Source: Actinoplanes sp. L3-i22 (GTDB lineage: Bacteria > Actinomycetota > Actinomycetes > Mycobacteriales > Micromonosporaceae). Taken from it: a stretch of DNA of 64,000 nucleotides. The notes under the pieces are model-generated. The model did not search any database, was not told the origin of the DNA, and worked only from the letters and a program-made list of their open reading frames with translations. Every line of letters begins with the position of its first letter. The stretch's first letter is position 1. A program made the position numbers and the translations under genes. This document shows, piece after piece, positions 1 to 64,000 of this stretch. The stretch is from positions 9,640,001 through 9,704,000 of the forward strand of contig NZ_AP024745.1 of the NCBI RefSeq assembly GCF_019704555.1, written 5' to 3'.

Positions 1-120
1 AGGTTACTCACGTGTTACTCACCCGTTCGCCGCTCGAGTACCCCGAAGGGCCTTTCCGCTCGACTTGCATGTGTTAAGCACGCCGCCAGCGTTCGTCCTG
101 AGCCAGGATCAAACTCTCCA
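1..120 (-). rRNA. rrs: 16S ribosomal RNA, 5' end (partial)
   Basis: The reverse complement carries the universal 16S start (AGAGTTTGATCCTGGCTCAG, 99-118) followed by the conserved GACGAACGCTGGCGGCGTGC and the ACACATGCAAGTCGAGCGG block. The gene runs off the left edge of the window, so only about 120 nt are present. The short variable stem after AAGTCGAGCGG, with AAAGGCCCTTCGGGGTACTCGAG, resembles Actinoplanes and related Micromonosporaceae. The exact mature 5' end lies a few bases beyond 120 and cannot be fixed from sequence alone. Confidence 0.97.
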
Positions 121-262
121 ATAAAAACTTTTGGAAAAGCGTCCCGGCAACAAACAAATGTTGCCAAAGGAATCTCCCACCAGACCCGGTAAGGCCCAGC
201 AGAATATAATGCCAATTGGCACTGGCTTTTAAAGCACCCTGTTGAGTTCTCAAAGAACAACC
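121..262 (-). promoter_or_regulatory. rRNA leader with boxA antitermination element
   Basis: Between the promoter and the 16S start, the minus strand reads TTGTTCTTTGAGAACTCAAC (242-261), the typical actinobacterial boxA (core TTCTTTGAGAA) that loads the Nus antitermination complex on rRNA transcripts. Downstream are a perfect palindrome TGCCAATTGGCA (210-221) and CTTTTGGAAAAG near 127-138, plausible parts of the 16S processing stem. The assignment rests on motif and position. Confidence 0.85.
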
Positions 263-303
263 GCACACCGTGACTCGAACCACTTCTCCGGGGCACTCGC
301 TCT

Positions 304-331
304 ACTTTACCCGCCATTCTCAGTTCGTCAA
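304..331 (-). promoter_or_regulatory. rRNA operon promoter (sigma-70 type)
   Basis: On the minus strand TTGACG (331-326) and TAAAGT (309-304) are separated by 16 nt, close to consensus for the housekeeping sigma factor. It sits about 180 nt upstream of the 16S start with boxA between them, the usual order in actinobacterial rrn operons. Further promoters may lie upstream, but I see no second pair of comparable quality. Confidence 0.8.
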
Positions 332-625
332 ATCCGTGTTTCGCAACCGGATTTTCCGCACCGAAAGAACTCGCGATCGCTAGATCGCGAGATCTGGTAG
401 GACTAGGTTTGGTAGAACATTTCCGTCAGGACGGCCGCTCCGAGCCCCTTGCGGGTCCCGGTCGCTCGCCCGTCTCCCTGGCGGCTCGGTAAACATTACC
501 CGTCGCCCCCGGCAACTCCAAATCGGGGCGGGGCGACCACGGTCACACCCCTGGAGGCCGGAAAACCTCAGGTCAGAGGGCAAACGGCCACCCACGGCGA
601 CCGCGCAAACCCGGACAGATGAGAA
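332..625. other. rRNA upstream region without a gene; one perfect hairpin
   Basis: No convincing gene is present. The only clear structure is the inverted repeat CTCGCGATC-GCTA-GATCGCGAG at 370-391 (9-bp arms, 4-nt loop), about 40 bp upstream of the rRNA -35 element. It could be a protein-binding site or a hairpin; it lacks a U-tract on either side, so a terminator is not favoured. Confidence 0.5.
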
Positions 626-656
626 CGGCCCGGTCCCCCAACGAGGGACCGGGCCG
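626..656 (-). terminator. terminator after tyrS
   Basis: A perfect 12-bp stem, CGGCCCGGTCCC (626-637) and GGGACCGGGCCG (645-656), closes a 7-nt loop 12 nt beyond the tyrS stop codon. The U-tract is weak, as is common in high-GC actinobacteria. Confidence 0.8.
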
Positions 657-668
657 CCGGGAAAAACG

Positions 669-1925
669 TCAGGCGATGAGCTCCACGCCGGCAAACGTGC
701 GCTTGCCGCGGCGCAGGACCAGGAACTTCCCGTGCAGCAGCGCCGAAGCGGGGACGACGGCCTCACCGTCGGTGATCCGCTCGTTGTTCAGGTAGGCGCC
801 ACCCTCACCGATCGTCCGCCGCGCCTCGTTCGCGCTCGCCACCAGGCCGGCGTCCTTCAACAGGGCACCCACGGGCGGCAGCTCACCCCGTACCGAAAGC
901 AATCCGGCCTCGGCCAGAGCGGCGCGCAAGGTGTCGGCGGACAGCTCGTCGAGCGAACCTCGCCCGAAAAGGGCCTGGCTGGCGGCGATCGCCTGGCGGG
1001 CCTCCTCCTCGCCGTGCACCAGCGCGGTCAGCTCCTCGGCCAGCGCGCGCTGCGCGAGCCGGGCCTGCGGGCGCTCGGCGGTGGCCTTCTCCAGCTCCTC
1101 CAGCTCCTCGCGGGACTTGGAGCTGAAGTACCGCAGGTACCTGCTGACGTCGCGGTCGTCGCTGTTGATCCAGAACTGGTAGAAGCTGTACGGGCTGGTC
1201 ATCGTCGCGTCGAGCCAGACCGCGCCGCCCTCGGTCTTGCCGAACTTGGTGCCGTCCGCCTTGAGCACCAGCGGGGTGACGAACGCGTGCACCGGGCCGG
1301 CGCCGCGACGGCGGACGAAGTCGACCCCGGCGGTGATGTTGCCCCACTGGTCGGAGCCGCCGAACTGCAGCGTGCAGCCGTTGCGCACGTGCAGCTGGTA
1401 GAAGTCGTTCGACTGGAGCAGCTGGTAGCTGAACTCGGTGAAGCTGATCCCGCTCTCCAGCCGGTTCCGCACCACGTCGCGGGCCAGCATCTTGTTGACC
1501 GGGAAGTGCTTGCCGACGTCGCGGAGGAACTCGATGACCGAGGTCGGGCCGGTCCAGTCCAGGTTGTTGACCAGGGTGGCGGCGTTCTCCCCGGTGTAGG
1601 TGACGAACGGGGAGAGCTGCTCGCGGATGCGCTGCACCCAGCTCTCCACCACCTCCGGCGGGTTCAGCGTGCGCTCGGCGGACTCGCGCGGGTCGCCGAT
1701 CTGCCCGGTCGCGCCGCCGACCAGCAGCAGCGGCTTGTGGCCGGCCTGCTGCAGCCGCATCGCGGTGCAGACCTGCATGAGGTGACCGACGTGCAGCGAG
1801 GCGGCGGTGGGGTCGAAGCCGACATAGAACGTGATCGAGCCACCGTCGAGTGCTTTGCGCAGCTCGTCGGCATCGGTCGAGTCCTGGATCAGTCCACGCC
1901 ACGTCAGGTCGTCTACGAGAGTCAC
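669..1925 (-). CDS. tyrS: tyrosyl-tRNA synthetase
   Basis: Class I aminoacyl-tRNA synthetase that charges tRNA-Tyr. The 418-residue product has the HIGH-type motif HVGH near residue 50, the tyrosine-pocket region FGGSDQWGN, the KMSKS equivalent KFGKT, and a C-terminal S4-like RNA-binding domain ending in FAGVELIA. The GTG start at 1925 is preceded by GGGAG about 9 nt upstream and gives the normal family length; the open frame continues upstream to 2633 but that part lacks family sequence and opposes the ppk2 gene. It diverges from ppk2 by 60 bp and lies next to an rRNA operon. A 12-bp hairpin terminates it. Confidence 0.96.
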   Translation of the reverse strand: MTLVDDLTWRGLIQDSTDADELRKALDGGSITFYVGFDPTAASLHVGHLMQVCTAMRLQQAGHKPLLLVGGATGQIGDPRESAERTLNPPEVVESWVQRIREQLSPFVTYTGENAATLVNNLDWTGPTSVIEFLRDVGKHFPVNKMLARDVVRNRLESGISFTEFSYQLLQSNDFYQLHVRNGCTLQFGGSDQWGNITAGVDFVRRRGAGPVHAFVTPLVLKADGTKFGKTEGGAVWLDATMTSPYSFYQFWINSDDRDVSRYLRYFSSKSREELEELEKATAERPQARLAQRALAEELTALVHGEEEARQAIAASQALFGRGSLDELSADTLRAALAEAGLLSVRGELPPVGALLKDAGLVASANEARRTIGEGGAYLNNERITDGEAVVPASALLHGKFLVLRRGKRTFAGVELIA

Positions 1926-1985
1926 GCACGGATTCTCCCGCACCGCTCGGTGCGCGACACACCGGGTTTCGGGGATGCTGATCGG

Positions 1986-2735
1986 ATGGGTCACCTGGGT
2001 AGCGCGAAGCCGCCGGTCGAGATCAGCAAGAAGAAGGCCGAGGCGCGGCTGGAAGAGGCACAGGAACGGCTGCTGCGGCTGCGGCTGCTGCTCGGCGGGC
2101 AGATCGGCGAGAAGAAGATCGGGCCGCCGCTCTGCGTGGTGTTCGAGGGGTGGGACGCGTCCGGCAAGGGCGGGGCGATCAAGCGGCTGGTGGCGCCGCT
2201 GGATCCGCGGCACGTGCGGGTGGCGCAGTTCGCCGCGCCGACCTACGACGAGAAACGCCACCACTTCCTGCAACGGTTCTGGCGGGTGCTGCCCGGGTTC
2301 GGCGGCATGGCGGTGCTGGACCGCTCCTGGTACGGGCGGGTCCTGGTGGAGCGGGTCGAGGGCTTCGCCACCGACGACCAGTGGAAGCGGGCGTACGACG
2401 AGATCAACGAGTTCGAGCGCACGCTGGCCGCCGAGGGGACGATCCTGGTCAAGTTCTGGATGCACGTCTCCGACAAGGAGCAGCTGAACCGGTTCGAGGA
2501 CCGGGCGAACGATCCGTTGCGGGCCTGGAAGCTGACCGACGAGGACTGGCGGAACCGGAAGAAGCGCGGGGCCTACCAGGAGGCGATCGAGGAGATGCTG
2601 TCCCGGACCGATCAGCCGCGGGCCCGCTGGCACGTCATCCCGGGCGACGACAAGGGCTACGCCCGGTTCGCGGTGGTCGAGCAGGTCTGCGACACGGTCG
2701 AGAAGCGGCTCGCCAAGCTCGGGGTATTAGCCTGA
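1986..2735 (+). CDS. PPK2-family polyphosphate kinase
   Basis: Predicted to transfer phosphate between polyphosphate and nucleotides in the cytoplasm. The 249-residue protein has a Walker A-like GWDASGKGG (about 55-63), a Walker B-like LDRSWYGR (about 111-118) and the short PPK2 core typical of class I/III enzymes. The ATG at 1986 fits the family; upstream GATGCT ends 6 nt before it and no Shine-Dalgarno is obvious, so the message may be leaderless. It diverges from tyrS. The second-last codon is the rare leucine codon TTA (2727-2729), a possible point of control by the bldA tRNA. Whether it makes NTP or NDP from polyP cannot be read from sequence. Confidence 0.9.
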   Translation: MGHLGSAKPPVEISKKKAEARLEEAQERLLRLRLLLGGQIGEKKIGPPLCVVFEGWDASGKGGAIKRLVAPLDPRHVRVAQFAAPTYDEKRHHFLQRFWRVLPGFGGMAVLDRSWYGRVLVERVEGFATDDQWKRAYDEINEFERTLAAEGTILVKFWMHVSDKEQLNRFEDRANDPLRAWKLTDEDWRNRKKRGAYQEAIEEMLSRTDQPRARWHVIPGDDKGYARFAVVEQVCDTVEKRLAKLGVLA

Positions 2736-2766
2736 TTTGACGGCTTTTGCCCGATATCGTGACAGC

Positions 2767-3279
2767 ATGAGTAAGTTGCTGTTGAGTCTCGCCGCTGTCG
2801 TGGTGGGTGTCGCGGGCACCGCGGGTGCCGCCATCGCGACCGAGCCGGTACCGCAGGTCACGGCCGCCTCGGCCGCCCCGGCCGCCGCCCTGCCGGCCGT
2901 GACGCCGGCCGCCGTCGTCCAGAAGGCCAAGGTCAAGCGGGCCGTCGCGGTCGTCGTCGTCCGGACCCGGTCCGGGCAGGTCGGCCAGTCGGTGTTCACC
3001 CTGGTCGGCTCGTCGTCCAAGGAGGAGGCCGACATCCTGCGGCTGGCCTCCACCCCGGCGTTCTGGTCGCTGCGGCCGAAGTACGCGCCGGCCAGCACCA
3101 AGGGCCGGTACACGTACCGGGTCGAGGCCGGTTACCAGGACAAGACCAAGAAGCGGGTGATCGTCGTCGAGGGCGCGCCCGGCACGCCGCAGGTGGCGCT
3201 GGACGTGATCCAGCGGATGACGAACCTGTCCACGCCGGACGTGTCGGTGAACTTCCCGCCCGGTTTCCCGTTCAACTGA
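2767..3279 (+). CDS. secreted protein of unknown function
   Basis: The 170-residue product starts with a signal peptide (MSKLLLSLAAVVVGVAGTAG, cleavage probably after AIA near 25), then an Ala/Pro-rich stretch to about 60, a Val/Lys-rich segment, and a globular-looking region with Tyr and Lys that ends in PPGFPFN. No known domain is recognised. ATG 2767 lies 6 nt after TATCGT, a good -10 element, so the mRNA is probably leaderless. It follows ppk2 by 31 bp on the same strand but seems to have its own promoter. It converges on ptsI, with a hairpin between. Confidence 0.75.
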   Translation: MSKLLLSLAAVVVGVAGTAGAAIATEPVPQVTAASAAPAAALPAVTPAAVVQKAKVKRAVAVVVVRTRSGQVGQSVFTLVGSSSKEEADILRLASTPAFWSLRPKYAPASTKGRYTYRVEAGYQDKTKKRVIVVEGAPGTPQVALDVIQRMTNLSTPDVSVNFPPGFPFN

Positions 3280-3304
3280 GACCGAGACCGATCCGACGGG
3301 CTGC

Positions 3305-3327
3305 GGCCTCCGCCTGCGGCGGAGGCC
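3305..3327. terminator. terminator between convergent secreted-protein gene and ptsI
   Basis: A 10-bp stem GGCCTCCGCC / GGCGGAGGCC with a 3-nt loop lies between the stop of the plus-strand gene (3279) and the stop of ptsI (3334). It could serve both directions. Confidence 0.6.
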
Positions 3328-3333
3328 GGCCCC

Positions 3334-4953
3334 TCAGCCCACCAGCTTGCGGGCCGAGGCCGCGTCCGGGGCGGCGACCGCGAGCTCCGCGAGGCGACGG
3401 CATTCGTCGTACGAGTACCGGGCCAGCGACGCCCGCACCCCCGGCAGCGCCCGCGGTGACATCGACAGGCTGCTGACGCCGAGCCCGGCGAGCACCGGGG
3501 CGAGCGCCGGGTCCGCGGCCGCCTCCCCGCACACCCCGACCGGCTTCCCGCTCGCCCGGCCCGCCGCCCCGCAGATCGCGATCAGCTGCAGCAGCGCCGG
3601 TTGCCACGGGTCGAGCAGGTCGGCCAGGTCGCCGCACATCCGGTCGGCGGCGAACGTGTACTGGCTCAGGTCGTTGGTCCCGATGCTCAGGAAGTCGACG
3701 ACCCGGAGCAGGTCGGCGGCGCGCAGCGCGGCGGCCGGCACCTCGATCATCACGCCCGCCCGGGGCAGTCCCGCCTCGCGGACGGCGGCCGCGAACGACG
3801 TCGCCTCCTCGAGCGTGGACACCATCGGCGCCATCACCCAGACGTCCGCGTCGCACTCCGCCGCGGCCGCCGCGATCGCCGCGAGCTGCGTGGTCAGCAC
3901 CCGCGGGCGCTGCCGGGCGATGCGCAGGCCGCGGATCCCGAGCGCCGGGTTCGGCTCGCCGTCCTGGTTCAGGAACGGCAGCGGCTTGTCGGCGCCGGCG
4001 TCCAGCGTCCGGATCACCACGCGCCGGCCGGCCATCGCGCGGAAGACGTCCCGGTACGCGCCGATCTGCTCGTCCTCGGTCGGCTCGGCGGTCCGGTCGA
4101 GGAACAGCAGCTCGGTGCGGAACAGCCCGATCCCCTCGGCGTGCGCCTGGTCGGCGGCCGGCACGTTCTTCACCGACCCGACGTTGGCCAGCAGCTTCAC
4201 CGCGTGCCCGTCGGAGGTGCCACCCGGGCCGGAGACCTCCGGCAGGAGCGCGTCCTCGGCCCGCCGGACCACGAAGTCGCCGAACTCCACCTGCCCGGTC
4301 GCGCCGTCCACCTGCACCAGGGTGTGCTCCGGAATCGCCAGCACGCCCCGGCAGGCCACCACCGCGGGCAGCCCGAGCGCGCGGGCCAGGATCGCGGTGT
4401 GGCTGGTCGGGCCGCCGACCTCGGTCACCAGCGCGAGCACCTGCGTGGGGTCCAGGTCGGCGGTGTCCGCGGGGGCCAGGTCCCGGGCGGCCAGCACGTA
4501 CGGGTAGCCGGGCTGCGGGACCCCCGGCATCGGCAGGCCGAGCAGCACTGCGACCGCCCGGTCCCGCAGGTCGTCCAGGTCCGCGACCCGCTCCGCGAGG
4601 TAGCCGCCGGCCTCGGCGAACATCTCCCGGAACGTGCCGAACGCGGCGTCGATCGCGTGCGGCGCGTCGGTGCCGCCCTCGACGTGCTCGCGGACCGCGT
4701 CGCGCAGCTCCTCGTCGTCGGCCATCAGCGCCTCGGCCCGCAGCACCTCGGCCACCGTCTCCTCGGCCGCGCGGGCCGCCCGCCGCTCCAGGTCCGCGAC
4801 GACCTCGGCGAGCGCCGCGTAGGCCCGGGCCACCTCCGCCCCGGCGTCGGTGACCGGGCCCGGCGGGGGCAGCGCCGGCGCCGCGGCGATCCGCAACAGC
4901 GGACCGGCGGCGACCCCGGCGCACACCCCGATCCCGGTCAGACTCTCAGGCAT
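3334..4953 (-). CDS. ptsI: PTS enzyme I (phosphoenolpyruvate-protein phosphotransferase)
   Basis: Takes phosphate from phosphoenolpyruvate and passes it to HPr. The 539-residue protein has the N-terminal HPr-binding helical region, the phosphohistidine site GGPTSHTAILAR (His185), the C-terminal PEP-binding barrel with TLDAGADKPLPF, and the catalytic cysteine loop GVCGEAAADP (Cys475). It is slightly shorter than the usual 550-575. It is the last gene of the minus-strand PTS operon and overlaps ptsH by 8 nt, which suggests translational coupling. A hairpin follows the stop. Confidence 0.95.
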   Translation of the reverse strand: MPESLTGIGVCAGVAAGPLLRIAAAPALPPPGPVTDAGAEVARAYAALAEVVADLERRAARAAEETVAEVLRAEALMADDEELRDAVREHVEGGTDAPHAIDAAFGTFREMFAEAGGYLAERVADLDDLRDRAVAVLLGLPMPGVPQPGYPYVLAARDLAPADTADLDPTQVLALVTEVGGPTSHTAILARALGLPAVVACRGVLAIPEHTLVQVDGATGQVEFGDFVVRRAEDALLPEVSGPGGTSDGHAVKLLANVGSVKNVPAADQAHAEGIGLFRTELLFLDRTAEPTEDEQIGAYRDVFRAMAGRRVVIRTLDAGADKPLPFLNQDGEPNPALGIRGLRIARQRPRVLTTQLAAIAAAAAECDADVWVMAPMVSTLEEATSFAAAVREAGLPRAGVMIEVPAAALRAADLLRVVDFLSIGTNDLSQYTFAADRMCGDLADLLDPWQPALLQLIAICGAAGRASGKPVGVCGEAAADPALAPVLAGLGVSSLSMSPRALPGVRASLARYSYDECRRLAELAVAAPDAASARKLVG

Positions 4954-5221
4954 CGTCGGCGTCCAGGTCCTTGGCGAGCAGCGCGGCCAGGCCGTCCAGG
5001 GCCTGGTCGGCGCCGTCGCCGTCGGCTTCCAGGGTCACCTCGGTGCCCTTCTTGGCGCCGAGCGCGAGCACCGACAGCATGCTCTTGGCCGGCACCGGCT
5101 TCTTCTCACCGACCCGGATGGTCACCTTCACCGGGGCTTTCGCCGCCGCCTCGACGAAGATCTTCGCGGGCCGGGCGTGCAGCCCGCTGGCGGAGCCGAC
5201 GGCGACCGTACGTGTGGGCAT
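4946..5221 (-). CDS. ptsH: PTS phosphocarrier protein HPr
   Basis: Carries phosphate from enzyme I to EIIA. The 91-residue protein has the active-site His15 in SGLHARPA and the conserved serine region KSMLSVLALG (Ser47, the position of Ser46 in Bacillus). It lies between the zinc dehydrogenase (8-nt gap) and ptsI (8-nt overlap). The upstream AGGAGT gives a clear ribosome binding site. Confidence 0.96.
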   Translation of the reverse strand: MPTRTVAVGSASGLHARPAKIFVEAAAKAPVKVTIRVGEKKPVPAKSMLSVLALGAKKGTEVTLEADGDGADQALDGLAALLAKDLDADDA

Positions 5222-5229
5222 AACGACTC

Positions 5230-6270
5230 CTAAGGCTCGATGGTGACCTTGATGGCCTCGCCGCGCTCGACGATGCCGAACGCCTCGATCGCCTGGTCCA
5301 GCGGCAGACGGTGGGTGATCAGGTCGGCGACCGGCACGGCGCCGGTGGCGACCAGGTCGAGCGCCTGCTTGTTGTGCGCCGGGCTGGACCCGTTCGCGCC
5401 GATGATCATCAGCTCCCGGTAGTGCACCAGGTTCGAGTCGCAGGTGATCGTCGGCTTGTCCTTGGGCAGCCCGCCGAAGAAGCTGATCCGGCCCTGCCGG
5501 GCGGCCATCTGGATGGCCTGCTCCTGCGCCTTCCCGGAGGCGGCGGCCGTGATGATCACGTCGGCGCCCCGGCCGTCGGTCAGCTTCAGCACCTCCTCGA
5601 TCGGGTCGACCTCGGCGGCGCAGATCGCGGCGTCCGGCTTGACCAGGTTGGCGGCCATCTCCAGGCGCTGCCGGCTGAGCTCGACCAGGAACACCCGGGC
5701 GGCGCCGCGAGCCCGGGCCAGCCGGACGTGCAGGCAGCCGATCGGACCGGAACCGATCACCACGACGTCGTCGCCCGCGCCGACCCGGGCCAGGTTCTGC
5801 GCGTTGAGGGCGCAGGCCAGCGGCTCGGCCACCGACGCCTCGGCGAACGAGACCCCGTCCGGGATCCGGTTCAGACCATCAACCTTCAAGACCTCTTTCG
5901 GTACGACCATGAACTGCGCGAAGCCACCCTCGAAGTGGTAGCCCATCGACACCTGGTTCGGGCAGATGGTCATCCGGCCGCGCGTGCACTCGGCGCACTC
6001 ACCGCACGGGATCGCGGCGATGACCTGCACCCGGTCGCCGGCGGCCCAGCCCTCGACGCCGGCGCCGACGGCGACGATCTCGCCGGCGATCTCGTGGCCC
6101 ATCACCCGCGGCGGGTGGATGTGGTGGTGGCCGAACTTGGAGATCTTCACGTCGGTGCCGCAGGTGGAGCAGTTCCGGACCCGGATCTTGACCTCACCCG
6201 GGCCGGCCTCGGGCTCCGGCGCGTCCTCGAAGCGGACGTCGCCGGGAGCGTGGAATCGCACGACCTTCAT
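5230..6270 (-). CDS. zinc-dependent alcohol/polyol dehydrogenase
   Basis: Medium-chain dehydrogenase of 346 residues. It has the catalytic zinc ligands in NCSTCGTD and GHE, the structural zinc cysteines in the CGECAECTRGRMTIC segment, and an NAD-binding fold with VVVIGSGPIGCLH near 165-180. The closest families are sorbitol, threonine and other polyol dehydrogenases. It starts at a TGATG overlap with the EIIA gene, so it is translated with the PTS. By context it may oxidise the imported phosphorylated hexitol, replacing the unrelated mannitol-1-phosphate dehydrogenase MtlD; this substrate is inference. It could also act on free polyol. Confidence 0.88.
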   Translation of the reverse strand: MKVVRFHAPGDVRFEDAPEPEAGPGEVKIRVRNCSTCGTDVKISKFGHHHIHPPRVMGHEIAGEIVAVGAGVEGWAAGDRVQVIAAIPCGECAECTRGRMTICPNQVSMGYHFEGGFAQFMVVPKEVLKVDGLNRIPDGVSFAEASVAEPLACALNAQNLARVGAGDDVVVIGSGPIGCLHVRLARARGAARVFLVELSRQRLEMAANLVKPDAAICAAEVDPIEEVLKLTDGRGADVIITAAASGKAQEQAIQMAARQGRISFFGGLPKDKPTITCDSNLVHYRELMIIGANGSSPAHNKQALDLVATGAVPVADLITHRLPLDQAIEAFGIVERGEAIKVTIEP

Positions 6271-6716
6271 CAGTTGCTGTCCTCTTCTTTCAATGCCCCG
6301 AGCAGCCGGATCACGGTCTCGGGGTCGGTGGCCTCGCGCAGTTCACGGGCCTGGTCCTCGTCGAGCAGGATCTCGGCGAGGGCGGCGAGCAGCTCGACGT
6401 GCCCGTCGCCGTTGGCGGCGATGCCGACGCACAGGGTCACCGGCTCGCCGTCCCAGTCCACCGGGTCCGGGAAGCGCAGCACCGACAGCGCGTCCCGGTT
6501 CACCAGTTCCTTGCCGCCGAGGGTGCCGTGCGGGATCGCGACACCCTCACCGACGTACGTGGAGATCGACCGCTCCCGGGCCAGCATGGTGTCGACGTAG
6601 CCGGGCTCGACCGCGCCGATGTCCACCAGGGCCTGGCCGGTGCGGCGGATCGCGTCGTCGCGGTCCGCCGCCGTCTCGGTCAGCCGGATCGCCCGGCGGT
6701 CCAGCAGCTCAGACAT
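6270..6716 (-). CDS. PTS mannitol/fructose-type EIIA
   Basis: 148-residue cytoplasmic EIIA protein that accepts phosphate from HPr. The fold matches the fructose/mannitol EIIA family, with the phosphohistidine in GVAIPHGTLGGK (His63) and the downstream LLAALAEIL segment. Its start overlaps the EIIB gene by 8 nt, its stop overlaps the dehydrogenase start by 1 nt. Separate EIIA, EIIB and EIIC genes differ from the fused MtlA of enterobacteria. Confidence 0.92.
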   Translation of the reverse strand: MSELLDRRAIRLTETAADRDDAIRRTGQALVDIGAVEPGYVDTMLARERSISTYVGEGVAIPHGTLGGKELVNRDALSVLRFPDPVDWDGEPVTLCVGIAANGDGHVELLAALAEILLDEDQARELREATDPETVIRLLGALKEEDSN

Positions 6717-7017
6717 TGATGTCGGTGCCCTGCTGGATGGCCTTGACCACCTTGGTGACCGCGGGGTCGCCGAGGAAGACCTGGAACGGCACGATCGGCT
6801 TGCCGGGCGCGATCGAACGGGCCCGGGCGGCCAGTCCGTTGTGGCAGATCACCAGGTCGGCGTCGGCCGGGATGGAGTTCACCGGGGTGTGCTCCACGGT
6901 GACGCCGCTCTTGCCGAGCTGCTTGCGCAGGGTGCTGGCGAGCATCACGCTGCTGCCCATCCCCGCGTCACAGGCGACGACGAGCTTCTGAATGTCCTTG
7001 CCGTTGATGGTGGCCAT
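6709..7017 (-). CDS. PTS mannitol-type EIIB
   Basis: 102-residue EIIB protein with the phosphocysteine loop VVACDAGMGSS (Cys16), typical of mannitol/lactose-type EIIB. The ATG at 7017 has GGAGG 7 nt upstream; a longer reading frame continues into the EIIC gene region but has no family sequence. It sits 20 nt after the EIIC stop and overlaps the EIIA start by 8 nt. Confidence 0.92.
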   Translation of the reverse strand: MATINGKDIQKLVVACDAGMGSSVMLASTLRKQLGKSGVTVEHTPVNSIPADADLVICHNGLAARARSIAPGKPIVPFQVFLGDPAVTKVVKAIQQGTDINV

Positions 7018-7037
7018 GGCCGGACCTCCGTTTCGGA

Positions 7038-8228
7038 TTAGGCGGTTTCGGTTTTGTCCTGCAGGACGGTCTCGGAGGAGGAGGCGGCGACGCGGTCGTC
7101 CGCGGTCGGGTGCTGGGTGCCGGCGGTCTCGGCGGCCAGGATGGCGTCGTCCGCGGCCGCCTCGTCGAGCTCCTGGTCGGACTTGAGCTTGCCGAAGCCG
7201 AGCAGGACGGAGGCGACCCCGAAGGTGACCGCGGCGGCGATCACGACGCCGAGGATCATCCCGAAGTAGCCGTCCTTCGCGGTGACCGCGAAGTAGGCGA
7301 AGATGCTGCCCGGCGCCGGGGTGGCGACCGTGCCGGTACCGGTGATCATGAAGGTGGCCACGCCGGACATGCCGCCGGCGATCATCGCGAGGATCAGGCG
7401 CGGCTTCATCAGCACATACGGGAAGTAGATCTCGTGGATGCCGCCGAGGAAGTGGATGATCATCGCGGCCGGGGCGCTGGGGCGCAGCGACTTCGGGCCG
7501 AAGAACAGGAACGCGGTGAGCAGGCCCAGACCGGGGCCGGGGTTCGACTCGATCATGAACAGGATCGACTTGCCGTGCTCCTGCACCTGCTGCACGCCGA
7601 GCGGGCCGAACACGCCGTGGTTGATGGCGTTGTTCAGGAACAGCACCTTGGCCGGCTCGACCAGGATCGAGGCGAGCGGCATCAGGCTGTGGTCGAGCAG
7701 CCAGTCGACCGCGTTGCCGGCGCCCTTGGTCAGGCCGTCGACGACCGGGCCGACGGCGAGCTTGCCGAGGATCGCGAAGCCCGCGCCGATGATGCCGGCC
7801 GAGAAGTTGTCGATCAGCATCTCGAAGCCCGGCTTGACCTTGCCGTCGATCGCGCCGTCGAACAGCTTGAGGACGTAGGCGGTGAGCGGGGCGATGATCA
7901 TCGCGCCGAGGAACATCGGCACGTCCGCGCCGACCACGACGCCGAACGTGGCGATCGCGCCGACCACCGCGCCGCGCTGGCCGTGCACGATCCGGCCACC
8001 GGTGTAACCGATCAGGACCGGCAGCAGGTACTTGATCATCGGGTCGACGAGCTGCGCCAGGTTCTCGTTCGGTATCCAGCCGACCGGGATGAACAGCGCG
8101 GTGATCAGGCCCCAGGCGATCAGGGCGCCGATGTTGGGCATCACCATGCCGGCCAGATAGCCGCCGAGCTTCTGCACGGAGGCCCGGAAGCCGCCGCCGG
8201 TGACCTCGGGGGTGTACGAAGAGGCCAT
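7038..8228 (-). CDS. PTS mannitol-family EIIC permease
   Basis: Membrane channel subunit of 396 residues with about eight hydrophobic segments. It carries the mannitol-EIIC signatures MPNIGALIAWGLITALFIP, FLNNAINHGVFGPLG and GGIHEIYFPYVLMKPRL. The C-terminal tail of about 60 residues is acidic and probably cytoplasmic. I choose ATG 8228 because GGAGA lies 6 nt upstream; an in-frame ATG at 8240 has no such site. It is the first gene of the operon EIIC-EIIB-EIIA-dehydrogenase-HPr-EI. Sequence family says mannitol, but the fructose-type neighbours leave the true sugar open. Confidence 0.92.
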   Translation of the reverse strand: MASSYTPEVTGGGFRASVQKLGGYLAGMVMPNIGALIAWGLITALFIPVGWIPNENLAQLVDPMIKYLLPVLIGYTGGRIVHGQRGAVVGAIATFGVVVGADVPMFLGAMIIAPLTAYVLKLFDGAIDGKVKPGFEMLIDNFSAGIIGAGFAILGKLAVGPVVDGLTKGAGNAVDWLLDHSLMPLASILVEPAKVLFLNNAINHGVFGPLGVQQVQEHGKSILFMIESNPGPGLGLLTAFLFFGPKSLRPSAPAAMIIHFLGGIHEIYFPYVLMKPRLILAMIAGGMSGVATFMITGTGTVATPAPGSIFAYFAVTAKDGYFGMILGVVIAAAVTFGVASVLLGFGKLKSDQELDEAAADDAILAAETAGTQHPTADDRVAASSSETVLQDKTETA

Positions 8229-8270
8229 GAGGATCTCCATTCATTGACTGGGGTCGTGCCAATCCCCCGT

Positions 8271-8309
8271 ACTGAAAAATCGGTTTTGTTACTGAATTTC
8301 GGTTTTGCT
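8271..8309. promoter_or_regulatory. near-tandem direct repeat upstream of PTS operon, candidate DeoR operator
   Basis: Two adjacent copies of about 20 bp, ACTGAAAAATCGGTTTTG (8271-8288) and ACTGAATTTCGGTTTTG (8291-8307), sit 45-80 bp upstream of the EIIC start in AT-rich sequence. DeoR-family regulators often bind direct repeats of this kind, and such a regulator is encoded at 9400-10161. Related CTTTG / CTTTTG tracts lie upstream of that regulator (10185-10220). Binding is inferred. Confidence 0.5.
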
Positions 8310-8380
8310 GCGGGTAGAGCTTCGCCGCGACCTCGCGGCCGCTGATTTTTGGATTCGGTACGTGGTGAGCAGGCGGCCGA

Positions 8381-9322
8381 TCAGTGGGGGCTGATCGGGC
8401 GGGACGGGTCGGGGTGGGGGTCGATGCGGACAATCGTGCGGTCGACGTCCTGTGGTCGCGGCATCCGGCTGCCCGGCAGGCTGACCGCGGCCGCGCCCCA
8501 CGCCAGGCCCTCGACCAGCGCCGCCTCGCCGCACGCGCCGGCCGCGAGGAACCCGGCCAGCAGCGCGTCCCCGGCGCCGACCGTGCTGCGCGGATTGGTC
8601 ACCGGCGAGACGCCGGCCAGCACGCCGGACTCCTCGACCAGCACCGCGCCGTCCGCGCCGAGACTGGCCAGCACGGTCCCGGCGCCGGCCTTGCGCAGTT
8701 TCTCGCAGGCGTCCAGCACGTCGCCGAGCGTCCGCAGCTCGGTGCCGACCGCCTCGGCCAGCTCCTCCCGGTTCGGCTTGACCAGGGCGGCTCCGGCGTT
8801 GACCCCGGCGAGCAAGGCCGGGCCGCTGGAGTCGACGGCGAGCCGGGCGCCGGCCGCGACCAGCCGCTCGCAGAGCGCCGCGAACGCCGGCACCGACGGG
8901 CCCGGGGGCAGGCTGCCGCAGATCACCACCCAGTCGGCGGCTTTCGCGGCGGCCAGCACGGCGTCGCTGACCTGGTCGAACTCGGCGGTGGCGAGCACCG
9001 GGCCGGCTTCGTTGATCTTCGTGACCGTGCCGTCCGGCTCGGCCAGGGTGATGTTGGAACGGGTCCGCCCGGTGATCGGGACGGCCACCAGATCGACCCC
9101 CTCGCCCTTGAGGAGATCGACCAGCTGCTCGCCCTCGGCGCCGCCGGCCGGGACGACCGCGGTCGACCGGATGCCGTTGGCCAGCAGCGCGCGGGAGACG
9201 TTGACGCCCTTGCCGCCCGGGTCGATGTGCGAGTCCGCGGCGCGCAGGACCTGGCCGCGGACCAGCACGTCGACCTCCAGCGCGCGGTCCACGCTGGGGT
9301 TCAGGGTGACGGTGAGGATCAT
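8381..9322 (-). CDS. fruK: 1-phosphofructokinase (PfkB family)
   Basis: Phosphorylates fructose 1-phosphate to fructose 1,6-bisphosphate. The 313-residue protein opens with MILTVTLNPSVDRALEVD and has the substrate region DPGGKGVNVSRAL and the PfkB anion hole with catalytic Asp in STVGAGDALLAGF. ATG 9322 gives normal length. Upstream, in frame, are three more ATG codons in a 27-bp repeat, the first overlapping the stop of the DeoR gene as ATGA (9403), so a coupled start with a 27-residue extension is possible. It lies between the regulator and the PTS operon. Confidence 0.93.
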   Translation of the reverse strand: MILTVTLNPSVDRALEVDVLVRGQVLRAADSHIDPGGKGVNVSRALLANGIRSTAVVPAGGAEGEQLVDLLKGEGVDLVAVPITGRTRSNITLAEPDGTVTKINEAGPVLATAEFDQVSDAVLAAAKAADWVVICGSLPPGPSVPAFAALCERLVAAGARLAVDSSGPALLAGVNAGAALVKPNREELAEAVGTELRTLGDVLDACEKLRKAGAGTVLASLGADGAVLVEESGVLAGVSPVTNPRSTVGAGDALLAGFLAAGACGEAALVEGLAWGAAAVSLPGSRMPRPQDVDRTIVRIDPHPDPSRPISPH

Positions 9323-9403
9323 GCCCGGGTGGGGCGTGCCGCCGGTCATGCCCTGGTCGGGCGTGCCGGCGGTCATGCCCAGGTCGGGCGTGCCGCCGGT
9401 CAT
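9323..9403 (-). repeat. three tandem 27-bp repeats at the deoR-fruK junction
   Basis: On the minus strand, three 27-nt units follow each other, each starting ATGACC and encoding MTGGTPDLG, MTAGTPDQG and MTGGTPHPG in frame with fruK. The first ATG overlaps the DeoR TGA. The units are nearly identical, so they arose by recent slippage or duplication. They may be translated as an N-terminal extension or simply hold alternative starts. Confidence 0.85.
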
Positions 9404-10161
9404 GCCTGCACCAGCCGGACGCCGGTGGCCTCGACCTCGGCGGCCAGCTCGTGGTCCAGGCCGGCGTCGGTGATCAGCAGGTCCAGCTCGGCGAGACCGC
9501 CGAACCGGGCCAGATAATCGTTGCCGATCTTGGTGTGGTCGGCGAGCAGCACCACCCGGCGGGCCGCGGCGATCATCGCCCGCTTGACCGCCGCCTCGGC
9601 CGGGTCGGGGGTGGTCATGCCGCGCTCCACGGTGCAGCCGTTGGTGCCCATGAACGCGACGTCGACATACATCTCGGACAGCGGGCGCAGCGCCCAGTCG
9701 TCCACGGTGGCCAGCGTCTTCCCGCGCACCCGGCCGCCGAGCAGCAGCACCGACAGGTTCGGCTTCACGCCCAGCATCGCGGCCAGGACCGGGGAGTTGA
9801 CCACGACGGTGAGCTCCCGGTCGGCGGGCAGCAGCTGGGCCAGCCGGGCGGTGGTCGTCCCGGCATCCAGGATGATTGCGCCGTCCTCCGGGACCTCGGC
9901 CAGCGCGGCCTTCGCGATCCGCTCCTTCTCGCTGATCAGCACGGCGTCGCGGGCGGCCAGCGCGGGCTCGAAGCCGAGCCGCTCGACCGGGATCGCCCCG
10001 CCGTGCACCCGGCGCAGCACGCCGGCCCGCTCCAGCACGGTCAGGTCCCGCCGGATCGTCTCGGCCGTGACCGTGAAGCTGTCCGCCAGCGCCACCACGT
10101 CCACCCGGCCCTCGGCGCGGGCCCGCCGCACGATCTCTTGCTGCCGTTCCTCCGCGTACAT
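9400..10161 (-). CDS. DeoR-family transcriptional regulator
   Basis: 253-residue repressor with an N-terminal winged helix (RQQEIVRRARAEGRVDVVALADSFTVTAETIRRDL) and the C-terminal sugar-phosphate sensor domain (LDAGTTTARLAQLL, LGGRVRGKTLAT, LLADHTKIG). The family answers to phosphorylated sugars, often fructose 1-phosphate when paired with fruK. It is coupled to fruK by ATGA and probably controls it and the PTS operon downstream. Confidence 0.92.
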   Translation of the reverse strand: MYAEERQQEIVRRARAEGRVDVVALADSFTVTAETIRRDLTVLERAGVLRRVHGGAIPVERLGFEPALAARDAVLISEKERIAKAALAEVPEDGAIILDAGTTTARLAQLLPADRELTVVVNSPVLAAMLGVKPNLSVLLLGGRVRGKTLATVDDWALRPLSEMYVDVAFMGTNGCTVERGMTTPDPAEAAVKRAMIAAARRVVLLADHTKIGNDYLARFGGLAELDLLITDAGLDHELAAEVEATGVRLVQA

Positions 10162-10334
10162 CCACTCACCGCCCGCACATCAATTTGGCTTTGTCTTTGT
10201 TTACGCCCGCTTTTGCCCGAGCGCAATATGTCAAAGAGATTTCGGTCTCCTTACATCCAAACTCGTGGGCGACGAATGGAGATAGATGGGGTGATATCCC
10301 CCGCACGTGGCGTAAGCCGCGAAGGAGATCACCG

Positions 10335-10784
10335 ATGCCCGCTTGTGTTGGTTTCCGGCACGCCCGAATGTGTTGGCTTCAGTCCGCGGCGGCCCGGGCG
10401 GCGATCGTCCCGCGGGCCGCGGCGCGCGGCCACGACCACCGCGCGCTGCGCTCCGCGGGCGGCGATCGTCGCGCGGGCTTCGACGCGCGGGGCCACGACC
10501 ACCACGCGCTGGGCTCCCTCACCCGCGAGCCGAACCAGGTCCCGGCGTGCGCGACACGCGACGGCAAACGGCCGGCGCTCAGGGCTGTTGCCGGGCTCCG
10601 GGACAGCCTGAGCGGCGGCCGGGGCCGGGAGGCGCGGCCGCAGTGGCGGGGCGGGACCGGCTCGCGGGCCACCGACCCGGGCGGATGGTCGCCGGGCGGC
10701 CCGGCACCGGGGTCACCTCTCGGGCCCGGCGCCAGGGGCGCTCGGCTGCGGTTGGGGGCGGGGCGAGCCCGTACCGAAGGCTGA
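10335..10784 (+). CDS. doubtful small open frame with a strong ribosome binding site
   Basis: An ATG at 10335 follows AAGGAGATCACCG, a good Shine-Dalgarno at normal spacing, and opens a 149-codon frame starting MPACVGFRHARMCW. The rest is Arg/Gly/Ala-rich, encoded by the 60-bp tandem repeat at 10396-10517 and other low-complexity GC, and looks like no family. I cannot say that it is a gene; a short peptide or leader is equally possible. Confidence 0.2.
   Translation: MPACVGFRHARMCWLQSAAARAAIVPRAAARGHDHRALRSAGGDRRAGFDARGHDHHALGSLTREPNQVPACATRDGKRPALRAVAGLRDSLSGGRGREARPQWRGGTGSRATDPGGWSPGGPAPGSPLGPGARGARLRLGAGRARTEG
10396..10517. repeat. tandem imperfect 60-bp repeat
   Basis: Two copies (10396-10454 and 10457-10517) share GGGCGGCGATCGTC near the start and GGCCACGACCACC near the end with few differences. 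Confidence 0.7.
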
Positions 10785-10794
10785 TTTTGATCTG

Positions 10795-11454
10795 TCAGCG
10801 GTCCAGCGGCGGGAGGTAGGCCGGGAGGGTGAGGGTCTTGCGGATGGCGTTCTGGACCTCGTCGACCGGCGGGCGGCCGTCGACGTCGTGGACGACCTCT
10901 TTGCGCTGGAAGAGCTCGAGGACCGGCCGGGTCTTCTCGTGGTAGTCGCGCAGGCGCGCCTCGAGGGCCTCGGGGGTGTCGTCGGCGCGGGTGGTCAGCT
11001 CGTGGCCGCAGATGTCGCAGCGGCCCTCCTGCTCCGGGCGGTCGCCGATCAGGTTGTAGTCCATCCCGCAGTTCGGGCAGACGCGGCGGCTGAGCACCCG
11101 GCGGCGCACCTCGTCGTCGGGCAGCTCCAGGTGGATGACCGCGTCGATGTCGTAGCTCTCCATGAAGAACTCGGCCTGCCGGCCGTTGCGCGGGAAGCCG
11201 TCGATGATGAAGCCGTAGTTCCAGTCGTGCTGGTCCAGGCGCTCCCGGACGACCGACTCGACCAGCTCGTCACTGACCAGATCGCCGGCCGCCATGATCC
11301 GCCGGACCTGGGCGCCCATCTTCGTGTGGTTGCGGACGTGCCAGCGGAAGATGTCGCCGACGCCGATGTGGACGAGTTCGAGGTCCTGGGCGAGCAGCTG
11401 GGCCTGGGTGCCCTTGCCGCTGCCCTGAACTCCCATGATCACGTACTTGCGCAT
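10795..11454 (-). CDS. adenylate kinase-like nucleoside monophosphate kinase
   Basis: 219-residue P-loop kinase. It has GVQGSGKGT (8-16), the NMP-binding region with GDIFRWHVR, FIIDGFPRN, and a zinc-finger LID with CPNC and CDIC cysteine pairs. The main actinobacterial adk is normally in the ribosomal protein operon; this isolated copy is likely a paralogue, possibly with another nucleotide preference. The ATG is 21 nt upstream of nothing obvious; the next gene upstream (11476-12132) ends 21 nt away on the same strand, so the two may be co-transcribed. Confidence 0.85.
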   Translation of the reverse strand: MRKYVIMGVQGSGKGTQAQLLAQDLELVHIGVGDIFRWHVRNHTKMGAQVRRIMAAGDLVSDELVESVVRERLDQHDWNYGFIIDGFPRNGRQAEFFMESYDIDAVIHLELPDDEVRRRVLSRRVCPNCGMDYNLIGDRPEQEGRCDICGHELTTRADDTPEALEARLRDYHEKTRPVLELFQRKEVVHDVDGRPPVDEVQNAIRKTLTLPAYLPPLDR

Positions 11455-11475
11455 GAGCCGTGGCCTCTCGAGAGG

Positions 11476-12132
11476 TCAGTCCGCCGCGCCGATCCGGAGC
11501 GGGCCGGGTGCGGGACCGGTCAACGTGGTGGGATCGATGCTCCAGGCGCCGGCCACCCGGAACACGTCGCGCTCGGCGACCAGGACCGTGGACTCCTCCG
11601 GATCGAACTCGCCGGGCAGGCCGGCCTCCCGCTCGGCCGGGCCGGGCTCACCGAACCACGAGGTGACCTCGCCGGTCTGCCCGACATACCCGAACGCGCG
11701 CACGAGATCACCCTTCACCGCGCGCTGCCATCGATGCAACTCCGTTACCCGATGCGTGGCGAAGTACTGCACCTCGGTGCCGAGGGCCGCGGAGAGCCCG
11801 ACGATGTCCGGGATCGGGTTCAGCAGCAGGCGGCCGAACGCCAGGATCCAGGATGTGCCGCGGGCGCCGGGCAGCGGTGGGGTCACCGCCACCCGGTCGC
11901 CGTTGAGGTGGGCCAGGTCGAGGCCGTCGCGCCAGCGGATCGGGCCCAGGTCGCGCAGTTCGAGGGCGGCTAGGACGGCTTCCGGGCCGGGCTTCGCCTC
12001 GGTCTCCGGTTCGGTCTCCGCCTGGTGCTCCGCTTCGTTCCCCGCATCGTGCTTCGCTTCGTTCGCGGAGGAGACGGCGATCGCCAGCCATGCCTGTTTG
12101 CCGCCGAAACCCGCCATGACGTCCGTATCCAT
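11476..12132 (-). CDS. conserved-looking protein of unknown function
   Basis: 218-residue protein without signal peptide or membrane segment. After a Glu-rich stretch (about 24-48) it reads as a soluble domain rich in Trp, Gly and Pro with SWILAFGRLLLNPIPD and FGYVGQTGEVTSWFGEPG. I do not recognise the family. The ATG at 12132 lies 7 nt after TAGCGT on the minus strand, a likely -10 element, so the mRNA is probably leaderless; an inner ATG at 12117 is the alternative. The promoter overlaps the short gap to the PemK-like gene. Confidence 0.7.
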   Translation of the reverse strand: MDTDVMAGFGGKQAWLAIAVSSANEAKHDAGNEAEHQAETEPETEAKPGPEAVLAALELRDLGPIRWRDGLDLAHLNGDRVAVTPPLPGARGTSWILAFGRLLLNPIPDIVGLSAALGTEVQYFATHRVTELHRWQRAVKGDLVRAFGYVGQTGEVTSWFGEPGPAEREAGLPGEFDPEESTVLVAERDVFRVAGAWSIDPTTLTGPAPGPLRIGAAD

Positions 12133-12158
12133 GGCCCCAACGCTAACGCGTTGTCCGA

Positions 12159-12785
12159 TTACGCCCAGCCGTAATCCCGCTGGAGCTCGGCCGCCACCCG
12201 ATCGAAGCGGCCCCGGTCGAGGATCGCGCCCTCGCGGCGGATGCCGTCCTCGTGGACCTCCAGCACCCGGTCCAGGCGCAGCCAGCTCGGGCGCTGGGTG
12301 TTGTCCCAGTCGCCGGCGCCGAGCGCCATCCAGTTGCGCTGGCCGTCCCGCTCGCTCTGGCTGGACAGCATCAGGCCGAGCAGGGTGCGGTCGTCCCGGC
12401 CGACGACCAGGACCGGGCGGTCCTTGCCCTGGTTCGGGTCGTCCTCGTAGGGGACCCAGGTCCAGACGATCTCGCCGGGGTCGGCGTCGCCGTCGAGGTT
12501 CGGGGCGTAGTCGATCTTGCGGCCGCGGTCCTGGGTGGGGATGTGGCGCGGCGGGTGGGGTTTGGGCCGCTCCGCCGCGGGCTTCGGAGGCGCCGGCTTC
12601 GGGGCTGCCGGCTTCGGGGCTGCGGGCTTCGGGGGTGCCGGCTTCGGCTTGTTGGACGCGCCCGGGCGCGGGGGTGCGGCGGGCTTCGGGGGGCGCACGG
12701 TTCGGCCGGTCGACCGCGGGGTCGTGGGCTCCGCGGGCGGCGCGCCGAACAGCTTGCGCAGGAAGGAGATCAGCATTTCGAGCAC
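12159..12785 (-). CDS. PemK/MazF-like protein with Pro/Ala/Lys-rich N-terminus
   Basis: 208 residues. The first helix MLEMLISFLRKLFG could be amphipathic, then comes a Pro/Ala/Lys low-complexity linker (about 20-80) with PKPA/PPKPA repeats, then a C-terminal domain (about 95-208) with the PemK/MazF-like pattern GEIVWTWVPYEDD, DRPVLVVGRDD and LMLSSQ. In MazF toxins this fold cleaves RNA. No antitoxin-sized gene lies next to it, so it may not be a toxin. The GTG start (AAGG 5-6 nt upstream) is chosen; ATG 12776 is possible. Confidence 0.75.
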   Translation of the reverse strand: MLEMLISFLRKLFGAPPAEPTTPRSTGRTVRPPKPAAPPRPGASNKPKPAPPKPAAPKPAAPKPAPPKPAAERPKPHPPRHIPTQDRGRKIDYAPNLDGDADPGEIVWTWVPYEDDPNQGKDRPVLVVGRDDRTLLGLMLSSQSERDGQRNWMALGAGDWDNTQRPSWLRLDRVLEVHEDGIRREGAILDRGRFDRVAAELQRDYGWA

Positions 12786-12811
12786 CGGTGCACCTTACGG
12801 CCTGGCCGGAA

Positions 12812-12840
12812 CTGTACGGCCATACAGTATGAAGATACAG
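12812..12840. promoter_or_regulatory. palindrome and promoter-like repeats in the pemK/speB divergent gap
   Basis: CTGTACGGCCATACAG (12812-12827) is a 5-6-5 palindrome. ATACAGT occurs at 12822 and again at 12835, each a possible -10 element for speB. A TetR-type regulator is encoded just beyond speB and is a reasonable candidate to bind here. Confidence 0.45.
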
Positions 12841-12877
12841 TCCCCGCCAGCACCATCAGCCGGGAAGGATGCACAGC

Positions 12878-13912
12878 ATGACGCGTTATGGACCGATGTT
12901 CGGGCCGGACTACACGTTCCTCGGGGTCCCCGCCTGCGACTGGCGCGAGCCGTCGTCGTACGCGGACGCCGACGTGGTGATCATCGGCGCCCCGTTCGAC
13001 GGCGGCACCTCGCACCGCCCCGGCGCCCGGTTCGGCCCGCAGGTCATCCGCGGCACCGACTACCTGCCGCACGACGGCTCCCGCCCGCACCTGGCGATGC
13101 GGGTCGACGCGCTCACCGACGACCTGACCGTCAAGGACGCCGGCGACCTGGAGGTGTTCAGCGGCGAGATCGAGCGCAGCGTCCGGACCATCGAGGAGGC
13201 CGTCAGCTTCGTCGCCAAGCACGACGCGATCCCGCTGATCCTCGGCGGCGACCACACCGTGACCTGGCCGGACGTGGCCGGTGTCGCCTCCGCGCACGGT
13301 CCGGGCCGGATCTCGGTGATCCACTTCGACGCGCACGCGGACACCGGGGACATCGAGTTCGGCTCGCTCTACGGCCACGGGCAGCCGATGCGCCGCCTGA
13401 TCGAGTCCGGCGCGGTCCGCGGGGACCGGTTCCTGCAGCTCGGCCTGCGCGGCTACTGGCCCGGGCCGGACGTCCTGGACTGGATGGCCGACCAGCGGAT
13501 GAACTCGTTCCACATGAGCGAGATCGTCGAACGGGGGCTGGACGCGGTGCTGGACAGCGCGTTCGAGATCGCCATGGACGAGTGCGACGGGATCTTCCTG
13601 TCGGTCGACATCGACGTCTGCGACCCCGGGCACGCGCCCGGCACCGGGACCCCCGAGCCGGGTGGCTTCACCGCCCGCCAGCTGCTCGACAGCGTGTCCC
13701 GGATCTGCCACGAGCTGCCGGTGGTCGGGATGGACATCGTCGAGGTGTCGCCGCCGTTCGACCACGCGGAGATCACCGCGATGCTCGGGAACCGGGTGGT
13801 GCTCGAAGCGCTGTCCGGGATGGCGCGGCGGCGCAAGGACGGTGACGGGCCGCGGTGGAAGCGGTCGACGCCGCTGCTACAGGGCCGGGGAACGGCCGAG
13901 CAGGCGGGCTAG
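12878..13912 (+). CDS. speB: agmatinase / ureohydrolase family protein
   Basis: 344-residue manganese hydrolase that would cut agmatine to putrescine and urea, or a related guanidino compound. All metal ligands are seen: GGDHT, HFDAHAD, and SVDIDVCDPGHAPGTG with PEPGG. ATG 12878 is chosen because GGAAGG lies 9 nt upstream; the ATG 9 nt earlier touches that site. The last 36 nt overlap the convergent TetR gene. Agmatinase, guanidinobutyrase and guanidinopropionase cannot be told apart here. Confidence 0.9.
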   Translation: MTRYGPMFGPDYTFLGVPACDWREPSSYADADVVIIGAPFDGGTSHRPGARFGPQVIRGTDYLPHDGSRPHLAMRVDALTDDLTVKDAGDLEVFSGEIERSVRTIEEAVSFVAKHDAIPLILGGDHTVTWPDVAGVASAHGPGRISVIHFDAHADTGDIEFGSLYGHGQPMRRLIESGAVRGDRFLQLGLRGYWPGPDVLDWMADQRMNSFHMSEIVERGLDAVLDSAFEIAMDECDGIFLSVDIDVCDPGHAPGTGTPEPGGFTARQLLDSVSRICHELPVVGMDIVEVSPPFDHAEITAMLGNRVVLEALSGMARRRKDGDGPRWKRSTPLLQGRGTAEQAG

Positions 13913-14431
13913 TCCGTCCGCCAGCAGGTCGTGGGCGGCGGCCCGGTCGATGGCCGGGTCGCCGAGGACGACCGGGAGGGCGAGGCCGTCGATCAGCGCG
14001 AGGACCTGGCGCGCGGTCCGCATCGGGTCGCCGGTGGTGATGTTCTCCGCGATCAGCCCCCGCCACCGGGTGTAGTCGTTCAGCACGTCGGCGCGGACCT
14101 CGGCATCCCGGGACGCCCAGCGCCAGCTCTCCACCCAGAGCCGCCAGGTGGTGTCGTTGCCCAGGTGGGTGGCGATCGCCAGCAGCCGCTCCCACGGGTC
14201 GGTCAAGGCTTCCAGCCGCTCGCCGACCAGCTCGAAGTCCCGCTCGGCGGCGTGCCGGAAGACCGCGATCAGCATGTCCTCGCGGGTGCCGAAGTAGTAC
14301 TGCAACGTGGAGACGCCGACCCCGGTCGCGGTGCTCACGTCGGTGAACCGGGTGGCGTCGGCGCCGCGCGCCGCGACCACCTCGCCGGCCGCGGCGAGCA
14401 CGTCGACCCGCTTAGCCGCTGACCGCCTCAC
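13877..14431 (-). CDS. TetR-family transcriptional regulator
   Basis: 184-residue repressor with an N-terminal helix-turn-helix (FTDVSTATGVGVSTLQYYFGTREDMLIAVF, about 29-58) and a helical ligand domain with several Trp (TTWRLWVESWRWASRD). The GTG start at 14431 follows the CAP-domain gene by 12 nt. Its 3' end overlaps speB by 36 nt tail to tail, so the two transcripts are complementary there. It may regulate speB; this is by position only. Confidence 0.88.
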   Translation of the reverse strand: MRRSAAKRVDVLAAAGEVVAARGADATRFTDVSTATGVGVSTLQYYFGTREDMLIAVFRHAAERDFELVGERLEALTDPWERLLAIATHLGNDTTWRLWVESWRWASRDAEVRADVLNDYTRWRGLIAENITTGDPMRTARQVLALIDGLALPVVLGDPAIDRAAAHDLLADGLARLLGRSPAL

Positions 14432-14443
14432 CGGCCAGTTCTA

Positions 14444-15211
14444 TCACCCGACGAAGTCCTGGGTCATCCAGGTGATGCCCTTGTCGTCGCGGACGATGCT
14501 CAGCCCGATCTTGGTGAAGCTCTTGCTGAGCAGGTTCTTGCGGTGCCCGTCGTTCGGCGGGGTCTCGGCCAGCATCGAGTCGGTCAGGCCGTTGGCCGCC
14601 TGGATCATGGCCGAGTCGCTGCTGCCGCTCGACCCGAAGCCGATGTTCTCCCCGGCCGAGCTCCAGTCGACGCCCTGGGCGCTGAACCGGGTGCCGATGT
14701 CGCCCTCGCCCGAGCACTGGTGGGACAGGCCGCAGCCGTCGATCATCAGTGCGTTGTGCAGGGCGGACGCCTTGGACAGGTCGGCGTCGAGCTTCAGCGC
14801 GGACAGCCCCTCGTCGGCGCGGGCGGCGTTGATGTGCGCGAGGACCTGCCCCAGGATCGACTGGTCCGTAGACCGTGCTGCCACCTTGGACGTCTCCGAC
14901 TTCTTCGTCGAACCGGTGCTGGCCGTGGTGACCGAGGGCTTCGGCTTCACCGTCACCTTGGGCGACACCGAGGCCGACGGGGCGCCCGGCGTGGAGGCCG
15001 AGGCGGACGGCGCGAAGAGGCCCGCGGCCGGCGTCCCGGGCGCGTCGGGCAGGCCACCGGCGGGGACGGCGGCCAGCGGGACGTCAGCCGGCCGGGGATC
15101 GGCGGAGGCCTGCTGTCCGAGACCCATCACGATGAACCCGGCACCGAGGGCTACGGCTGCCGAACCCGCCACCAGGGTGTAACGGACACGGGAAGCAGCG
15201 TGGAGCGACAC
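14444..15211 (-). CDS. secreted CAP-domain (SCP/PR1-like) protein
   Basis: 255 residues. N-terminal export signal with a hydrophobic stretch (YTLVAGSAAVALGAGFIVMG, about 11-30), then a Ser/Thr/Pro/Ala-rich linker to about 115, then a CAP domain (about 118-255) with ILGQVLAHINAARADEGLSAL, a Cys pair (DGCGLSHQC), GENIGFG and NDGHRKNLLS, the usual CAP signatures. The GTG start is supported by AAAGGTGA upstream. Function of bacterial CAP proteins is mostly unknown. Confidence 0.9.
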   Translation of the reverse strand: MSLHAASRVRYTLVAGSAAVALGAGFIVMGLGQQASADPRPADVPLAAVPAGGLPDAPGTPAAGLFAPSASASTPGAPSASVSPKVTVKPKPSVTTASTGSTKKSETSKVAARSTDQSILGQVLAHINAARADEGLSALKLDADLSKASALHNALMIDGCGLSHQCSGEGDIGTRFSAQGVDWSSAGENIGFGSSGSSDSAMIQAANGLTDSMLAETPPNDGHRKNLLSKSFTKIGLSIVRDDKGITWMTQDFVG

Positions 15212-15328
15212 GGGTATTCACCTTTGTAAGCCGGACAGGGGACGATGCCCCTCGACTATGGGTGACCGGCCGGGCACGAAGGCGCTCGTAAAGGATTCCT
15301 TAAGGAACGGCTCACAGACTGATAAGGG

Positions 15329-15541
15329 TCAGCGCGAGCCGGTGTCGAACTCGCCGGCCCGGACGCCCTCGAGGAACGCGTTCCACTCCCCGCGGGAGAA
15401 GACCAGGGTCGCACCGTCCGGGTCCTTGGTGTCCCGCAGCGCCACGATCCCGGGAAGATTGCCGGCCACCTCGACGCAGTCGCCCCCGTTACCGCCGCTC
15501 CGGGTGCTCTTGTGCCAGACGGCACCGGTCAGGTCAGCCAT
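15329..15541 (-). CDS. DUF397-domain small protein
   Basis: 70 residues, nearly all one DUF397 domain: WHKSTRSGGNGGDCVEVA, then RDTKDPDGATLVFSRGEWNAFLEGVRAGEF. Such proteins are found next to XRE regulators in Actinobacteria and are thought to act with them as a regulatory pair. It overlaps the XRE gene by 8 nt, so the two are coupled. Confidence 0.93.
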   Translation of the reverse strand: MADLTGAVWHKSTRSGGNGGDCVEVAGNLPGIVALRDTKDPDGATLVFSRGEWNAFLEGVRAGEFDTGSR

Positions 15542-16409
15542 CGCTCTCCTTGATGATCGCGCCGATCAGGTCATCGGAATCGGACTGGCTCAGCGCTGTG
15601 GCATCGAGCGCGGCCCAGATGTTCTCGTAGGTCTCGACCTCGCCGAGCTTATCCAGGTAGAGCGCGCCGGTGAGATTCTCGCAATAGATGGTGGTCGGTT
15701 CGGGCGAAGTCGTCCCGACCGCCGGGAACTCCAGCACGGTGAACTGGCCGGAGCTGGACGCCTGGTGCGGGCCGGCGGTGAACGGCACGACCCGGACGCT
15801 GACATCCGGCCCGGTGGAGACGTTGACCAGGTGGGCGAGCTGCTTCTGCATGCCCAGGGTGTCCGGCACGCCACGGCGCAGCACCCCCTCGTCGATGATC
15901 ACTTCCAGCCGGGGCGCCTTGGGCCGGCTGCGGCGCAGCAGCGACTGCCGCTCCAGCCGGACAGCCACCGCGTTTTCCACCGCGGCCGGGTCGTCGCCGA
16001 GCCAGCGGCCGAAGACGAACTCCGCGTACTCCCGGGTCTGCAGCAGGCCGGGGATCACGCTCGGCGCGTACTGCCGGAGGCGGCCCGCGGCCTGCTCCAT
16101 CCCGACGTAGAGCTCGAACCAGGCGGGGACGACGTCGCCGTACGCGTGCCACCAGCCCTTGGCCTTGGACTCCTGGGCCAGCCCGATCAGCACCTCGGTC
16201 ATGTGGCCGGGCGCGCCGTACACCCCGCACATGGCGATCACGTCGTGCTTGCGGACCGGCACCTCGCCGTTCTCGATCCGGTACATCCGGGCGCGGGAGA
16301 ACTCCAGCTCCTGCGCCGCCGCCATCAGCGAGACACCGGCCTGCTCCCGCAACTGTTTGAGCAGGCGCCCCACCTGCCGTCTCGGTACCGTCGACCCCGT
16401 CTCGGACAT
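15534..16409 (-). CDS. XRE-family regulator with DUF5753-type sensor region
   Basis: 291 residues. N-terminal helix-turn-helix (RRQVGRLLKQLREQAGVSL...ARMYRIENGEVPV, about 10-55) and a C-terminal domain with IPGLLQTREYAEFV, VRLERQSLL and YCENLTGALYLDK, the DUF5753 pattern. ATG 16409 is preceded by GGAGGAGG; the longer frame to 16616 has unrelated Arg-rich sequence. With the DUF397 gene it forms the WhiJ/BldB-like pair type of actinomycetes. Target genes are unknown. Confidence 0.92.
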   Translation of the reverse strand: MSETGSTVPRRQVGRLLKQLREQAGVSLMAAAQELEFSRARMYRIENGEVPVRKHDVIAMCGVYGAPGHMTEVLIGLAQESKAKGWWHAYGDVVPAWFELYVGMEQAAGRLRQYAPSVIPGLLQTREYAEFVFGRWLGDDPAAVENAVAVRLERQSLLRRSRPKAPRLEVIIDEGVLRRGVPDTLGMQKQLAHLVNVSTGPDVSVRVVPFTAGPHQASSSGQFTVLEFPAVGTTSPEPTTIYCENLTGALYLDKLGEVETYENIWAALDATALSQSDSDDLIGAIIKESDG

Positions 16410-16660
16410 GCCGCGACCTCCTCCCCGTCGCACGCCGCCCCGCCTGGCGGTGTGCTGTCGCCGGCGGCCCGCCCCCGCATCGTCCCGGAGCCGCGCCACC
16501 GGCCGCGACAGCGAAGTGTCTCGAACGAGACGATCCGAACGCCTGCATCGAGACGCCGAGAATCCATTTCCGGGATTCTCGCTGTCGCGGCTTGAGCCCG
16601 AGCCTAAAGCACGCAACGCTCCAATGTGTAGCCGTCGAATCGCAGAAAGTAAGGTTCCCT

Positions 16661-16906
16661 ATGCTCGTGCCGCGGACCGAACACGTCGGTGAGCGCCCCA
16701 AGTGGGACTGCCGGGTCTGCGGTCAGCCGTGGCCGTGCGCCACCGCCAAGGTGGAGCTCGCCGAGCAGTACCAGAGCTTTCCGCACGGGCTCGCCGTCTA
16801 CCTCGGCTCGTGCATGATCGAGGCGATCGACGACTGGGCCGCCGGCAGTGGCGGCCCGCCCGCCGACCTCTACGAACGGTTCCTGGGCTGGACCGACCCG
16901 GCCTGA
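16661..16906 (+). CDS. small CxxC protein, divergent partner of the XRE gene
   Basis: 81 residues, MLVPRTEHVGERPKWDCRVC at the start, with Cys-x2-Cys...Cys (DCRVCGQPWPC) and a helical C-terminus ending FLGWTDPA. Proteins of this look are common beside XRE/DUF397 pairs in Micromonosporaceae; some are named flavin reductase without support. ATG 16661 has AAGG 6 nt upstream. It stops 1 nt before the convergent membrane protein gene. Confidence 0.75.
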   Translation: MLVPRTEHVGERPKWDCRVCGQPWPCATAKVELAEQYQSFPHGLAVYLGSCMIEAIDDWAAGSGGPPADLYERFLGWTDPA

Positions 16907-16907
16907 C

Positions 16908-17816
16908 CTACTTGGTCACCTTCGCCTGCAGCGAGCGGTAGAGCTGGTTGTCGTCGACCGTCGTATAGAGGGTCGGATCGGAACCGGTCATCACGACCCA
17001 CGGGCAGGTCTTGCCCGCGCCGTTCAGGCTGGCCTCGGCGATCTTCCGGCCGGTGGCCACCTCGTACACGGAAAGCCGGTATTTGCCGACGACCAGCGGC
17101 ATCTTCGGGGTCGCCGGGAGGTCGGTCTTGCACTCCCCGACCTTGGCGCCGCCGCCGATCAGGTCCAGACACGCGACCAACTGGGCCTGCTTCGCGGCCG
17201 GGGCCCAGGCCTTCTTGCCGGCCGCGGAGCCCGAGTAGGCGTAGCGGTTCAGCGTGCGGGCCGTGCGGGTGCCCAGGTCGAGGCGCTCCTTGGCGCTGAT
17301 CACGACGGGATGGGGGCCTTTGCCCTGATACTTCGGCGCGGCGGGGAAGTAGGTGTTTCCGCAGACCGCGTCGAGGTCGCCGGCCGCGCGGACCGGGTGC
17401 GTCGCCGCCTGCGGGGCGATCGGCACCGGGGCCACCGCCGAGGCCTGCGGGCCGGCGCCGGTCGGCAGATCCGCGAGCGGGATCTCCGGGGCCGCGGCGC
17501 CGCCGCCGAAGACGCCGCTGCACATCATCATCACCAGGACGACCAGGACCGCCGCGATGCCGCCGGTGGTCGCGGCGGTGCGGCGAGTCAAGAATCTCCC
17601 GATTATTTCGGTACGGAGGAAGCGCCACCTTCCGCCCGTCGAAGTCCCGGTCGCCGTCCCCGGCGCCTCGTTCGGCGCCGGCTTTGGCGCCGCTTTTGGC
17701 GTGCCGGCTGTCGCCCGGTTCGCCGCCCCCACGCCGATTTCCGACTTTTCCGGTTTTTGCGGGGCACTATTCGGAGCCGGCTCCTCAGTGCTCACCGGCT
17801 CCCCTGCCTGCGCCAT
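16908..17816 (-). CDS. single-pass membrane protein with extracytoplasmic domain
   Basis: 302 residues. A cytoplasmic Ala/Pro/Lys-rich region (1-65), one membrane helix (about 85-102, AVLVVLVMMMCSGVFGG), and an outer domain of about 190 residues with four or more Cys (CGNTYFPA, VACLDLIG, GECKTDL, KTCPWVVM) likely in disulphides. I do not recognise the family. GGGGAG precedes the ATG, and TATAGT about 40 bp upstream is a likely -10. The gene ends at the stop of the small CxxC gene. Confidence 0.75.
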   Translation of the reverse strand: MAQAGEPVSTEEPAPNSAPQKPEKSEIGVGAANRATAGTPKAAPKPAPNEAPGTATGTSTGGRWRFLRTEIIGRFLTRRTAATTGGIAAVLVVLVMMMCSGVFGGGAAAPEIPLADLPTGAGPQASAVAPVPIAPQAATHPVRAAGDLDAVCGNTYFPAAPKYQGKGPHPVVISAKERLDLGTRTARTLNRYAYSGSAAGKKAWAPAAKQAQLVACLDLIGGGAKVGECKTDLPATPKMPLVVGKYRLSVYEVATGRKIAEASLNGAGKTCPWVVMTGSDPTLYTTVDDNQLYRSLQAKVTK

Positions 17817-17916
17817 CGCTCGCTCCCCAGCCCGTCCCGATGGCGGCGAACTATACCCATCGGTAACACGCTCGTCACCAGGAGCGGGCCCCCGCTTTCG
17901 GGGCGTCCGGAATGGA

Positions 17917-18291
17917 TCAGAACGAATACGGCCCGAACCGGCCCCAAGCCACCACCGCCGACAGCACCAGCAGCACCGCGCTGGGCAGGATCGCCTGGTT
18001 CTCCTTGCGGCGGACGTGCACCACGACCGCCCCGATCATGGTGATCACCAGACCGGTCGCCGCGATCGGGACCAGCACCGGGGCGATGTCCAGCAGCGCC
18101 GGCAGCACCAGGCCGATCGCGCCGAGCACCTCCACCACCCCGATCAGCTTGACCTGGCCGTCGCTGAGATCGGCGGCCCAGCCCATGCCGGACTCGATCA
18201 GCTTCGTCTTCGGCTGCAGCGCCTTCATCGCGCCGGCGGCCAGGAAAGCGGCCGCGAGCAGGCCCGCGATGATCCACAGAACGACGTTCAT
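17917..18291 (-). CDS. DoxX-like integral membrane protein
   Basis: 124 residues with four predicted membrane segments: the N-terminal helix MNVVLWIIAGLLAAAFLAAG, then helices near 45-65, 70-90 and 100-118. The pattern K(A)LQPK after helix one and GVVEVLGAIGLVLPAL fits the DoxX-like family. ATG 18291 has AGGA just upstream. It diverges from a MarR gene and a near-perfect palindrome sits 10 bp in front of its start, so it is probably repressed by MarR. Confidence 0.87.
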   Translation of the reverse strand: MNVVLWIIAGLLAAAFLAAGAMKALQPKTKLIESGMGWAADLSDGQVKLIGVVEVLGAIGLVLPALLDIAPVLVPIAATGLVITMIGAVVVHVRRKENQAILPSAVLLVLSAVVAWGRFGPYSF

Positions 18292-18300
18292 GATTCCTCG

Positions 18301-18374
18301 TTTCACTTCAACAGTTGAGTGAAAGCTAGACCTGCTGACTTAAACATGCAAGTGATCGAGGGTTAAGCGCTTGA
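18301..18374. promoter_or_regulatory. palindromic operators between doxX-like and marR genes
   Basis: TTTCACTTCAACAGTTGAGTGAAA-type palindrome occupies 18301-18324 (arms TTTCACT and AGTGAAA, inner CAAC-A-GTTG). A second palindrome, TTAAGCGCTTGA, is at 18363-18374, directly before the marR -10 element TATGCT (18377-18382). MarR proteins bind such sites, so autoregulation and control of doxX are likely. Confidence 0.65.
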
Positions 18375-18388
18375 GCTATGCTCGGGGC

Positions 18389-18886
18389 ATGGAGACGTCC
18401 GAGACACCATGGCTGAGCAGCGAAGAGCGCGAAGCCTGGCTGGTCCTGATGAGCCTCTTCATGCGGCTCCCGTCCGCGCTCGACACACAACTGCAACGTG
18501 ACGCCGGCCTGAGCCACTTCGAATACGGGATCCTCGCCGGCCTCTCCGAGTCCCCCGAGCGGACGCTGCGGATGAGCACGCTCGCGGTGCTGGCCGAGGG
18601 GTCGCTGGCCCGGCTCTCCCAGGCGGTCGGCCGCCTGGAGAAACGCGGCTGGATCCGGCGCACCACCGACCCGGACGACGGGCGGTACACACTGGCCGTG
18701 CTCACCGACGACGGCTGGGACAAGGTGGTCGAGACCGCGCCCGGTCACGTCACCGAGGTCCGGCACCTGGTCTTCGACCAGCTCACCAAGGCGCAGATCC
18801 GGCAGCTGCGGGACATCGGACGGCGCGTGATGCGCGCTGTCGACCCGGACGACCCCTGCGGCGCCGACCGCCCCGGCCCCCGCTGA
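18389..18886 (+). CDS. MarR-family transcriptional regulator
   Basis: 165 residues with the winged-helix core (LSHFEYGILAGLSESPERTLRMSTLA, then LARLSQAVGRLEKRGWIRR and DPDDGRYTLAVLTDDG). ATG 18389 lies 6 nt after TATGCT, so the mRNA is probably leaderless. It is divergent from the DoxX-like gene, with two palindromes between. Confidence 0.93.
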   Translation: METSETPWLSSEEREAWLVLMSLFMRLPSALDTQLQRDAGLSHFEYGILAGLSESPERTLRMSTLAVLAEGSLARLSQAVGRLEKRGWIRRTTDPDDGRYTLAVLTDDGWDKVVETAPGHVTEVRHLVFDQLTKAQIRQLRDIGRRVMRAVDPDDPCGADRPGPR

Positions 18887-19208
18887 CCCGACGCCGTTCC
18901 ACGCCCGGGCATCCGCTGACCCCGACGCCATTCCACGCTCCGGCCTCCGCTGACACCATCCCGTTCCACGCACAGCCCCTCGCGGCCCGCGTTCGCACTC
19001 CGTGCCCGATCTTCCGCGCCGGCCATCAGGATCCGGCCGAGTTGCTCGCGTTCGGCGCTCGGCTGGGTGAGCTGCTCGCGTTCGGCGCTCGGCCGCACGA
19101 GCCGCGCGCCGGCAGGGTGCCCGTGATCGGGGTCCGGCTTCCCGGTCCGCGGCCCGGGCTGCTCGCAGCGGTCCCTGCGGACGCTCGCCTGATCGGGCCT
19201 GTGGTTGG
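18887..19208. repeat. 322-bp gap with degenerate tandem repeats
   Basis: No gene seen. 18890-18975 has three copies of a unit around GACGCC(G/A)TTCCACGC followed by CC(G)CTGAC, about 36 bp apart. 19030-19100 has two copies of GCTCGCGTTCGGCGCTCGG, 31 bp apart. Codon-like structure is weak in all frames. Confidence 0.6.
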
Positions 19209-19829
19209 GTGATCCGGGTGAGCTACGGATGGATGGAGCTGCCGGCCGAGGCCGTGGACGCCGCCGCGCGGGAACTGCTGGGCTGGCGGCTCACCGCGAA
19301 CGGGGTGACCGTGCGGCTGACCGAGGTCGAGGCCTACAGCGGACTCGGCGCGGACCCGGCCAGCCACGCCCACCGCGGCGTCACCAACCGGAACGCGGTG
19401 ATGTTCGGACCGGCCGGGCGGCTCTACGTCTACCAGATCTACGGCATGCACTTCTGCGCCAACATCGTCTGCGGCGAACCGGAGAAGGCGGCGGCCGTCC
19501 TGCTCCGGGCGGGCGAGGTGGTGGACGGCCTGGAGACGGCCCGGAACCGCCGGCCCGCGGCCCGGCGGGATGCCGATCTGGCCGCCGGGCCGGGGAAGTT
19601 GATGCAGGTACTGGCCTTGGACCGGGCGGCCAACGACACCTCCGTGGTGGACGGCACCGGGCCGGCGACGCTTACTCCGCCGGAGGGCGTGGTCGGCGCG
19701 ATCGCGGCCGGTCCACGGGTCGGGGTGACCTCGGCCCACGACGTCCCGTGGCGTTTCTGGATCGCCGGGGACCCTACGGTCAGCGCCTATCGACGCCACG
19801 TCCCCAAGGCCCGCAGGGCACGGGCATAG
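19209..19829 (+). CDS. mpg: DNA-3-methyladenine glycosylase (AAG/Mpg family)
   Basis: 206-residue base-excision repair enzyme that removes alkylated purines. Family motifs: LLGWRLTANGV, catalytic region TEVEAYSG, DPASHAHRGVTNRN, GRLYVYQIYGMHFCANIV, and GPGKLMQVLALDRAAN. The frame begins at GTG 19209; GTG 19218 or ATG 19233 are possible starts, and no ribosome site decides. It stands alone between two repeat-rich gaps. Confidence 0.93.
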   Translation: MIRVSYGWMELPAEAVDAAARELLGWRLTANGVTVRLTEVEAYSGLGADPASHAHRGVTNRNAVMFGPAGRLYVYQIYGMHFCANIVCGEPEKAAAVLLRAGEVVDGLETARNRRPAARRDADLAAGPGKLMQVLALDRAANDTSVVDGTGPATLTPPEGVVGAIAAGPRVGVTSAHDVPWRFWIAGDPTVSAYRRHVPKARRARA

Positions 19830-19932
19830 CGCCTCCCCCGGACGCGGGCTCAGCACCACACCTCCCGCCCAGCGCGGCTCAGTACACCCCACCGGCTCAG
19901 CACGCCCCACCCCACCGGACACGGGACCGGCG

Positions 19933-20070
19933 CGCGCCGGGCACGGACGTCAGCGCGCCCGCGCGCCGGGCACGGACCTCAGCGCGCCCCGCCCGCCGGG
20001 CACGGACCTCAGCGCGCCCCGCCCGCCGGACACGGACGTCAGCGCGCCCGCCCGCCGGGGACGGACTCTG
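19933..20070. repeat. five-copy 29-30-bp tandem repeat
   Basis: Units read GC(G/C)CGCCGGGCACGGAC then (G/C)TCAGCGCGCCC, five times in a row, the last one degenerate. The enclosing gap 19830-20313 has no gene that I can support; its other part (20170-20300) is ordinary GC-rich sequence before the helicase stop. Confidence 0.85.
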
Positions 20071-20313
20071 CGAGGCCCGCCCGCCGACGGACGCGGGCCC
20101 AGCACCGCGCCGCTCACCAGGCACCGACCCAGCACCGCCCTGGCCGCCGGGCATAGCACGTCCTGCCGGGCTTTGGGGGTTGTCCACAGTGGCGGTCTGT
20201 CCACAGGCTGCCGACGTGATCTTGCGAATTCGCTGGATAATGGCACCGAGGCGGTCAGCCCCCGGTGGGTGGGGACTTTCAGCGGCGGGGATCGGGTGGA
20301 GGTCCGGAGGGGC

Positions 20314-22722
20314 TCACTCCGGCAGGACGGTGAAGACGCCGAGGCGTTGGGTGGGGCGGGTCAGGGCGACATACAGGTCATTGGCGCCCCGAGGGGAGTC
20401 GGCCCGGATGCGTTCCGGGTCGACGACTATGACGGTGTCGAACTCCAAGCCCTTGGCCTGGGTGACAGTGAGCAGGACCGCGCGGTCCTCCAAATCCGGC
20501 GATGACCCCGTGGCTAATGACGGGAGGGCTTCCGCCAGGGCCGCCAGGTGTGCCGCGGGTGTGATCACCGCCAAGCGGCCCTCGCCGGTCAGGGCGATCT
20601 CCGCCGGCACGCGGGTGGTCAGCTCGGCCAGGGTCCCGACCGCCTCCCACGGGGCTTCGCCGGTGGAGCGGACCGGCCGGGGCGGGACGATCGGGGGCTC
20701 GGCGCCGGCCAGGGCCTGCTCGGTGTAGTCCATGATCTCCGCCGGGGTGCGGTAGCTGACCGTCAGCTCGGCCAGGCGCCAGCGGTCCGCGACGTAGGGG
20801 CTGAGTACGTCCGCCCAGCTCGCCGGGGCGCCGAGGGCACCGGACTGGGCCAGGTCGCCGACGATTGTCATGGAGCGGCTCGGGCAGCGGCGCATCAGCA
20901 GGCGCCAGGCCATCGGGGACAGTTCCTGGGCCTCGTCGACGATCACGTGGCCGAAGACCCAGTCGCGGTCGGCGGCGGCGCGTTCGGCGGCCGAGCGGAA
21001 CTCCCGGTCGCCGAGGTGGTCGGCGAGCATGTCGGCTTCCATGATGTCGGCGATGTTCGGGATCGCGGCCTCGTCGTCGTCCTCCAGTTCATATGACTTC
21101 GAGCCGGCCGTGATGTCCAGGACCCCCTGGGCGTAGGCGAGGTGCCGTGCCTGTTCGCGGGCGGCGGCGGTCCGGGCGGCGCGGTCGTCCTCGCCGAGCA
21201 GTTCGGCCGCCTCGTCGAGCAGCGGCACGTCGGCCGGGGACCAGTCACCACCCGGCGCACGCCGGAGCAGCTCACACTCGGCCACGGTGAGCAGCGACGA
21301 CACGGCACCGGGCAGCGACGAGGCGGCGGTAGGCAGCGGCGAGGCAGCACTGGGCAGCGGCGGCGCGGCGGAGAGCAGCGGCGATGCAGTGGCGGGCAGC
21401 GGGGATTCAGCAGTGGGCAGCGGCGACGCGGCGACGGGCGGCTGGGACGCGGCGGAGAGCAGGGCGGGGCGGGATCCGTACAGGTCAGTCAGTAGTTGGG
21501 TGGGGGTGAGCACCGGCCAGAGTGAGTCGATCGCCGCCCGGACCACCGGATTGGCCGCGAGGTCCGCCCTTAGGTCCGCGCGGTCGGCGTCGTCGAGCAG
21601 GTTCGGCGAGGTCAGGGCGTCGTCCTCGCCGAGCGGGTCGTCCCAGAACGGGTCGTCGCCGATCCGGTCGGCGACCTGGGCGGCGAGCGCGTCGAGCACG
21701 CCGGCGACGAAGATCGGGCGGGCCAGGTTGTGCTGGCGGCCGGAGGCGCGGGCGCGCTGCCGGGCCGGCTCGCAGTCGGTCGCGGTGAGGCGCAGCGTGT
21801 GGTGGTCGACTTCGAGTTCGAGCGGTTCCGCGGGCACGCGCTGGCGGTCCCGGACGGCGGCGGCCAGCAGGTCGGTCATCACCGCGCGGCCCTTGAGCTC
21901 GGTGACCTCCGCGGGCTCGGTGCGGCGCGCGACGATTCCCGGGTAGAGGTCGCCCGGGGTGGCCAGCCAGACGCCGGTCTCCGCGAGCGACGGCAGGACC
22001 TGGGAGATGTAGCGCAGGAAGGTGGCGTTCGGGCCGACGATCAGGACGCCGCGGACGGCGAGCTGCTCGCGGAACGTGTACAGCAGGTAGGCGGCGCGGT
22101 GCAGCGCGACCGCGGTCTTCCCGGTGCCGGGCCCGCCCTGGACGACCAGCACGCCACCGGGCTCGGCGCGGATCACCCGGTCCTGTTCGGCCTGGATGGT
22201 GGCGACGATGTCGCGCATCCGGCCGGTGCGGTTCGCGGTCAGCGCGGCGAGCAGCGCGGCCTCGCCGACCAGGGAGCGATCGGTGGCCGCGTCCAGGTCG
22301 AGAACTTCATCATCAAGTTCGACGACGGTACGGCCCCGGGTCCGGATGTACCGCCGCAACGTCACGTCGAACGGGGTGATCGCGGTCGCCACGTAGAACG
22401 GCCGGGCGGCCGGCGCGCGCCAGTCGACCAGCAGCGGCTCGTCGGTGTCGTGGATCCCGATCCGCCCGATGTGCCGGCGGGCGCCGTCGCGCAGGTCGAG
22501 CCGGCCGAAGCAGAGGCCCTCCTCGACGGCGTCGTAGCGGGCGAGGCGCTCGGCGTACGCGTAGGTCACCGCGTCCCGCTGGTAGAGCGCTCCGGGTCCG
22601 CCGCCGGACCGCAGCCGCGCCTCGTCGAGACGGTCCCGGACCTGCGCCCGGAGCTCGTCGAGACGGCGGTAGATCACGCTGAGGTGCGATTGTTCGTCGG
22701 CGAGGCTTGACAGACTTGACAC
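20314..22722 (-). CDS. helR: HelD/HelR-type RNA polymerase-associated helicase
   Basis: 802-residue superfamily 1 ATPase. The N-terminal coiled-coil LSVIYRRLDELRAQVRDRLDEARLR (about 15-40) matches the arm that enters RNA polymerase in HelD proteins. Walker A is GGPGTGKTA (196-204), Walker B region is FGHVIVDEAQELSPMAWRLL, then GDLAQ and the C-terminal QAKGLEFDTVIVVDP and NDLYVALTRPTQRL. The family recycles stalled RNA polymerase and some members give rifamycin tolerance. Between 433 and 481 is an unusual Ser/Pro/Leu/Ala heptad repeat. No clear rifamycin-associated element is visible upstream. Start GTG 22722 is not well supported by a ribosome site. Confidence 0.88.
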   Translation of the reverse strand: MSSLSSLADEQSHLSVIYRRLDELRAQVRDRLDEARLRSGGGPGALYQRDAVTYAYAERLARYDAVEEGLCFGRLDLRDGARRHIGRIGIHDTDEPLLVDWRAPAARPFYVATAITPFDVTLRRYIRTRGRTVVELDDEVLDLDAATDRSLVGEAALLAALTANRTGRMRDIVATIQAEQDRVIRAEPGGVLVVQGGPGTGKTAVALHRAAYLLYTFREQLAVRGVLIVGPNATFLRYISQVLPSLAETGVWLATPGDLYPGIVARRTEPAEVTELKGRAVMTDLLAAAVRDRQRVPAEPLELEVDHHTLRLTATDCEPARQRARASGRQHNLARPIFVAGVLDALAAQVADRIGDDPFWDDPLGEDDALTSPNLLDDADRADLRADLAANPVVRAAIDSLWPVLTPTQLLTDLYGSRPALLSAASQPPVAASPLPTAESPLPATASPLLSAAPPLPSAASPLPTAASSLPGAVSSLLTVAECELLRRAPGGDWSPADVPLLDEAAELLGEDDRAARTAAAREQARHLAYAQGVLDITAGSKSYELEDDDEAAIPNIADIMEADMLADHLGDREFRSAAERAAADRDWVFGHVIVDEAQELSPMAWRLLMRRCPSRSMTIVGDLAQSGALGAPASWADVLSPYVADRWRLAELTVSYRTPAEIMDYTEQALAGAEPPIVPPRPVRSTGEAPWEAVGTLAELTTRVPAEIALTGEGRLAVITPAAHLAALAEALPSLATGSSPDLEDRAVLLTVTQAKGLEFDTVIVVDPERIRADSPRGANDLYVALTRPTQRLGVFTVLPE
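21280..21426 (-). repeat. seven 21-bp coding repeats inside helR
   Basis: Seven tandem units encode SPLPTAE, SPLPATA, SPLLSAA, PPLPSAA, SPLPTAA, SSLPGAV and SSLLTVA. The reading frame is kept, so the repeat makes a flexible Pro-rich insert of about 49 residues. Confidence 0.9.
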
Positions 22723-22956
22723 CCGTACCCCCAGGGCTTATTCTGATGGTGGATTTTTCGGCTCTGGCGAGCTCAAAACACAGCAACTGCCGAGCCTAGC
22801 AGGGCGGTGCCGTTCCGGCCATGCCCGCCGACCCCGGAGGTCACGCCCGCCCAACCCGGAGGGTCATACCCGCCCGAGCTGGAGGCCATGGCCGCCGACC
22901 CCGGAAATGCCCTGAACTCGCCCGCGGCCAACGGCCGGGCACTAGCGTCTCCGGTG

Positions 22957-23466
22957 ATGATGTCGCGTCGGGGGCTGCTGCTGTACAGCGTGCTGTGCGG
23001 GGCCGGGGTGCTGTGGGCGGGCGGGCTGATCGTCGCGCTCGCGCTGGGCCATCGCCCGGTCGACAAGGTCATCGCGGTCGGGATCGCCGCGCTGCTGACC
23101 GTGCCCGGGTTCGCCGCCGCCATCCTGTCCAACCGGCGCGGCTACCGCACCCAGCAACCCCGGCGGCTGTGGGCCCTCGCGTCCTGGGTGCCGCCGCACG
23201 TGCCGATCTGGGCGGCGGTCGCGGCCGGGCTGGCCTTCTTCGGGTTCTGGCTGGCGATCGTGCTCGCGTTCCTGACCATCAAGGGCAACCCCGAAATCCG
23301 GCCCGACGGTACGTACGTCCTGGACAAGACCACGGTGGTGGATCAGGCCACGTTCGACCGGCAGGTCGACCACCAGCAGCAGGTCTCGCTCGGCGTGCTC
23401 GGCGCGTTCGCGGTCGGCGGCACGTTCCTCTGCGCCGCCCGAGCCACCGACCACGACCCCCACTGA
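22957..23466 (+). CDS. small multi-pass membrane protein, unknown
   Basis: 169 residues with about four hydrophobic segments (LLLYSVLCGAGVLWAGGLIVALAL; VIAVGIAALLTVPGFAAAIL; HVPIWAAVAAGLAFFGFWLAIVLAFL; VSLGVLGAFAVGGTFLCAA) and a soluble loop KGNPEIRPDGTYVLDKTTVVDQ before the last. I choose ATG 22957; the frame is open upstream to 22807 through low-complexity Pro-rich sequence with its own repeats, so the start is uncertain. The 3' end lies in a 40-bp tandem repeat. Confidence 0.65.
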   Translation: MMSRRGLLLYSVLCGAGVLWAGGLIVALALGHRPVDKVIAVGIAALLTVPGFAAAILSNRRGYRTQQPRRLWALASWVPPHVPIWAAVAAGLAFFGFWLAIVLAFLTIKGNPEIRPDGTYVLDKTTVVDQATFDRQVDHQQQVSLGVLGAFAVGGTFLCAARATDHDPH

Positions 23467-23552
23467 CGAACGCGCCGCCCGAGCCACCGACCACGACCCC
23501 CACTGACGAACGCGCGGCCCGCGCCACCGCCCACGACCCCCGCCGGCAGTCG
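23433..23552. repeat. three-copy 40-bp tandem repeat across a stop codon
   Basis: Copies at 23433-23472 and 23473-23512 are identical; a third at 23513-23552 is degraded. The unit begins CGCCGCCCGAGCCACCGACC and contains the TGA at 23464-23466 that ends the membrane protein gene. The second copy holds the same TGA context outside the gene. Confidence 0.92.
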
Positions 23553-23610
23553 CGCCGCACGGGTGGGAGACGGGCGGTGCGGAGGCGGGTGACGGTCTAC
23601 AGTCACGGGC

Positions 23611-24462
23611 ATGCGAGGGCGGCCCATCCTTCTCACCATTGCCGCGGTCGTGCTGCTCGCCGTCGCCGGCGCGGTCGCCGTCCGGGCCGCCACCGGCCGG
23701 ACCGAGCCGGTTCTGCGGCTCACCGCCACCGCCGAGCAGTGGCGGGTCCACGAGGTGAACCGGCAGCTGGCGATCGCCCTGCACAACAACGGCACCGTGC
23801 CGGTCCACGTGTCCCGGGTCGAGCCGGTCCTGCCCTCCTTCGACGGCGAGGCCGCGGCCGACACCGACGCGCTGCTGCCGGTCGGCGGGCTGCGGGTGGA
23901 CGTGCCGGTGTCCTACGGGACCGGGACCTGCGCCACCACGGCGGCCGCCTCCCACGTCGTGGTCTGGGCGCGCGCCGAGGGCTCGACGGTCGTCGAGCGG
24001 CTCACCCTCCCGCTGCCGGATCCGAATCCGCTGCTCGACAAGCTTCTCAAGGCGGACTGCGCGACCCAGACGATCGACCGGGCCGTCAGCCTGAAGTTCG
24101 GCCCGTGGACCGACGCCGGGGCGGACGGCCTGCGCGGCAGCCTGGACGTGACCCGGGTCAGCGGGACGATCCAGGTGCTCGAGCTGGACGGCAACGTGAT
24201 GTACGCGCTCACCCTGCCCACGAAGACACCGCTCGCCGAGGTCTCGGCCGCCACGCCGGCCGCGTCGGTGCCGCTGACCGCGAAGCCGGCGCGGTGCGAC
24301 GCGCACGCGCTCGCCGAGATCAAGAAGCCGTTCGAGTTCCTGGCGACGGTCACCCTCGACGGCGGCGACAAGCTGGTCACCGCGGTCCCGGTGACCGACG
24401 CCGACAAGAAGACCCTGGACCGCATGCTCCGCCGGATCTGCAAACTGCCCCCGGCCGGCTGA
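23611..24462 (+). CDS. membrane-anchored or secreted protein, unknown
   Basis: 283 residues with an N-terminal hydrophobic segment (ILLTIAAVVLLAVAGAVAVRAA, 6-27), then an extracytoplasmic part with beta-rich repeats and two Cys pairs (GTCATTAAAS; DCATQT; ARCDAH; RRICKLP). I recognise no domain. ATG 23611 lies 7 nt after TACAGT (23598-23603) and has no ribosome site, so it is probably leaderless. Confidence 0.7.
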   Translation: MRGRPILLTIAAVVLLAVAGAVAVRAATGRTEPVLRLTATAEQWRVHEVNRQLAIALHNNGTVPVHVSRVEPVLPSFDGEAAADTDALLPVGGLRVDVPVSYGTGTCATTAAASHVVVWARAEGSTVVERLTLPLPDPNPLLDKLLKADCATQTIDRAVSLKFGPWTDAGADGLRGSLDVTRVSGTIQVLELDGNVMYALTLPTKTPLAEVSAATPAASVPLTAKPARCDAHALAEIKKPFEFLATVTLDGGDKLVTAVPVTDADKKTLDRMLRRICKLPPAG

Positions 24463-24471
24463 CCCCGCCGG

Positions 24472-24731
24472 TCGCGCTTCGCCGCTGGTTGCGGTCGGCT
24501 TGCCAGGCGGCGCCCGCTGCCGGTCCCGGCTGCGGCCGCCGCTCACGCTTCGCCGCCGGTCGCGGTGGCTTCGTGGGTACGTCGTGAGCCGGCGACAGCC
24601 GCGGTGGCCGGCCGGCTCACGGCGTACCTCTCAGGCAGTTGTGTTCTGGGCGAACCGCGACGTGCGGCCGCAGCCGTGAGCAACGCCGGACGCCGCCTGG
24701 CAAGCCGACCTCGACCAGCAGCGAAGCGCGA
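24472..24731. repeat. MITE-like element: 45-bp terminal inverted repeats around an inner hairpin
   Basis: 24472-24516 and the reverse complement of 24687-24731 match at about 41 of 45 bases and share the 20-bp block GGTCGGCTTGCCAGGCGGCG. Inside, GGTACGTCGTGAGCCGGC (24576-24593) pairs with 24611-24628 at 17 of 18 positions over a 17-nt loop. A partial third copy of the arm (CGCTTCGCCGCCGGTCGCGG) lies at about 24546-24565. The element fills the gap between two convergent genes. No coding sequence is seen. It could be a mobile non-autonomous element, or a complex bidirectional terminator. Confidence 0.7.
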
Positions 24732-24760
24732 GCGGCGGCCGAAACCGCGGGATGGTCAAG

Positions 24761-25573
24761 TCAGGTGCGGGTGGCGGCTTCGGGGCCGGCCAGGCGCTGG
24801 GCGAGCCAGACCGGCAGGACCGAGAGGACGATCAGGATCGCGGCGACCACGTTGACGACCGGGGCCTGGTTCGGGCGGAACAGGTTGTTGAAGATCCAGA
24901 TCGGGAGCGTGGTGACCCCGGGGCCGGCGGTGAACGTGGTCACGATGATCTCGTCGAAGCTGAGCGCGAAGGCCAGCAGACCGCCGGCCAGCAGGGCCGA
25001 GCGGATCAGCGGGAACGTCACGTACCGGAAGGTCTGTAAGGGTGACGCGCCCAGGTCGGCCGAGGCGTCCTCGAGGTTGGTGCCGGTGCGGCGCAGCCGC
25101 GCCAGGACGTTGTTGTAGACGGTGACCACGCAGAACGTGGCGTGCCCGACAACCACCGAGAACAGGCCCTTGCCGATGCCGAGCTCGCCCATCACCGAGC
25201 GCCACGCGCTGTCCAGCGCGATGCCGGTGACGATGCCGGGCAGCGCGATCGGCAGCACGATCAGCAGCGACACGGTGTCCCGGCCGAAGAACTGGAAGCG
25301 CTGCACCGCGAACGCGACCATGGTGCCCAGGACCAGCGCGATCGCGGTCGCGCCGAGGCCGGCCTGAACCGAGGTGACCAGGGCCTGACGGGCGCCGTCG
25401 TTCTCCCACGCGGCCGACCACCAGCGGGTGGTCCAGTCGTGCGGCGGCCAGGCGAACGTGCGGTCGCCGTTGAACGAGTTGACCAGCACCAGCATCAGCG
25501 GCACGTAGATGAAGGTCAGCCCGATCGCCATGAACAGGCGCAGCGCCCAGCGGGCCGGGGCGGACAGCGTCAC
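24761..25573 (-). CDS. potC: polyamine-type ABC transporter permease (PotC-like)
   Basis: 270 residues with six predicted membrane helices and the permease EAA-type loop ASADLGASPLQTFRYVTFPLI. The last third matches PotC (LAFALSFDEIIVTTFTAG, LPIWIFNNL). The GTG at 25573 forms a GTGA overlap with potB and has GGAGGAG upstream. It is the last gene of the operon. Confidence 0.9.
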   Translation of the reverse strand: MTLSAPARWALRLFMAIGLTFIYVPLMLVLVNSFNGDRTFAWPPHDWTTRWWSAAWENDGARQALVTSVQAGLGATAIALVLGTMVAFAVQRFQFFGRDTVSLLIVLPIALPGIVTGIALDSAWRSVMGELGIGKGLFSVVVGHATFCVVTVYNNVLARLRRTGTNLEDASADLGASPLQTFRYVTFPLIRSALLAGGLLAFALSFDEIIVTTFTAGPGVTTLPIWIFNNLFRPNQAPVVNVVAAILIVLSVLPVWLAQRLAGPEAATRT

Positions 25574-26406
25574 AACTCCTCCAGGGCACCCGAGCGGCGA
25601 ACGGCTACCAGGTAGATCACCATGATCACGACCGGGACGGTGGCGATCGCGGCGGCGAACGGCAGGTTGTTGGCCGCGCCGATGTTGGCGTAGACCAGGT
25701 TGCCGATCAGCTGGGTCTTGCCGCCGACGATCTGCACGGCGATGTAGTCGCCGAGCGACAGCGAGAACGTGAAGATCGAGCCGGCGAAGACCGACGGGAT
25801 CAGGATCGGCAGCACCACCGCGCGGAACGTGCGGCCGGCCCGGGCGCCGAGGTCGGCGGAGGCCTCCAGGAGCGAGTCCGGGAGACGTTCCAGGCCGGCG
25901 TAGATCGGCAGGATCATGTACGGCAGCCACATGTAGGACAGCACCAGGATCGTCGCGAACAGCCCGTAGCCCGGGGTCGCGCCGAACACCGACTCGATCG
26001 GTCCGCCGTTGGCCAGCAGGACCCGCCAGGCGTACGCCTTGACCAGGTAGGACGCCCAGAGCGGAGTGAGGATCGCGATCACCAGCCAGTGCCGGGACCG
26101 CGGCCGGGCGACCTTGGCCATGAAGAACGCCATCGGCACGGCGAGCAGCACGCAGATCGCCGTGACCGAGGCCGCCACCCCGAGGCTGCGCAGGGTGACG
26201 TTGCGGTACACCTCCTCGGTGAGGATGGTCCGGAAGTTCGCCAGGGAGAACGTCCGGACCATCTCGCCGGTGAAGCCGTTCACCGTCCAGAAGGCCGACA
26301 CCAGCAGCACCGCGAGCGCGCCGAGATACGCGACGACCAGCCACAGCAGGGGTGCGGAGAGCAGGGCCGCCAGGCGCAGGCGGGGATGCCGGTGCAGGAA
26401 ACTCAT
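25570..26406 (-). CDS. potB: polyamine-type ABC transporter permease (PotB-like)
   Basis: 278 residues, six membrane helices, with the loop EASADLGARAGRTFRAVVLPI and the PotB-like stretch SLSLGDYIAVQIVGGKTQLIGNL. It starts 1 nt after the potD stop and ends in a GTGA overlap with potC. Confidence 0.9.
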   Translation of the reverse strand: MSFLHRHPRLRLAALLSAPLLWLVVAYLGALAVLLVSAFWTVNGFTGEMVRTFSLANFRTILTEEVYRNVTLRSLGVAASVTAICVLLAVPMAFFMAKVARPRSRHWLVIAILTPLWASYLVKAYAWRVLLANGGPIESVFGATPGYGLFATILVLSYMWLPYMILPIYAGLERLPDSLLEASADLGARAGRTFRAVVLPILIPSVFAGSIFTFSLSLGDYIAVQIVGGKTQLIGNLVYANIGAANNLPFAAAIATVPVVIMVIYLVAVRRSGALEEL

Positions 26407-26407
26407 C

Positions 26408-27610
26408 TCAGCCCTTGATCGTCGTCCAGGCCTGGGTCCAGGCCGAGTAGTCCTTGCAGGTCACGTCGGTGCGGCCGTCGACGCACTGGGCGAGCGGCGT
26501 GGTCCAGTACCAGACCTGGTCGAAGTAGGACTCGTCGTCCGCGTGGAACGTCTTGCAGTGGTTCTTGTCGGCGGTCTGCTCACACGCGAGCTTGTTCGAC
26601 GGGGCCTCCCCGAACCACTCGGCGACCTGGGCGTTCGCCTTCGGCGAGACGATGTAGTTCATCCACAGGTAGCCGCAGTTCGGGTGCTTGGCCTTGGCCG
26701 CGATCATCCAGGTGTCGGACCAGCCGGTCGCGCCCTCGGTGGGCAGCACCGACTCGACCGGCGCCTTGTCGGCCTGCGCCAGGTTGACGATGACCTGCCA
26801 GGACGTACCCAGGACGGAGTTGCCGGACTTGAACGCCTGGACCTCCTTGGTGTAGTCCGACCAGTACTCGCCGATGTTCTTGTTCTGCTCCTTGAGCAGG
26901 CTGACCGCGGCGTCGAACTGCTTGTCGTCCAGCGCGTAGGGGTTCTTGATCCCCAGGTCCGGCTTGGTCTTCATCAGGTAGAGCGCGGCGTCGGCGATGT
27001 AGATCGGCGAGTCGTACGCGGTGATCTTGCCCTTGTACGGCGAGTTCGCGTCGAACACCGCGCCCCACGACGTCGGCGCCGGCGTGACCGTGTTCTTGTT
27101 GTACATCAGCACGTTCGCGCCCCGGCCGTGCGGAATGCCGTAGGCGACGCCGTCGACCGAGTTCCAGGCCTTGTTCTTCAGCCCGTCGAAGATGTCCTGG
27201 TAGTTCGCGACCAGGTCGGTGTTCACCGGCGCGACGTCCCCGCCGTAGATCAGCCGCAGCGACGCGTCGCCGGAGGCCGAGACCACGTCGTAGTCGCCGG
27301 TCTTCATCAGGGTCACCATCTCGTCCGAGGTGGCGGCGACCTTGTTGTTGACCTGGCAGCCGGTCTCCTTCTCGAACGGCGTGACCCAGTCGACGCTCTT
27401 GTCGGTGGTGCCGTCCTCGACGTAGCCGGCCCACGACACGATGTTGACCGTGCCCTCGCCGGCGCCGAGCGCCGCCAGCTTGTCGATCTTCGGGACGGTG
27501 AGGCCGCCCGGGCCGGAGCCGGTCGAGCCGCCGCCGCTGTCCCCGCACGCGGCCAGCGTGAGCACGCCCACCGCCAGTACCGCCGTCATCCATCTGCCGT
27601 TATGCCGCAT
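26408..27610 (-). CDS. potD: extracellular solute-binding lipoprotein (PotD-like)
   Basis: 400 residues with a lipoprotein signal (lipobox LAAC, Cys22) followed by a Gly/Ser linker. The mature domain has PotD-like motifs: VNIVSWAGYVEDG, TSDEMVTLMKTGDYDVVSASGD, and VAYGIPHGRGANVLMYN. It should capture a polyamine or related amine outside the cell. It overlaps potA by 11 nt. Confidence 0.9.
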   Translation of the reverse strand: MRHNGRWMTAVLAVGVLTLAACGDSGGGSTGSGPGGLTVPKIDKLAALGAGEGTVNIVSWAGYVEDGTTDKSVDWVTPFEKETGCQVNNKVAATSDEMVTLMKTGDYDVVSASGDASLRLIYGGDVAPVNTDLVANYQDIFDGLKNKAWNSVDGVAYGIPHGRGANVLMYNKNTVTPAPTSWGAVFDANSPYKGKITAYDSPIYIADAALYLMKTKPDLGIKNPYALDDKQFDAAVSLLKEQNKNIGEYWSDYTKEVQAFKSGNSVLGTSWQVIVNLAQADKAPVESVLPTEGATGWSDTWMIAAKAKHPNCGYLWMNYIVSPKANAQVAEWFGEAPSNKLACEQTADKNHCKTFHADDESYFDQVWYWTTPLAQCVDGRTDVTCKDYSAWTQAWTTIKG

Positions 27611-28610
27611 CCGCGTTGTCCTTTCCGAGGGGGATTTCGATCACGTGCTCGTCAAGCCAGCTGAGCCGGACCCGCTGCCCCCGCAGCCCGGTTCGGAGCG
27701 TGCGGTTCTGCTCCACGACGACCATCCGGGCGCCGGCGTCCAGGTCCACCACGTAGCGGGTCATCGCACCCGCGTAGATCACTTCCGCGACGACGCCGTT
27801 GTGCGCGCCCTCGGTCGAGATGTCCACTTTTTCAGGACGTACTGAGAAATTTCCGTCGCGACCCACCAGCGCCTTCGCGACCTCCCCGCTGAACACGTTG
27901 GACGTGCCGACGAAGCCGGCCACGAACGCGGTCGCCGGCTTCTCGTAGACCGCGGACGGCGTGCCGACCTGCACGATCCGGCCGGCGTCGAAGACCGCGA
28001 CCCGGTCGCTCATGGTCAGCGCCTCGTCCTGGTCGTGCGTCACGAAGACGAACGTGATGCCGACCTCGCGCTGGATCGCCTTCAGCTCCACCTGCATCTG
28101 CTCGCGCAGCTTGAGGTCGAGCGCGCCGAGCGGCTCGTCCAGCAGCAGCACCTTCGGCCGGTTGACCAGCGCCCGGGCCAGGGCGACGCGCTGCCGCTGG
28201 CCACCGGACATGGCGGCCGGCTTGCGCTTACCGAAGCCTTCTAGTCGGACGCTGGCCAGGGCCTGCTCGGCGCGCTCGCGACGGTCCCGCTTGCCGACCT
28301 TGCGGACCTTCAGGCCGTACTCGACGTTCTCGATCACGCTGAGGTGCGGGAACAGCGCGTAGTCCTGGAAGACCGTGTTCACGTCGCGCTCGAACGGCGC
28401 CAGCCGGGTGACGTCCCGGCCGGCCAGCTCGACCGTGCCGGCGGTGGGCAGCTCGAAGCCGGCGATCATCCGCAGCACCGTGGTCTTGCCGGAGCCGGAC
28501 GGGCCGAGCATCGAGAAGAACTCGCCGTCGGCGATCTCCAGGTCGACGCCGGCCACCGCCTCCACGCTGCCGAAGGACTTGCGCAGGCCGGACAGTTTGA
28601 TCGCACTCAT
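27600..28610 (-). CDS. potA: ABC transporter ATPase (PotA-like)
   Basis: 336 residues. Walker A GPSGSGKTTV, Q-loop, signature MSGGQRQRVALARAL, Walker B VLLLDEPLGALD, and a C-terminal TOBE domain (about 240-336) as in polyamine importers. Start overlaps the dehydrogenase stop as ATGA. Confidence 0.93.
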   Translation of the reverse strand: MSAIKLSGLRKSFGSVEAVAGVDLEIADGEFFSMLGPSGSGKTTVLRMIAGFELPTAGTVELAGRDVTRLAPFERDVNTVFQDYALFPHLSVIENVEYGLKVRKVGKRDRRERAEQALASVRLEGFGKRKPAAMSGGQRQRVALARALVNRPKVLLLDEPLGALDLKLREQMQVELKAIQREVGITFVFVTHDQDEALTMSDRVAVFDAGRIVQVGTPSAVYEKPATAFVAGFVGTSNVFSGEVAKALVGRDGNFSVRPEKVDISTEGAHNGVVAEVIYAGAMTRYVVDLDAGARMVVVEQNRTLRTGLRGQRVRLSWLDEHVIEIPLGKDNADAA

Positions 28611-30022
28611 GCGCTCACACTCACGAATCTCAGCTCGGTCATCTCGTTGATCGCGTAGGCCGGCCCCTCCCGGGTGTTGCCGGCGTCGCCGACACCCCCG
28701 TAGGGCTGCTGGTCGGCGCGGAAGGTCGGCACGTCGTTGATCAGCACGCCGCCGAACCGCAGCTCGTTCGCGGCCCGCAGGGCCGCGGCCAGGTCCGGGG
28801 TGAAGACTCCGGCCTGCAGTCGCGCTTCGCTGTCATTGGCCATCGAGATGGCTTCGCCAATTTCGCCGTACGGCGTGACCGTCACCACCGGCCCGAACAC
28901 CTCCTGGCGATAGACGTCCAGGTGGCGGGCGGGATCGGCGACGACAGCCGGCGTCAGGATCGGGCCCTGCCGCTCGCCGCCGGTGACCTCCGCGCCGGCG
29001 GCCCGGGCGGCGGCCAGCCAGTCGGCGACCCGGTCGGCGGCGGCCGCGGAGATCATCGGGCCCAGTTCGGTCCGCTCGTCGAGCGGATCGCCGAGCCGCA
29101 GCGTCGCGACCGTCTCCCGCAGCAGGCCGAGCACCTCGTCGTAGACCGAGCGGTGGGCCAGCACCCGCTGGGTGGAGATGCAGACCTGCCCGGCGTACGC
29201 GAAGCCGCCGCGCCGGATCGCGGCGACCGCCCGCCGCAGGTCAGCGCCCGGCTCGATGATCACCGGGGCGTTCGAGCCCAGTTCGAGCAGCACCCGCTTG
29301 CCGGCCGCGATCCGCTGGATCCGCCGGCCCACCGGCACGCTCCCGGTGAACGACACCACGGCCGGCACCGGGTGCTCGACCAGCGGCGTGCCGGTCTCCG
29401 GCCCGGTCCCGGTCACCACCGAGATCCAGTCGCCCGGCAGCCCGGCCTCGACCAGCAGGTCGACCAGCCGGATGGCCGAGATCGGGGTCAGCTCGGCCGG
29501 TTTGAGCACGATCGGGCAGCCGGCCGCGATCGCCGGGCCCAGCTTGTGCGCCACCAGGTTGAGCGGGAAGTTGAACGGGGTGATCGCGGCGACCACGCCG
29601 GCCGGGTGCCGGACCGCGAAGCCGAGCCGGCCCGCGCCGCCCCGCGAGGCGTCCATCGGGATCAGCTCGCCGGACAGCTTGCGGGCCTCGACCGCGGAGA
29701 AGCGGAAGGTGTCCGCGGCCCGGGCCGCCTCGGCGCGGGCGTCCACGATCGGCTTGCCGGCCTCCCGGGCGATCGTGACCGCGAACTCCTCGACCCGCTC
29801 GGTCAGCGTCTCGGCGGCCCGCTCCAGCACCTCGGCCCGGGCGTGCTGCGGGAAATCCCGTCGTTCGAGCACCTTCGCGGCGGCCGCGCAGGCATCCGCC
29901 ACATGGGCCGGGGTCAATGCCGGGACGCGGCCGACCGGGGCGCCGTCCCAGGGACTGCGCACCTCGATCCACTCGGCGGCGCTCACCGGGCGACCGCCGA
30001 TCCGGGCCGGAACCTGCAACAC
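28607..30022 (-). CDS. NAD(P)-dependent aldehyde dehydrogenase
   Basis: 471 residues with the Asn in ITPFNFPLN, the Glu in LLELGSNAP and the catalytic Cys281 in AGQVCISTQR. The C-terminal motif is GGVGDAGNTREGP, where most families have K-[ST]-G, a small deviation. It is the first gene of a tightly packed operon with the Pot transporter, so it may oxidise aldehydes from imported polyamines or amines; substrate is inferred from context only. A plus-strand PucR gene diverges from it. Confidence 0.9.
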   Translation of the reverse strand: MLQVPARIGGRPVSAAEWIEVRSPWDGAPVGRVPALTPAHVADACAAAAKVLERRDFPQHARAEVLERAAETLTERVEEFAVTIAREAGKPIVDARAEAARAADTFRFSAVEARKLSGELIPMDASRGGAGRLGFAVRHPAGVVAAITPFNFPLNLVAHKLGPAIAAGCPIVLKPAELTPISAIRLVDLLVEAGLPGDWISVVTGTGPETGTPLVEHPVPAVVSFTGSVPVGRRIQRIAAGKRVLLELGSNAPVIIEPGADLRRAVAAIRRGGFAYAGQVCISTQRVLAHRSVYDEVLGLLRETVATLRLGDPLDERTELGPMISAAAADRVADWLAAARAAGAEVTGGERQGPILTPAVVADPARHLDVYRQEVFGPVVTVTPYGEIGEAISMANDSEARLQAGVFTPDLAAALRAANELRFGGVLINDVPTFRADQQPYGGVGDAGNTREGPAYAINEMTELRFVSVSA

Positions 30023-30081
30023 TTGTGAACCTCCTGCGACGTTCCGGTCACCGTAGGGGCAGCGGAGCGTGCTGGTAAATG

Positions 30082-30127
30082 GACATCCGTCCAGTCCTTA
30101 CGCAGACGCGTTGTGCGGCCGTACAGT
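30082..30127. promoter_or_regulatory. operator and promoter between aldehyde dehydrogenase and pucR
   Basis: TGGAC-ATCC-GTCCA (30082-30095) is a perfect 5-4-5 palindrome. TTACGC (30100-30105 region) and TACAGT (30122-30127) form a promoter for pucR, 6 nt from its ATG. The palindrome would lie at the -35 side of that promoter and within 60 bp of the dehydrogenase start. Confidence 0.55.
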
Positions 30128-30133
30128 CCCGCC

Positions 30134-31606
30134 ATGACCCTGCGTCTGGCCGATGTGCTCGCCGATCCCGACCTGAGCCTGCGCCTGGTCGACGGCGCGC
30201 TGGCCGCGCTGAACCGGCCGGTCCGCTGGGTCGCGGTCACCGAGCTGGCCGACCCGCGGCCGTTCCTCAGCGGCGGCGAGCTGGTGCTGACCACCGGGCT
30301 GAGCCAGCGGTCGGCGCGGGCGCAGCGCGAGTTCGTGGCCCGGGTCGCCGAGGGCAAGGCGGCCGGGCTGGGCTTCGGGATCGGGCTGAGCCACGACAAG
30401 ATCCCGGCCGGGACGCTCGCCGAGGCGCGGGTGCACGGGTTGCCGGTGCTGGAGATCCCGTACGAGACGCCGTTCATCGCGGTCGACCGGTTCGTCGCCG
30501 ACCGGATCCTCGAGGAGCAGTACGGCCGGTTCGCCGACCTGCTCGACGAGCACGACACGCTGGCCAAGTCGCTGCTCTCCGGGCGCGGGCTGGGCGCGCT
30601 GATCGAGTCGCTGCACCAGATCCTGGGCGCGCCGGCGATGGTGCTCGACGTCTACGGCGGGGTGCTGGCGACCGCGCCGGAGAGCGCCGCCTGGCCGGTG
30701 GAGCAGATCCTGTTCGCGGCCCGCGGGGGCGGCACCTCCCAGGATCAGCCGGCGATCCTGCCGATCACGGTGGAGGACAGTGTGGAGGCGTACCTCTGCT
30801 GTCGCCGGCCACGGCGGTCGGCGGACGTGTTGCCGTACGCGGTCAGTCTGGTCGGTCTTGAACTTGCCCGGCGGCGCGCCGAGCTGGCCGGCAAACGGCA
30901 GCTGGCCGGGCAGGTCCTGGAGGATCTGGTCCGCGGCATCATCGGTGGCCCGGAGGCGGAGCGCCGCCTCGCGCCGTTCGGGATCCGCGCCACCGACGAG
31001 CACGCGCTGCTGGTCGCGACGGTCGCCGCGGCCGACGGGCGGCGACTGCTGACCGCTCCCCCGCTGCCCGGCGGCACCACCGCGGTCGTCGAGGACTGCC
31101 TGATCGCGGTGCTGGAGCCGGGGCAGTCGGCGCGCGACGCCGCGCAGCTGCTGCACGCCCACCTGAGCCGGCACGGCGACCCGGCCCGGGTCGGCGTCGG
31201 CGGCTGGTACACCGGGATGACCGGTCTGCGGTGGAGCTACTACGAGGCGCACGAGGCGATGACCCGCGCCCCGGGCATCAACGAGCGCGAGCAGATGAGC
31301 CTCTCCGGCCTGCTGCTGGCCAGTGAGGACGTGCCGCTGCGGGACCTGGCCCGGGACGTGCTGCGCCCGCTGCGCGACTTCGACGCCGAGCACGGCGGGG
31401 CGCTGGTCGAGACGCTGCGCGCCTATCTGGACGAGAACGGGTCGGTCGCGGCGGTCGCCGGGCGGCTGATCGTGCACCGCAACACGGTCCGGTACCGCTT
31501 GGAGCAGATCGAGCGGCTGACCGGCCGCTCGCTGACCGCCACCGCCGACCGGGTCCAGTTGTGGCTGGCGCTGTCCGCCACACGCCTGGACACCGACCGA
31601 CGCTGA
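30134..31606 (+). CDS. PucR-family transcriptional regulator
   Basis: 490 residues. N-terminal PucR domain (LRLADVLADPDLSLRLVDG...LADPRPFLSGGELVLTTGL), a middle region, and a C-terminal PucR helix-turn-helix (LRAYLDENGSVAAVAGRLIVHRNTVRYRLEQIERLTG, about 430-470). ATG 30134 is 6 nt after TACAGT, so leaderless start is likely. It is divergent from the dehydrogenase/pot operon and is its probable regulator, as in purine and amine catabolic loci. Confidence 0.9.
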   Translation: MTLRLADVLADPDLSLRLVDGALAALNRPVRWVAVTELADPRPFLSGGELVLTTGLSQRSARAQREFVARVAEGKAAGLGFGIGLSHDKIPAGTLAEARVHGLPVLEIPYETPFIAVDRFVADRILEEQYGRFADLLDEHDTLAKSLLSGRGLGALIESLHQILGAPAMVLDVYGGVLATAPESAAWPVEQILFAARGGGTSQDQPAILPITVEDSVEAYLCCRRPRRSADVLPYAVSLVGLELARRRAELAGKRQLAGQVLEDLVRGIIGGPEAERRLAPFGIRATDEHALLVATVAAADGRRLLTAPPLPGGTTAVVEDCLIAVLEPGQSARDAAQLLHAHLSRHGDPARVGVGGWYTGMTGLRWSYYEAHEAMTRAPGINEREQMSLSGLLLASEDVPLRDLARDVLRPLRDFDAEHGGALVETLRAYLDENGSVAAVAGRLIVHRNTVRYRLEQIERLTGRSLTATADRVQLWLALSATRLDTDRR

Positions 31607-31650
31607 TCCTTACGATCATCGCCTCTACTCGATTGATCACGGGGATCACG

Positions 31651-33243
31651 TTGCGACGACTTCCTCTGCTCGCGGCCGCCATCGCGGTGCTGCTGCCGGC
31701 CACCCTGTTGAGCACCACCGGATCGGCGTCGGCCGCCTCCGGCAAACTCACCGTCAAGACCTACGACCGGGCCGGCAAGGTCTTCAAGACCCCGGTCCGG
31801 ATCATGAACAACACCACGCTGGCGACCTATTCGGCGACCAGCTTCACGGCTAAGGCCCTGCCCAAGGGCGCCTACACGGTGTTCATGGACATCAACAACA
31901 CCAAGGACGGCATCGACGGGCTGGGCACCGACACGATCGGGGCGCTGATCGTCAGCGTCCCGGCGAGCTCGGTCAGCGTCACGTTCGACGCGCGCAAGGG
32001 CAAGCCGGTCAACGTCCGGCTGGACCAGAGCCCGGGCGACGGCTACACGCCGACCGTGCGGGCGGCGCTCTGCCCGGGCTACATCGGCTCGATGGCCGAG
32101 ATCGACGCGTGGAACCACCCGGGACAGCTCTTCGTCATCCCGAACAGCTCGAAGCAGCTGAAGTTCGCGTACTCGGCGGTCTGGGAGAACACCGACGCCG
32201 GCAACGCGTGGATCGTGTCCGGCGGGGTCCGGACCGGGGTGCCGGCCGGGGTCAGCAGCACGGTCAAGGCGTCCTCGCTGGCCACCGTCACCGCCGTCGC
32301 CCGGCGCGGGCCGGCCGGCGGCGTCATCAACAGCATCCGGCTGTACGAGCAGGACCAGTGCCGGGCCGGGTACGGCACCGTGGCCGCCAACGGGGAGACG
32401 CCCCAGGTGGGCCGGATCCGCGCCACGCCCGGCAAGTGGACGCTGGAGGCGGAGTGGTCGGGGACCGAGACGACCGGGGATATTCCGTTCATCGGTAACG
32501 ACTCGCGCAAGCTGACGCTGACCGCCGGTCAGAAGATCGGGAAGACGTTCTTCGCCTCGGCCTGGGGCCCCGGGTTCCATGTCCCGGAGATGTCCGGCAA
32601 GACGGTGAGCTTCGGCACCGACAAGATGTTCAGCGACCCGGCCGCCCCGGAGATGTTCGAGGCCAGCCAGAAGTCCCTGGTCACCCTGACCGGTAGCAAG
32701 AACGCCCTGGTCAAGCGGCAGTGGCGGACCGGCTGGGGGGACGCCGGCGACCCGCAGTTCACCGCGAAGATCACCAAGGCCGGCTGGTACATCATGCGGG
32801 TCGACGCCACCCGGTACCGGCCCGGCCTGGTCTACCCGGCCGACCTGCTCTCGCCCCGGGTCCAGGCGATCTTCCGGATGCGACTGGACCCGAAGGCGAA
32901 GCCGCGCCTGGTCGACACGCTGCTGCCGCGGCTGGTGCCGAGTGGCCTGAACCAGCTCAACCAGGGACCGGCCGGCGGCAAGACGGTCGTGCAGATCAAG
33001 CCGGAGCGCGGCACCTGGAACCCGGACGTGGCCCGCGGCACGGCGACCGTCAAGACGGTCACCCTGCAGGTGTCGTACGACGGGACGACCTGGAAGTCGA
33101 TGCCGGTCAAGAAGACCGGCACGACCTGGGCGGGCACGGTCACCAACCCGGCGAGCGGGACGGTCTGGCTGCGCAGCCGGATCACCAGCACGAGCGGGGC
33201 ATACGCGCAGGTCGCCATCGCCCGCGCGTACGCCGTCGGCTAG
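31651..33243 (+). CDS. large secreted protein of unknown function
   Basis: 530 residues after a TTG start (31651) with GGGGATCA just upstream; no nearby ATG or GTG fits. It starts LRRLPLLAAAIAVLLPATLL with a signal peptide ending near SASAA, then has repeated beta-rich segments. The first (about 30-115) looks like a carboxypeptidase-regulatory or Cna B-like fold (GKLTVKTYDRAGKVFKTPV, LPKGAYTVFMDI); the last (about 450-530) resembles a fibronectin- or Ig-like domain. I do not recognise an enzyme. Its 5' end overlaps nothing; it lies 45 nt after pucR and converges with the small-protein operon. Confidence 0.75.
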   Translation: MRRLPLLAAAIAVLLPATLLSTTGSASAASGKLTVKTYDRAGKVFKTPVRIMNNTTLATYSATSFTAKALPKGAYTVFMDINNTKDGIDGLGTDTIGALIVSVPASSVSVTFDARKGKPVNVRLDQSPGDGYTPTVRAALCPGYIGSMAEIDAWNHPGQLFVIPNSSKQLKFAYSAVWENTDAGNAWIVSGGVRTGVPAGVSSTVKASSLATVTAVARRGPAGGVINSIRLYEQDQCRAGYGTVAANGETPQVGRIRATPGKWTLEAEWSGTETTGDIPFIGNDSRKLTLTAGQKIGKTFFASAWGPGFHVPEMSGKTVSFGTDKMFSDPAAPEMFEASQKSLVTLTGSKNALVKRQWRTGWGDAGDPQFTAKITKAGWYIMRVDATRYRPGLVYPADLLSPRVQAIFRMRLDPKAKPRLVDTLLPRLVPSGLNQLNQGPAGGKTVVQIKPERGTWNPDVARGTATVKTVTLQVSYDGTTWKSMPVKKTGTTWAGTVTNPASGTVWLRSRITSTSGAYAQVAIARAYAVG

Positions 33244-33261
33244 CGGGTCAGGCGGCTCGGA

Positions 33262-33296
33262 GGCTTGCCGGGGATCTCCGACACCCCCGGCAAGCC
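33262..33296. terminator. bidirectional terminator
   Basis: GGCTTGCCGGGG (33262-33273) pairs perfectly with CCCCGGCAAGCC (33285-33296), 12 bp, loop 11 nt. It lies between the secreted-protein stop (33243) and the stop of the minus-strand small gene (33314). Confidence 0.8.
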
Positions 33297-33313
33297 GGGC
33301 CTCGCGCCTGCCG

Positions 33314-33574
33314 TCAGCAGGCGACCTCGCTGAGCACCGTGGGGATCGGGCCGCCCATCGGCGCACCCATCGGCAGGACGGCCACCGGCTCGAGAGCCGG
33401 CTCGCCGATGGCCTGGGCAGCGGCCGTCGCGAACCCCTCGGCGGCGTCGATGGCCTCCAGCGCGATGCCGCGGCGCTCACCCAACTGGACGCACCGCGCC
33501 GCAGCCAGTTCCGCCCGTAGCGACGTCAACCTGGTGAGGCAGTCGTCCATGAGAGCCAACATCTGATCATGCAT
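33314..33574 (-). CDS. 86-residue protein with terminal cysteine, unknown
   Basis: Starts MHDQMLALMDDCLTRL with AGGAGG 8 nt before the ATG, a strong ribosome site. The first two thirds are helical (LRAELAAARCVQLGERRG), the last third is rich in Met, Gly and Pro (VLPMGAPMGGPIPTV) and ends in ...EVAC. No family recognised and no modification enzyme nearby. It follows the lysine-rich peptide gene by 64 nt and probably shares its transcript. Confidence 0.7.
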   Translation of the reverse strand: MHDQMLALMDDCLTRLTSLRAELAAARCVQLGERRGIALEAIDAAEGFATAAAQAIGEPALEPVAVLPMGAPMGGPIPTVLSEVAC

Positions 33575-33638
33575 GGTGAACGCCTCCTAGCCACACACCG
33601 CGAACAGGCCGCCGCCTCACGACGACGGCCTGACGGGG

Positions 33639-33695
33639 TCACTTCTTCTTCTTGTTCTTCTTGTCCTTCTTCGACTTCTTCTTGTTCTTGGCCAT
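33639..33695 (-). CDS. 18-residue lysine-rich microprotein
   Basis: Reading frame M-A-K-N-K-K-K-S then ending in N-K-K-K-K-stop: 12 of 18 residues are Lys, all AAG. GAGGGGGG about 6 nt before the ATG makes a strong ribosome site, which is why I count it as a gene despite its size. It would be a basic, disordered peptide. It lies upstream of the 86-residue gene in the same direction. Confidence 0.55.
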   Translation of the reverse strand: MAKNKKKSKKDKKNKKKK

Positions 33696-33939
33696 CTCAG
33701 CCCCCCTCTGATCGGCGTGCACAGCAGGCTCGATCGTAGGCTCCGCACCGAGCCAAGGGATACCGTTTGGTCACTCGCGGTAGATCCTACGTTTACTTCT
33801 TGTTCTCCCGGTTAGCGACTTGTGAAATCTCGACACCCGGGACGCACAGCCACATCGTGGACACCCGCGATCACCTGGGAGCGCGCCCGGCGGACCCGGG
33901 AAAACCGCAGGCAGCCGTAGGAATGTGCCAAAACGCGAG
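33696..33939. other. 244-bp gap, upstream region of the small-protein unit
   Basis: Contains the likely promoter region of the microprotein gene on the minus strand. A relatively AT-rich part at 33760-33830 is visible, but no unambiguous promoter pair. No gene seen on either strand. Confidence 0.4.
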
Positions 33940-33963
33940 CGGCCGGCCCCGAGGGGCCGGCCG
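33940..33963 (-). terminator. terminator after STAS gene
   Basis: CGGCCGGCCC / GGGCCGGCCG, 10-bp stem with 4-nt loop, followed on the minus strand by CTCGCGTTTTGG. It lies 23 nt after the STAS stop. Confidence 0.8.
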
Positions 33964-33985
33964 GTGGATCCGTGGCAGAGGTCGG

Positions 33986-34366
33986 TCAGGCGAGCTCGGC
34001 GAGAGCCGCCTCGATGGCATCCCCGGTGGCGGGGGCGTAGAGGTTGTCGTCACTTCGCGGACACAGACCGGTGGCCTCCAGCGCCTGCCGGACATGACCT
34101 TCGGCATTGACCACTTCGTACCCGTGGCCGCTGCGCATCGCGCGGGTGTAGCCGACCAGCAGGACCTCGATGCACTCACTGCCGATCAGGTCCACGCCGG
34201 CCATGTCGACGACGACCCGGGCGCCACGCGACCGGCCGAACGCCTGCTTCAGCTCTTTGCGCAGGTCGGCGCTGGACTGCCGGTCGAAACAGCCGTCCAG
34301 GTGCAGGAAGACGGTCGAGCCGGTCTTGCCCGGATTGCGGTGGATCACACAGCGCACTTCGCCCAT
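33986..34366 (-). CDS. STAS-domain protein (anti-sigma factor antagonist-like)
   Basis: 126 residues. STAS fold with VIHRNPGKTGSTVFLHLDGCFDRQ, then RVVVDMAGVDLIGSECIEVLLVGY, where the Ser of the DxxGS loop is the usual phosphorylation site in SpoIIAA-type antagonists. C-terminus extends some 25 residues (DNLYAPATGDAIEAALAELA). ATG 34366 is favoured by family length over the frame's earlier start at 34423. No anti-sigma kinase is adjacent. Confidence 0.85.
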   Translation of the reverse strand: MGEVRCVIHRNPGKTGSTVFLHLDGCFDRQSSADLRKELKQAFGRSRGARVVVDMAGVDLIGSECIEVLLVGYTRAMRSGHGYEVVNAEGHVRQALEATGLCPRSDDNLYAPATGDAIEAALAELA

Positions 34367-34488
34367 ACCGTCTGGTCTACCCAAGAGATGTGTACTCACG
34401 ACCAACAGCGCGATAAGACGCAATACCCGGGCCTGAGGCCTGCGTCACTGCCCGCGCCCCGGGCGACCCGGCCGTCTACCGTGTGGCG

Positions 34489-35499
34489 GTGGAGATCGAA
34501 CCCTGGTCGGTGGTCGCCGAGCCGGAGGCGCTCGCCCTGGCCGGACCGGGGGCGACGCTGCTGACCGGCGACGGCGCGGCCTACGCGGTCGGCACGGACA
34601 CGATCGTGGTGATCGCCCCGTCGGCCGACAGCGACGGCGAGATCACCCTGCCCGGCCCGTTCCCGGAGCTGATCGAGCGGCGGCTGGCCGGGGTGCTGCG
34701 GCCGGCCGTGCGCGCGTTCGCCCGCCTGCCGCAGGGCTGCCTGACGCTCGGCGTGGCCCGGTCGACCGAGCTCGGCTACCGGCGCGGGGCGCTGCACGAC
34801 ATCCGGCTGACCTTCGAGTCGCCGATCCCGCCCGACCTGCTCGGGCGGGTGACTCCGGGTCTGGGCTGGCTGGAACAGGTCGGGTTCGACCCGGTGAACG
34901 CGATGCGGCGGTTCATCGGGGACTGGTATGACGACGTACCTCAAATTGGGGTTTTATCTGATTTTTCGGGTCCGCCCCCGTTGCAGGAGTTCTATGCGGC
35001 GGCGGCCGGGCGGCCCGAGGTGCACGGTGTCTCCAGCGTCGTCCTCCCGCAGCCGATCGGCGGGCGCCCGGACGGCCTGCTCACCTTCGGCCATGCCGGC
35101 GACGGCATGTTCACCCTGGTCATGGAGCCCGACGAGAAAGACCCGAGGATTTGGTACGAGGGTCTGAGCGACCGCCTCCTCCCGGAACGCGAACGCCTCA
35201 GCGGCTACCTGTTGCAGGCCACCCTGGCGCGGGCCGCGATGGACGGCCCGCTCGGCGGGATGGCGTTCGTCGACCGGCCCCAGGCGCGGCGGATCATCGC
35301 TCCGCTACGCCGGGTGCCGTTGCGCCCGATGCGCTGGCCGTGCCTGTTCTCCCGGTGTTACGCCGGTCCCGGCACGATCGTGCTGATCGGCGAGGACGAC
35401 ACGGACTGGTTCGAGATGTACGTCGGGGTCCGCCACCCGGGGCTGCTGCGCCGGCTGCGCAAGCTGGGCCTGGACTGGGAGTCGTTCACCGACTCGTGA
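34489..35499 (+). CDS. protein of unknown function with a rare-codon island
   Basis: 336 residues, soluble. GTG 34489 lies exactly 6 nt after TACCGT (34477-34482), so it is a likely leaderless start; an earlier GTG at 34483 touches the -10 element. The C-terminal half has WYEGLSDRLLPERERLSGYLLQATL and FSRCYAGPGTIVLIGEDDTDWFEMYVGVRHPG. I recognise no domain. Codons 149-161 (34933-34971) are AT-rich, with GTA CAA ATT TTA TTT in close series and one TTA codon at 34954. Its 3' end overlaps a minus-strand small gene by 14 nt. Confidence 0.7.
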   Translation: MEIEPWSVVAEPEALALAGPGATLLTGDGAAYAVGTDTIVVIAPSADSDGEITLPGPFPELIERRLAGVLRPAVRAFARLPQGCLTLGVARSTELGYRRGALHDIRLTFESPIPPDLLGRVTPGLGWLEQVGFDPVNAMRRFIGDWYDDVPQIGVLSDFSGPPPLQEFYAAAAGRPEVHGVSSVVLPQPIGGRPDGLLTFGHAGDGMFTLVMEPDEKDPRIWYEGLSDRLLPERERLSGYLLQATLARAAMDGPLGGMAFVDRPQARRIIAPLRRVPLRPMRWPCLFSRCYAGPGTIVLIGEDDTDWFEMYVGVRHPGLLRRLRKLGLDWESFTDS

Positions 35500-35686
35500 C
35501 CAGCAGGCCGTCGCGGGCCGCGGTCAGCTCCTCGATCGCCGCGGTCAGCGAGTCCGCGCCGGGCCCGTCGTCGGCGAGATTCCGGGCGGTGGCCAGCAAC
35601 CGCAGGGTGCCGGTCATGTTGGCGGTCGCGGACTCCACCCGGCGGGCCAGGTCGTCACGCAGCATCGTCAGCAGAGACTCATTCAC
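35486..35686 (-). CDS. 66-residue protein, unknown
   Basis: Starts with a GTG (35686) and reads as a single helical protein, NESLLTMLRDDLARRVESATANM...IEELTAARDGLLVTSR. Size and helices suggest a small adaptor. The open frame extends upstream with no start of better quality, so the 5' end is uncertain. It is divergent from the GGDEF-EAL gene by 76 bp. Confidence 0.5.
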   Translation of the reverse strand: MNESLLTMLRDDLARRVESATANMTGTLRLLATARNLADDGPGADSLTAAIEELTAARDGLLVTSR

Positions 35687-35762
35687 GGGGAGCCAGATCG
35701 GCCGCTCCGGCGCCGGGCTGAAGAAACCTTCACCGTTCTTCGAAACGTCCGATGGATGGGTC

Positions 35763-38099
35763 ATGCCCGAAGCGCACCGTGCCCTGCGCCGGATCGACCT
35801 CCCCTCGACGATGGCCGTCGGCCTGCTCGTGTTCGTGGTGGGCTGGTTCCTGATCGGCCTGGGACACGTCTGGTCGCACCCGATCGTCGGCTGGCTCCCG
35901 CTCCCGGTGATCATCGGAATCTTCGTCACCGAGTGCCACCGGCTGTTCCGCAGCACGGCCCTGGACCGGGACACCCGGCGCTTCTGGGGACGGGCCGCCC
36001 TGGCCTCGGCGGTGCTGCTCCCCGGTGTCCTCAGCAGCATGGCCGACGCGCTCGGCGGGCCGGCGCTGTCGCAGACCTTCAGCACCCGTACCGAGGTGCT
36101 GTTCGCCCTGGTCCTGGCGATCATCCTGTGGGCGCTGCTGCGGCTGCCGGCCTGGCAGCGCTCCGGCAGCGACTGGCTGCGCTTCGGTCTGGACACCACC
36201 ATCGTGCTGCTCACCGGCGGCGTGCTGACCTGGCACTTCTGGCTGAGCCGGCTCGAGTTCGGCAGCTCGCCGACGACCACGCCCGCCTCGATCCTGGCGA
36301 TCGTCGGGGTGGCCGTCGTCTCGCTCGTCGCGTTCCTCAAGGTCGCCTTCGCCGGGGCCGGGCGACTGGACCGCGGGTCGCTGCACCTGCTGTCGGCCGG
36401 GGTCGCGCTGGCCGCGAGCACCGGGGGCGTCGCGCCGCTGCTGGCCGACCGGCCGTATCTCAGCACGACCCTGCTCGCCGTGCCGTTCTCGCAGGTCAGC
36501 GGCGTTCTGGCGGCCCGTCGTCAGTGGCGGAACCGGAACGCGGCGCCGGTGGAACGGTCCCGGGCGCGGCGGTTCAGCGTCCTGCCGTACGTCGCGGTCG
36601 CCGCCCTCTACGCCACCGTGCTCGCCTACGAGCTGCCCCAGGGCGGCGACGAGTCGGTGATCGCGATCGCCGCGACCGTGCTGACCGTGCTGGTCGTGGT
36701 GCGCCAGATCAGCACGCTGCGGGACAACTCCCGGCTGCTGGACACCGTCGACACCAGTCTGCGGCAGCTGCGGGCGTACCAGGAGGAGCTGAATCACCAG
36801 GTCAACCATGACCCGCTGACCGGGATCACCAACCGGCCGGCGTACGCGGCCGGGCTCTCCGCCCAGCTGGCCGGCGGCGAGCCGTTCGTCGTGGTGCTGC
36901 TCGACCTGGACGACTTCAAGGTGGTCAACGACCGGCACGGGCACGAGACCGGCGACGCCCTGCTGCGCGCGATCAGCACCCGGCTGCGGCAGAGTCTGCG
37001 CCCGCGGGACATCGTGGCCCGGCTCGGCGGCGACGAGTTCACCCTGCTGCTGCCCGGGGTCGGCATGGACGAGGCGGAGGAGCTGCTGCGCGGGCTGCTG
37101 GCCACGGTGCAGCGGCCGATGATGCTCGGCGGGCGCGAGATGGCCCCGCGGATCAGCGCCGGGGTCACCCTGAGCCGGCCCGAGGACTCGCCCGAGGAGC
37201 TGCTGCGCCGCGCCGACGTGGCGATGTACGCCGCCAAGAACGCCGGCGGCGGCCGGTGGACCTGGTTCGACCCGATCATGGACTCGCGGGCGGACACCGA
37301 CGCGCGGCTCGGCGCCGACCTGCGCCAGGCCATCGCCCGCGACGAGCTGTTCCTGGTCTACCAGCCGATCGTGGAGCTGCCGACCGGCCGCCTCGCCGGC
37401 CTGGAGACGCTGGTCCGCTGGCGGCACCCGGAGCACGGGCTGGTCCCGCCGGCCGACTTCATCCCGCTCGCCGAGCGCAACGGCCAGATCATCGAGGTCG
37501 GCCGGTGGATCCTGGAGCAGGCGATGCGCCGGACCGCGGCGTGGCAGCGGGAGTACGGCGACGCCGCCCCGGACAAGGTGTCGGTGAACGTGTCGGCCCG
37601 CCAGCTCAACGAACCGGGCTTCCCGGACGAGGTCGCCGCGCTGCTGGCCGCGACCGGGCTGGACCCGGCACGGCTGGTGATCGAGGTGACCGAGACCGCG
37701 GTGCTCGGCACCGGGGCCGCGCTGGAGGCGGTACGCCGGCTCGACGAACTGGGTCTCAAGATCGCGCTGGACGACTTCGGCACCGGCCAGTCGTCGCTGA
37801 GCCTGCTCGTCGACACCCCGGTCAGCTGGCTGAAGGTGGACAAGTCGTTCGTCGACGGGGTGACCACCCGGAGCCCGCAGGCGGTGATCGTGGACGGGCT
37901 GATCGGGATCACCCGAGGTCTGCGGATCCAGGCGGTGGCCGAGGGCGTGGAGACCGCTGAGCAGGCCGAACGTCTGCACGCGGCGGGGTACCGGTTCGCC
38001 CAGGGCTATCACTTCGCGCGCCCGATGCCCGACTCCGACGTGGCTCTGCTGCTGGCGGATCCCGCTCATCGGGAATCTCGACAAACTCAACTGATTTAG
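35763..38099 (+). CDS. membrane-bound GGDEF-EAL cyclic-di-GMP enzyme
   Basis: 778 residues. Seven to nine hydrophobic helices fill 17-330 (a MASE-like integral sensor), then a GGDEF domain with the inhibitory site RPRD followed by IVARLGGDEF (GGDEF at 422-426), then an EAL domain with ETLVR (E548), SVNVSARQL, EVTETA, ALDDFGTGQSS, LKVDKSF, AEGVET and QGYHFARP. The catalytic residues for both synthesis and hydrolysis of c-di-GMP are kept; the EAL signature is ETL here. The sensor signal is unknown. ATG 35763 is chosen on position. Confidence 0.92.
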   Translation: MPEAHRALRRIDLPSTMAVGLLVFVVGWFLIGLGHVWSHPIVGWLPLPVIIGIFVTECHRLFRSTALDRDTRRFWGRAALASAVLLPGVLSSMADALGGPALSQTFSTRTEVLFALVLAIILWALLRLPAWQRSGSDWLRFGLDTTIVLLTGGVLTWHFWLSRLEFGSSPTTTPASILAIVGVAVVSLVAFLKVAFAGAGRLDRGSLHLLSAGVALAASTGGVAPLLADRPYLSTTLLAVPFSQVSGVLAARRQWRNRNAAPVERSRARRFSVLPYVAVAALYATVLAYELPQGGDESVIAIAATVLTVLVVVRQISTLRDNSRLLDTVDTSLRQLRAYQEELNHQVNHDPLTGITNRPAYAAGLSAQLAGGEPFVVVLLDLDDFKVVNDRHGHETGDALLRAISTRLRQSLRPRDIVARLGGDEFTLLLPGVGMDEAEELLRGLLATVQRPMMLGGREMAPRISAGVTLSRPEDSPEELLRRADVAMYAAKNAGGGRWTWFDPIMDSRADTDARLGADLRQAIARDELFLVYQPIVELPTGRLAGLETLVRWRHPEHGLVPPADFIPLAERNGQIIEVGRWILEQAMRRTAAWQREYGDAAPDKVSVNVSARQLNEPGFPDEVAALLAATGLDPARLVIEVTETAVLGTGAALEAVRRLDELGLKIALDDFGTGQSSLSLLVDTPVSWLKVDKSFVDGVTTRSPQAVIVDGLIGITRGLRIQAVAEGVETAEQAERLHAAGYRFAQGYHFARPMPDSDVALLLADPAHRESRQTQLI

Positions 38100-38137
38100 T
38101 AGACAAGGTGGGCGATCGTCGAGCAGAATTTCCGCCC

Positions 38138-39019
38138 ATGGACCTGACCATGGCGCTCGCGGGACTCGGCGTCGGCATCATCGTCGGCCTGACCGGCATG
38201 GGCGGCGGCGCCCTGATGACCCCGATCCTGGTGCTCTTCTTCCACGTCAACCCGGTCGCCGCGATCGGCAGCGACCTGGCCGCGAGCGCGGTGATGAAGC
38301 CGTTCGGCGGCGCCGTGCACGCCCGCCGCGGCACGGTCAACTGGAAGCTGGTCGGCTGGCTCTGCGCCGGCAGCGTGCCCAGCGCGTTCCTCGGGGTCCT
38401 GCTGCTGCGCCTGCTCGGTGACGACGCGAGCGTCCAGCACACCGTCAAGCTCGCGCTGGGCGTGGCCCTGCTGCTGGCGGTCGGCGGCATGCTCCTCAAG
38501 GCGTGGATCAGCCGGCGCGACGCCGACGGGCCGCCGGTCGAGATCGTCGTCAAGCCGCTGCCGACGCTGCTGATCGGGATCATGGGCGGCCTGGTGGTCG
38601 GGCTCACCTCGGTCGGCTCCGGCTCACTGATCATCGTGGCGCTGCTCGCGGTCTACCCGAAGCTGCGCGCCAACGACCTGGTCGGCACCGATCTCGTGCA
38701 GGCCATCCCGCTGGTCACCGCGGCCGCCCTGGGGCACGCGCTCTTCGGCGACCTGCACCTGGACATCGCCGGCGCGGTGGTGCTCGGCTCGATCCCCGGC
38801 GTGCTGATCGGCTCCCGGATCTCCTCGCGCGCCCCCGGCGGCCTGGTCCGGTCCGCGCTGATCATCGTGTTGCTGGCCAGCTCGCTGAAGCTGTTCGACG
38901 TCGACACCACGGTGGTCGGCGTGGTGACCGGCGCCGCGGTGCTGGTGGCGATCGGGCTCGGCGTGACCAAGCCGTTCCGGCCGGCCGGGAAGACCGAGCG
39001 GGAGTCCGTCCCGGTCTGA
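38138..39019 (+). CDS. TauE/SafE-family membrane permease
   Basis: 293 residues with about eight membrane helices and two internal halves, each with a glycine-rich motif (GIIVGLTGMGGGALMTP; GLVVGLTSVGSGSLIIV). The family exports sulphite or other small anions, or imports sulphur compounds. It follows the GGDEF-EAL gene by 38 nt. Substrate cannot be inferred. Confidence 0.9.
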   Translation: MDLTMALAGLGVGIIVGLTGMGGGALMTPILVLFFHVNPVAAIGSDLAASAVMKPFGGAVHARRGTVNWKLVGWLCAGSVPSAFLGVLLLRLLGDDASVQHTVKLALGVALLLAVGGMLLKAWISRRDADGPPVEIVVKPLPTLLIGIMGGLVVGLTSVGSGSLIIVALLAVYPKLRANDLVGTDLVQAIPLVTAAALGHALFGDLHLDIAGAVVLGSIPGVLIGSRISSRAPGGLVRSALIIVLLASSLKLFDVDTTVVGVVTGAAVLVAIGLGVTKPFRPAGKTERESVPV

Positions 39020-39075
39020 CTCATCTCCGGTCCGCCCGCGCCGATCTATCACAGGTCGGCACGGGAAAGGGACGG

Positions 39076-40794
39076 ATGAACGTACGGCAGAAGCTCTTGA
39101 GCGGGTACCTGGTGGTGGCGCTCATGGTCGCGGCGACCGCGCTCATCGCCTGGTACACCGACCAGACCTCGGCCCGCCGCGCCGCCGCCCTGGAGGCCGC
39201 CCAGGTGGCCCGGGGGATCGGCAAGGACATCGCGTTCGGCCTGCCCGCCTACCACGTCGGCGAGCTGGAGTCCCCGCTCTACTACAGCCCCAGCGCGATG
39301 GGGAACTACCTCAAGCGGCTGCACGACTCGCAGCACCGCAGCGTGGTGGCGGTCGACTACGAGAAGTACATCATCGGCGACGCCGACCCGGACAACGTCG
39401 GCACGAAGTACACCCACGACCGGGGCGCCGAGGTCACCAAGACGATCGCGGACGGGAAGTCGCGGGTCTTCGTCGAGACCAGCCCGGACCACCCGGAGGG
39501 CATCAAGCAGGTCGTGGTGCCGATGATCGGCAGCGCGCAGACCGTGCTCGGCGCGGTCATCGTCGAGTACACCCCGCTGTACCAGCAGATGATGAACGGC
39601 GCCCGGGACGCGCAGACCGTCCTGTTCATCAGCGCGGCGATCGCGTTCGTGCTGGTCCTGCTGCTCGGCTACCTGCTGGCCAGCTCGGTGACCCGGCGGA
39701 TCAGCAAGCTCACCGCGGCGGCCGGGGTGATCCGCACCGGCGACTACACGCACCGGCTGCCGGCCGGCGGCGCCGACGAGATCGCCCGGCTGGCGGTGGC
39801 CTTCAACGCGATGGCCGAGCAGCTCGACAAGTCCGCCCGGGAGATCCTGGCCAAGGAGTACACCGACAGCATCCTGGCCAACGCCGGCGAGGGCATCTGC
39901 GGGCTGGACGCCGGCGGGCGGATCGCGTTCGCGAACGCGGCCGCCGGGCGGATCACCGGGCTCGGCGTGGCCGGGCTGCTCCAGCGGGACGCCTCGGTGC
40001 TGCTCCCGGCCGGTCTGGAACCGACCCCGGGGACGACCGAAGGACGCTTGCAGCGTCCGGACCATTCGACGGTACGGATCGAATACACGATCAGTGAGAT
40101 CGACAAGGCCGGCCACCGGCTGGGCGCGGTGATCGTGCTCCGCGACGTCAGCCGCCAGCGCGCGCTCGAGTTCGACCTGCGGCACCAGGCCCTGCACGAC
40201 GCGCTGACCGGGCTCCCCAACCGCAAGCTGCTGATCAGCCGGCTGGAGGAGGCGCACGCCTGCGCCCGCTCCGGCGGCGAGGCGCTCGCCGTGCTCTACC
40301 TCGACCTGGACGGCTTCAAGCGGGTCAACGACAGCCTCGGCCACGACGCCGGCGACCTGCTGCTGCAGTCCGCGGCCCAGCGGCTGACCGGGGCGCTGCG
40401 CCCGCAGGACACCGTGGCCCGGCTCGGCGGCGACGAGTTCGCCGTGCTGATCGTGGGCGCCCGGCCGGACGACGTGGAGCTCCTGGCCCAGACGTGCGTG
40501 GATGCGCTGTCCCGCCCGTTCGTGCTGAACAGCCGGGAGGGCCTGGTCTCGGTGAGCGTCGGCGTGGTGCCGGACGCGAGCCGCTACGCCCGCTTCGACG
40601 AGGTGCTGCGCAACGCCGACCTGGCCATGTACGCGGCCAAGGACCAGGGCAAGAACCGCTGGCTCCGGTTCGAGGACCGGATGCACGAACGGCTGCGGAA
40701 CCGGCCGGAGCTGATCGGCGCCGCGGTGATCCGGCCCGGCGCTCATCTTCCGGCCGCGGTAGCCGATCTTCATCAGGATGAACGTTCGCCGTAA
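39076..40794 (+). CDS. membrane sensor with HAMP-PAS-GGDEF, EAL lost
   Basis: 572 residues. Transmembrane helix (about 10-26), extracytoplasmic sensor (about 30-185), second helix (about 188-208), HAMP (ITR...DEIARLAVAFNAMAEQL), a PAS domain (EILAKEYTDSILANAGEGIC...), and a GGDEF domain with RPQD and RLGGDEFAVLI (GGDEF at 451). After the GGDEF domain, at the position where the next gene reads into its EAL domain, this protein ends in an unrelated tail (GAAVIRPGAHLPAAVADLHQ). It is a duplicate of the next gene without the EAL domain. GGGAAAGGGA is a good ribosome site. It overlaps the next gene by 17 nt. Confidence 0.9.
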   Translation: MNVRQKLLSGYLVVALMVAATALIAWYTDQTSARRAAALEAAQVARGIGKDIAFGLPAYHVGELESPLYYSPSAMGNYLKRLHDSQHRSVVAVDYEKYIIGDADPDNVGTKYTHDRGAEVTKTIADGKSRVFVETSPDHPEGIKQVVVPMIGSAQTVLGAVIVEYTPLYQQMMNGARDAQTVLFISAAIAFVLVLLLGYLLASSVTRRISKLTAAAGVIRTGDYTHRLPAGGADEIARLAVAFNAMAEQLDKSAREILAKEYTDSILANAGEGICGLDAGGRIAFANAAAGRITGLGVAGLLQRDASVLLPAGLEPTPGTTEGRLQRPDHSTVRIEYTISEIDKAGHRLGAVIVLRDVSRQRALEFDLRHQALHDALTGLPNRKLLISRLEEAHACARSGGEALAVLYLDLDGFKRVNDSLGHDAGDLLLQSAAQRLTGALRPQDTVARLGGDEFAVLIVGARPDDVELLAQTCVDALSRPFVLNSREGLVSVSVGVVPDASRYARFDEVLRNADLAMYAAKDQGKNRWLRFEDRMHERLRNRPELIGAAVIRPGAHLPAAVADLHQDERSP

Positions 40795-43222
40795 GTTGCT
40801 GGCCGGCTACCTGGTGGTGGCGTGCCTCGTCGTGGCCACCGCGGCCACCGCCTGGTACACCGACATGGCCTCGGCCCGGCGGGCCGCCGCCAAGGAGGCC
40901 GCCCAGGTGGCCCGGGGCATCGGCAAGGACATCGCGCTCGGGCTGCCGGTCGACACGCCCGGCGAGCTGATCTCCCCGCTGTACTTCAACCCGAGGTCGC
41001 TGGCGAACTACATCGAGCGCCTGCACGACAGTCAGCACCGGGACGTCGTCGTGGTGGACTCCGGCAAGTACATCCTCGGCGACGCGGTGCCGGAGAATGT
41101 CGGCACGGTCTTCGACCACGACACCGGCAACCAGATCGGCAAGACCATCGACGACGGCGAGTCCCGGATCTTCGTCGAGCAGAGCGACGACTACCCGGCC
41201 GGCATCAAGCAGGTCGTGGTGCCGATGCGGGGACGCAACAACCAGATCCTCGGCGCGATCATCCTCGAGTACACCCCGCTGTACGACGGGATGCTGGCCG
41301 CCGCCCGGCAGGCCCAGTTCGTCATCCTCGGGGTCGCCGCGATCGCCTTCCTGCTGGTCCTGCTGGTCGGTCACTTCCTGGCCCGCTCGCTGACCCGGCG
41401 GATCACCTCGGTGACCACCGCGGTCGGCGTGGTCCGGACCGGCGACTTCTCGCACCGGGTGCCGACCGGGGCCGGCAACGACGAGATCGCCCGGCTGGCC
41501 GGGGCCTTCAACGAGATGGCCGAGCAGCTCGACCGGTCCGCCCGGGAGATCCTGGCCAAGGAGTACACCGACAGCATCCTGGCCAACGCCGGCGAGGGCA
41601 TCTGCGGCGTGGACCGCGACGGCCGGATCACCTTCGCGAACGCGGCCGCCGGGCGGATCACCGGCCTCGGCGTGGCCGGGCTGCTCCAGCGGGAGGCCTC
41701 GGCGGTGCTGCCGGAGACCGCCGAGGACCTGGTCCCGGGCACCCGCGAGGTGTCCCTGCAACGGCCGGACGGCACCAGCGTCCGGGTCGAGTACACGACC
41801 AGCGAGATCGAGAAGGCCGGCCGCGCGATCGGCGCGGTGATCGTGCTCCGGGACGTCAGCCGGCAGCGCGCGCTCGAACACGACCTGCGGCACCAGGCCC
41901 TGCACGACGGGCTGACCGGCCTGCCCAACCGCAAGCTGCTGCTGGACCGGCTGGAGCACGCGCTCGCCCGGGCCCGGGCCACCGGCGGCCCGCTCGCGGT
42001 GTTCTACCTCGACCTGGACGGCTTCAAGCGGGTCAACGACAGCCTCGGGCACAACGCCGGCGACCTGCTGCTGCGGACCGCGGCCGAACGGCTGACCGGG
42101 GCGCTGCGCCCGCAGGACACCGTGGCCCGGCTCGGCGGCGACGAGTTCGCGGTCCTGCTGGAGGACGCCGACCCGGCGATCGTCGAGCGGCTGGCCCGGG
42201 ACATCCTGGCGGTCCTGGCCCGGCCGTTCCTGATCCACAACCGGGAGGCGCTGGTCTCGGTGAGCATCGGCGTGGTGCCCGACGCGGCCGCCTACGCCGA
42301 CGCCGACGAGGTGCTGCGCAACGCCGACGTGGCCATGTACGCGGCCAAGGACCAGGGCAAGAACCGCTTCCTGACCTTCGAGACCCAGATGCACGAGCAG
42401 CTGCTGAACCGGCTGGACCAGGAGTCCCGCCTGCGCGACGCGGTGCACCGGGGCGAGCTGCGGCTGCACCTGCAACCGGTGGTCGGCGTCCCGGCCGGGC
42501 AGATGGCCGGGGCCGAGGCGCTGGTCCGCTGGCAGGACCCGGAGCAGGGGCTACGGATGCCCGGCTCGTTCATCCCGCTGGCCGAGGAGACCGGCGCGAT
42601 CGTCGACATCGACCGCTGGATGCTGCTGGAGGCGTGCCGCGCGGTCAAGCAGTGGCAGGACGACGACCCGGCGACCGCGCCGGCCTGGGTCAGCGTCAAC
42701 CTCTCCGCCGCGCACCTGGAGGTGCCGGACCTGACCGACCAGGTGGCCTACGCCCTGACGGCCACCGGGCTCCCGGCGAACTGCCTGGTCCTGGAGCTGA
42801 CCGAGACGATCCTGATGCGCGACCTGGCGGTGACCTCGGTCCGGCTGGAGGAACTGCGCGCGCTCGGCGTGAAGATCGCCATCGACGACTTCGGCACCGG
42901 CTACTCGTCCCTGGGCTACCTGCGGGACATCCCGGTGGACGTGCTCAAGATCGACCGCTCGTTCATCGACGGGATGGCCGGCAACGGCCGCCAGCAGGAG
43001 CTGGTCAACGCGGTGATCCAGCTCGGCCACACGCTCGGGCTGCGGGTCGTCGCCGAGGGCATCGAGGACGCGTCCCAGCTGGACCTGCTGACCGTGATGG
43101 GCTGCAAGTTCGCCCAGGGTTACCACCTGGGCCGCCCGGAGCCCGCCGAGGATCTGCACAACCGGCTCACCATCGCGGCCGACCTCATCGCCGCCGGCCC
43201 CGGGACACCTGAAACGCGATGA
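40778..43222 (+). CDS. membrane sensor with HAMP-PAS-GGDEF-EAL
   Basis: 814 residues, same layout as the preceding paralogue plus a complete EAL domain. Helices near 9-25 and 190-210 bracket an extracytoplasmic sensor; then HAMP, PAS, GGDEF with RPQD and RLGGDEFAVLL (453-457), and EAL with AEALVRW (E580), SVNLSAAHL, LELTETIL, AIDDFGTGYSS, LKIDRSF, AEGIED, QGYHLGRP. The EAL residues fit a c-di-GMP phosphodiesterase. The 5' end overlaps the paralogue by 17 nt in another frame. Confidence 0.93.
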   Translation: MNVRRKLLAGYLVVACLVVATAATAWYTDMASARRAAAKEAAQVARGIGKDIALGLPVDTPGELISPLYFNPRSLANYIERLHDSQHRDVVVVDSGKYILGDAVPENVGTVFDHDTGNQIGKTIDDGESRIFVEQSDDYPAGIKQVVVPMRGRNNQILGAIILEYTPLYDGMLAAARQAQFVILGVAAIAFLLVLLVGHFLARSLTRRITSVTTAVGVVRTGDFSHRVPTGAGNDEIARLAGAFNEMAEQLDRSAREILAKEYTDSILANAGEGICGVDRDGRITFANAAAGRITGLGVAGLLQREASAVLPETAEDLVPGTREVSLQRPDGTSVRVEYTTSEIEKAGRAIGAVIVLRDVSRQRALEHDLRHQALHDGLTGLPNRKLLLDRLEHALARARATGGPLAVFYLDLDGFKRVNDSLGHNAGDLLLRTAAERLTGALRPQDTVARLGGDEFAVLLEDADPAIVERLARDILAVLARPFLIHNREALVSVSIGVVPDAAAYADADEVLRNADVAMYAAKDQGKNRFLTFETQMHEQLLNRLDQESRLRDAVHRGELRLHLQPVVGVPAGQMAGAEALVRWQDPEQGLRMPGSFIPLAEETGAIVDIDRWMLLEACRAVKQWQDDDPATAPAWVSVNLSAAHLEVPDLTDQVAYALTATGLPANCLVLELTETILMRDLAVTSVRLEELRALGVKIAIDDFGTGYSSLGYLRDIPVDVLKIDRSFIDGMAGNGRQQELVNAVIQLGHTLGLRVVAEGIEDASQLDLLTVMGCKFAQGYHLGRPEPAEDLHNRLTIAADLIAAGPGTPETR

Positions 43223-43400
43223 GGGTCAGCGCGGACGCGATGGTCAGCGTGGCCGCGATGACGGAGAGCGCGTCGCGACCCAGGCTGACCACCACGGCCG
43301 CGACCGACACCAGCGCGGTCATCACGAGCAGGACGACCGCGACCACGGGCCGGTGGGTCCCGTCGTGCTCCTCCGGCGGCCGCCGGCCGGGTTCAGCCAT
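43185..43400 (-). CDS. small two-helix membrane protein, unknown
   Basis: 71 residues, with two hydrophobic helices (VVAVVLLVMTALVSVAAVVV; LSVIAATLTIASALTLIAF) and a charged tail SRGRRR. Its 3' end overlaps the GGDEF-EAL gene end by 38 nt on the other strand. Start overlaps the next minus gene by 8 nt. Confidence 0.65.
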   Translation of the reverse strand: MAEPGRRPPEEHDGTHRPVVAVVLLVMTALVSVAAVVVSLGRDALSVIAATLTIASALTLIAFQVSRGRRR

Positions 43401-43803
43401 AGATCGTCACCCCGGTCGCCACGGCGCTGAGCAGGACCAGGCTCGCCACCCCGTTGGCGGACCAGATCCACAGCCAGCCCTTGATCCTGGCCTGCGAGTC
43501 GTAGGCGAAGGACCGTAGGCCGAAGGGCATCACGCTGAACCCGAAGAAGAGGGCGACGAACGCGACCACCGCCTGCCCGAGCGGCACGTCCTTACCGGTG
43601 TCCCGGGCCGCCGCGACCACCGAGCCGACCAGCGCGAAGGTGGCGGCGACCACCCAGTCGGTCCACCACAGGGCGTCTTCCCGCTCGAGACCGTGACGCC
43701 GGCCGGGCCGGGGCGTCCGGGAGATCAGTTTCAGCCACACCTGCAGGATCGCCGTGCCGGCGGCAACCGCTGCGGTGATCAGGAAGACGCGCAGAGGAAC
43801 CAC
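43393..43803 (-). CDS. multi-helix membrane protein, unknown
   Basis: About 136 residues, four hydrophobic segments (VFLITAAVAAGTAILQVWL; DWVVAATFALVGSVVAAA; VPLGQAVVAFVALFFGFSVMPFG; WLWIWSANGVASLVLLSAVATGVTIYG). The GTG at 43803 is preceded too closely by GGAGG, so the start is uncertain. Overlaps the 71-residue gene by 8 nt, which suggests a coupled pair. Confidence 0.6.
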   Translation of the reverse strand: MVPLRVFLITAAVAAGTAILQVWLKLISRTPRPGRRHGLEREDALWWTDWVVAATFALVGSVVAAARDTGKDVPLGQAVVAFVALFFGFSVMPFGLRSFAYDSQARIKGWLWIWSANGVASLVLLSAVATGVTIYG

Positions 43804-43907
43804 CTCCGGCCGACCGACGCAGCTCGATGTTCGTCGATCGTCGCAGACCGATCGCGCGGAGTCGATCCTTCGTCCGGATGTCGCCCCGGACCGAGTCGGT
43901 TCTCCGA

Positions 43908-43957
43908 CAGCGGGGTCAGCTGGGCCAGACGGCAGCGGGGTCAGCAGGGCCAGACGG
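43908..43957. repeat. two tandem 25-bp repeats at the 3' end of the 45-residue gene
   Basis: Copies 43908-43932 and 43933-43957 differ at one base and share CAGCGGGGTCAGC and GGGCCAGACGG. The second copy holds the stop codon of the small gene (43941-43943). Confidence 0.9.
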
Positions 43958-44078
43958 CACGAACGAAAACCGCCGCGGACGTCAGCAACATCGCGGCGGA
44001 GAGCATCAGCCAGATCAGCCACGTTCGCCGTCGGCAGACCGGGCAGACGTCGCCCTGGCCAGCGCTGGGATGAGTCAT
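43941..44078 (-). CDS. 45-residue membrane protein with an N-terminal CxxC
   Basis: Reading frame MTHPSAGQGDVCPVCRRRTW then a hydrophobic helix (LIWLMLSAAMLLTSAAVFV) and ...VRAVWPC. GAGGAAGGGA about 10 nt upstream is a ribosome site. CxxC, an Arg-rich turn and one helix suggest a small zinc- or redox-linked membrane protein. It precedes two other small membrane protein genes on the same strand. The stop codon lies in a 25-bp tandem repeat. Confidence 0.55.
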   Translation of the reverse strand: MTHPSAGQGDVCPVCRRRTWLIWLMLSAAMLLTSAAVFVRAVWPC

Positions 44079-44388
44079 GACCGGGGGTCCCTTCCTCGGC
44101 GCTGAAGTGCTTCGGTGCTCGGCGTCGGCCGGGCGGCAAGCTCCGGGCCCGGGTCGCGGCTCGGAATCGGGCAGTAGCCCGATGGCTCAACAGGATGAAA
44201 CTGTTAGGTCAACCGGCTAGTATCGTCTGGGTGAGCCCCTCTATACCACTCATCCCAACCTCCCCAACATCAACGATAGTACCCGCCTGCGACACACACG
44301 TAAACGGCTTAGGCCCTAACATCCCAGCCATGTGCCTGATACCTTCCCTTGGACTCATCCCAACCTCTCACGGGGCAGGAGGACACTG
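44079..44388 (+). promoter_or_regulatory. GntR upstream region with promoter, long leader and repeats
   Basis: TGAAAC (44196-44201) and TAGTAT (44218-44223), 16 nt apart, form a likely promoter. The transcript would have a leader of about 160 nt that is less GC-rich than its surroundings. It holds TAGTATCGT (44218) and its near inverse ACGATAGTA (44273-44281), the palindrome TTAGG-C-CCTAA (44310 region), and ACTCATCCCAACCTC twice (near 44248 and 44353). A 64-codon open frame from 44195 ends in TGATG on the GntR start, but its codon use is unlike the genome. A hairpin ATCGGGC-AGTA-GCCCGAT is at 44166-44183. Confidence 0.55.
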
Positions 44389-45207
44389 ATGGCCGACCCG
44401 ATGTATCGACAGATCGCCGAGGAGCTCCGGCGGCAGATCGAGAGCGGCGAGCTCGAGCCGGGCGTCAAGCTGCCCACCGAGCTGCAACTGCGCGAGTTGT
44501 TCGACAACGCCTCCCGCAACACGGTCCGCGACGCGATCCGCTCCCTGCTCACCCAGGGCCTGGTGACCACCCGCCCGGGCCAGGGCACCTTCGTGGCGCA
44601 CCGGATCGAGCCGTTCCAGATCACTCTCTCCCGCGACACCGACACCGGTCTCGGCGGCGGCGAGGGCATCGCCTACCGGTCGGCCGCCCTGGCCCAGCAG
44701 CGCAAGCCCGAGGCGAGCACGCCCGAGGTGAAGATCCAGGCCGCCGACGAGGTCCCCGCCCGGGAGCTGCGGGTCCCGGCCGGCACCTCGCTCATCTGCC
44801 GGCACCAGGTGCTGCGCATCGACAAGAAGCCGTGGTCGATGCAGACCTCGTTCTACCCGATCGAGTTCGCGGCGAAGGCTCCGCTGCTGATCCAGGCGGT
44901 CGACATCGAGCAGGGCACGGTGCGCTACGTGGCCGAGACGCTCGGCTTCGAACAGGTCGGCTATCAGGACCAGGTGAGCGCCCGCCCGCCGAACTCGGGC
45001 GAGGTCTCCTTCTTCAAGCTGCCGGAGGCCGGCGTCGTGGTGATCGAGACGATCCGGACCGCGTACGAACGGTCGGGCCAGCCGATCCGCTGCACGGTCA
45101 CGGTCTGGCCCGCCGACCGGAACCGTCTGGTCTACAACATCGGTGAGGTGCCGAAGGAAATCGCGTCCCCGCCGCCGTCGAACGATCCCGGAAACGGCGC
45201 CGGCTGA
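44389..45207 (+). CDS. GntR-family regulator with UTRA domain
   Basis: 272 residues. N-terminal winged helix (MYRQIAEELRRQIESGELE, then LRELFDNASRNTVRDAIRSLLTQGLVTTRPGQGTFV) and a C-terminal UTRA ligand domain (RELRVPAGTSLICRHQVLRID through VVIETIRTAYERSGQPIRCTVTVWPADRN). ATG 44389 has AGGAGG 8 nt upstream and overlaps the TGA of an upstream frame (TGATG). A GNAT gene follows at 114 nt, an association common in Actinobacteria. Confidence 0.9.
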   Translation: MADPMYRQIAEELRRQIESGELEPGVKLPTELQLRELFDNASRNTVRDAIRSLLTQGLVTTRPGQGTFVAHRIEPFQITLSRDTDTGLGGGEGIAYRSAALAQQRKPEASTPEVKIQAADEVPARELRVPAGTSLICRHQVLRIDKKPWSMQTSFYPIEFAAKAPLLIQAVDIEQGTVRYVAETLGFEQVGYQDQVSARPPNSGEVSFFKLPEAGVVVIETIRTAYERSGQPIRCTVTVWPADRNRLVYNIGEVPKEIASPPPSNDPGNGAG

Positions 45208-45320
45208 CCGCGGAGCGTCCCCCTCGGACCGTCCCACCCTCCACTCTCCCGTCACCGGCCGGTCCCCCGCCCGCCGCCGCCGGCGTCGCGGATTCCGACC
45301 GTCAGAAACGAAACGGAGCT

Positions 45321-45878
45321 ATGACCCCTCTATTCGCCGAACCGCGCCGGGCGGTCACCGACTCGCCGATGGCCCCACGCCTGGCCGGTCCCACCGACCT
45401 CCCGGCGATCGTCGACCTGATCGACGAGGCGTCGAGCTGGCTCGCCACCAAGGGCACCGACCAGTGGGCCCGGCCCTGGCCGTCCCCGGCCGGGCGGGAC
45501 GCCCGGATCCGCCAGGGCCTGCGGGACCGGGCGACCTGGATCATCCGGGAGGGGGACTTCGCCGCCGCCACGGTCACCGTGCAGCGGACCGGCGCCGGCT
45601 TCCTCTGGACCCCGGAGGAACTGGCGCAGCCGGCCGTGTACGTGCACCGGCTGATCGTGGCCCGCAAGTACGCCGGCCAGGGCCTCGGCGCGGCGCTGGT
45701 CGACTGGGCGAGCGAGTCGGCGGCCCGTTCCTACGGCGCCCGATGCACCCGGATCGACGTGTGGACGACCAATACCGCGCTGCACGGCTATTACAAGAAC
45801 ATCGGCTTCGACTTCGTTCGCTACGCCAATGTTCCGGGCTATCCGTCGAGCGCGTTGTTCGAGCGTACGACGCCCTGA
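45321..45878 (+). CDS. GNAT-family N-acetyltransferase
   Basis: 185 residues. Acetyl-CoA-binding region VARKYAGQGLGAALVDWASESA and the C-terminal ALHGYYKNIGFDFV are typical of GNAT. Upstream of these are a WLATKGTDQWARPWP segment and VYVHRLIV. ACGGAG precedes the ATG. Substrate is unknown; it is the natural partner of the GntR gene upstream. Confidence 0.87.
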   Translation: MTPLFAEPRRAVTDSPMAPRLAGPTDLPAIVDLIDEASSWLATKGTDQWARPWPSPAGRDARIRQGLRDRATWIIREGDFAAATVTVQRTGAGFLWTPEELAQPAVYVHRLIVARKYAGQGLGAALVDWASESAARSYGARCTRIDVWTTNTALHGYYKNIGFDFVRYANVPGYPSSALFERTTP

Positions 45879-45990
45879 GGGCGGAAATTTACATCGATGT
45901 ATCTGGAATTCAGCATGCGTCCTCAACGACCGTTAAGTCGTTTCGGATACGCGCGGTGACCTGATCAATCTTTTGGGTGAGAATCCACCC

Positions 45991-46377
45991 ATGGATGACA
46001 ACCTCACCCCGAGCGCGCACCCACATCCGTGGCTGGACATGCTGCGGCCCTACATCACCGACACGGTGCACGGGCTGGCCGCCGCCGGATACCACGTCCA
46101 GGACAGCTGGCTGGATCCTCGTGACCCACGGGACGCGACGATCCGGCTGGCCGGCGGCACCGCGTTGGTGTGGGACGAGGAGACCGGCTGGCGGCGCGGG
46201 CGCTTCGTGAGCGGCGCCCCCGGCCGGCGCACCGAGCTCGACGGCGTCGAGTGGCTGGCCGGCGGGCTCGTCCCGGATCCGCGCGGCGTCGCACACCTCG
46301 GCGGGCACGCCCGGGCGCCGCGGTATCGCGGCTGGCGGGACGTGCGCGACGGCCTGGACGACCACCTGCGCCGGTAG
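45991..46377 (+). CDS. small soluble protein, DUF6292-like
   Basis: 128 residues: helix with MLRPYITDTVHGLAAAGYHV, then SWLDPRDPRDATIRLAGGTALVWDEETGWRRG and WLAGGLVPDPRGVA. The DPRDPRDATI pattern reminds me of DUF6292, but this is recalled, not computed. GAGAAT lies 6 nt before ATG 45991, which would be a leaderless start; GGGTGAG is the alternative ribosome site. Confidence 0.65.
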   Translation: MDDNLTPSAHPHPWLDMLRPYITDTVHGLAAAGYHVQDSWLDPRDPRDATIRLAGGTALVWDEETGWRRGRFVSGAPGRRTELDGVEWLAGGLVPDPRGVAHLGGHARAPRYRGWRDVRDGLDDHLRR

Positions 46378-46418
46378 GACGCCCGGGCCGGACGGATCGG
46401 GGCGGCGGCGGAACCGAG

Positions 46419-46459
46419 CCGGCCCCGCCCTCCCGGGCTGAACGGGTGAGCGGGGCCGG
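46419..46459 (-). terminator. terminator after the pullulanase gene
   Basis: CCGGCCCCGC (46419-46428) pairs with GCGGGGCCGG (46450-46459), 10 bp, loop 21 nt with its own CCCG/CGGG pairing. It lies 14 nt after the stop. Confidence 0.7.
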
Positions 46460-46472
46460 TGTCCGGGGATCG

Positions 46473-49400
46473 TCAGTTCTGGACGAACACCGAGACGGTA
46501 CGCGGTGGAACCGTGAACGTGCCGGTCGCCGCGGCGAACGACGCCGTGCGGACCAGCGGATCGGCCGACGACTGCTGGACCGGGTGCAGGGCGATCCGCG
46601 CCCCGGCCAGCGCCGGCACCGTCTGGGTGGTGGCCGCCGCCGTGGAGTTGAAGATCACCGTGACCGACTTCCACCGGCCGTCGAGGCCGCGGGCGTCCAG
46701 CGTCATCGTGATCACGCCGGGCGTCTCGTCCCTGCCGGAGAGCGGGAACGCCACCCGCTGCTGCACCTGCTTCGCGGTGGCCAGGCCGAAGACCGGCGAG
46801 GACGTCCGGATCCGGAGCAGTTCCTGGTACCGGGTGTCGGCCAGGGTGACCGCGGCGCAGTCCGCCTTGAGGGCCGGGTCGGCGAGCAGCGGCTTGGCGT
46901 ACGGCCACTTCGACTCGTTGTCCGCCGCGGGCGGCAGCCCCTTGCCGAAGCCGTTGCCCTTGGCGCAGTCCCACTCGATCTCGTTGAACCAGTCCCCCGA
47001 GTTGAACGAGTTGCGGTCCAGCGACTTCGAGCGCAGCCGCTCGCTGCCGGCCGCCACGAAGCCGACGCCCTGGCCGAGCACGGTGGTGGCGAGCGCCACC
47101 GACTGCGATCGGGCCCGGTCGGCGGCCGTGGTCGCCGGCGGCAGCTTGTAGGCGAGCGCGTCGTACAGGATCTCGTTGTCGTGCGCGTCGACGTAGGTGA
47201 TCGCCTCGTCCGGCGCGGCGGTGTAGCCGGCCGGCGCGCCGTTGTAGTCGATCTCCTTGCCCTTGGTCGTAACACCGGCCGAGGAGGTGAACGTGTAGTC
47301 CGCAAGGTTGCCGGTCAGACCGACTTTGATCAGGTCCTGGTAGTGCAGCAGCCGGGCCCGTTGCGAAGCCGCGTCCCCGTTCGCCGGGTCGCCGTTCGGC
47401 TGGTCCGCGAGGCCCGAGCCGAAGCCCTGGATCCGCGGGTTCTCGTCGAACGGGCCGCCGCCGCGGACCGCGTCCCGGAGCCGGTCGTTGAACGTGCCGA
47501 TCCCGGTGCCGGCCATGTTCGCCTGGGTGGCCTGGACGAAGCGGGCGTTGTTCGCCACCTCGCCGAAGTTCCAGCCCTCGCCGTAGACGTAGATGTTCTT
47601 CCCGTCCACGCCGTCGCGCTTGAGGGTGAGCCTGTCCAGCGCCTTGCGGACGGCCAGGATGTTCGCCTTCGGGTGGTGGCCCATCAGGTCGAACCGGAAC
47701 CCGTCGACCTTGTACTCCTTGGCCCAGGTGACGATCGAGTCGACGACCAGCTTGCCCATCATCGCGTTCTCCGGCGCGGTGTTGGCGCAGCAGGTCGAGT
47801 TGGCCACCGTGCCGTCGGCGAGCAGCCGCTGGTAGTAGCCCGGCACGATCTGGTCGAGCACCGACTTGTCGTCGACCCCGGCGGCCGAGGTGTGGTTGTA
47901 GACGACGTCCATCACCACGCGCAGGCCGGCGTTGTTGACCCCGGCGACCATCGAGCGGAACTCCCTGGTGCGGTTGTCCGGGTCGACGGCGTAGCCGCCC
48001 TCCGGGACCGTGTAGTGCAGCGGGTCGTAGCCCCAGTTGTAGCCGTCCCGGTCGGCGACCGCCCCGACGCAGGCCTGCTGCTGATCGGAATCGGGCGGCA
48101 GGGACGCCAGGTCACAGGCGGGCTGGGCCTGGTCGGCGCGCTTCTCCGGGATCGTCGCGAAGTCGAACACCGGCAGCAGGTGCAGGTGCGTGACTCCGGA
48201 CCTACCGAGATCCGCGAGGTGCTTCATGCCGGCGGCGTTCTTCTCGGTGAAGGCGGCGTAGGTGCCCCGCTCGGCGGCCGGGACCGAGGTGTCGGCGATG
48301 GAGAAATCCCGTACCGAAAGCTCCTGAATTTGAATCTTGGCCGGCGCGGTAGCGGCGGGTTTGCGCAGGTTGTTCCAGCCGGCCGGGGCCAGCGCCGGGT
48401 CGTCCAGGGAGACGAACCGGCTGAGCTTCGAATCGGTCGACAGGGCGACCGAGTACGGATCGGTCACCGACCCGGTGACGATCTTGTCGACGGACGGCTG
48501 CCAGGCGGTGACCCGGAACTTGTAGTACTTGCCGTAGTCACCCCGGGGAACCGCCAGTGACCACACCCCGGTCCGGTTGTCCCTGGTCATCGGCTTGAGC
48601 ACGGCGCTGGACCCGACCGCGTCGTAGACCTCCAGCTCGACGCCGCGCGCGGTCGGCGCCCAGACCGAGACCCGGCCGTTGCTGTAGCCCAGATCGGAAT
48701 CGGTCGCCGCCGAGTAGACGTCGTCGAGCACGCCGGCCGTCTGCACCCCGGTCGCCGCGAGCAGCTTCCCGGCCGCGTCCCGCTCGGTGACCACGACCTG
48801 GCCACGCAGGATGTCCGGCACGTTCCCCGAGGAGAGCTTGAACGCCCCGTACTGCCAGAGGTGGGGGAATTTCGCTCGTTGTGCCTCGGTGAGACCGTTG
48901 CGTCGCGAGCTGAGCCGGACCGACTGATAGGAACCGGTCAGCTCGCCGCCGGTCACGCCGATCCCGCCGGTCGGCGACCAGACCAGGTCGTAGACCTTGC
49001 CGTCGGTGCCGGCGCCGACCTCCTGCAGGGTGGTGCCGGTGCCGGTCTGCCACGCGATCGTCGACCGGTCCAGCCAGACCGCGGACTCCTTGGTCAGGTC
49101 GGTCGACCCGCCCCCGGCGGCCGTCTTCACCAGCGGCAACAGCCGCGTCTCCTGCCCGGCGAGCAGCCACACCTCGTGCCCCGCCGAGGCAAAGTCGAGC
49201 CGCTGATCGGTGGGCAGGTCCTTGGCGTCGCCGTTGTGGATGATGTAGCTCAGCCCGGCGGCGCCGTCGGCCAGCGGCACCTCGAAGACCGCGCCGAAGG
49301 AGTCGATCCGGGTCGGCTTGAGCGGACTTCCCCAGTCGGTGCCGGTCGCCGCGCCGTCCCAGACGTGCAGCCCCCAGCCGTCGTAGTTGCCGTCCGCCCG

Positions 49401-51881
49401 GCGCCAGTGGATGACCGCTTTCGACTGGTCCTGCGTCACCGCCGGCGGGGTGGTGTAGATCGCCGGGTCGCCCTGCTTGAGCCACACCTCCGGGTTCTTG
49501 GCGGGGTCGAGCGAGCGGTCGGCGTCGGTGTCCTTCACGCCGTCCTTGCTGACCACGATGAAGCCCATGCTCTTGGCGTTCGGCGCGAGCTTGACGTAGG
49601 CGAAGCGCCCGTAGGCGTCCTCACCGGCGAACGGCTGCCCGGCGGGCCAGGTGGTCGACATCGACGGGTCGACGTCACCCCAGGTGTAGAGGCCGTAGTC
49701 GGCGTAGCCGCCGGCCGGGCGCTGGTAGTGCACGATCGCGTAGCCGGCCGTGGACGCCGCGACCGGGGTGCCGACCGTGATGTTCGTCGTCGAGGACGCG
49801 AGCCGCCCCCTGCTGTCCCGCACCACTGCTTTGTACTTCACCGGCGTGCCGCCGGCCAGCCCGTCCAGGTCGTGATAGATCCGGTAGGGCGCCTTGTCGG
49901 CGGTGCCGAGCAGCTGCCACCGGCCGGTGCCGACCTGCGCCGCGAAGGTCACCGTGGCCAGCGGGTCGCCGGTGGTCTCGGCGGTCAGCTCGGTCCGGGT
50001 CGCCACCGAGGCGCCCGCGGCCGGCTTCAGGCTCACGGTCGGTGCGGCTGACGCCGCCGGAACACCGGAACCCGCTTTCAGTACGACGGTGGACAGCCCC
50101 GGCACGGTGATCGTGACCTTGCCGGTCGCGTCCGCGGTGACCGCGCCGGCGCCGCCGTAGACGCCGGTGAACGTGGCCCCCGGCGACGAGGTGGCGAAGC
50201 TGACCGTCTGGGTGGTGGTGGCGTTGTTCGCCGCGACCACGTACTCGGCCCGCTTCGACGGGTCGGTCCGGGACACCGCGAAGACGCTCCCGGACGCGTA
50301 CCGGGTGGTCTGCACGCCGTCGACCAGCGCCGGGTTCGCCTTGCGCAGCTTCGCCAGCGACGAGATCGCCCGGTAGAGCGGGTGCGCGGGGTTGTAGTTG
50401 TCGACCGCGTGGGTGCGGTCGGTGCCGATCAGGTCGTCGTCCAGGTAGTCCGCCGTCTTGCTGGCGAACATGTCCTGGCGAGCGTCCTTGTCGCCGCCCG
50501 GGCCGGTGAAGCCCTGCTCGTCGCCGGAGTAGACGACCGGCTGGCCACGGGTCAGGAACATCAGCTCGTGCGCCAGCTGGTCGCGCTTGAGCTGGGTGTC
50601 CGCGGTCGCGGTGGACGCGATGAACGAGCCGATCCGGCCCATGTCGTGGTTGCCGAGGAAGGTCGGCAGCCGCTCCGCGCTCGTGGTCGGCGTCGTGTAG
50701 AGGTCGTCCTTGGCGTACACGTCGGACAGCGCGGTGGCGTTGCCGGCGCCGGTGACGAACGCCTGCGCCGCGGCCTGGAACGAGAAGTCCAGCGTGGCGG
50801 GGAGCTCACCCTGCCGTACGTAGGTGGATTCGATCTCCTGATCGGCGCTGTAGACCTCGCCGAACATGAAGAAGTCCTTCTTGCCCGCCTGGTCGGCGGC
50901 CTTCTTGATGCCCTGCGAGAACTGCGGCCAGAAGTCCAGGTCGGTGTGCTTGACCGTGTCCAGGCGGTAGCCGTCGATACCGGTCGAGCCGATCCAGTCG
51001 GCGTAGATCTTCGTCATGCCCTGGACCACCTCGGGACGCTCGGTCCACAGGTCGTCGAGGCCGTAGAAGTCGCCGTACTCGCTGTTCTCCCCGGAGAACG
51101 TGGAGTCGCCGCGGTTGTGGTACATGTTCACGTCGTTCAGCCAGGCCGGGACCTTGACCTTACTGTCCGATTTGCTGGCGAAGACCGGCGTGTACGGGAA
51201 GCTGGTGGCATCCGTGGCGGGGAAGCTCGACGACTTCGCGTAGTTCCGGTCCTCGAAGGGCTGACCCTCGGTGTCCGTGTACGGCGAGGCGGTCTTGTCG
51301 ACGTACGAATACTTGTTTTCCTGGTATTTGATGACGTCAGCGGTGTGGTTGACGATGATGTCCAGGAAGATCTTCAGGCCCCGCCGGTGCGCGAGCTTGA
51401 CCAGCCGCTTCAGGTCCGCGTTCGTCCCGAAGTGCGGGTCCACCTGGGTGAAGTCGGTGATCCAGTACCCGTGGTAGCCGGCCGAGACGTCCGCCCCGGT
51501 GCCCTGCACGGGATTGTTCTTGAAGACCGGGGCGAGCCAGATCGCGGTCGTACCCAGGCCCTGGATGTAGTCGAGTTTGTCGATCACGCCCTGGAGGTCG
51601 CCACCGTGGTAGAAGCCCTTGTCGGTGGGGTCGTACCCGGTCGACAACCGGTCCCCGGTGAGGCCACCCTTGTCGTTGGACGTGTCGCCGTTGGCGAACC
51701 GGTCCGGCAGGACGAAGTAGTACTGCTCCTCGGTCCCGGTCTGCCGGTCGGCGCCCCAGTTCGCGATGGCCGCGGCGCTGGGTTCCGGCGGAGCCGCGGC
51801 GACCGGCGAGGCCGGCACCGCGATCAGTGGGAGGAGCAGGCTGAGCAGCGCGGTTCCCCACCGCGTTTTACTCGATGCCAC
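46473..51881 (-). CDS. secreted amylopullulanase with two GH13 catalytic domains
   Basis: 1802 residues. Signal peptide (TALLSLLLPLIAVPASPVAA to about 30). The first GH13 domain (about 45-560) has the alpha-amylase triad: D308 in GIDGYRLD, E342 in FGEVYS and D413 in NHDMGR. Then come a beta-sandwich region, two carbohydrate-binding modules of the pullulanase type (YAIVHYQRPAGGYADYGLYTWG; AVIHWRRADGNYDGWGLHVWDG), an N1-like and CBM48-like region, and a second GH13 domain (about 1200-1680) with pullulanase motifs YNWGYDPLHYTVPEGGYA, D1398 in VDGFRFD, E1435 in YGEGWNFGE and D1568 in DAHDNE. It should cut both alpha-1,4 and alpha-1,6 bonds. It is the last gene of the malEFG operon (gap 63 nt). 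Confidence 0.95.
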   Translation of the reverse strand: MASSKTRWGTALLSLLLPLIAVPASPVAAAPPEPSAAAIANWGADRQTGTEEQYYFVLPDRFANGDTSNDKGGLTGDRLSTGYDPTDKGFYHGGDLQGVIDKLDYIQGLGTTAIWLAPVFKNNPVQGTGADVSAGYHGYWITDFTQVDPHFGTNADLKRLVKLAHRRGLKIFLDIIVNHTADVIKYQENKYSYVDKTASPYTDTEGQPFEDRNYAKSSSFPATDATSFPYTPVFASKSDSKVKVPAWLNDVNMYHNRGDSTFSGENSEYGDFYGLDDLWTERPEVVQGMTKIYADWIGSTGIDGYRLDTVKHTDLDFWPQFSQGIKKAADQAGKKDFFMFGEVYSADQEIESTYVRQGELPATLDFSFQAAAQAFVTGAGNATALSDVYAKDDLYTTPTTSAERLPTFLGNHDMGRIGSFIASTATADTQLKRDQLAHELMFLTRGQPVVYSGDEQGFTGPGGDKDARQDMFASKTADYLDDDLIGTDRTHAVDNYNPAHPLYRAISSLAKLRKANPALVDGVQTTRYASGSVFAVSRTDPSKRAEYVVAANNATTTQTVSFATSSPGATFTGVYGGAGAVTADATGKVTITVPGLSTVVLKAGSGVPAASAAPTVSLKPAAGASVATRTELTAETTGDPLATVTFAAQVGTGRWQLLGTADKAPYRIYHDLDGLAGGTPVKYKAVVRDSRGRLASSTTNITVGTPVAASTAGYAIVHYQRPAGGYADYGLYTWGDVDPSMSTTWPAGQPFAGEDAYGRFAYVKLAPNAKSMGFIVVSKDGVKDTDADRSLDPAKNPEVWLKQGDPAIYTTPPAVTQDQSKAVIHWRRADGNYDGWGLHVWDGAATGTDWGSPLKPTRIDSFGAVFEVPLADGAAGLSYIIHNGDAKDLPTDQRLDFASAGHEVWLLAGQETRLLPLVKTAAGGGSTDLTKESAVWLDRSTIAWQTGTGTTLQEVGAGTDGKVYDLVWSPTGGIGVTGGELTGSYQSVRLSSRRNGLTEAQRAKFPHLWQYGAFKLSSGNVPDILRGQVVVTERDAAGKLLAATGVQTAGVLDDVYSAATDSDLGYSNGRVSVWAPTARGVELEVYDAVGSSAVLKPMTRDNRTGVWSLAVPRGDYGKYYKFRVTAWQPSVDKIVTGSVTDPYSVALSTDSKLSRFVSLDDPALAPAGWNNLRKPAATAPAKIQIQELSVRDFSIADTSVPAAERGTYAAFTEKNAAGMKHLADLGRSGVTHLHLLPVFDFATIPEKRADQAQPACDLASLPPDSDQQQACVGAVADRDGYNWGYDPLHYTVPEGGYAVDPDNRTREFRSMVAGVNNAGLRVVMDVVYNHTSAAGVDDKSVLDQIVPGYYQRLLADGTVANSTCCANTAPENAMMGKLVVDSIVTWAKEYKVDGFRFDLMGHHPKANILAVRKALDRLTLKRDGVDGKNIYVYGEGWNFGEVANNARFVQATQANMAGTGIGTFNDRLRDAVRGGGPFDENPRIQGFGSGLADQPNGDPANGDAASQRARLLHYQDLIKVGLTGNLADYTFTSSAGVTTKGKEIDYNGAPAGYTAAPDEAITYVDAHDNEILYDALAYKLPPATTAADRARSQSVALATTVLGQGVGFVAAGSERLRSKSLDRNSFNSGDWFNEIEWDCAKGNGFGKGLPPAADNESKWPYAKPLLADPALKADCAAVTLADTRYQELLRIRTSSPVFGLATAKQVQQRVAFPLSGRDETPGVITMTLDARGLDGRWKSVTVIFNSTAAATTQTVPALAGARIALHPVQQSSADPLVRTASFAAATGTFTVPPRTVSVFVQN

Positions 51882-51944
51882 GGTGCACCCTTTCGATGGA
51901 CATCTCGCAGGCAGATTGAGTGTCGTGAATTCCTGTCGATCTGG

Positions 51945-52790
51945 CTATCCCTTGACCGCGCCCGCGCTGAGGCCCTCCACGATGTAGCGCTGCAGGTAGA
52001 GGAAGACGCCGACGGTCGGGATCGCGGTCAGCAGCGTGCCGGCACAGAAGATCCCGAAGTTCACGTTCCGGTCCGAGCCCTGGACCAGGCCGTAGAGGCC
52101 GACCGCCAGGGTCTTCGACGCGCCGTCCCGGAGGAACAGGTTGGCCAGCAGGAACTCGTTGATCGTGCCGATGAAGGCGAGCAGGCCGGCCACCGCGATG
52201 ATCGGCGAGACCAGCGGCAGCAGGATCTTGAAGAAGATCCCGGTGTGCGAGGCGCCGTCGACGGTCGCCGACTCGTCCAGCTCCTTCGGCACCGTGTCGA
52301 AGAAGCCCTTCATCAGCCAGGTGTTCACGCCGAGCGCGCCGCCGAGGTAGAGCAGGATCATGCCCCACCAGGTGTTGAAGCCGATCCCGGGCCACAGATC
52401 GGTGATCGTCGAGAAGATCAGGAACAGCGCGACGACCGCCAGGAACTGCGGAAACATCTGGATCAAGAGCAGGAACAGCAATCCGGTACGGCGTCCCGCG
52501 AACCGCCGCCGGCTGAACGCGAACGCGGCAAGCGCGGACAGGAAGATCGACAGCACGCTGGCCAGGCCGGCGATCATGATCGAGTTCAGGAACCAGTGCG
52601 GGAAGTCGGTGTCCCGGAACAGCCGGGTGAAGTTGTCCAGCGACGCCCCGCTCGGGATCAGCGTGCTCGACGACAGCGTGCCGAGCGGGTTGAGCGCCGC
52701 CGACAGCACGAACAGGATCGGCCCGATCGAGAAGAGCACGGCGAGGATCGCGACCAGATGCCGCCAACCAGTGTCCTTGAACCACTTCAT
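51945..52790 (-). CDS. malG: maltodextrin ABC transporter permease (MalG)
   Basis: 281 residues, six membrane helices, EAA loop ESATVDGASHTGIFFKILLPLV, and C-terminal RYIVEGLSAGAVKG, which is typical of MalG-type permeases. ATG 52790 overlaps the malF stop as ATGA. Confidence 0.94.
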   Translation of the reverse strand: MKWFKDTGWRHLVAILAVLFSIGPILFVLSAALNPLGTLSSSTLIPSGASLDNFTRLFRDTDFPHWFLNSIMIAGLASVLSIFLSALAAFAFSRRRFAGRRTGLLFLLLIQMFPQFLAVVALFLIFSTITDLWPGIGFNTWWGMILLYLGGALGVNTWLMKGFFDTVPKELDESATVDGASHTGIFFKILLPLVSPIIAVAGLLAFIGTINEFLLANLFLRDGASKTLAVGLYGLVQGSDRNVNFGIFCAGTLLTAIPTVGVFLYLQRYIVEGLSAGAVKG

Positions 52791-54334
52791 GAATAGACCT
52801 CTTCCTGGGCGCGGGTGCGTCGGAAGCTCACCGCGGAGACCACGGCCACGATCAGGAAGATGAAGATCGAGATGGCCGCGGCGAAGCCGTACTGGGCGCC
52901 GGATCCGCCGAAGGCCAGCCGGTACGTGTACGTGATCAGCAGGTCGGTGGCGCCCGCGTTCGGGTTGTCGGCCGGGAACGGGCCGCCCTCGGTGGTCAGG
53001 TAGATCGCGTTGAAGTTGTTGAAGTTGAACGCGAACGACGAGATCAGCAGCGGGGTCAGCGCGACCAGCAGCAGCGGCAGCTTGACCGCGCGGAACGACT
53101 GGAACGGCCCGGCCCCGTCCACCCGGGTGGCGTCGGTGAGCTCGGCCGGGATCGCCTGCAGCGCCCCGGTGGTCACCAGGAACATGTACGGATAGCCGAG
53201 CCAGAGCTGCACCAGCAGCACCGCCAGCTGCGCGGTGATCGGCGTGCCCAGCCAGTCGACGTGGGTCCCGAACACACTGTTGATCAGGCCGAAATCGGTG
53301 TTGAACAGGTCGCGCCAGATCAGCAGCATCGCGAACGACGGCATCGCGTACGGCAGGACCATCAGGATCCGGTAGAGCCCGCGGAACCGCATCCGGGTGG
53401 ACTGCAGCGCGATCGCGCAGAACATGCCGAGCAGGAAGGTGCCGCCGGTCGACCCGATCGCGAACAGGAAGTCCCAGATCAGCGTGCCCAGGAACGACGA
53501 CGCGATGGTGTCGTCGGTGAGCACCCGGGTGAAGTTCGCCAGCCCGACGCCGACCTTCCAGCCCTGGGCCAGCCGCTCGCCGTCGGCCGCGACGAACGCG
53601 CCGATCGAGTCGTCGGCCGTCCACACCTTGCCGGTGGTGGAGTCCCGGATGCTGTCCGAGGCGAAATCAAAGGCACGAACAGCTTTTCCTTCGTACGCCC
53701 GGGACAGGCCCGACGACCGGATGGCGCCCGTCGCGGTGGGCACCGCGAAGTCGGTGATCTCCTTGCTCCGGGCGCTCGCCTGACCGGCGGTGAGCACCGT
53801 ATAGCCGGACGGCGGAACCCCGTCGGCCGGCTTCAGCCCGCCGGCGTCCCCGATCGACACCTGCCCGGTCTTCGGGTCGGTGATCAGGAACGCCAGCGCG
53901 TCCCCCTTGGCGAGGATCTTGAGCTGGTACTCGGTGGAGCCGGGCACCCGGGTGACCGAGGCGGTCTGGATCGCGGTGATCGCCTCGGCCTTGGTGCCCC
54001 GGTGCCCGTCGCCGAAGTTCGTGAACGCCGTGCTCGCCGTGTAGAGCACCGGGAAGATCTGGAACACGACCAGGAAGATCGTGCCCGGCACCAGGTACTT
54101 CGCCGGGACGTGCCGCGGCGTGACGTACAGGTACAGCAGGCCGGCGGTGGCCGCGACCAGCAGCCCCAGGCCCGCCCAGTGCCCGCCGTCGGCCAGCGGG
54201 AACGCGGCCCAGACCGCGATCGCGACGACCAGTCCGAGCAGCAGGATCCGGATTCCCTGGCCCAGGACCGAGGTGGTCTTCTCCTCGGGGGCGGGAAGGG
54301 CCCGCGTGGCGGGCCCTTCGAGCAACGTCGTCAT
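52787..54334 (-). CDS. malF: maltodextrin ABC transporter permease (MalF)
   Basis: 515 residues. N-terminal helices (about 25-90), a large extracytoplasmic P2-like domain (about 110-260) as in MalF proteins, then the permease core with the EAA loop ELTDATRVDGAGPFQSFRAVKLPLL and ITYTYRLAFGGSGAQYGFAAAI. The ATG overlaps the malE stop as TAATG. Confidence 0.93.
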   Translation of the reverse strand: MTTLLEGPATRALPAPEEKTTSVLGQGIRILLLGLVVAIAVWAAFPLADGGHWAGLGLLVAATAGLLYLYVTPRHVPAKYLVPGTIFLVVFQIFPVLYTASTAFTNFGDGHRGTKAEAITAIQTASVTRVPGSTEYQLKILAKGDALAFLITDPKTGQVSIGDAGGLKPADGVPPSGYTVLTAGQASARSKEITDFAVPTATGAIRSSGLSRAYEGKAVRAFDFASDSIRDSTTGKVWTADDSIGAFVAADGERLAQGWKVGVGLANFTRVLTDDTIASSFLGTLIWDFLFAIGSTGGTFLLGMFCAIALQSTRMRFRGLYRILMVLPYAMPSFAMLLIWRDLFNTDFGLINSVFGTHVDWLGTPITAQLAVLLVQLWLGYPYMFLVTTGALQAIPAELTDATRVDGAGPFQSFRAVKLPLLLVALTPLLISSFAFNFNNFNAIYLTTEGGPFPADNPNAGATDLLITYTYRLAFGGSGAQYGFAAAISIFIFLIVAVVSAVSFRRTRAQEEVYS

Positions 54335-55593
54335 TACTTGGTGATCGCGGCCGAGATGGTCTTGGCCGCGGCGTCGACGGTCGACTGGGCGTCGGCGCCA
54401 CCGATCACGGCGGCCTCGGCCTTGCCGAACGGCTCCCAGACGGCGGCCATCTCGGGGATCGCCGGCAGCGGGACGGCGTTCTTGCCGGCGTCGGCCCACT
54501 TGGCCACGTCCGGGTCGGTCGCCTTGACCTGGTCCAGGGCGCTGGTCAGCGCCGGCGGACGCGGGTCGGCCTGGTAGAGCGCGACGGCCAGCTCCGGGGT
54601 GGTCACGTAGTTGGTGACGAACTCCTGGGCGAGCGCCTTGTTCTTGCCCTTCGACGCCACGTAGAAGGTCTGCACGCCGAGGAACGGGGTGGCCTCCTTG
54701 CCGCCCTTGAACCCGGGGACGGCGGTGATGTCGTACTTGATGCCGGCCTTCTTGGCGTCCGCGGTCGCCCACGGGCCGGAGACCAGGAACGCGCACTTCT
54801 TGCCGGTGAACGTGGCCACCGCGTTGTCCGGGGAGATCGAGCGCTTGAGGGCGCCGTCACCCTTCTCGCCCAGCGCGCGCAGCTTCTCGAACGCGGCGAC
54901 CGAGCCCGGCTTGCCGACGCCGAGGTCCTTGGCGTCGTAGTCGCCGCTCGGGGTGGTGCCGAACAGGTAGCCGCCGGCCGAGGCGTACAGCGGGTAGGCG
55001 TGGTACGCGTCGCCGGTCGGGCCGGACTGCAGGCAGAGGATCTCCGAGACCTTCTTCTCCGCCTTCAGCTTCTTGCCCGCCGCGACCAGGTCCTCCATCG
55101 TGGCCGGCGCGTCCGGGGCGAGGTCGGTGTTGCGGATCAGGCCGATGTTCTCGGTCGCGTACGGCACGCCGTACGTCTGGCTGTTGAAGGTGACCGCCTT
55201 CAGCGCGCCGGCCTGCAGGCCGGTCTTCTGCGCGTCGGTCAGCTGCACCGGGTCGATGGCGCCGTTCTGCACCAGGTTGCCGATCCAGTCGTGCGCGCCG
55301 ACCATCACGTCCGGGCCGCTGCCCTGCTGGGAGGCGGTGAGGAAGGTGGTCTGCTGGTCCTTGGAGATCGCCTGGATCTTGACGGTGACGCCGTTCTCCT
55401 GGCCGAACTTGTCGGCGAACGGCTTGAGGGCGGCCGAGCGCTTGTCGTCGGCCCAGATCACGAGCTCGCCGGTCGCTGCTTGCGCGCTCGGGTTGCCGCT
55501 CGCTTTGGTGTCGTCCTTGCTGTCGCCACAGGCGGCGACGCCGATCAGGCACAGCATGCTGGCCGCGATGGCTCCGGCGGTGCGGATGCGCAT
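54334..55593 (-). CDS. malE: maltodextrin-binding lipoprotein (MalE)
   Basis: 419 residues with a lipoprotein signal (lipobox VAAC, Cys22). Mature domain has ELVIWADDKRSAALKPFADKF, GPDVMVGAHDWIGNLVQNGAI, YGVPYATENIGLIRN and PWATADAKKAGIKYDI, all typical of maltose/maltodextrin binding. GGGAG lies upstream of ATG 55593. First gene of malE-malF-malG-pullulanase. Confidence 0.95.
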   Translation of the reverse strand: MRIRTAGAIAASMLCLIGVAACGDSKDDTKASGNPSAQAATGELVIWADDKRSAALKPFADKFGQENGVTVKIQAISKDQQTTFLTASQQGSGPDVMVGAHDWIGNLVQNGAIDPVQLTDAQKTGLQAGALKAVTFNSQTYGVPYATENIGLIRNTDLAPDAPATMEDLVAAGKKLKAEKKVSEILCLQSGPTGDAYHAYPLYASAGGYLFGTTPSGDYDAKDLGVGKPGSVAAFEKLRALGEKGDGALKRSISPDNAVATFTGKKCAFLVSGPWATADAKKAGIKYDITAVPGFKGGKEATPFLGVQTFYVASKGKNKALAQEFVTNYVTTPELAVALYQADPRPPALTSALDQVKATDPDVAKWADAGKNAVPLPAIPEMAAVWEPFGKAEAAVIGGADAQSTVDAAAKTISAAITK

Positions 55594-55707
55594 GGCAAAG
55601 CTCCCGTTCTCATACGGATTCAGTGCTGCAAAAGGGGTGATCCGGGCGGAGACATAGCTCAGCGCCCACAAGATCGGTAAGGTGTCGTCCTTGTTGCGGG
55701 GACGTTA

Positions 55708-55740
55708 GCAAGCTCTTGCAGTCAATGGAAGGGCTTGCAG
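55708..55740. promoter_or_regulatory. MalR-type operator between malE and its LacI repressor
   Basis: GCAAG-CT-CTTGC (55708-55719) is a perfect palindrome, and CTTGCAG occurs at 55715-55721 and again at 55734-55740. Actinobacterial MalR repressors bind CTTGCAG-like repeats. The second copy lies next to the -35 region of the divergent repressor (CTGACC, 55745-55750). Confidence 0.75.
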
Positions 55741-55778
55741 AGCGCTGACCGGAAACGGCGCGGCACTACAGTGGCAAC

Positions 55779-56837
55779 ATGCGTGCACGGATGGCGGACA
55801 TCGCCCGTCAAGCCCAGGTCAGCGAGGCGACGGTCTCTCGCGTCATCAACGACCGCCCCGGTGTCTCCCCGGAAACCAGGCAGGCGGTGCTGACCGCCCT
55901 CGACGTGCTCGGCTACGAGCGCCCCGAGCGGCTGCGCAAACGCAGCGCCGGGCTGGTCGGCCTGGTGGTGCCCGAGCTGGACAACCCGATCTTCCCGGCG
56001 TTCGCGCAGGTCATCGAGTCGACGCTGGCCCAGCAGGGGTACACGCCGGTGCTCTGCACCCAGTCCCCCGGCGGCGTCACCGAGGACGAGTACGTGGAGA
56101 TGCTCCTCGATCGCCAGGTCTCCGGCATCGTCTTCGTCTCCGGCCTGCACGCCGACACCACCATGGACGTCGAGCGCTACCACCGGCTGATCGGCCGTCC
56201 GCTGCCGATCGTGCTGGTCAACGGGCACACCGCCGGCATCGACGCCCCGTTCGTCTCGTGCGACGAGCAGATGGCCGGTGACCTGGCCGTCGGGCACCTG
56301 GCCTCGCTCGGCCACCGGCGGATCGGGATGATCTCCGGCCCGCACCGGTTCAGCCCCGTGCAGCGCAAACTCGCCGGCTACCGGGCCGCCATGCAGCGCG
56401 AACTCGGCGTTCCGGCGGCCGACGCGGACGACCTGGTCGAGCTCACGCTGTTCGGCGTCGAGGGTGGCGAGGTCGCCGCCGAACGACTGCTGAACAAGGG
56501 CGTCACCGGGATCATCTGCGGCTCGGACCTGATGGCGCTCGGCGCGATCCGGGCGGCGCGGCGGCGCGGGATGAACGTGCCGACCGAGGTGTCGATCATC
56601 GGGTTCGACGACTCGCCGCTGATGGCGTTCACCGATCCGCCGCTGACGACGCTGCGCCAGCCGGTCGCGGCGATGGCGGTGGCGGCGGTGCGGTCGTTGG
56701 TGGATGACATCAACGGGCACGGTTCGCCCAGGTCGGAGTACCTTTTCCGGCCGGAGCTGGTGGTTCGGAACTCGACCGCGATGGCGCCGGCGCGGCGCGC
56801 TTCGACGGCCAGCGCGGCGGCCGCCTCGGTCGCCTGA
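55779..56837 (+). CDS. malR: LacI-family repressor of the maltodextrin operon
   Basis: 352 residues. Helix-turn-helix MADIARQAQVSEATVSRVIN with hinge helix, then a periplasmic-binding-like sensor domain (LVGLVVPELDNPIFPAFAQVIE...GFDDSPLMAFTDPPLTTLRQP). The C-terminal tail (MAPARRASTASAAAASVA) is a low-complexity addition. ATG 55779 is 6 nt after TACAGT (55767-55772) with CTGACC 16 nt before, so it is likely leaderless. Divergent from malE. Confidence 0.92.
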   Translation: MRARMADIARQAQVSEATVSRVINDRPGVSPETRQAVLTALDVLGYERPERLRKRSAGLVGLVVPELDNPIFPAFAQVIESTLAQQGYTPVLCTQSPGGVTEDEYVEMLLDRQVSGIVFVSGLHADTTMDVERYHRLIGRPLPIVLVNGHTAGIDAPFVSCDEQMAGDLAVGHLASLGHRRIGMISGPHRFSPVQRKLAGYRAAMQRELGVPAADADDLVELTLFGVEGGEVAAERLLNKGVTGIICGSDLMALGAIRAARRRGMNVPTEVSIIGFDDSPLMAFTDPPLTTLRQPVAAMAVAAVRSLVDDINGHGSPRSEYLFRPELVVRNSTAMAPARRASTASAAAASVA

Positions 56838-57171
56838 CGAGCGACTCGCGGGCGCCTCGCGGGCGGCCTGCGGGTGCCCTGTCGCCGGCCGCTGGAAGAA
56901 ACTTGCTGCAACTTCTTGCATGATCTGCGAGAGAAAGACGCGATCGGGTGCGGGAGAGCGTGTTCTTGGACTCCTTCGCGCAGGCGGCGTCAGCGCAGGT
57001 CATGCGGGGAGAGCCGGAAATCTTCCGGGATCGGGCGACGTTTTCGGGCAGGAACCGCAAGGGCATGCGGGGTACTTGCAAGGCCGGGTGAGCGCAACCA
57101 GCGGCGGCCATCACTCTTCGCGACTTTTCCTGTGTGACCCGTGCCACTTTTGCTGGGTGGTGGTACCCGCT
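56838..57171. promoter_or_regulatory. 334-bp gap with orphan MalR-like sites
   Basis: Between convergent genes, with no gene seen. ACTTGCTGCAACTTCTTGCA (56901-56920) and the palindrome CTTGCAAG (57075-57082) resemble MalR half-sites (CTTGCA). No maltose gene lies on either side that would use them as a promoter operator. Confidence 0.5.
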
Positions 57172-57942
57172 CTATTGAGGCGCGGGTGGCTCCGGGTTGT
57201 CGTGCAGGACCCGCTGGACGACCGCGTAGACCTGCTCCGGGGTGAGGTAGTAGCGCTGGGCGATGGCGTTGACGTCGTGGCCGTCGGCGTATTCGGCGAC
57301 GATCGCGTCCTCGTTGGGGAACGGCTGCGGCGCGTATCCCTGCGGCGGGTAGCCCGGCGGCTGGTAGCCCGGCGGCGCATATCCGGGCGGGGCATATCCG
57401 GGCGGGGCATATCCCGGCGGGGCATATCCCGGCGGCGGGTAGCCCTGCGGCGGATAACTCTGCGGCGGGTAGGGACCCGGAGCCGGGGGCGGCGGGGCGT
57501 AACCCGGCTGCGGCGGCGCGTAGGGGTCCGGGGCAGGCGGCGGTGCGGCGTAGCCGGGCTGCGGCGGCGCGTAGGGGTCCGGGGCAGGCGGCGGTGCGGC
57601 GTAGCCGGGCTGCGGCGGCGCGTAGGGATCCGGAGCCGGAGGCGGTGGGGCGTAGCCGGGCTGCGGCGGGTAGGCGCCCGGTGCGGGCGGGGGCGCGTAA
57701 TAGCCCGGCGGCGGATAGCCGGGCGGCGCGCCATGACCAGCCGGGGGCGGGCCGTACCCGGCGGGCGGCGGACCGTACCCGGGCTGGGGCGCGGGCGGGC
57801 CGGGCGGACCGACCTCGCCCTGCACGACCGCGTAGACCTGGGCCACGGTCAGCCCGTAGCGCGCGGCGATCGCTTCCACGTCGTGACCGTCGCCGAACTC
57901 GGCGACGATGCGGTCCGCCCAGCTCGGCTCGGCCTCGGTCAT
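57172..57942 (-). CDS. proline-rich protein with a duplicated terminal module
   Basis: 256 residues. N-terminal module (about 8-40, RIVAEFGDGHDVEAIAARYG...VAQVYAVVQ) and C-terminal module (about 210-243, AIVAEYADGHDVNAIAQRYY...EQVYAVVQ) are copies of one another and look like helix-turn-helix units. Between them are about 165 residues of Pro/Gly/Tyr repeats: three near-identical DPYAPPQPGYA blocks and a run of (Y)APPGYAPPG. No signal peptide or membrane segment. ATG 57942 follows TAGTTT by 7 nt (leaderless). I know of no family with this arrangement; I have not searched. Confidence 0.7.
   Translation of the reverse strand: MTEAEPSWADRIVAEFGDGHDVEAIAARYGLTVAQVYAVVQGEVGPPGPPAPQPGYGPPPAGYGPPPAGHGAPPGYPPPGYYAPPPAPGAYPPQPGYAPPPPAPDPYAPPQPGYAAPPPAPDPYAPPQPGYAAPPPAPDPYAPPQPGYAPPPPAPGPYPPQSYPPQGYPPPGYAPPGYAPPGYAPPGYAPPGYQPPGYPPQGYAPQPFPNEDAIVAEYADGHDVNAIAQRYYLTPEQVYAVVQRVLHDNPEPPAPQ
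57340..57680. repeat. coding tandem repeats in the proline-rich gene
   Basis: Two repeat types alternate: an 18-bp unit (GGGGCATATCC(C/G)GGCGG type) repeated four to five times at about 57375-57430, and a 48-bp unit with GCGTAGGG(G/A)TCCGG(G/A)GC repeated three to four times at about 57515-57650. Copies are nearly identical, so they are recent. Confidence 0.85.
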
Positions 57943-58085
57943 ATTCGCCAAACTACCCGTCGCGCGCCACCCGCCACACCGAAGAAGGCGGGGCTGCCCC
58001 TGGGCGGACGAACGGGCGTTGTCCGCCGCGCCGGAAGGGGGCCGGGCTACCGCCGTACCGAAGAAAAAAGCGCAAGCGAAGCCGC
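57943..58085. other. 143-bp gap between proline-rich gene and dapE
   Basis: Holds the promoter of the proline-rich gene (TAGTTT, 57950-57955, minus strand) and the end of the dapE transcript. No gene or clear hairpin seen. Confidence 0.4.
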
Positions 58086-59144
58086 TCAGCTCAGCCAGGT
58101 CGTCAGATTGCGCAGAGCCACCCGAATCTCCGGAACCGGCACGAACTCCCCGTCCGTGTGGGCGAGCAGCGGGTCCCCGGGCCCGTAGTTCACCGCCGGA
58201 ATCCCGAGCGAGGCGAACCGGGACACGTCCGTCCACCCCAGCTTGGCCTGCGGCTCCCGCCCGACCAGCTCGACGAACTCCTTGGCGGCGGGCCGGTCGA
58301 GGCCGGGCCGGGCGCCGGGCGCGCGGTCGGTCACCTCGAGCTCGAAGCCGGCGAAGACCTCGCGCAGGTGGGCCTCGGCCTGGTCGGTGTCCCGGTCCGG
58401 CGCGAAACGGTAGTTGACGAAGATCGTGCAAAGATCCGGGATGACGTTGCCGGCGATCCCGCCCTCGATCTTCACCGCGTTCAGGCCCTCGTGGTACTGC
58501 AGACCGTCGACGATCGGCTGCCGGGGCACGTAGGCGCGCAGCACGTCGAGGACACCCCCGGCGCTGTGGATGGCGTTGCTGCCGCGCCAGGAGCGGGCGG
58601 CGTGCGCGGCGACCCCGGGCACGGTGATCTTGACGCGCATGGTGCCCTGGCAGCCGCCCTCGACGGTGCCGTCGGACGGCTCGCCGAGGATCGCGAAGTC
58701 ACCGGTCAGCCACTCCGGATGGTTGCGGACGAGCCGGCCGAGGCCGTTGAGCGCGGCGGCCACCTCCTCGTGGTCGTAGAAGACGTAGGTGACGTCGTAA
58801 CGCGGCTCGGTCAGCACGGCGGCGAGCTGGAGCATGACGGCGACGCCGGCCTTCATGTCGACGGTGCCGCGGCCGCGCAGCAGGTCCCCCTCCTCGACGA
58901 CCGGCAGGTTGTTCGCGATCGGGACGGTGTCCAGGTGGCCGGCGAGCACGACCCGGGTGGGGCGGCCCAGCGCGGTCCGGGCGACCACGGCGTCACCGTC
59001 GCGCAGCACCTCCAGGTGGGCGAACCCGCGCAGCGCGCTCTCCACGGCGTCGGCGAGCCGCTTCTCGTCGCCGCTGACCGACGGGATGTCACAGAGGGTG
59101 CGGGTGAGGGCGACCACGTCGCCGGTGAGATCGAGATCAGCCAT
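58086..59144 (-). CDS. dapE: succinyl-diaminopimelate desuccinylase
   Basis: 352-residue M20 metallopeptidase-family enzyme, lysine/DAP pathway. Metal ligands in [45 protein letters not shown] and the C-terminal AHTDGEFV. Length and the CQGTMR motif suit actinobacterial DapE; N-acetylornithine deacetylase is a less likely alternative despite the arginine genes nearby. ATG 59144 is 6 nt after TAATAT, so likely leaderless. Confidence 0.9.
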
Positions 59145-59262
59145 GATGTAATATTATCAGAACCAAAGCATTATTATGCGTACGGCCTCGGGACCCGTTG
59201 CCGCCCATGTGGCGACGATAGGGTCGGCGGGGCAGCGCAACATGACCGATTGAGGAGTAGGT
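59145..59262. promoter_or_regulatory. dapE/argH divergent promoter region with candidate ARG box
   Basis: AT-rich island at 59145-59180. TAATAT (59151-59156, minus strand) is the dapE -10. GCAT-TATT-ATGC (59168-59179) is a palindrome of the kind bound by ArgR. The rest is GC-rich leader of argH. Confidence 0.5.
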
Positions 59263-60693
59263 GTGCCGGAGAGTGACGAGCCGACCCGGCTCTGGGGTGC
59301 CCGTTTCGCCGGTGGCCCGGCGGAGGCCCTGGCCCGGCTGAGCGTCAGCGTCCAGTTCGACTGGCGTCTGGCGCCGTACGACCTGCTCGCCTCCCGCGCG
59401 CACGCCCGAGTGCTGGCGAACGCGGGCCTGCTGAACGCGGACGAGCTGGGCCGGATGCTGGCGGCGCTGGATGATCTGGAGTCGGCCTGCGCCACCGGCG
59501 AGTTCCGCCCGACGATCGAGGACGAGGACGTCCACACCGCCCTGGAGCGCGGCCTGCTGGAGCGCCTCGGCGCGCTCGGCGGCAAGCTGCGCGCCGGCCG
59601 GTCCCGCAACGACCAGGTCGCCACCGACCTGCGGCTCTACCTGCGCGACCACGCCCGCGGGGTGGCCGTCTCGCTGATCGAGCTGGCCGACGCGATCACC
59701 GAGCAGGCCGCCCGGAACGTGGACACCCCGGCACCCGGGATGACCCACCTGCAGCACGCCCAGCCGGTCAGTTTCGGTCACTGGCTGCTGGCCCACGTGC
59801 AGCCGCTGCTGCGCGATCTGGAGCGCCTGCGGGACTGGGACGTGCGGACCGCGATCAGCCCGCTCGGCTCCGGCGCGCTGGCCGGCTCGTCGCTGCCGCT
59901 GGACCCGGCCGCCGTCGCCAAGGAGCTGGGCTTCTCCGCCCCCGCGCCGAACTCGATGGACGCCGTGGCGGACCGGGACTTCGTCGCCGAGTTCCTGTTC
60001 ATCACCGCGCTGATCGGCGTGCACCTGTCCCGCCTCGGCGAGGAGATCGTCCTCTGGACCTCCACCGAGTTCGGCTGGGTGGAGCTGGACGACGCGTTCG
60101 CCACCGGCTCGTCGATCATGCCGCAGAAGAAGAACGCGGACATCGCCGAGCTGGCCCGGGGCAAGAGCGGCCGGCTCATCGGCGGCCTGGTCACGGTGCT
60201 GACCATGCTCAAGGGGCTGCCGCTCACCTACGACCGGGACATGCAGGAGGACAAGGAGCCGGCCTTCGACGCGGTCGACACCCTGGAGCTGCTGCTGCCC
60301 GCGCTGGCCGGGATGGTCTCCACGATGACGGTCCGGGTGGACCGGCTCGCGGCCGCCGCCCCGGTCGGCTTCTCGCTGGCCACCGAGGTCGCCGACTGGC
60401 TGGTCCGGCGCGGCGTCCCGTTCCGCGACGCGCACGAGATCACCGGCAAGCTGGTGGCGCTGTGCTCGGCGCGCGAGTGCGAGCTGGAGGACCTCACCGA
60501 CGAGGACCTGACCACGGTCAGCGACCACCTGGACCCGTCGGTCCGTGAGGTCCTCTCGGTCGCCTCGGCCCTCGCGGCCCGGACGACGCCGGGCTCGACC
60601 GGCCCGGGCCCGGTCCGTGAGCAGCTGGCCACGGTCCAGCACAAGCTCGACAACTGGCGCCAGTGGGCGGTGGAGAAGGTCGTCCCCCGCTAG
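59263..60693 (+). CDS. argH: argininosuccinate lyase
   Basis: 476 residues. Last step of arginine synthesis, cleaving argininosuccinate to arginine and fumarate. Signature GSSIMPQKKN (Ser283/284) and RSRNDQVATDLRLY, THLQHAQPVSFGHWLLA are all present. GTG start with GAGGAG 5 nt upstream. Convergent with the next unknown gene, 10 nt apart. Confidence 0.96.
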   Translation: MPESDEPTRLWGARFAGGPAEALARLSVSVQFDWRLAPYDLLASRAHARVLANAGLLNADELGRMLAALDDLESACATGEFRPTIEDEDVHTALERGLLERLGALGGKLRAGRSRNDQVATDLRLYLRDHARGVAVSLIELADAITEQAARNVDTPAPGMTHLQHAQPVSFGHWLLAHVQPLLRDLERLRDWDVRTAISPLGSGALAGSSLPLDPAAVAKELGFSAPAPNSMDAVADRDFVAEFLFITALIGVHLSRLGEEIVLWTSTEFGWVELDDAFATGSSIMPQKKNADIAELARGKSGRLIGGLVTVLTMLKGLPLTYDRDMQEDKEPAFDAVDTLELLLPALAGMVSTMTVRVDRLAAAAPVGFSLATEVADWLVRRGVPFRDAHEITGKLVALCSARECELEDLTDEDLTTVSDHLDPSVREVLSVASALAARTTPGSTGPGPVREQLATVQHKLDNWRQWAVEKVVPR

Positions 60694-60703
60694 GCGATCC
60701 CGC

Positions 60704-61639
60704 TCACCGGGCCAGCACCTGGCTGGTCCGGTGGGCCAGCTCGTCCAGCTCCGGGGAGCTCCCCCGCACGCCGCGGACCAGCTCGACCGCTTCCAGCAGG
60801 TATTCCAGGGCGACGACCTGCTCGTCGTACGGCTCGTCGTCCTCGAACTGGTCGAGCAGCAGCGCGAAGTCGGCCAGCATCGCCTCGGCCCGGTCGGCGG
60901 CCCGGTCGGGGTAACCGCCGCGCTGGATGGCTCGGGCCGACTCGACCATCGCCCGGCCGACGAAGACGTAGGACTGGCCCAGCAGCCCGGTGGCGATCCG
61001 CCCGGCCAGGCCGAACGCGCGCTCCTCGTTCCCCGGGTCGGGCAGCGCGCCGAACGCCGCGGCGATCTGCCGGGCGGCCGCGACCAGCACGACGCCGTCG
61101 GTCCACTCCGGGGTGCCCTCCGGCGCGCAAGGCAGATGTCCCAGCCCGGCGATCCGGGCCTCGGCCGTGACCGAGATCGCCGTCGCCGCGGCCACCAGGG
61201 AGCCCGGCTCCGGGGACGCGAGCGCCAGGCGCGTGGCCTCGACGGCCACCGCGACGTCCTCGGGCGGGTGCGGGGCCTCGCCACGGGCGGCCCGTTCCAG
61301 CAGGGCCACCGCGGCCGCCCGCTCCTCGGCGGACGGGCCGACCGGCTCGTCGTCGACCGGAAGGCCGAGTTCGAGCTGGTAGGACGTCCAGGCCAGCGGG
61401 TCCTTGTCGCGGTCCGGCTCATTCTCCGGGAGGCCGGACGAGGCGCGGACGACGCCGCCCTGGACCCGGTCCATCGCGAGCCGCGCGTCGTCGAACGGCA
61501 GCGCGAACCGCTCGGTCAGCACGGTCAGGACGTCGCGCCGGCTGGTTCCCCCGGCGTCGGCCGTGCGCAGGAACAGCACGAGCTCGCGCATCGTCGTCCC
61601 GCGGGCCAGGCGCACGGACATGTCATCGGTCCACTCCAC
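60704..61639 (-). CDS. helical soluble protein, unknown
   Basis: 311 residues. N-terminal part has MRELVLFLRTADAGGTSRRDVLTVLTERFALPFDDARLAMDRVQGGVV, the rest is Ala-rich helical (VAVAVEATRLALASPEPGSLVAAATAISV; VALEYLLEAVELVRGV). I do not recognise the family. The GTG at 61639 or ATG at 61621 could be the start; neither has a strong ribosome site. It lies between the convergent argH and argG genes. Confidence 0.65.
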   Translation of the reverse strand: MEWTDDMSVRLARGTTMRELVLFLRTADAGGTSRRDVLTVLTERFALPFDDARLAMDRVQGGVVRASSGLPENEPDRDKDPLAWTSYQLELGLPVDDEPVGPSAEERAAAVALLERAARGEAPHPPEDVAVAVEATRLALASPEPGSLVAAATAISVTAEARIAGLGHLPCAPEGTPEWTDGVVLVAAARQIAAAFGALPDPGNEERAFGLAGRIATGLLGQSYVFVGRAMVESARAIQRGGYPDRAADRAEAMLADFALLLDQFEDDEPYDEQVVALEYLLEAVELVRGVRGSSPELDELAHRTSQVLAR

Positions 61640-61706
61640 CCGGTAGAGGATGCCCGACCGGCGCGCCCACCGCGAACGGGGGCGCGCCCGGGCGAACCGC
61701 GGGAGG

Positions 61707-62945
61707 TCAGTCGGCCGGGTGGCCGGCGATCCGGGCGATGGTGCCGGGCATCGCGTACATGTGCGCGAACGCCCGCGCCTCCTCGCCGGTCCAGGCCGAC
61801 GAGCCGTGGCCGTAGACCACGCCCTGCCGGGTCGCGGCGTCCAGCAGGCTGTACGGGCTCCGGCTGCCCAGCAGCACGATGTTGCCCTTGTGCAGCCGGA
61901 CCCGCACGGTCCCGGAGACCCGGGTCTGGCTGGAATCCAGGAACGCCCGGAAGTCGTCCATGATCGGGTCGAAGTAGACGGCCTCGTGGAGCAGGTCGCC
62001 GTAGGTGTTCCCGAGCGTCGCCTTGGTCGCCTGCTGGCGGTTCGACAGCACGAGCTTCTCCAGCTCGCGGTGGGCCGCGATGAGGATCAGCATGCCGGGC
62101 GCCTCGAAGCCGACCCGGGCCAGGTTGCCGACCATCGTGGAGCCCATGTGGATGCCGCGGCCCACGCCGTGCTCGCCGCCGAGGACGTTGAGCGCGGAGA
62201 GGATCCCGTAGTTCGGGGCGTCGGCCGGCACGAGGGGCTCGCCGCCGTCCAGCGTCGCCGCGATGACCTGCCCCTTCTCGAACGTCAGCTGCAGCTCGAC
62301 GCCGCGGTCCGGGGCGTCGGCGATCGACTTCGTGTACGTCCAGGCGTCCTCGGGAAGATAATCCCAGCTCCCGTACGTCTCCTCGCCGCCGATCGAGGTC
62401 CCGATCAGCCCCTCGTTGATCGAGTACTTCTTGACCTTCTCGCTGACCGCGAAGCCCCGGGCACGCAGGAACTCCGCCTCCTCCTCGCGGACCAGGCGCT
62501 CGTCCCGGACCGGGGTGATGATCTCCAGGTGCGGGGCGAGCGCGCGGATCACCGCGTCGTAGCGGACGTGGTCGGCGCCGGCGCCGGTCGAGCCGTGCGC
62601 GATCCCGTCCGCGCCGACCCGCAGCGCGACCTCGACGACCTTCTCCGCCTGGATCAGGCGTTCCGCGCCGACGCACGACGGGTAGGCGCCGTTGCGCAGG
62701 TAGTTCGCCTTGATCGCGTAGGTGACGACGCGGTCGTACAGCTCGGCGCGCGCGTCGACCACGTGGTGCTCGAGCGCGCCCAGCTCGGCGGCGCGGGCCG
62801 CGACGGTCTCCGCCTCGCCGCTGTGCAGGCCGCCGGTGTCGATGTTGGCGGTCACCACGTCCCAGCCCTTCTCGCGGAAGTCCACGAGGGCGTACGAGGT
62901 GTCCAACCCACCGGAGAAGGCGAGAACGATCTTGCGCTTGGTCAT
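61707..62945 (-). CDS. argG: argininosuccinate synthase
   Basis: 412 residues. Condenses citrulline and aspartate with ATP. PP-loop AFSGGLDTSYALV, IDTGGLHSGE, GAYPSCVGAERL, HGSTGAGADHVRYD, SINEGLIGTSIGGEETYGSWDY and the C-terminal APNYGILSALNVLGGEHGVGRG region all fit. ATG 62945 overlaps the preceding unknown gene as ATGA. Confidence 0.95.
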   Translation of the reverse strand: MTKRKIVLAFSGGLDTSYALVDFREKGWDVVTANIDTGGLHSGEAETVAARAAELGALEHHVVDARAELYDRVVTYAIKANYLRNGAYPSCVGAERLIQAEKVVEVALRVGADGIAHGSTGAGADHVRYDAVIRALAPHLEIITPVRDERLVREEEAEFLRARGFAVSEKVKKYSINEGLIGTSIGGEETYGSWDYLPEDAWTYTKSIADAPDRGVELQLTFEKGQVIAATLDGGEPLVPADAPNYGILSALNVLGGEHGVGRGIHMGSTMVGNLARVGFEAPGMLILIAAHRELEKLVLSNRQQATKATLGNTYGDLLHEAVYFDPIMDDFRAFLDSSQTRVSGTVRVRLHKGNIVLLGSRSPYSLLDAATRQGVVYGHGSSAWTGEEARAFAHMYAMPGTIARIAGHPAD

Positions 62946-63838
62946 CGGGACAGTTCCTTCTCGAGAATCGGCACGTACGTCTTCCCGTCCCGGACGACGT
63001 GACCGGGCGGCAGGACGTGGAACTCGCTCCGGCCGGCCTCGATCGCCCGCTGCATCGCCTGCTGGCGGTCGTAGTCGAACGGGTCGAGCAGGAACGTCGG
63101 CTCCGGGTTCAGGAAACCGGCCGGGAGCGTCAGGTCGGACTGGTAGACGAACGAGCCGGGCGAGGTGTGGAACGGCACGGTCGCGACCAGCACCTTCAGC
63201 GCGCCGAACTCGGTGTGCACCTTGAGGGCGCTGTTGTCGTACTGGGTGACGCCGTCGAGCTTCTGCGCCCGGTACGCGGACAGGGCGAGCGCCTTGGCGG
63301 CCTTGCCCAGCCCGACCGCCGGCATCAGCGACCAGAGCGACCAGCCGACCCAGCGGCCCGGCTCGGCCGACGGGGCGGCGCAGTAGCCGCCGACCGGGAC
63401 CGGCCCGGTGTACCCGCTGGCCCGCATGTCGTCCTGGACCTTGCGCAGCAGCTGCTTGACGTCGGTGTCGAAGCGGAACGTGGACCGCTCCACCATCGCC
63501 GCGAACTCGTCCTGCGGCAGGCTGGCGATCAGCGCGGCGGCCGGCATCAGGATCAGGTCGACCATCACCCACTGCGGCATCGGGATGCCCCGGTCGCCGA
63601 ACGCGATGCCGTTGATCACGTTGAACAGGTTCAGGAACTCCCGGCACGACCAGTCGGCCTCGGTGGTGGCGGTGAAGTCCAGCCAGTTCAGCTTGTGGCC
63701 GTACGGCGTCTCGTTCAGGTGCGGGCGGACCGTCTCGTTGGAGGCGAGGAAGAACTCCACGCCGAGCCCGGCCAGCTTGCCGGTGTGGTCGGCGAAGTCC
63801 GGGAACCGGCTCTCCACCGAGGGCGGGAAGATGGTCAT
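62942..63838 (-). CDS. unknown protein translated between argR and argG
   Basis: 298 residues, soluble. Notable segments: [103 protein letters not shown], and [40 protein letters not shown] do not recognise it. Both its ends overlap neighbours by 4 nt as ATGA (63835-63838 and 62942-62945), so it is coupled to argR and argG and is probably co-regulated by arginine. Confidence 0.8.
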
Positions 63839-64000
63839 CGGTCCTCCAGGATGTTGGTGTCCGCCCGACTCCAGGTGTCGAGCTTGGCGGCCAGGGCGGC
63901 GCCCGACTCGGGCCCGTTGTCCCGGGCCACGACCAGGATCGTGTCGTCGCCGGCGATGGTCCCGACCACGTCCGAGAGCCCGGACCGGTCGAGCGCGCTG
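63835..64000 (-). CDS. argR: arginine repressor, C-terminal part (runs off the window)
   Basis: Minus-strand frame of 54 codons to the stop at 63835-63837: ...[21 protein letters not shown], then [20 protein letters not shown] and ...[18 protein letters not shown] is the core of the ArgR C-terminal, arginine-binding and hexamer domain (the GDD motif). The N-terminal DNA-binding domain lies beyond 64000. It is an incomplete gene only because the window ends. Confidence 0.85.

Follow-up and report, generated by a model that had tools for sequence, protein, structure and literature searches.

The stretch of DNA analyzed here (the window; 64,000 nucleotides of Actinoplanes sp. L3-i22, NZ_AP024745.1) ends in an arginine operon in which a gene for a 298-residue protein, here called X, lies between argR and a divergent argG that we call argG' (Table 1). 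An earlier note on this DNA had described X as an unrecognised protein sharing ATGA overlaps with both neighbors, and the sequence confirms the overlaps at both ends: at 63835–63838 the argR stop overlaps the X start, and at 62942–62945 the X stop overlaps the argG' start. In the window strain's own genome the operon reads argC-argJ-argB-argD-argF-argR-X-argG (argC and argJ were named by ORF reading, ArgJ also by TIGR00120), and the order argB-argD-argF-argR-X-argG was conserved in all 30 named Actinoplanes-type loci. With starts picked mechanically, the argR/X junction was −4 nt in 24 of the 30 loci, and the X/argG junction was −4 nt in 16, −1 in seven and 0 to 42 in seven. Since order and junctions recur in this way, the overlap in the window is more than chance, and the coupling of X with arginine genes that the note proposed holds as translational coupling.

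Table 1. Genes at the X locus (positions within the window).
Feature	Position	Strand	Basis
dapE-type M20 deacylase gene beside argH; role in the X/ArgG' system putative	58086..59144	-	TIGR01900, 520 bits vs cut-off 304
argH, ordinary argininosuccinate lyase gene; opposite in direction to argG' here	59263..60693	+	TIGR00838, 561 bits
argG' (divergent, Bacteroidota-type argininosuccinate synthase, 412 aa)	61707..62945	-	Pfam, TIGR00032, tree, pocket residues
X, protein of an unnamed family with GNAT acetyltransferase fold, 298 aa	62942..63838	-	ATG start, ORF and fold
argR (arginine repressor), 3' part; the rest runs past the window end	63835..64000	-	

In this strain argH lies past argG' on the other strand and is adjoined by the dapE-type M20 gene; three other loci (L001, L002 and L030) show the same joint inversion of argH and dapE. 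A 311-aa ORF (60704–61639) separates argG' from the inverted argH, and a long minus-strand ORF with proline-, tyrosine- and alanine-rich repeats (57172–58431) adjoins the dapE-type gene. In the draft genome of Actinoplanes liguriensis (L030, 8001–9110; G432, contig 102), X and argG' appear on separate pieces.

A family with the GNAT fold

X has the GNAT fold, as does a distant relative of it. In agreement with the earlier description of X as unrecognised, no family was identified for it in Pfam, NCBIfam, PHROGs or PADLOC at E ≤ 1, so that it also stayed below the cut-off of the short N-acetylglutamate synthase (NAGS) model NF005921; six of its relatives gave chance-level matches and no GNAT model against Pfam at E ≤ 5, and no PDB sequence matched X or, at E ≤ 10, its 21-row profile. 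A protein search returned 132 relatives, and wherever one of the 120 listed bears a name, it is hypothetical or uncharacterized. The classical GNAT acetyl-CoA loop is Q/R-x-x-G-x-G/A; its G-x-G/A part is present in 120 of 123 X sequences, and the X of the window has proline in place of the Q/R. The gene is under purifying selection (dN/dS of 0.13–0.25 in all five pairs computed) that resembles the selection on neighboring genes.

A number of other leads were discarded or weakened. As neither the plasmid collection (searched with X) nor the viral contigs (scanned with X and with Bacteroidota ArgG) yielded a relative, we dropped a plasmid or viral origin of X. A match in G143 (5e-4) was set aside as chance, the region being one of fatty-acid genes by eye and a broader profile finding nothing in that genome. 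There was also no significant support for X as a close copy of the Bacteroidota GNAT ArgA2: an hhalign comparison of X with the Bacteroidota GNAT (4-row vs 16-row alignment) was in register at the GLG loop, with a non-significant probability of 1.65 (E 0.03).

Co-occurrence with ArgG' and exchange of the argG gene

X was found in 46 of 354 Micromonosporaceae genomes, all within one genus-level group of 67, and a search of the family with the window ArgG at E ≤ 1e-70 returned the identical 46 genomes (absence of ArgG' from the 287 genomes outside the genus thus means no match at this threshold). ArgG' was the sole ArgG match in all six X-bearing genomes of the group that were tested. The earlier note had named absence of X from the arg locus of close relatives as an outcome that would refute its reading. 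X is literally absent from 21 of the 67 congeners, but these 21 also lack ArgG' and carry a different argG (~33–35% identical to that of the window in 13, and only a long type, ~26–28% identical, in eight), so that the absence becomes evidence for a partnership. The eight (G402, G408, G409, G430, G440, G444, G457 and G462; L086–L093) have a long, E. coli-like ArgG only, and the long type is also present in eight of the 13 with canonical ArgG; the ArgG step is unusually changeable in this genus.

Beyond the family, in a phylum sample of 396 genomes ArgG' stood out only in G000 and G199, the two with confirmed X, and among 151 relatives of Conexibacter sp. DBS9H8 it was found in four (E ≤ 1e-75), with X, sought beside these four matches only, directly upstream in every case (three of the four are genomes or contigs of L031–L033). 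Among the genomes examined, ArgG' was always accompanied by X, and each confirmed X by ArgG', with counts made on one locus set at a time because L034–L065 duplicate many of the L001–L030 genomes. This co-occurrence ties X to arginine synthesis, as had been proposed, and we consider the X-ArgG' partnership, taken alone, very probable from the sequences.

ArgG' of the window is over the cut-off of both PF00764 and PF20979 and passes TIGR00032 narrowly (283.4 bits vs a cut-off of 268.2), and two X-linked relatives score just below the latter. Its best matches in the plasmid collection were Bacteroidota ArgGs (37–41%), and in a tree ArgG' and the ArgGs of Bacteroidota and Xanthomonas formed one group (support 100/100) separate from canonical actinobacterial ArgGs; long branches for G199 and Xanthomonas make the place of the G199 ArgG' in this tree unsure. 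The citrulline contacts given for human argininosuccinate synthase in the part of PMC13289927 consulted are Tyr87, Asn123, Arg127, Ser189, Glu191, Glu270 and Tyr282. ArgG' of the window keeps three of these (Y87, R127 and S189) and has lost four, with A123, G191, G270 and F282 instead of N123, E191, E270 and Y282. E191, E270 and Y282 are absent as well from six Bacteroidota or Xanthomonas ArgGs that were read, all from plasmid records, within which no X was found, and all six have D271 and K277. Among the 120 closest database relatives of ArgG' (61–100% identity; taken irrespective of X), the 119 readable proteins always have G at 270, have S, Q, A or T at 271, never have K at 277, and keep N123 in six cases; the G199 ArgG' lacks D271 and keeps K277. 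Canonical E270/K277/Y282 was found in 27 of 28 ArgG loci of the phylum sample, and the remaining one (L137) gave no usable match. These substitutions leave every X-linked enzyme read without a nearby acid; the assignment of each pocket residue to a citrulline group is one that we infer.

The loci themselves suggest an exchange in place. The arg locus was read in 13 of the 21 congeners without X, and all 13 have argF-argR-argG(canonical)-argH (the other eight have the long ArgG only, elsewhere or in unread loci), whereas loci with X have argF-argR-X-argG' followed by the dapE-type gene and argH. On a tree of ArgF plus ArgR (30 genomes with X and 13 without) the X state changes once, so the swap within the genus is one event and the 46 genomes are not 46 independent cases. 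In G199, a distant small actinobacterial genome, the order is argG'-argH-X, with the X start overlapping the argH end, and in its congener G831, which lacks X, the same two genes (by eye, those of a Dop/PafA-like protein and of a proteasomal AAA ATPase) flank canonical argH and an argG of the long type. Thus X and ArgG' together appear to have taken the place of canonical ArgG in the arg operon.

Elsewhere the pathway is nearly identical in loci with and without X. Fixed differences were zero for ArgF, ArgB and ArgD (31 vs 13 loci), three of 476 positions for ArgH (30 vs 13 loci; two lie close to the N-terminus), and four of 163 for ArgR, all in the last 21 residues, beside the swap; this indicates that the change concerns the ArgG step. 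The marks of the known N-acetylcitrulline and N-succinylcitrulline pathways, i.e., an acylornithine carbamoyltransferase in place of ArgF and the lack of ArgJ, were not found: ArgF is as in the loci without X, and ArgJ was present in all five genomes tested. The dapE-type M20 gene is at the arg locus in 30 of 31 loci with X (between argG' and argH in 26), the exception, L019, being cut by a contig end, vs none of 13 without X.

Possible roles of X

X is, with high probability, a new family with the GNAT fold and the constant companion of a divergent, transplanted ArgG, and from its sequence it looks like a putative acetyltransferase, found only together with this unusual enzyme. The earlier interpretation of X is partly supported: of the roles it had offered, supplying substrate and scaffolding remain the two leading ideas, both putative; the divergence of the neighboring argG and the GNAT fold of X were beyond its view. 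That a GNAT travels with an ArgG short of citrulline-pocket acids suggests that X neutralizes the citrulline alpha-amino group, and as our main reading (probability about 0.4) we speculate that X is a GNAT-fold acyltransferase dedicated to ArgG' that acylates citrulline, the pair having replaced canonical ArgG; among single mechanisms, citrulline acylation is the best we can offer, at that same tentative level. In this scheme X would place an acyl group, from acetyl-CoA or a different acyl-CoA, on the alpha-amino group; ArgG', having lost acidic residues near that group, would join the resulting acylcitrulline to aspartate; and a hydrolase, for which the neighboring M20 enzyme is a candidate, might remove the acyl group at a later point. 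That the second half of the pathway runs acyl-protected in this way, grafted onto an ordinary argJ/argF pathway with ArgG' joining N-acylcitrulline to aspartate before deacylation, is rather doubtful. Deacylation is a guess, since the M20 gene beside the arg locus scores over the cut-off as DapE and is carried on the other strand, the PepT-like M20 genes near X-argG' in three of four Conexibacter-group genomes are below their model's cut-off (the fourth, L031, has none at the locus), and the 17 kb read around the G199 locus held no M20 gene. The nearly unchanged ArgH also speaks for an enzyme still acting on free argininosuccinate, which counts against acylation, as do the missing Q/R in the X loop, the N123 kept in some ArgG' proteins and the K277 kept in G199. 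In the portions of the published accounts consulted, deacylation precedes ArgG, by ArgE acting on acetylcitrulline in Xanthomonas (PMC1865377) and, as the likeliest case, by a citrulline desuccinylase in Bacteroides (PMC7311316). Free citrulline may therefore well be what the Bacteroidota-type pocket accepts, and this counts against the boldest form of the proposal.

It is possible, if somewhat improbable, that X is a protein partner of ArgG' and that citrulline stays free, X either supplying, as a GNAT-fold subunit, the rest of the citrulline site or acetylating ArgG' and so activating or regulating it. The strict co-occurrence, the −4 nt overlap between X and argG' in many loci and the near constancy of ArgH and the remaining pathway all fit such a partner, and no deacylase would be required; however, a conserved acetyl-CoA loop suggests catalysis, which a pure subunit does not need, and in G199 X is coupled to argH rather than argG'. 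X as a further NAGS for the first step, beside argG' only through joint arrival on a Bacteroides-like argR-GNAT-argG segment, we regard as unlikely. The same order, argR-GNAT-argG-argC, occurs in Bacteroides and Parabacteroides, two Cytophagales records have GNAT-argG-argC, and that GNAT (BT3761/ArgA2, Cabys_1732) is taken as an N-acylglutamate synthase in the passages seen of PMC7311316, PMC9026213 and PMC5317091; NAGS genes are described as diverse, one type being fused to ArgH (PMC4490483, consulted in part). Canonical short NAGS was over its cut-off in none of the four genomes tested outside the genus, with or without X, being below it in G199, Conexibacter and G924; yet G831, without X, lacks it too, and all 67 genomes of the genus, with or without X, keep it over the cut-off, which weakens a plain substitution of NAGS by X there. 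A redundant NAGS should, moreover, sometimes be lost, but X is retained in every ArgG' genome examined and is tied to the type of argG, it is without significant profile similarity to the Bacteroidota GNAT, and ArgJ was over its cut-off in all five genomes tested. Least probable, and in our view very unlikely, is that X is a passenger of a transferred segment, an acyltransferase of unrelated function with no part in the ArgG step: no activity is known for X, one transfer can account for the 46 genomes of the genus, and a dapE-type gene accompanies the pair, but X is missing from none of the ArgG' genomes examined, purifying selection acts on X as on its neighbors, and G199 kept both X and argG' through a changed gene order.

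Argininosuccinate synthase is a textbook one-protein step common to bacteria and the human urea cycle, and in actinobacteria it has apparently passed at least twice, at an unchanged locus, to a divergent enzyme that was in every case accompanied by a partner of an unknown family. Should ArgG' depend on X, the Actinoplanes group makes its arginine with a component so far overlooked. The unusual citrulline pocket of Bacteroidota-type ArgGs also turns into a specific question for experiment. Should X indeed acylate citrulline, this would be a new form of the citrulline-to-argininosuccinate step, and it would raise the question of whether Bacteroidota and Xanthomonas ArgGs also use acylated citrulline, contrary to the published order of steps.

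Relation to known arginine operons

Searches of the open-licence literature on Actinoplanes argininosuccinate synthase, on argG, argR and acetyltransferases in actinobacteria and on argG displacement in Micromonosporaceae brought up no paper whose title and abstract deal with the X-ArgG' pairing. The nearest likeness is to the Bacteroidota arg operon (an ArgA2 gene of the BT3761 type before argG, BT3760) and to Caldithrix argAGCBEH, in which a GNAT gene directly precedes an argG of the same type; in Bacteroides and Parabacteroides the pair follows argR, as X-argG' does. That GNAT is ~190–230 aa long, regarded as an N-acylglutamate synthase and without significant similarity to the 298-aa X, and the X pathway, unlike that system, retains argJ and an ordinary argF, to which the genus adds a NAGS of its own. 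The Xanthomonas arg operon (argF'-argG-GNAT-argE-argB-GNAT-argC-argH) also has GNAT genes beside argG, and its ArgG is of the same wider type, having lost E270 and Y282 as ArgG' has but kept D271 and K277; unlike loci with X, it uses an acetylornithine carbamoyltransferase and argE, and its GNATs are 150 and 209 aa. A GNAT of this operon had no NAGS activity when tested, according to the part of PMC1865377 consulted. In an arg operon on a Xanthomonas sacchari plasmid record (L106) the GNAT genes are at 8373–8825 and 11340–11969, one directly after argG, and the pathway as described leaves their roles unexplained. Short NAGS (NF005921) and ArgH-fused NAGS share with X the GNAT fold and the arginine pathway, and X of G199 is translationally coupled to argH; X exceeds the 170-position NF005921 model by ~130 aa, and in the genus it occurs alongside an NF005921 NAGS. 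With canonical argininosuccinate synthase (TIGR00032, NF001770) ArgG' shares the Pfam domains, the P-loop, T119, D124 and R127 (R95 is also kept), whereas N123, E191, E270, Y282 and likewise K121 are changed, and ArgG' needs, or at least always has, X.
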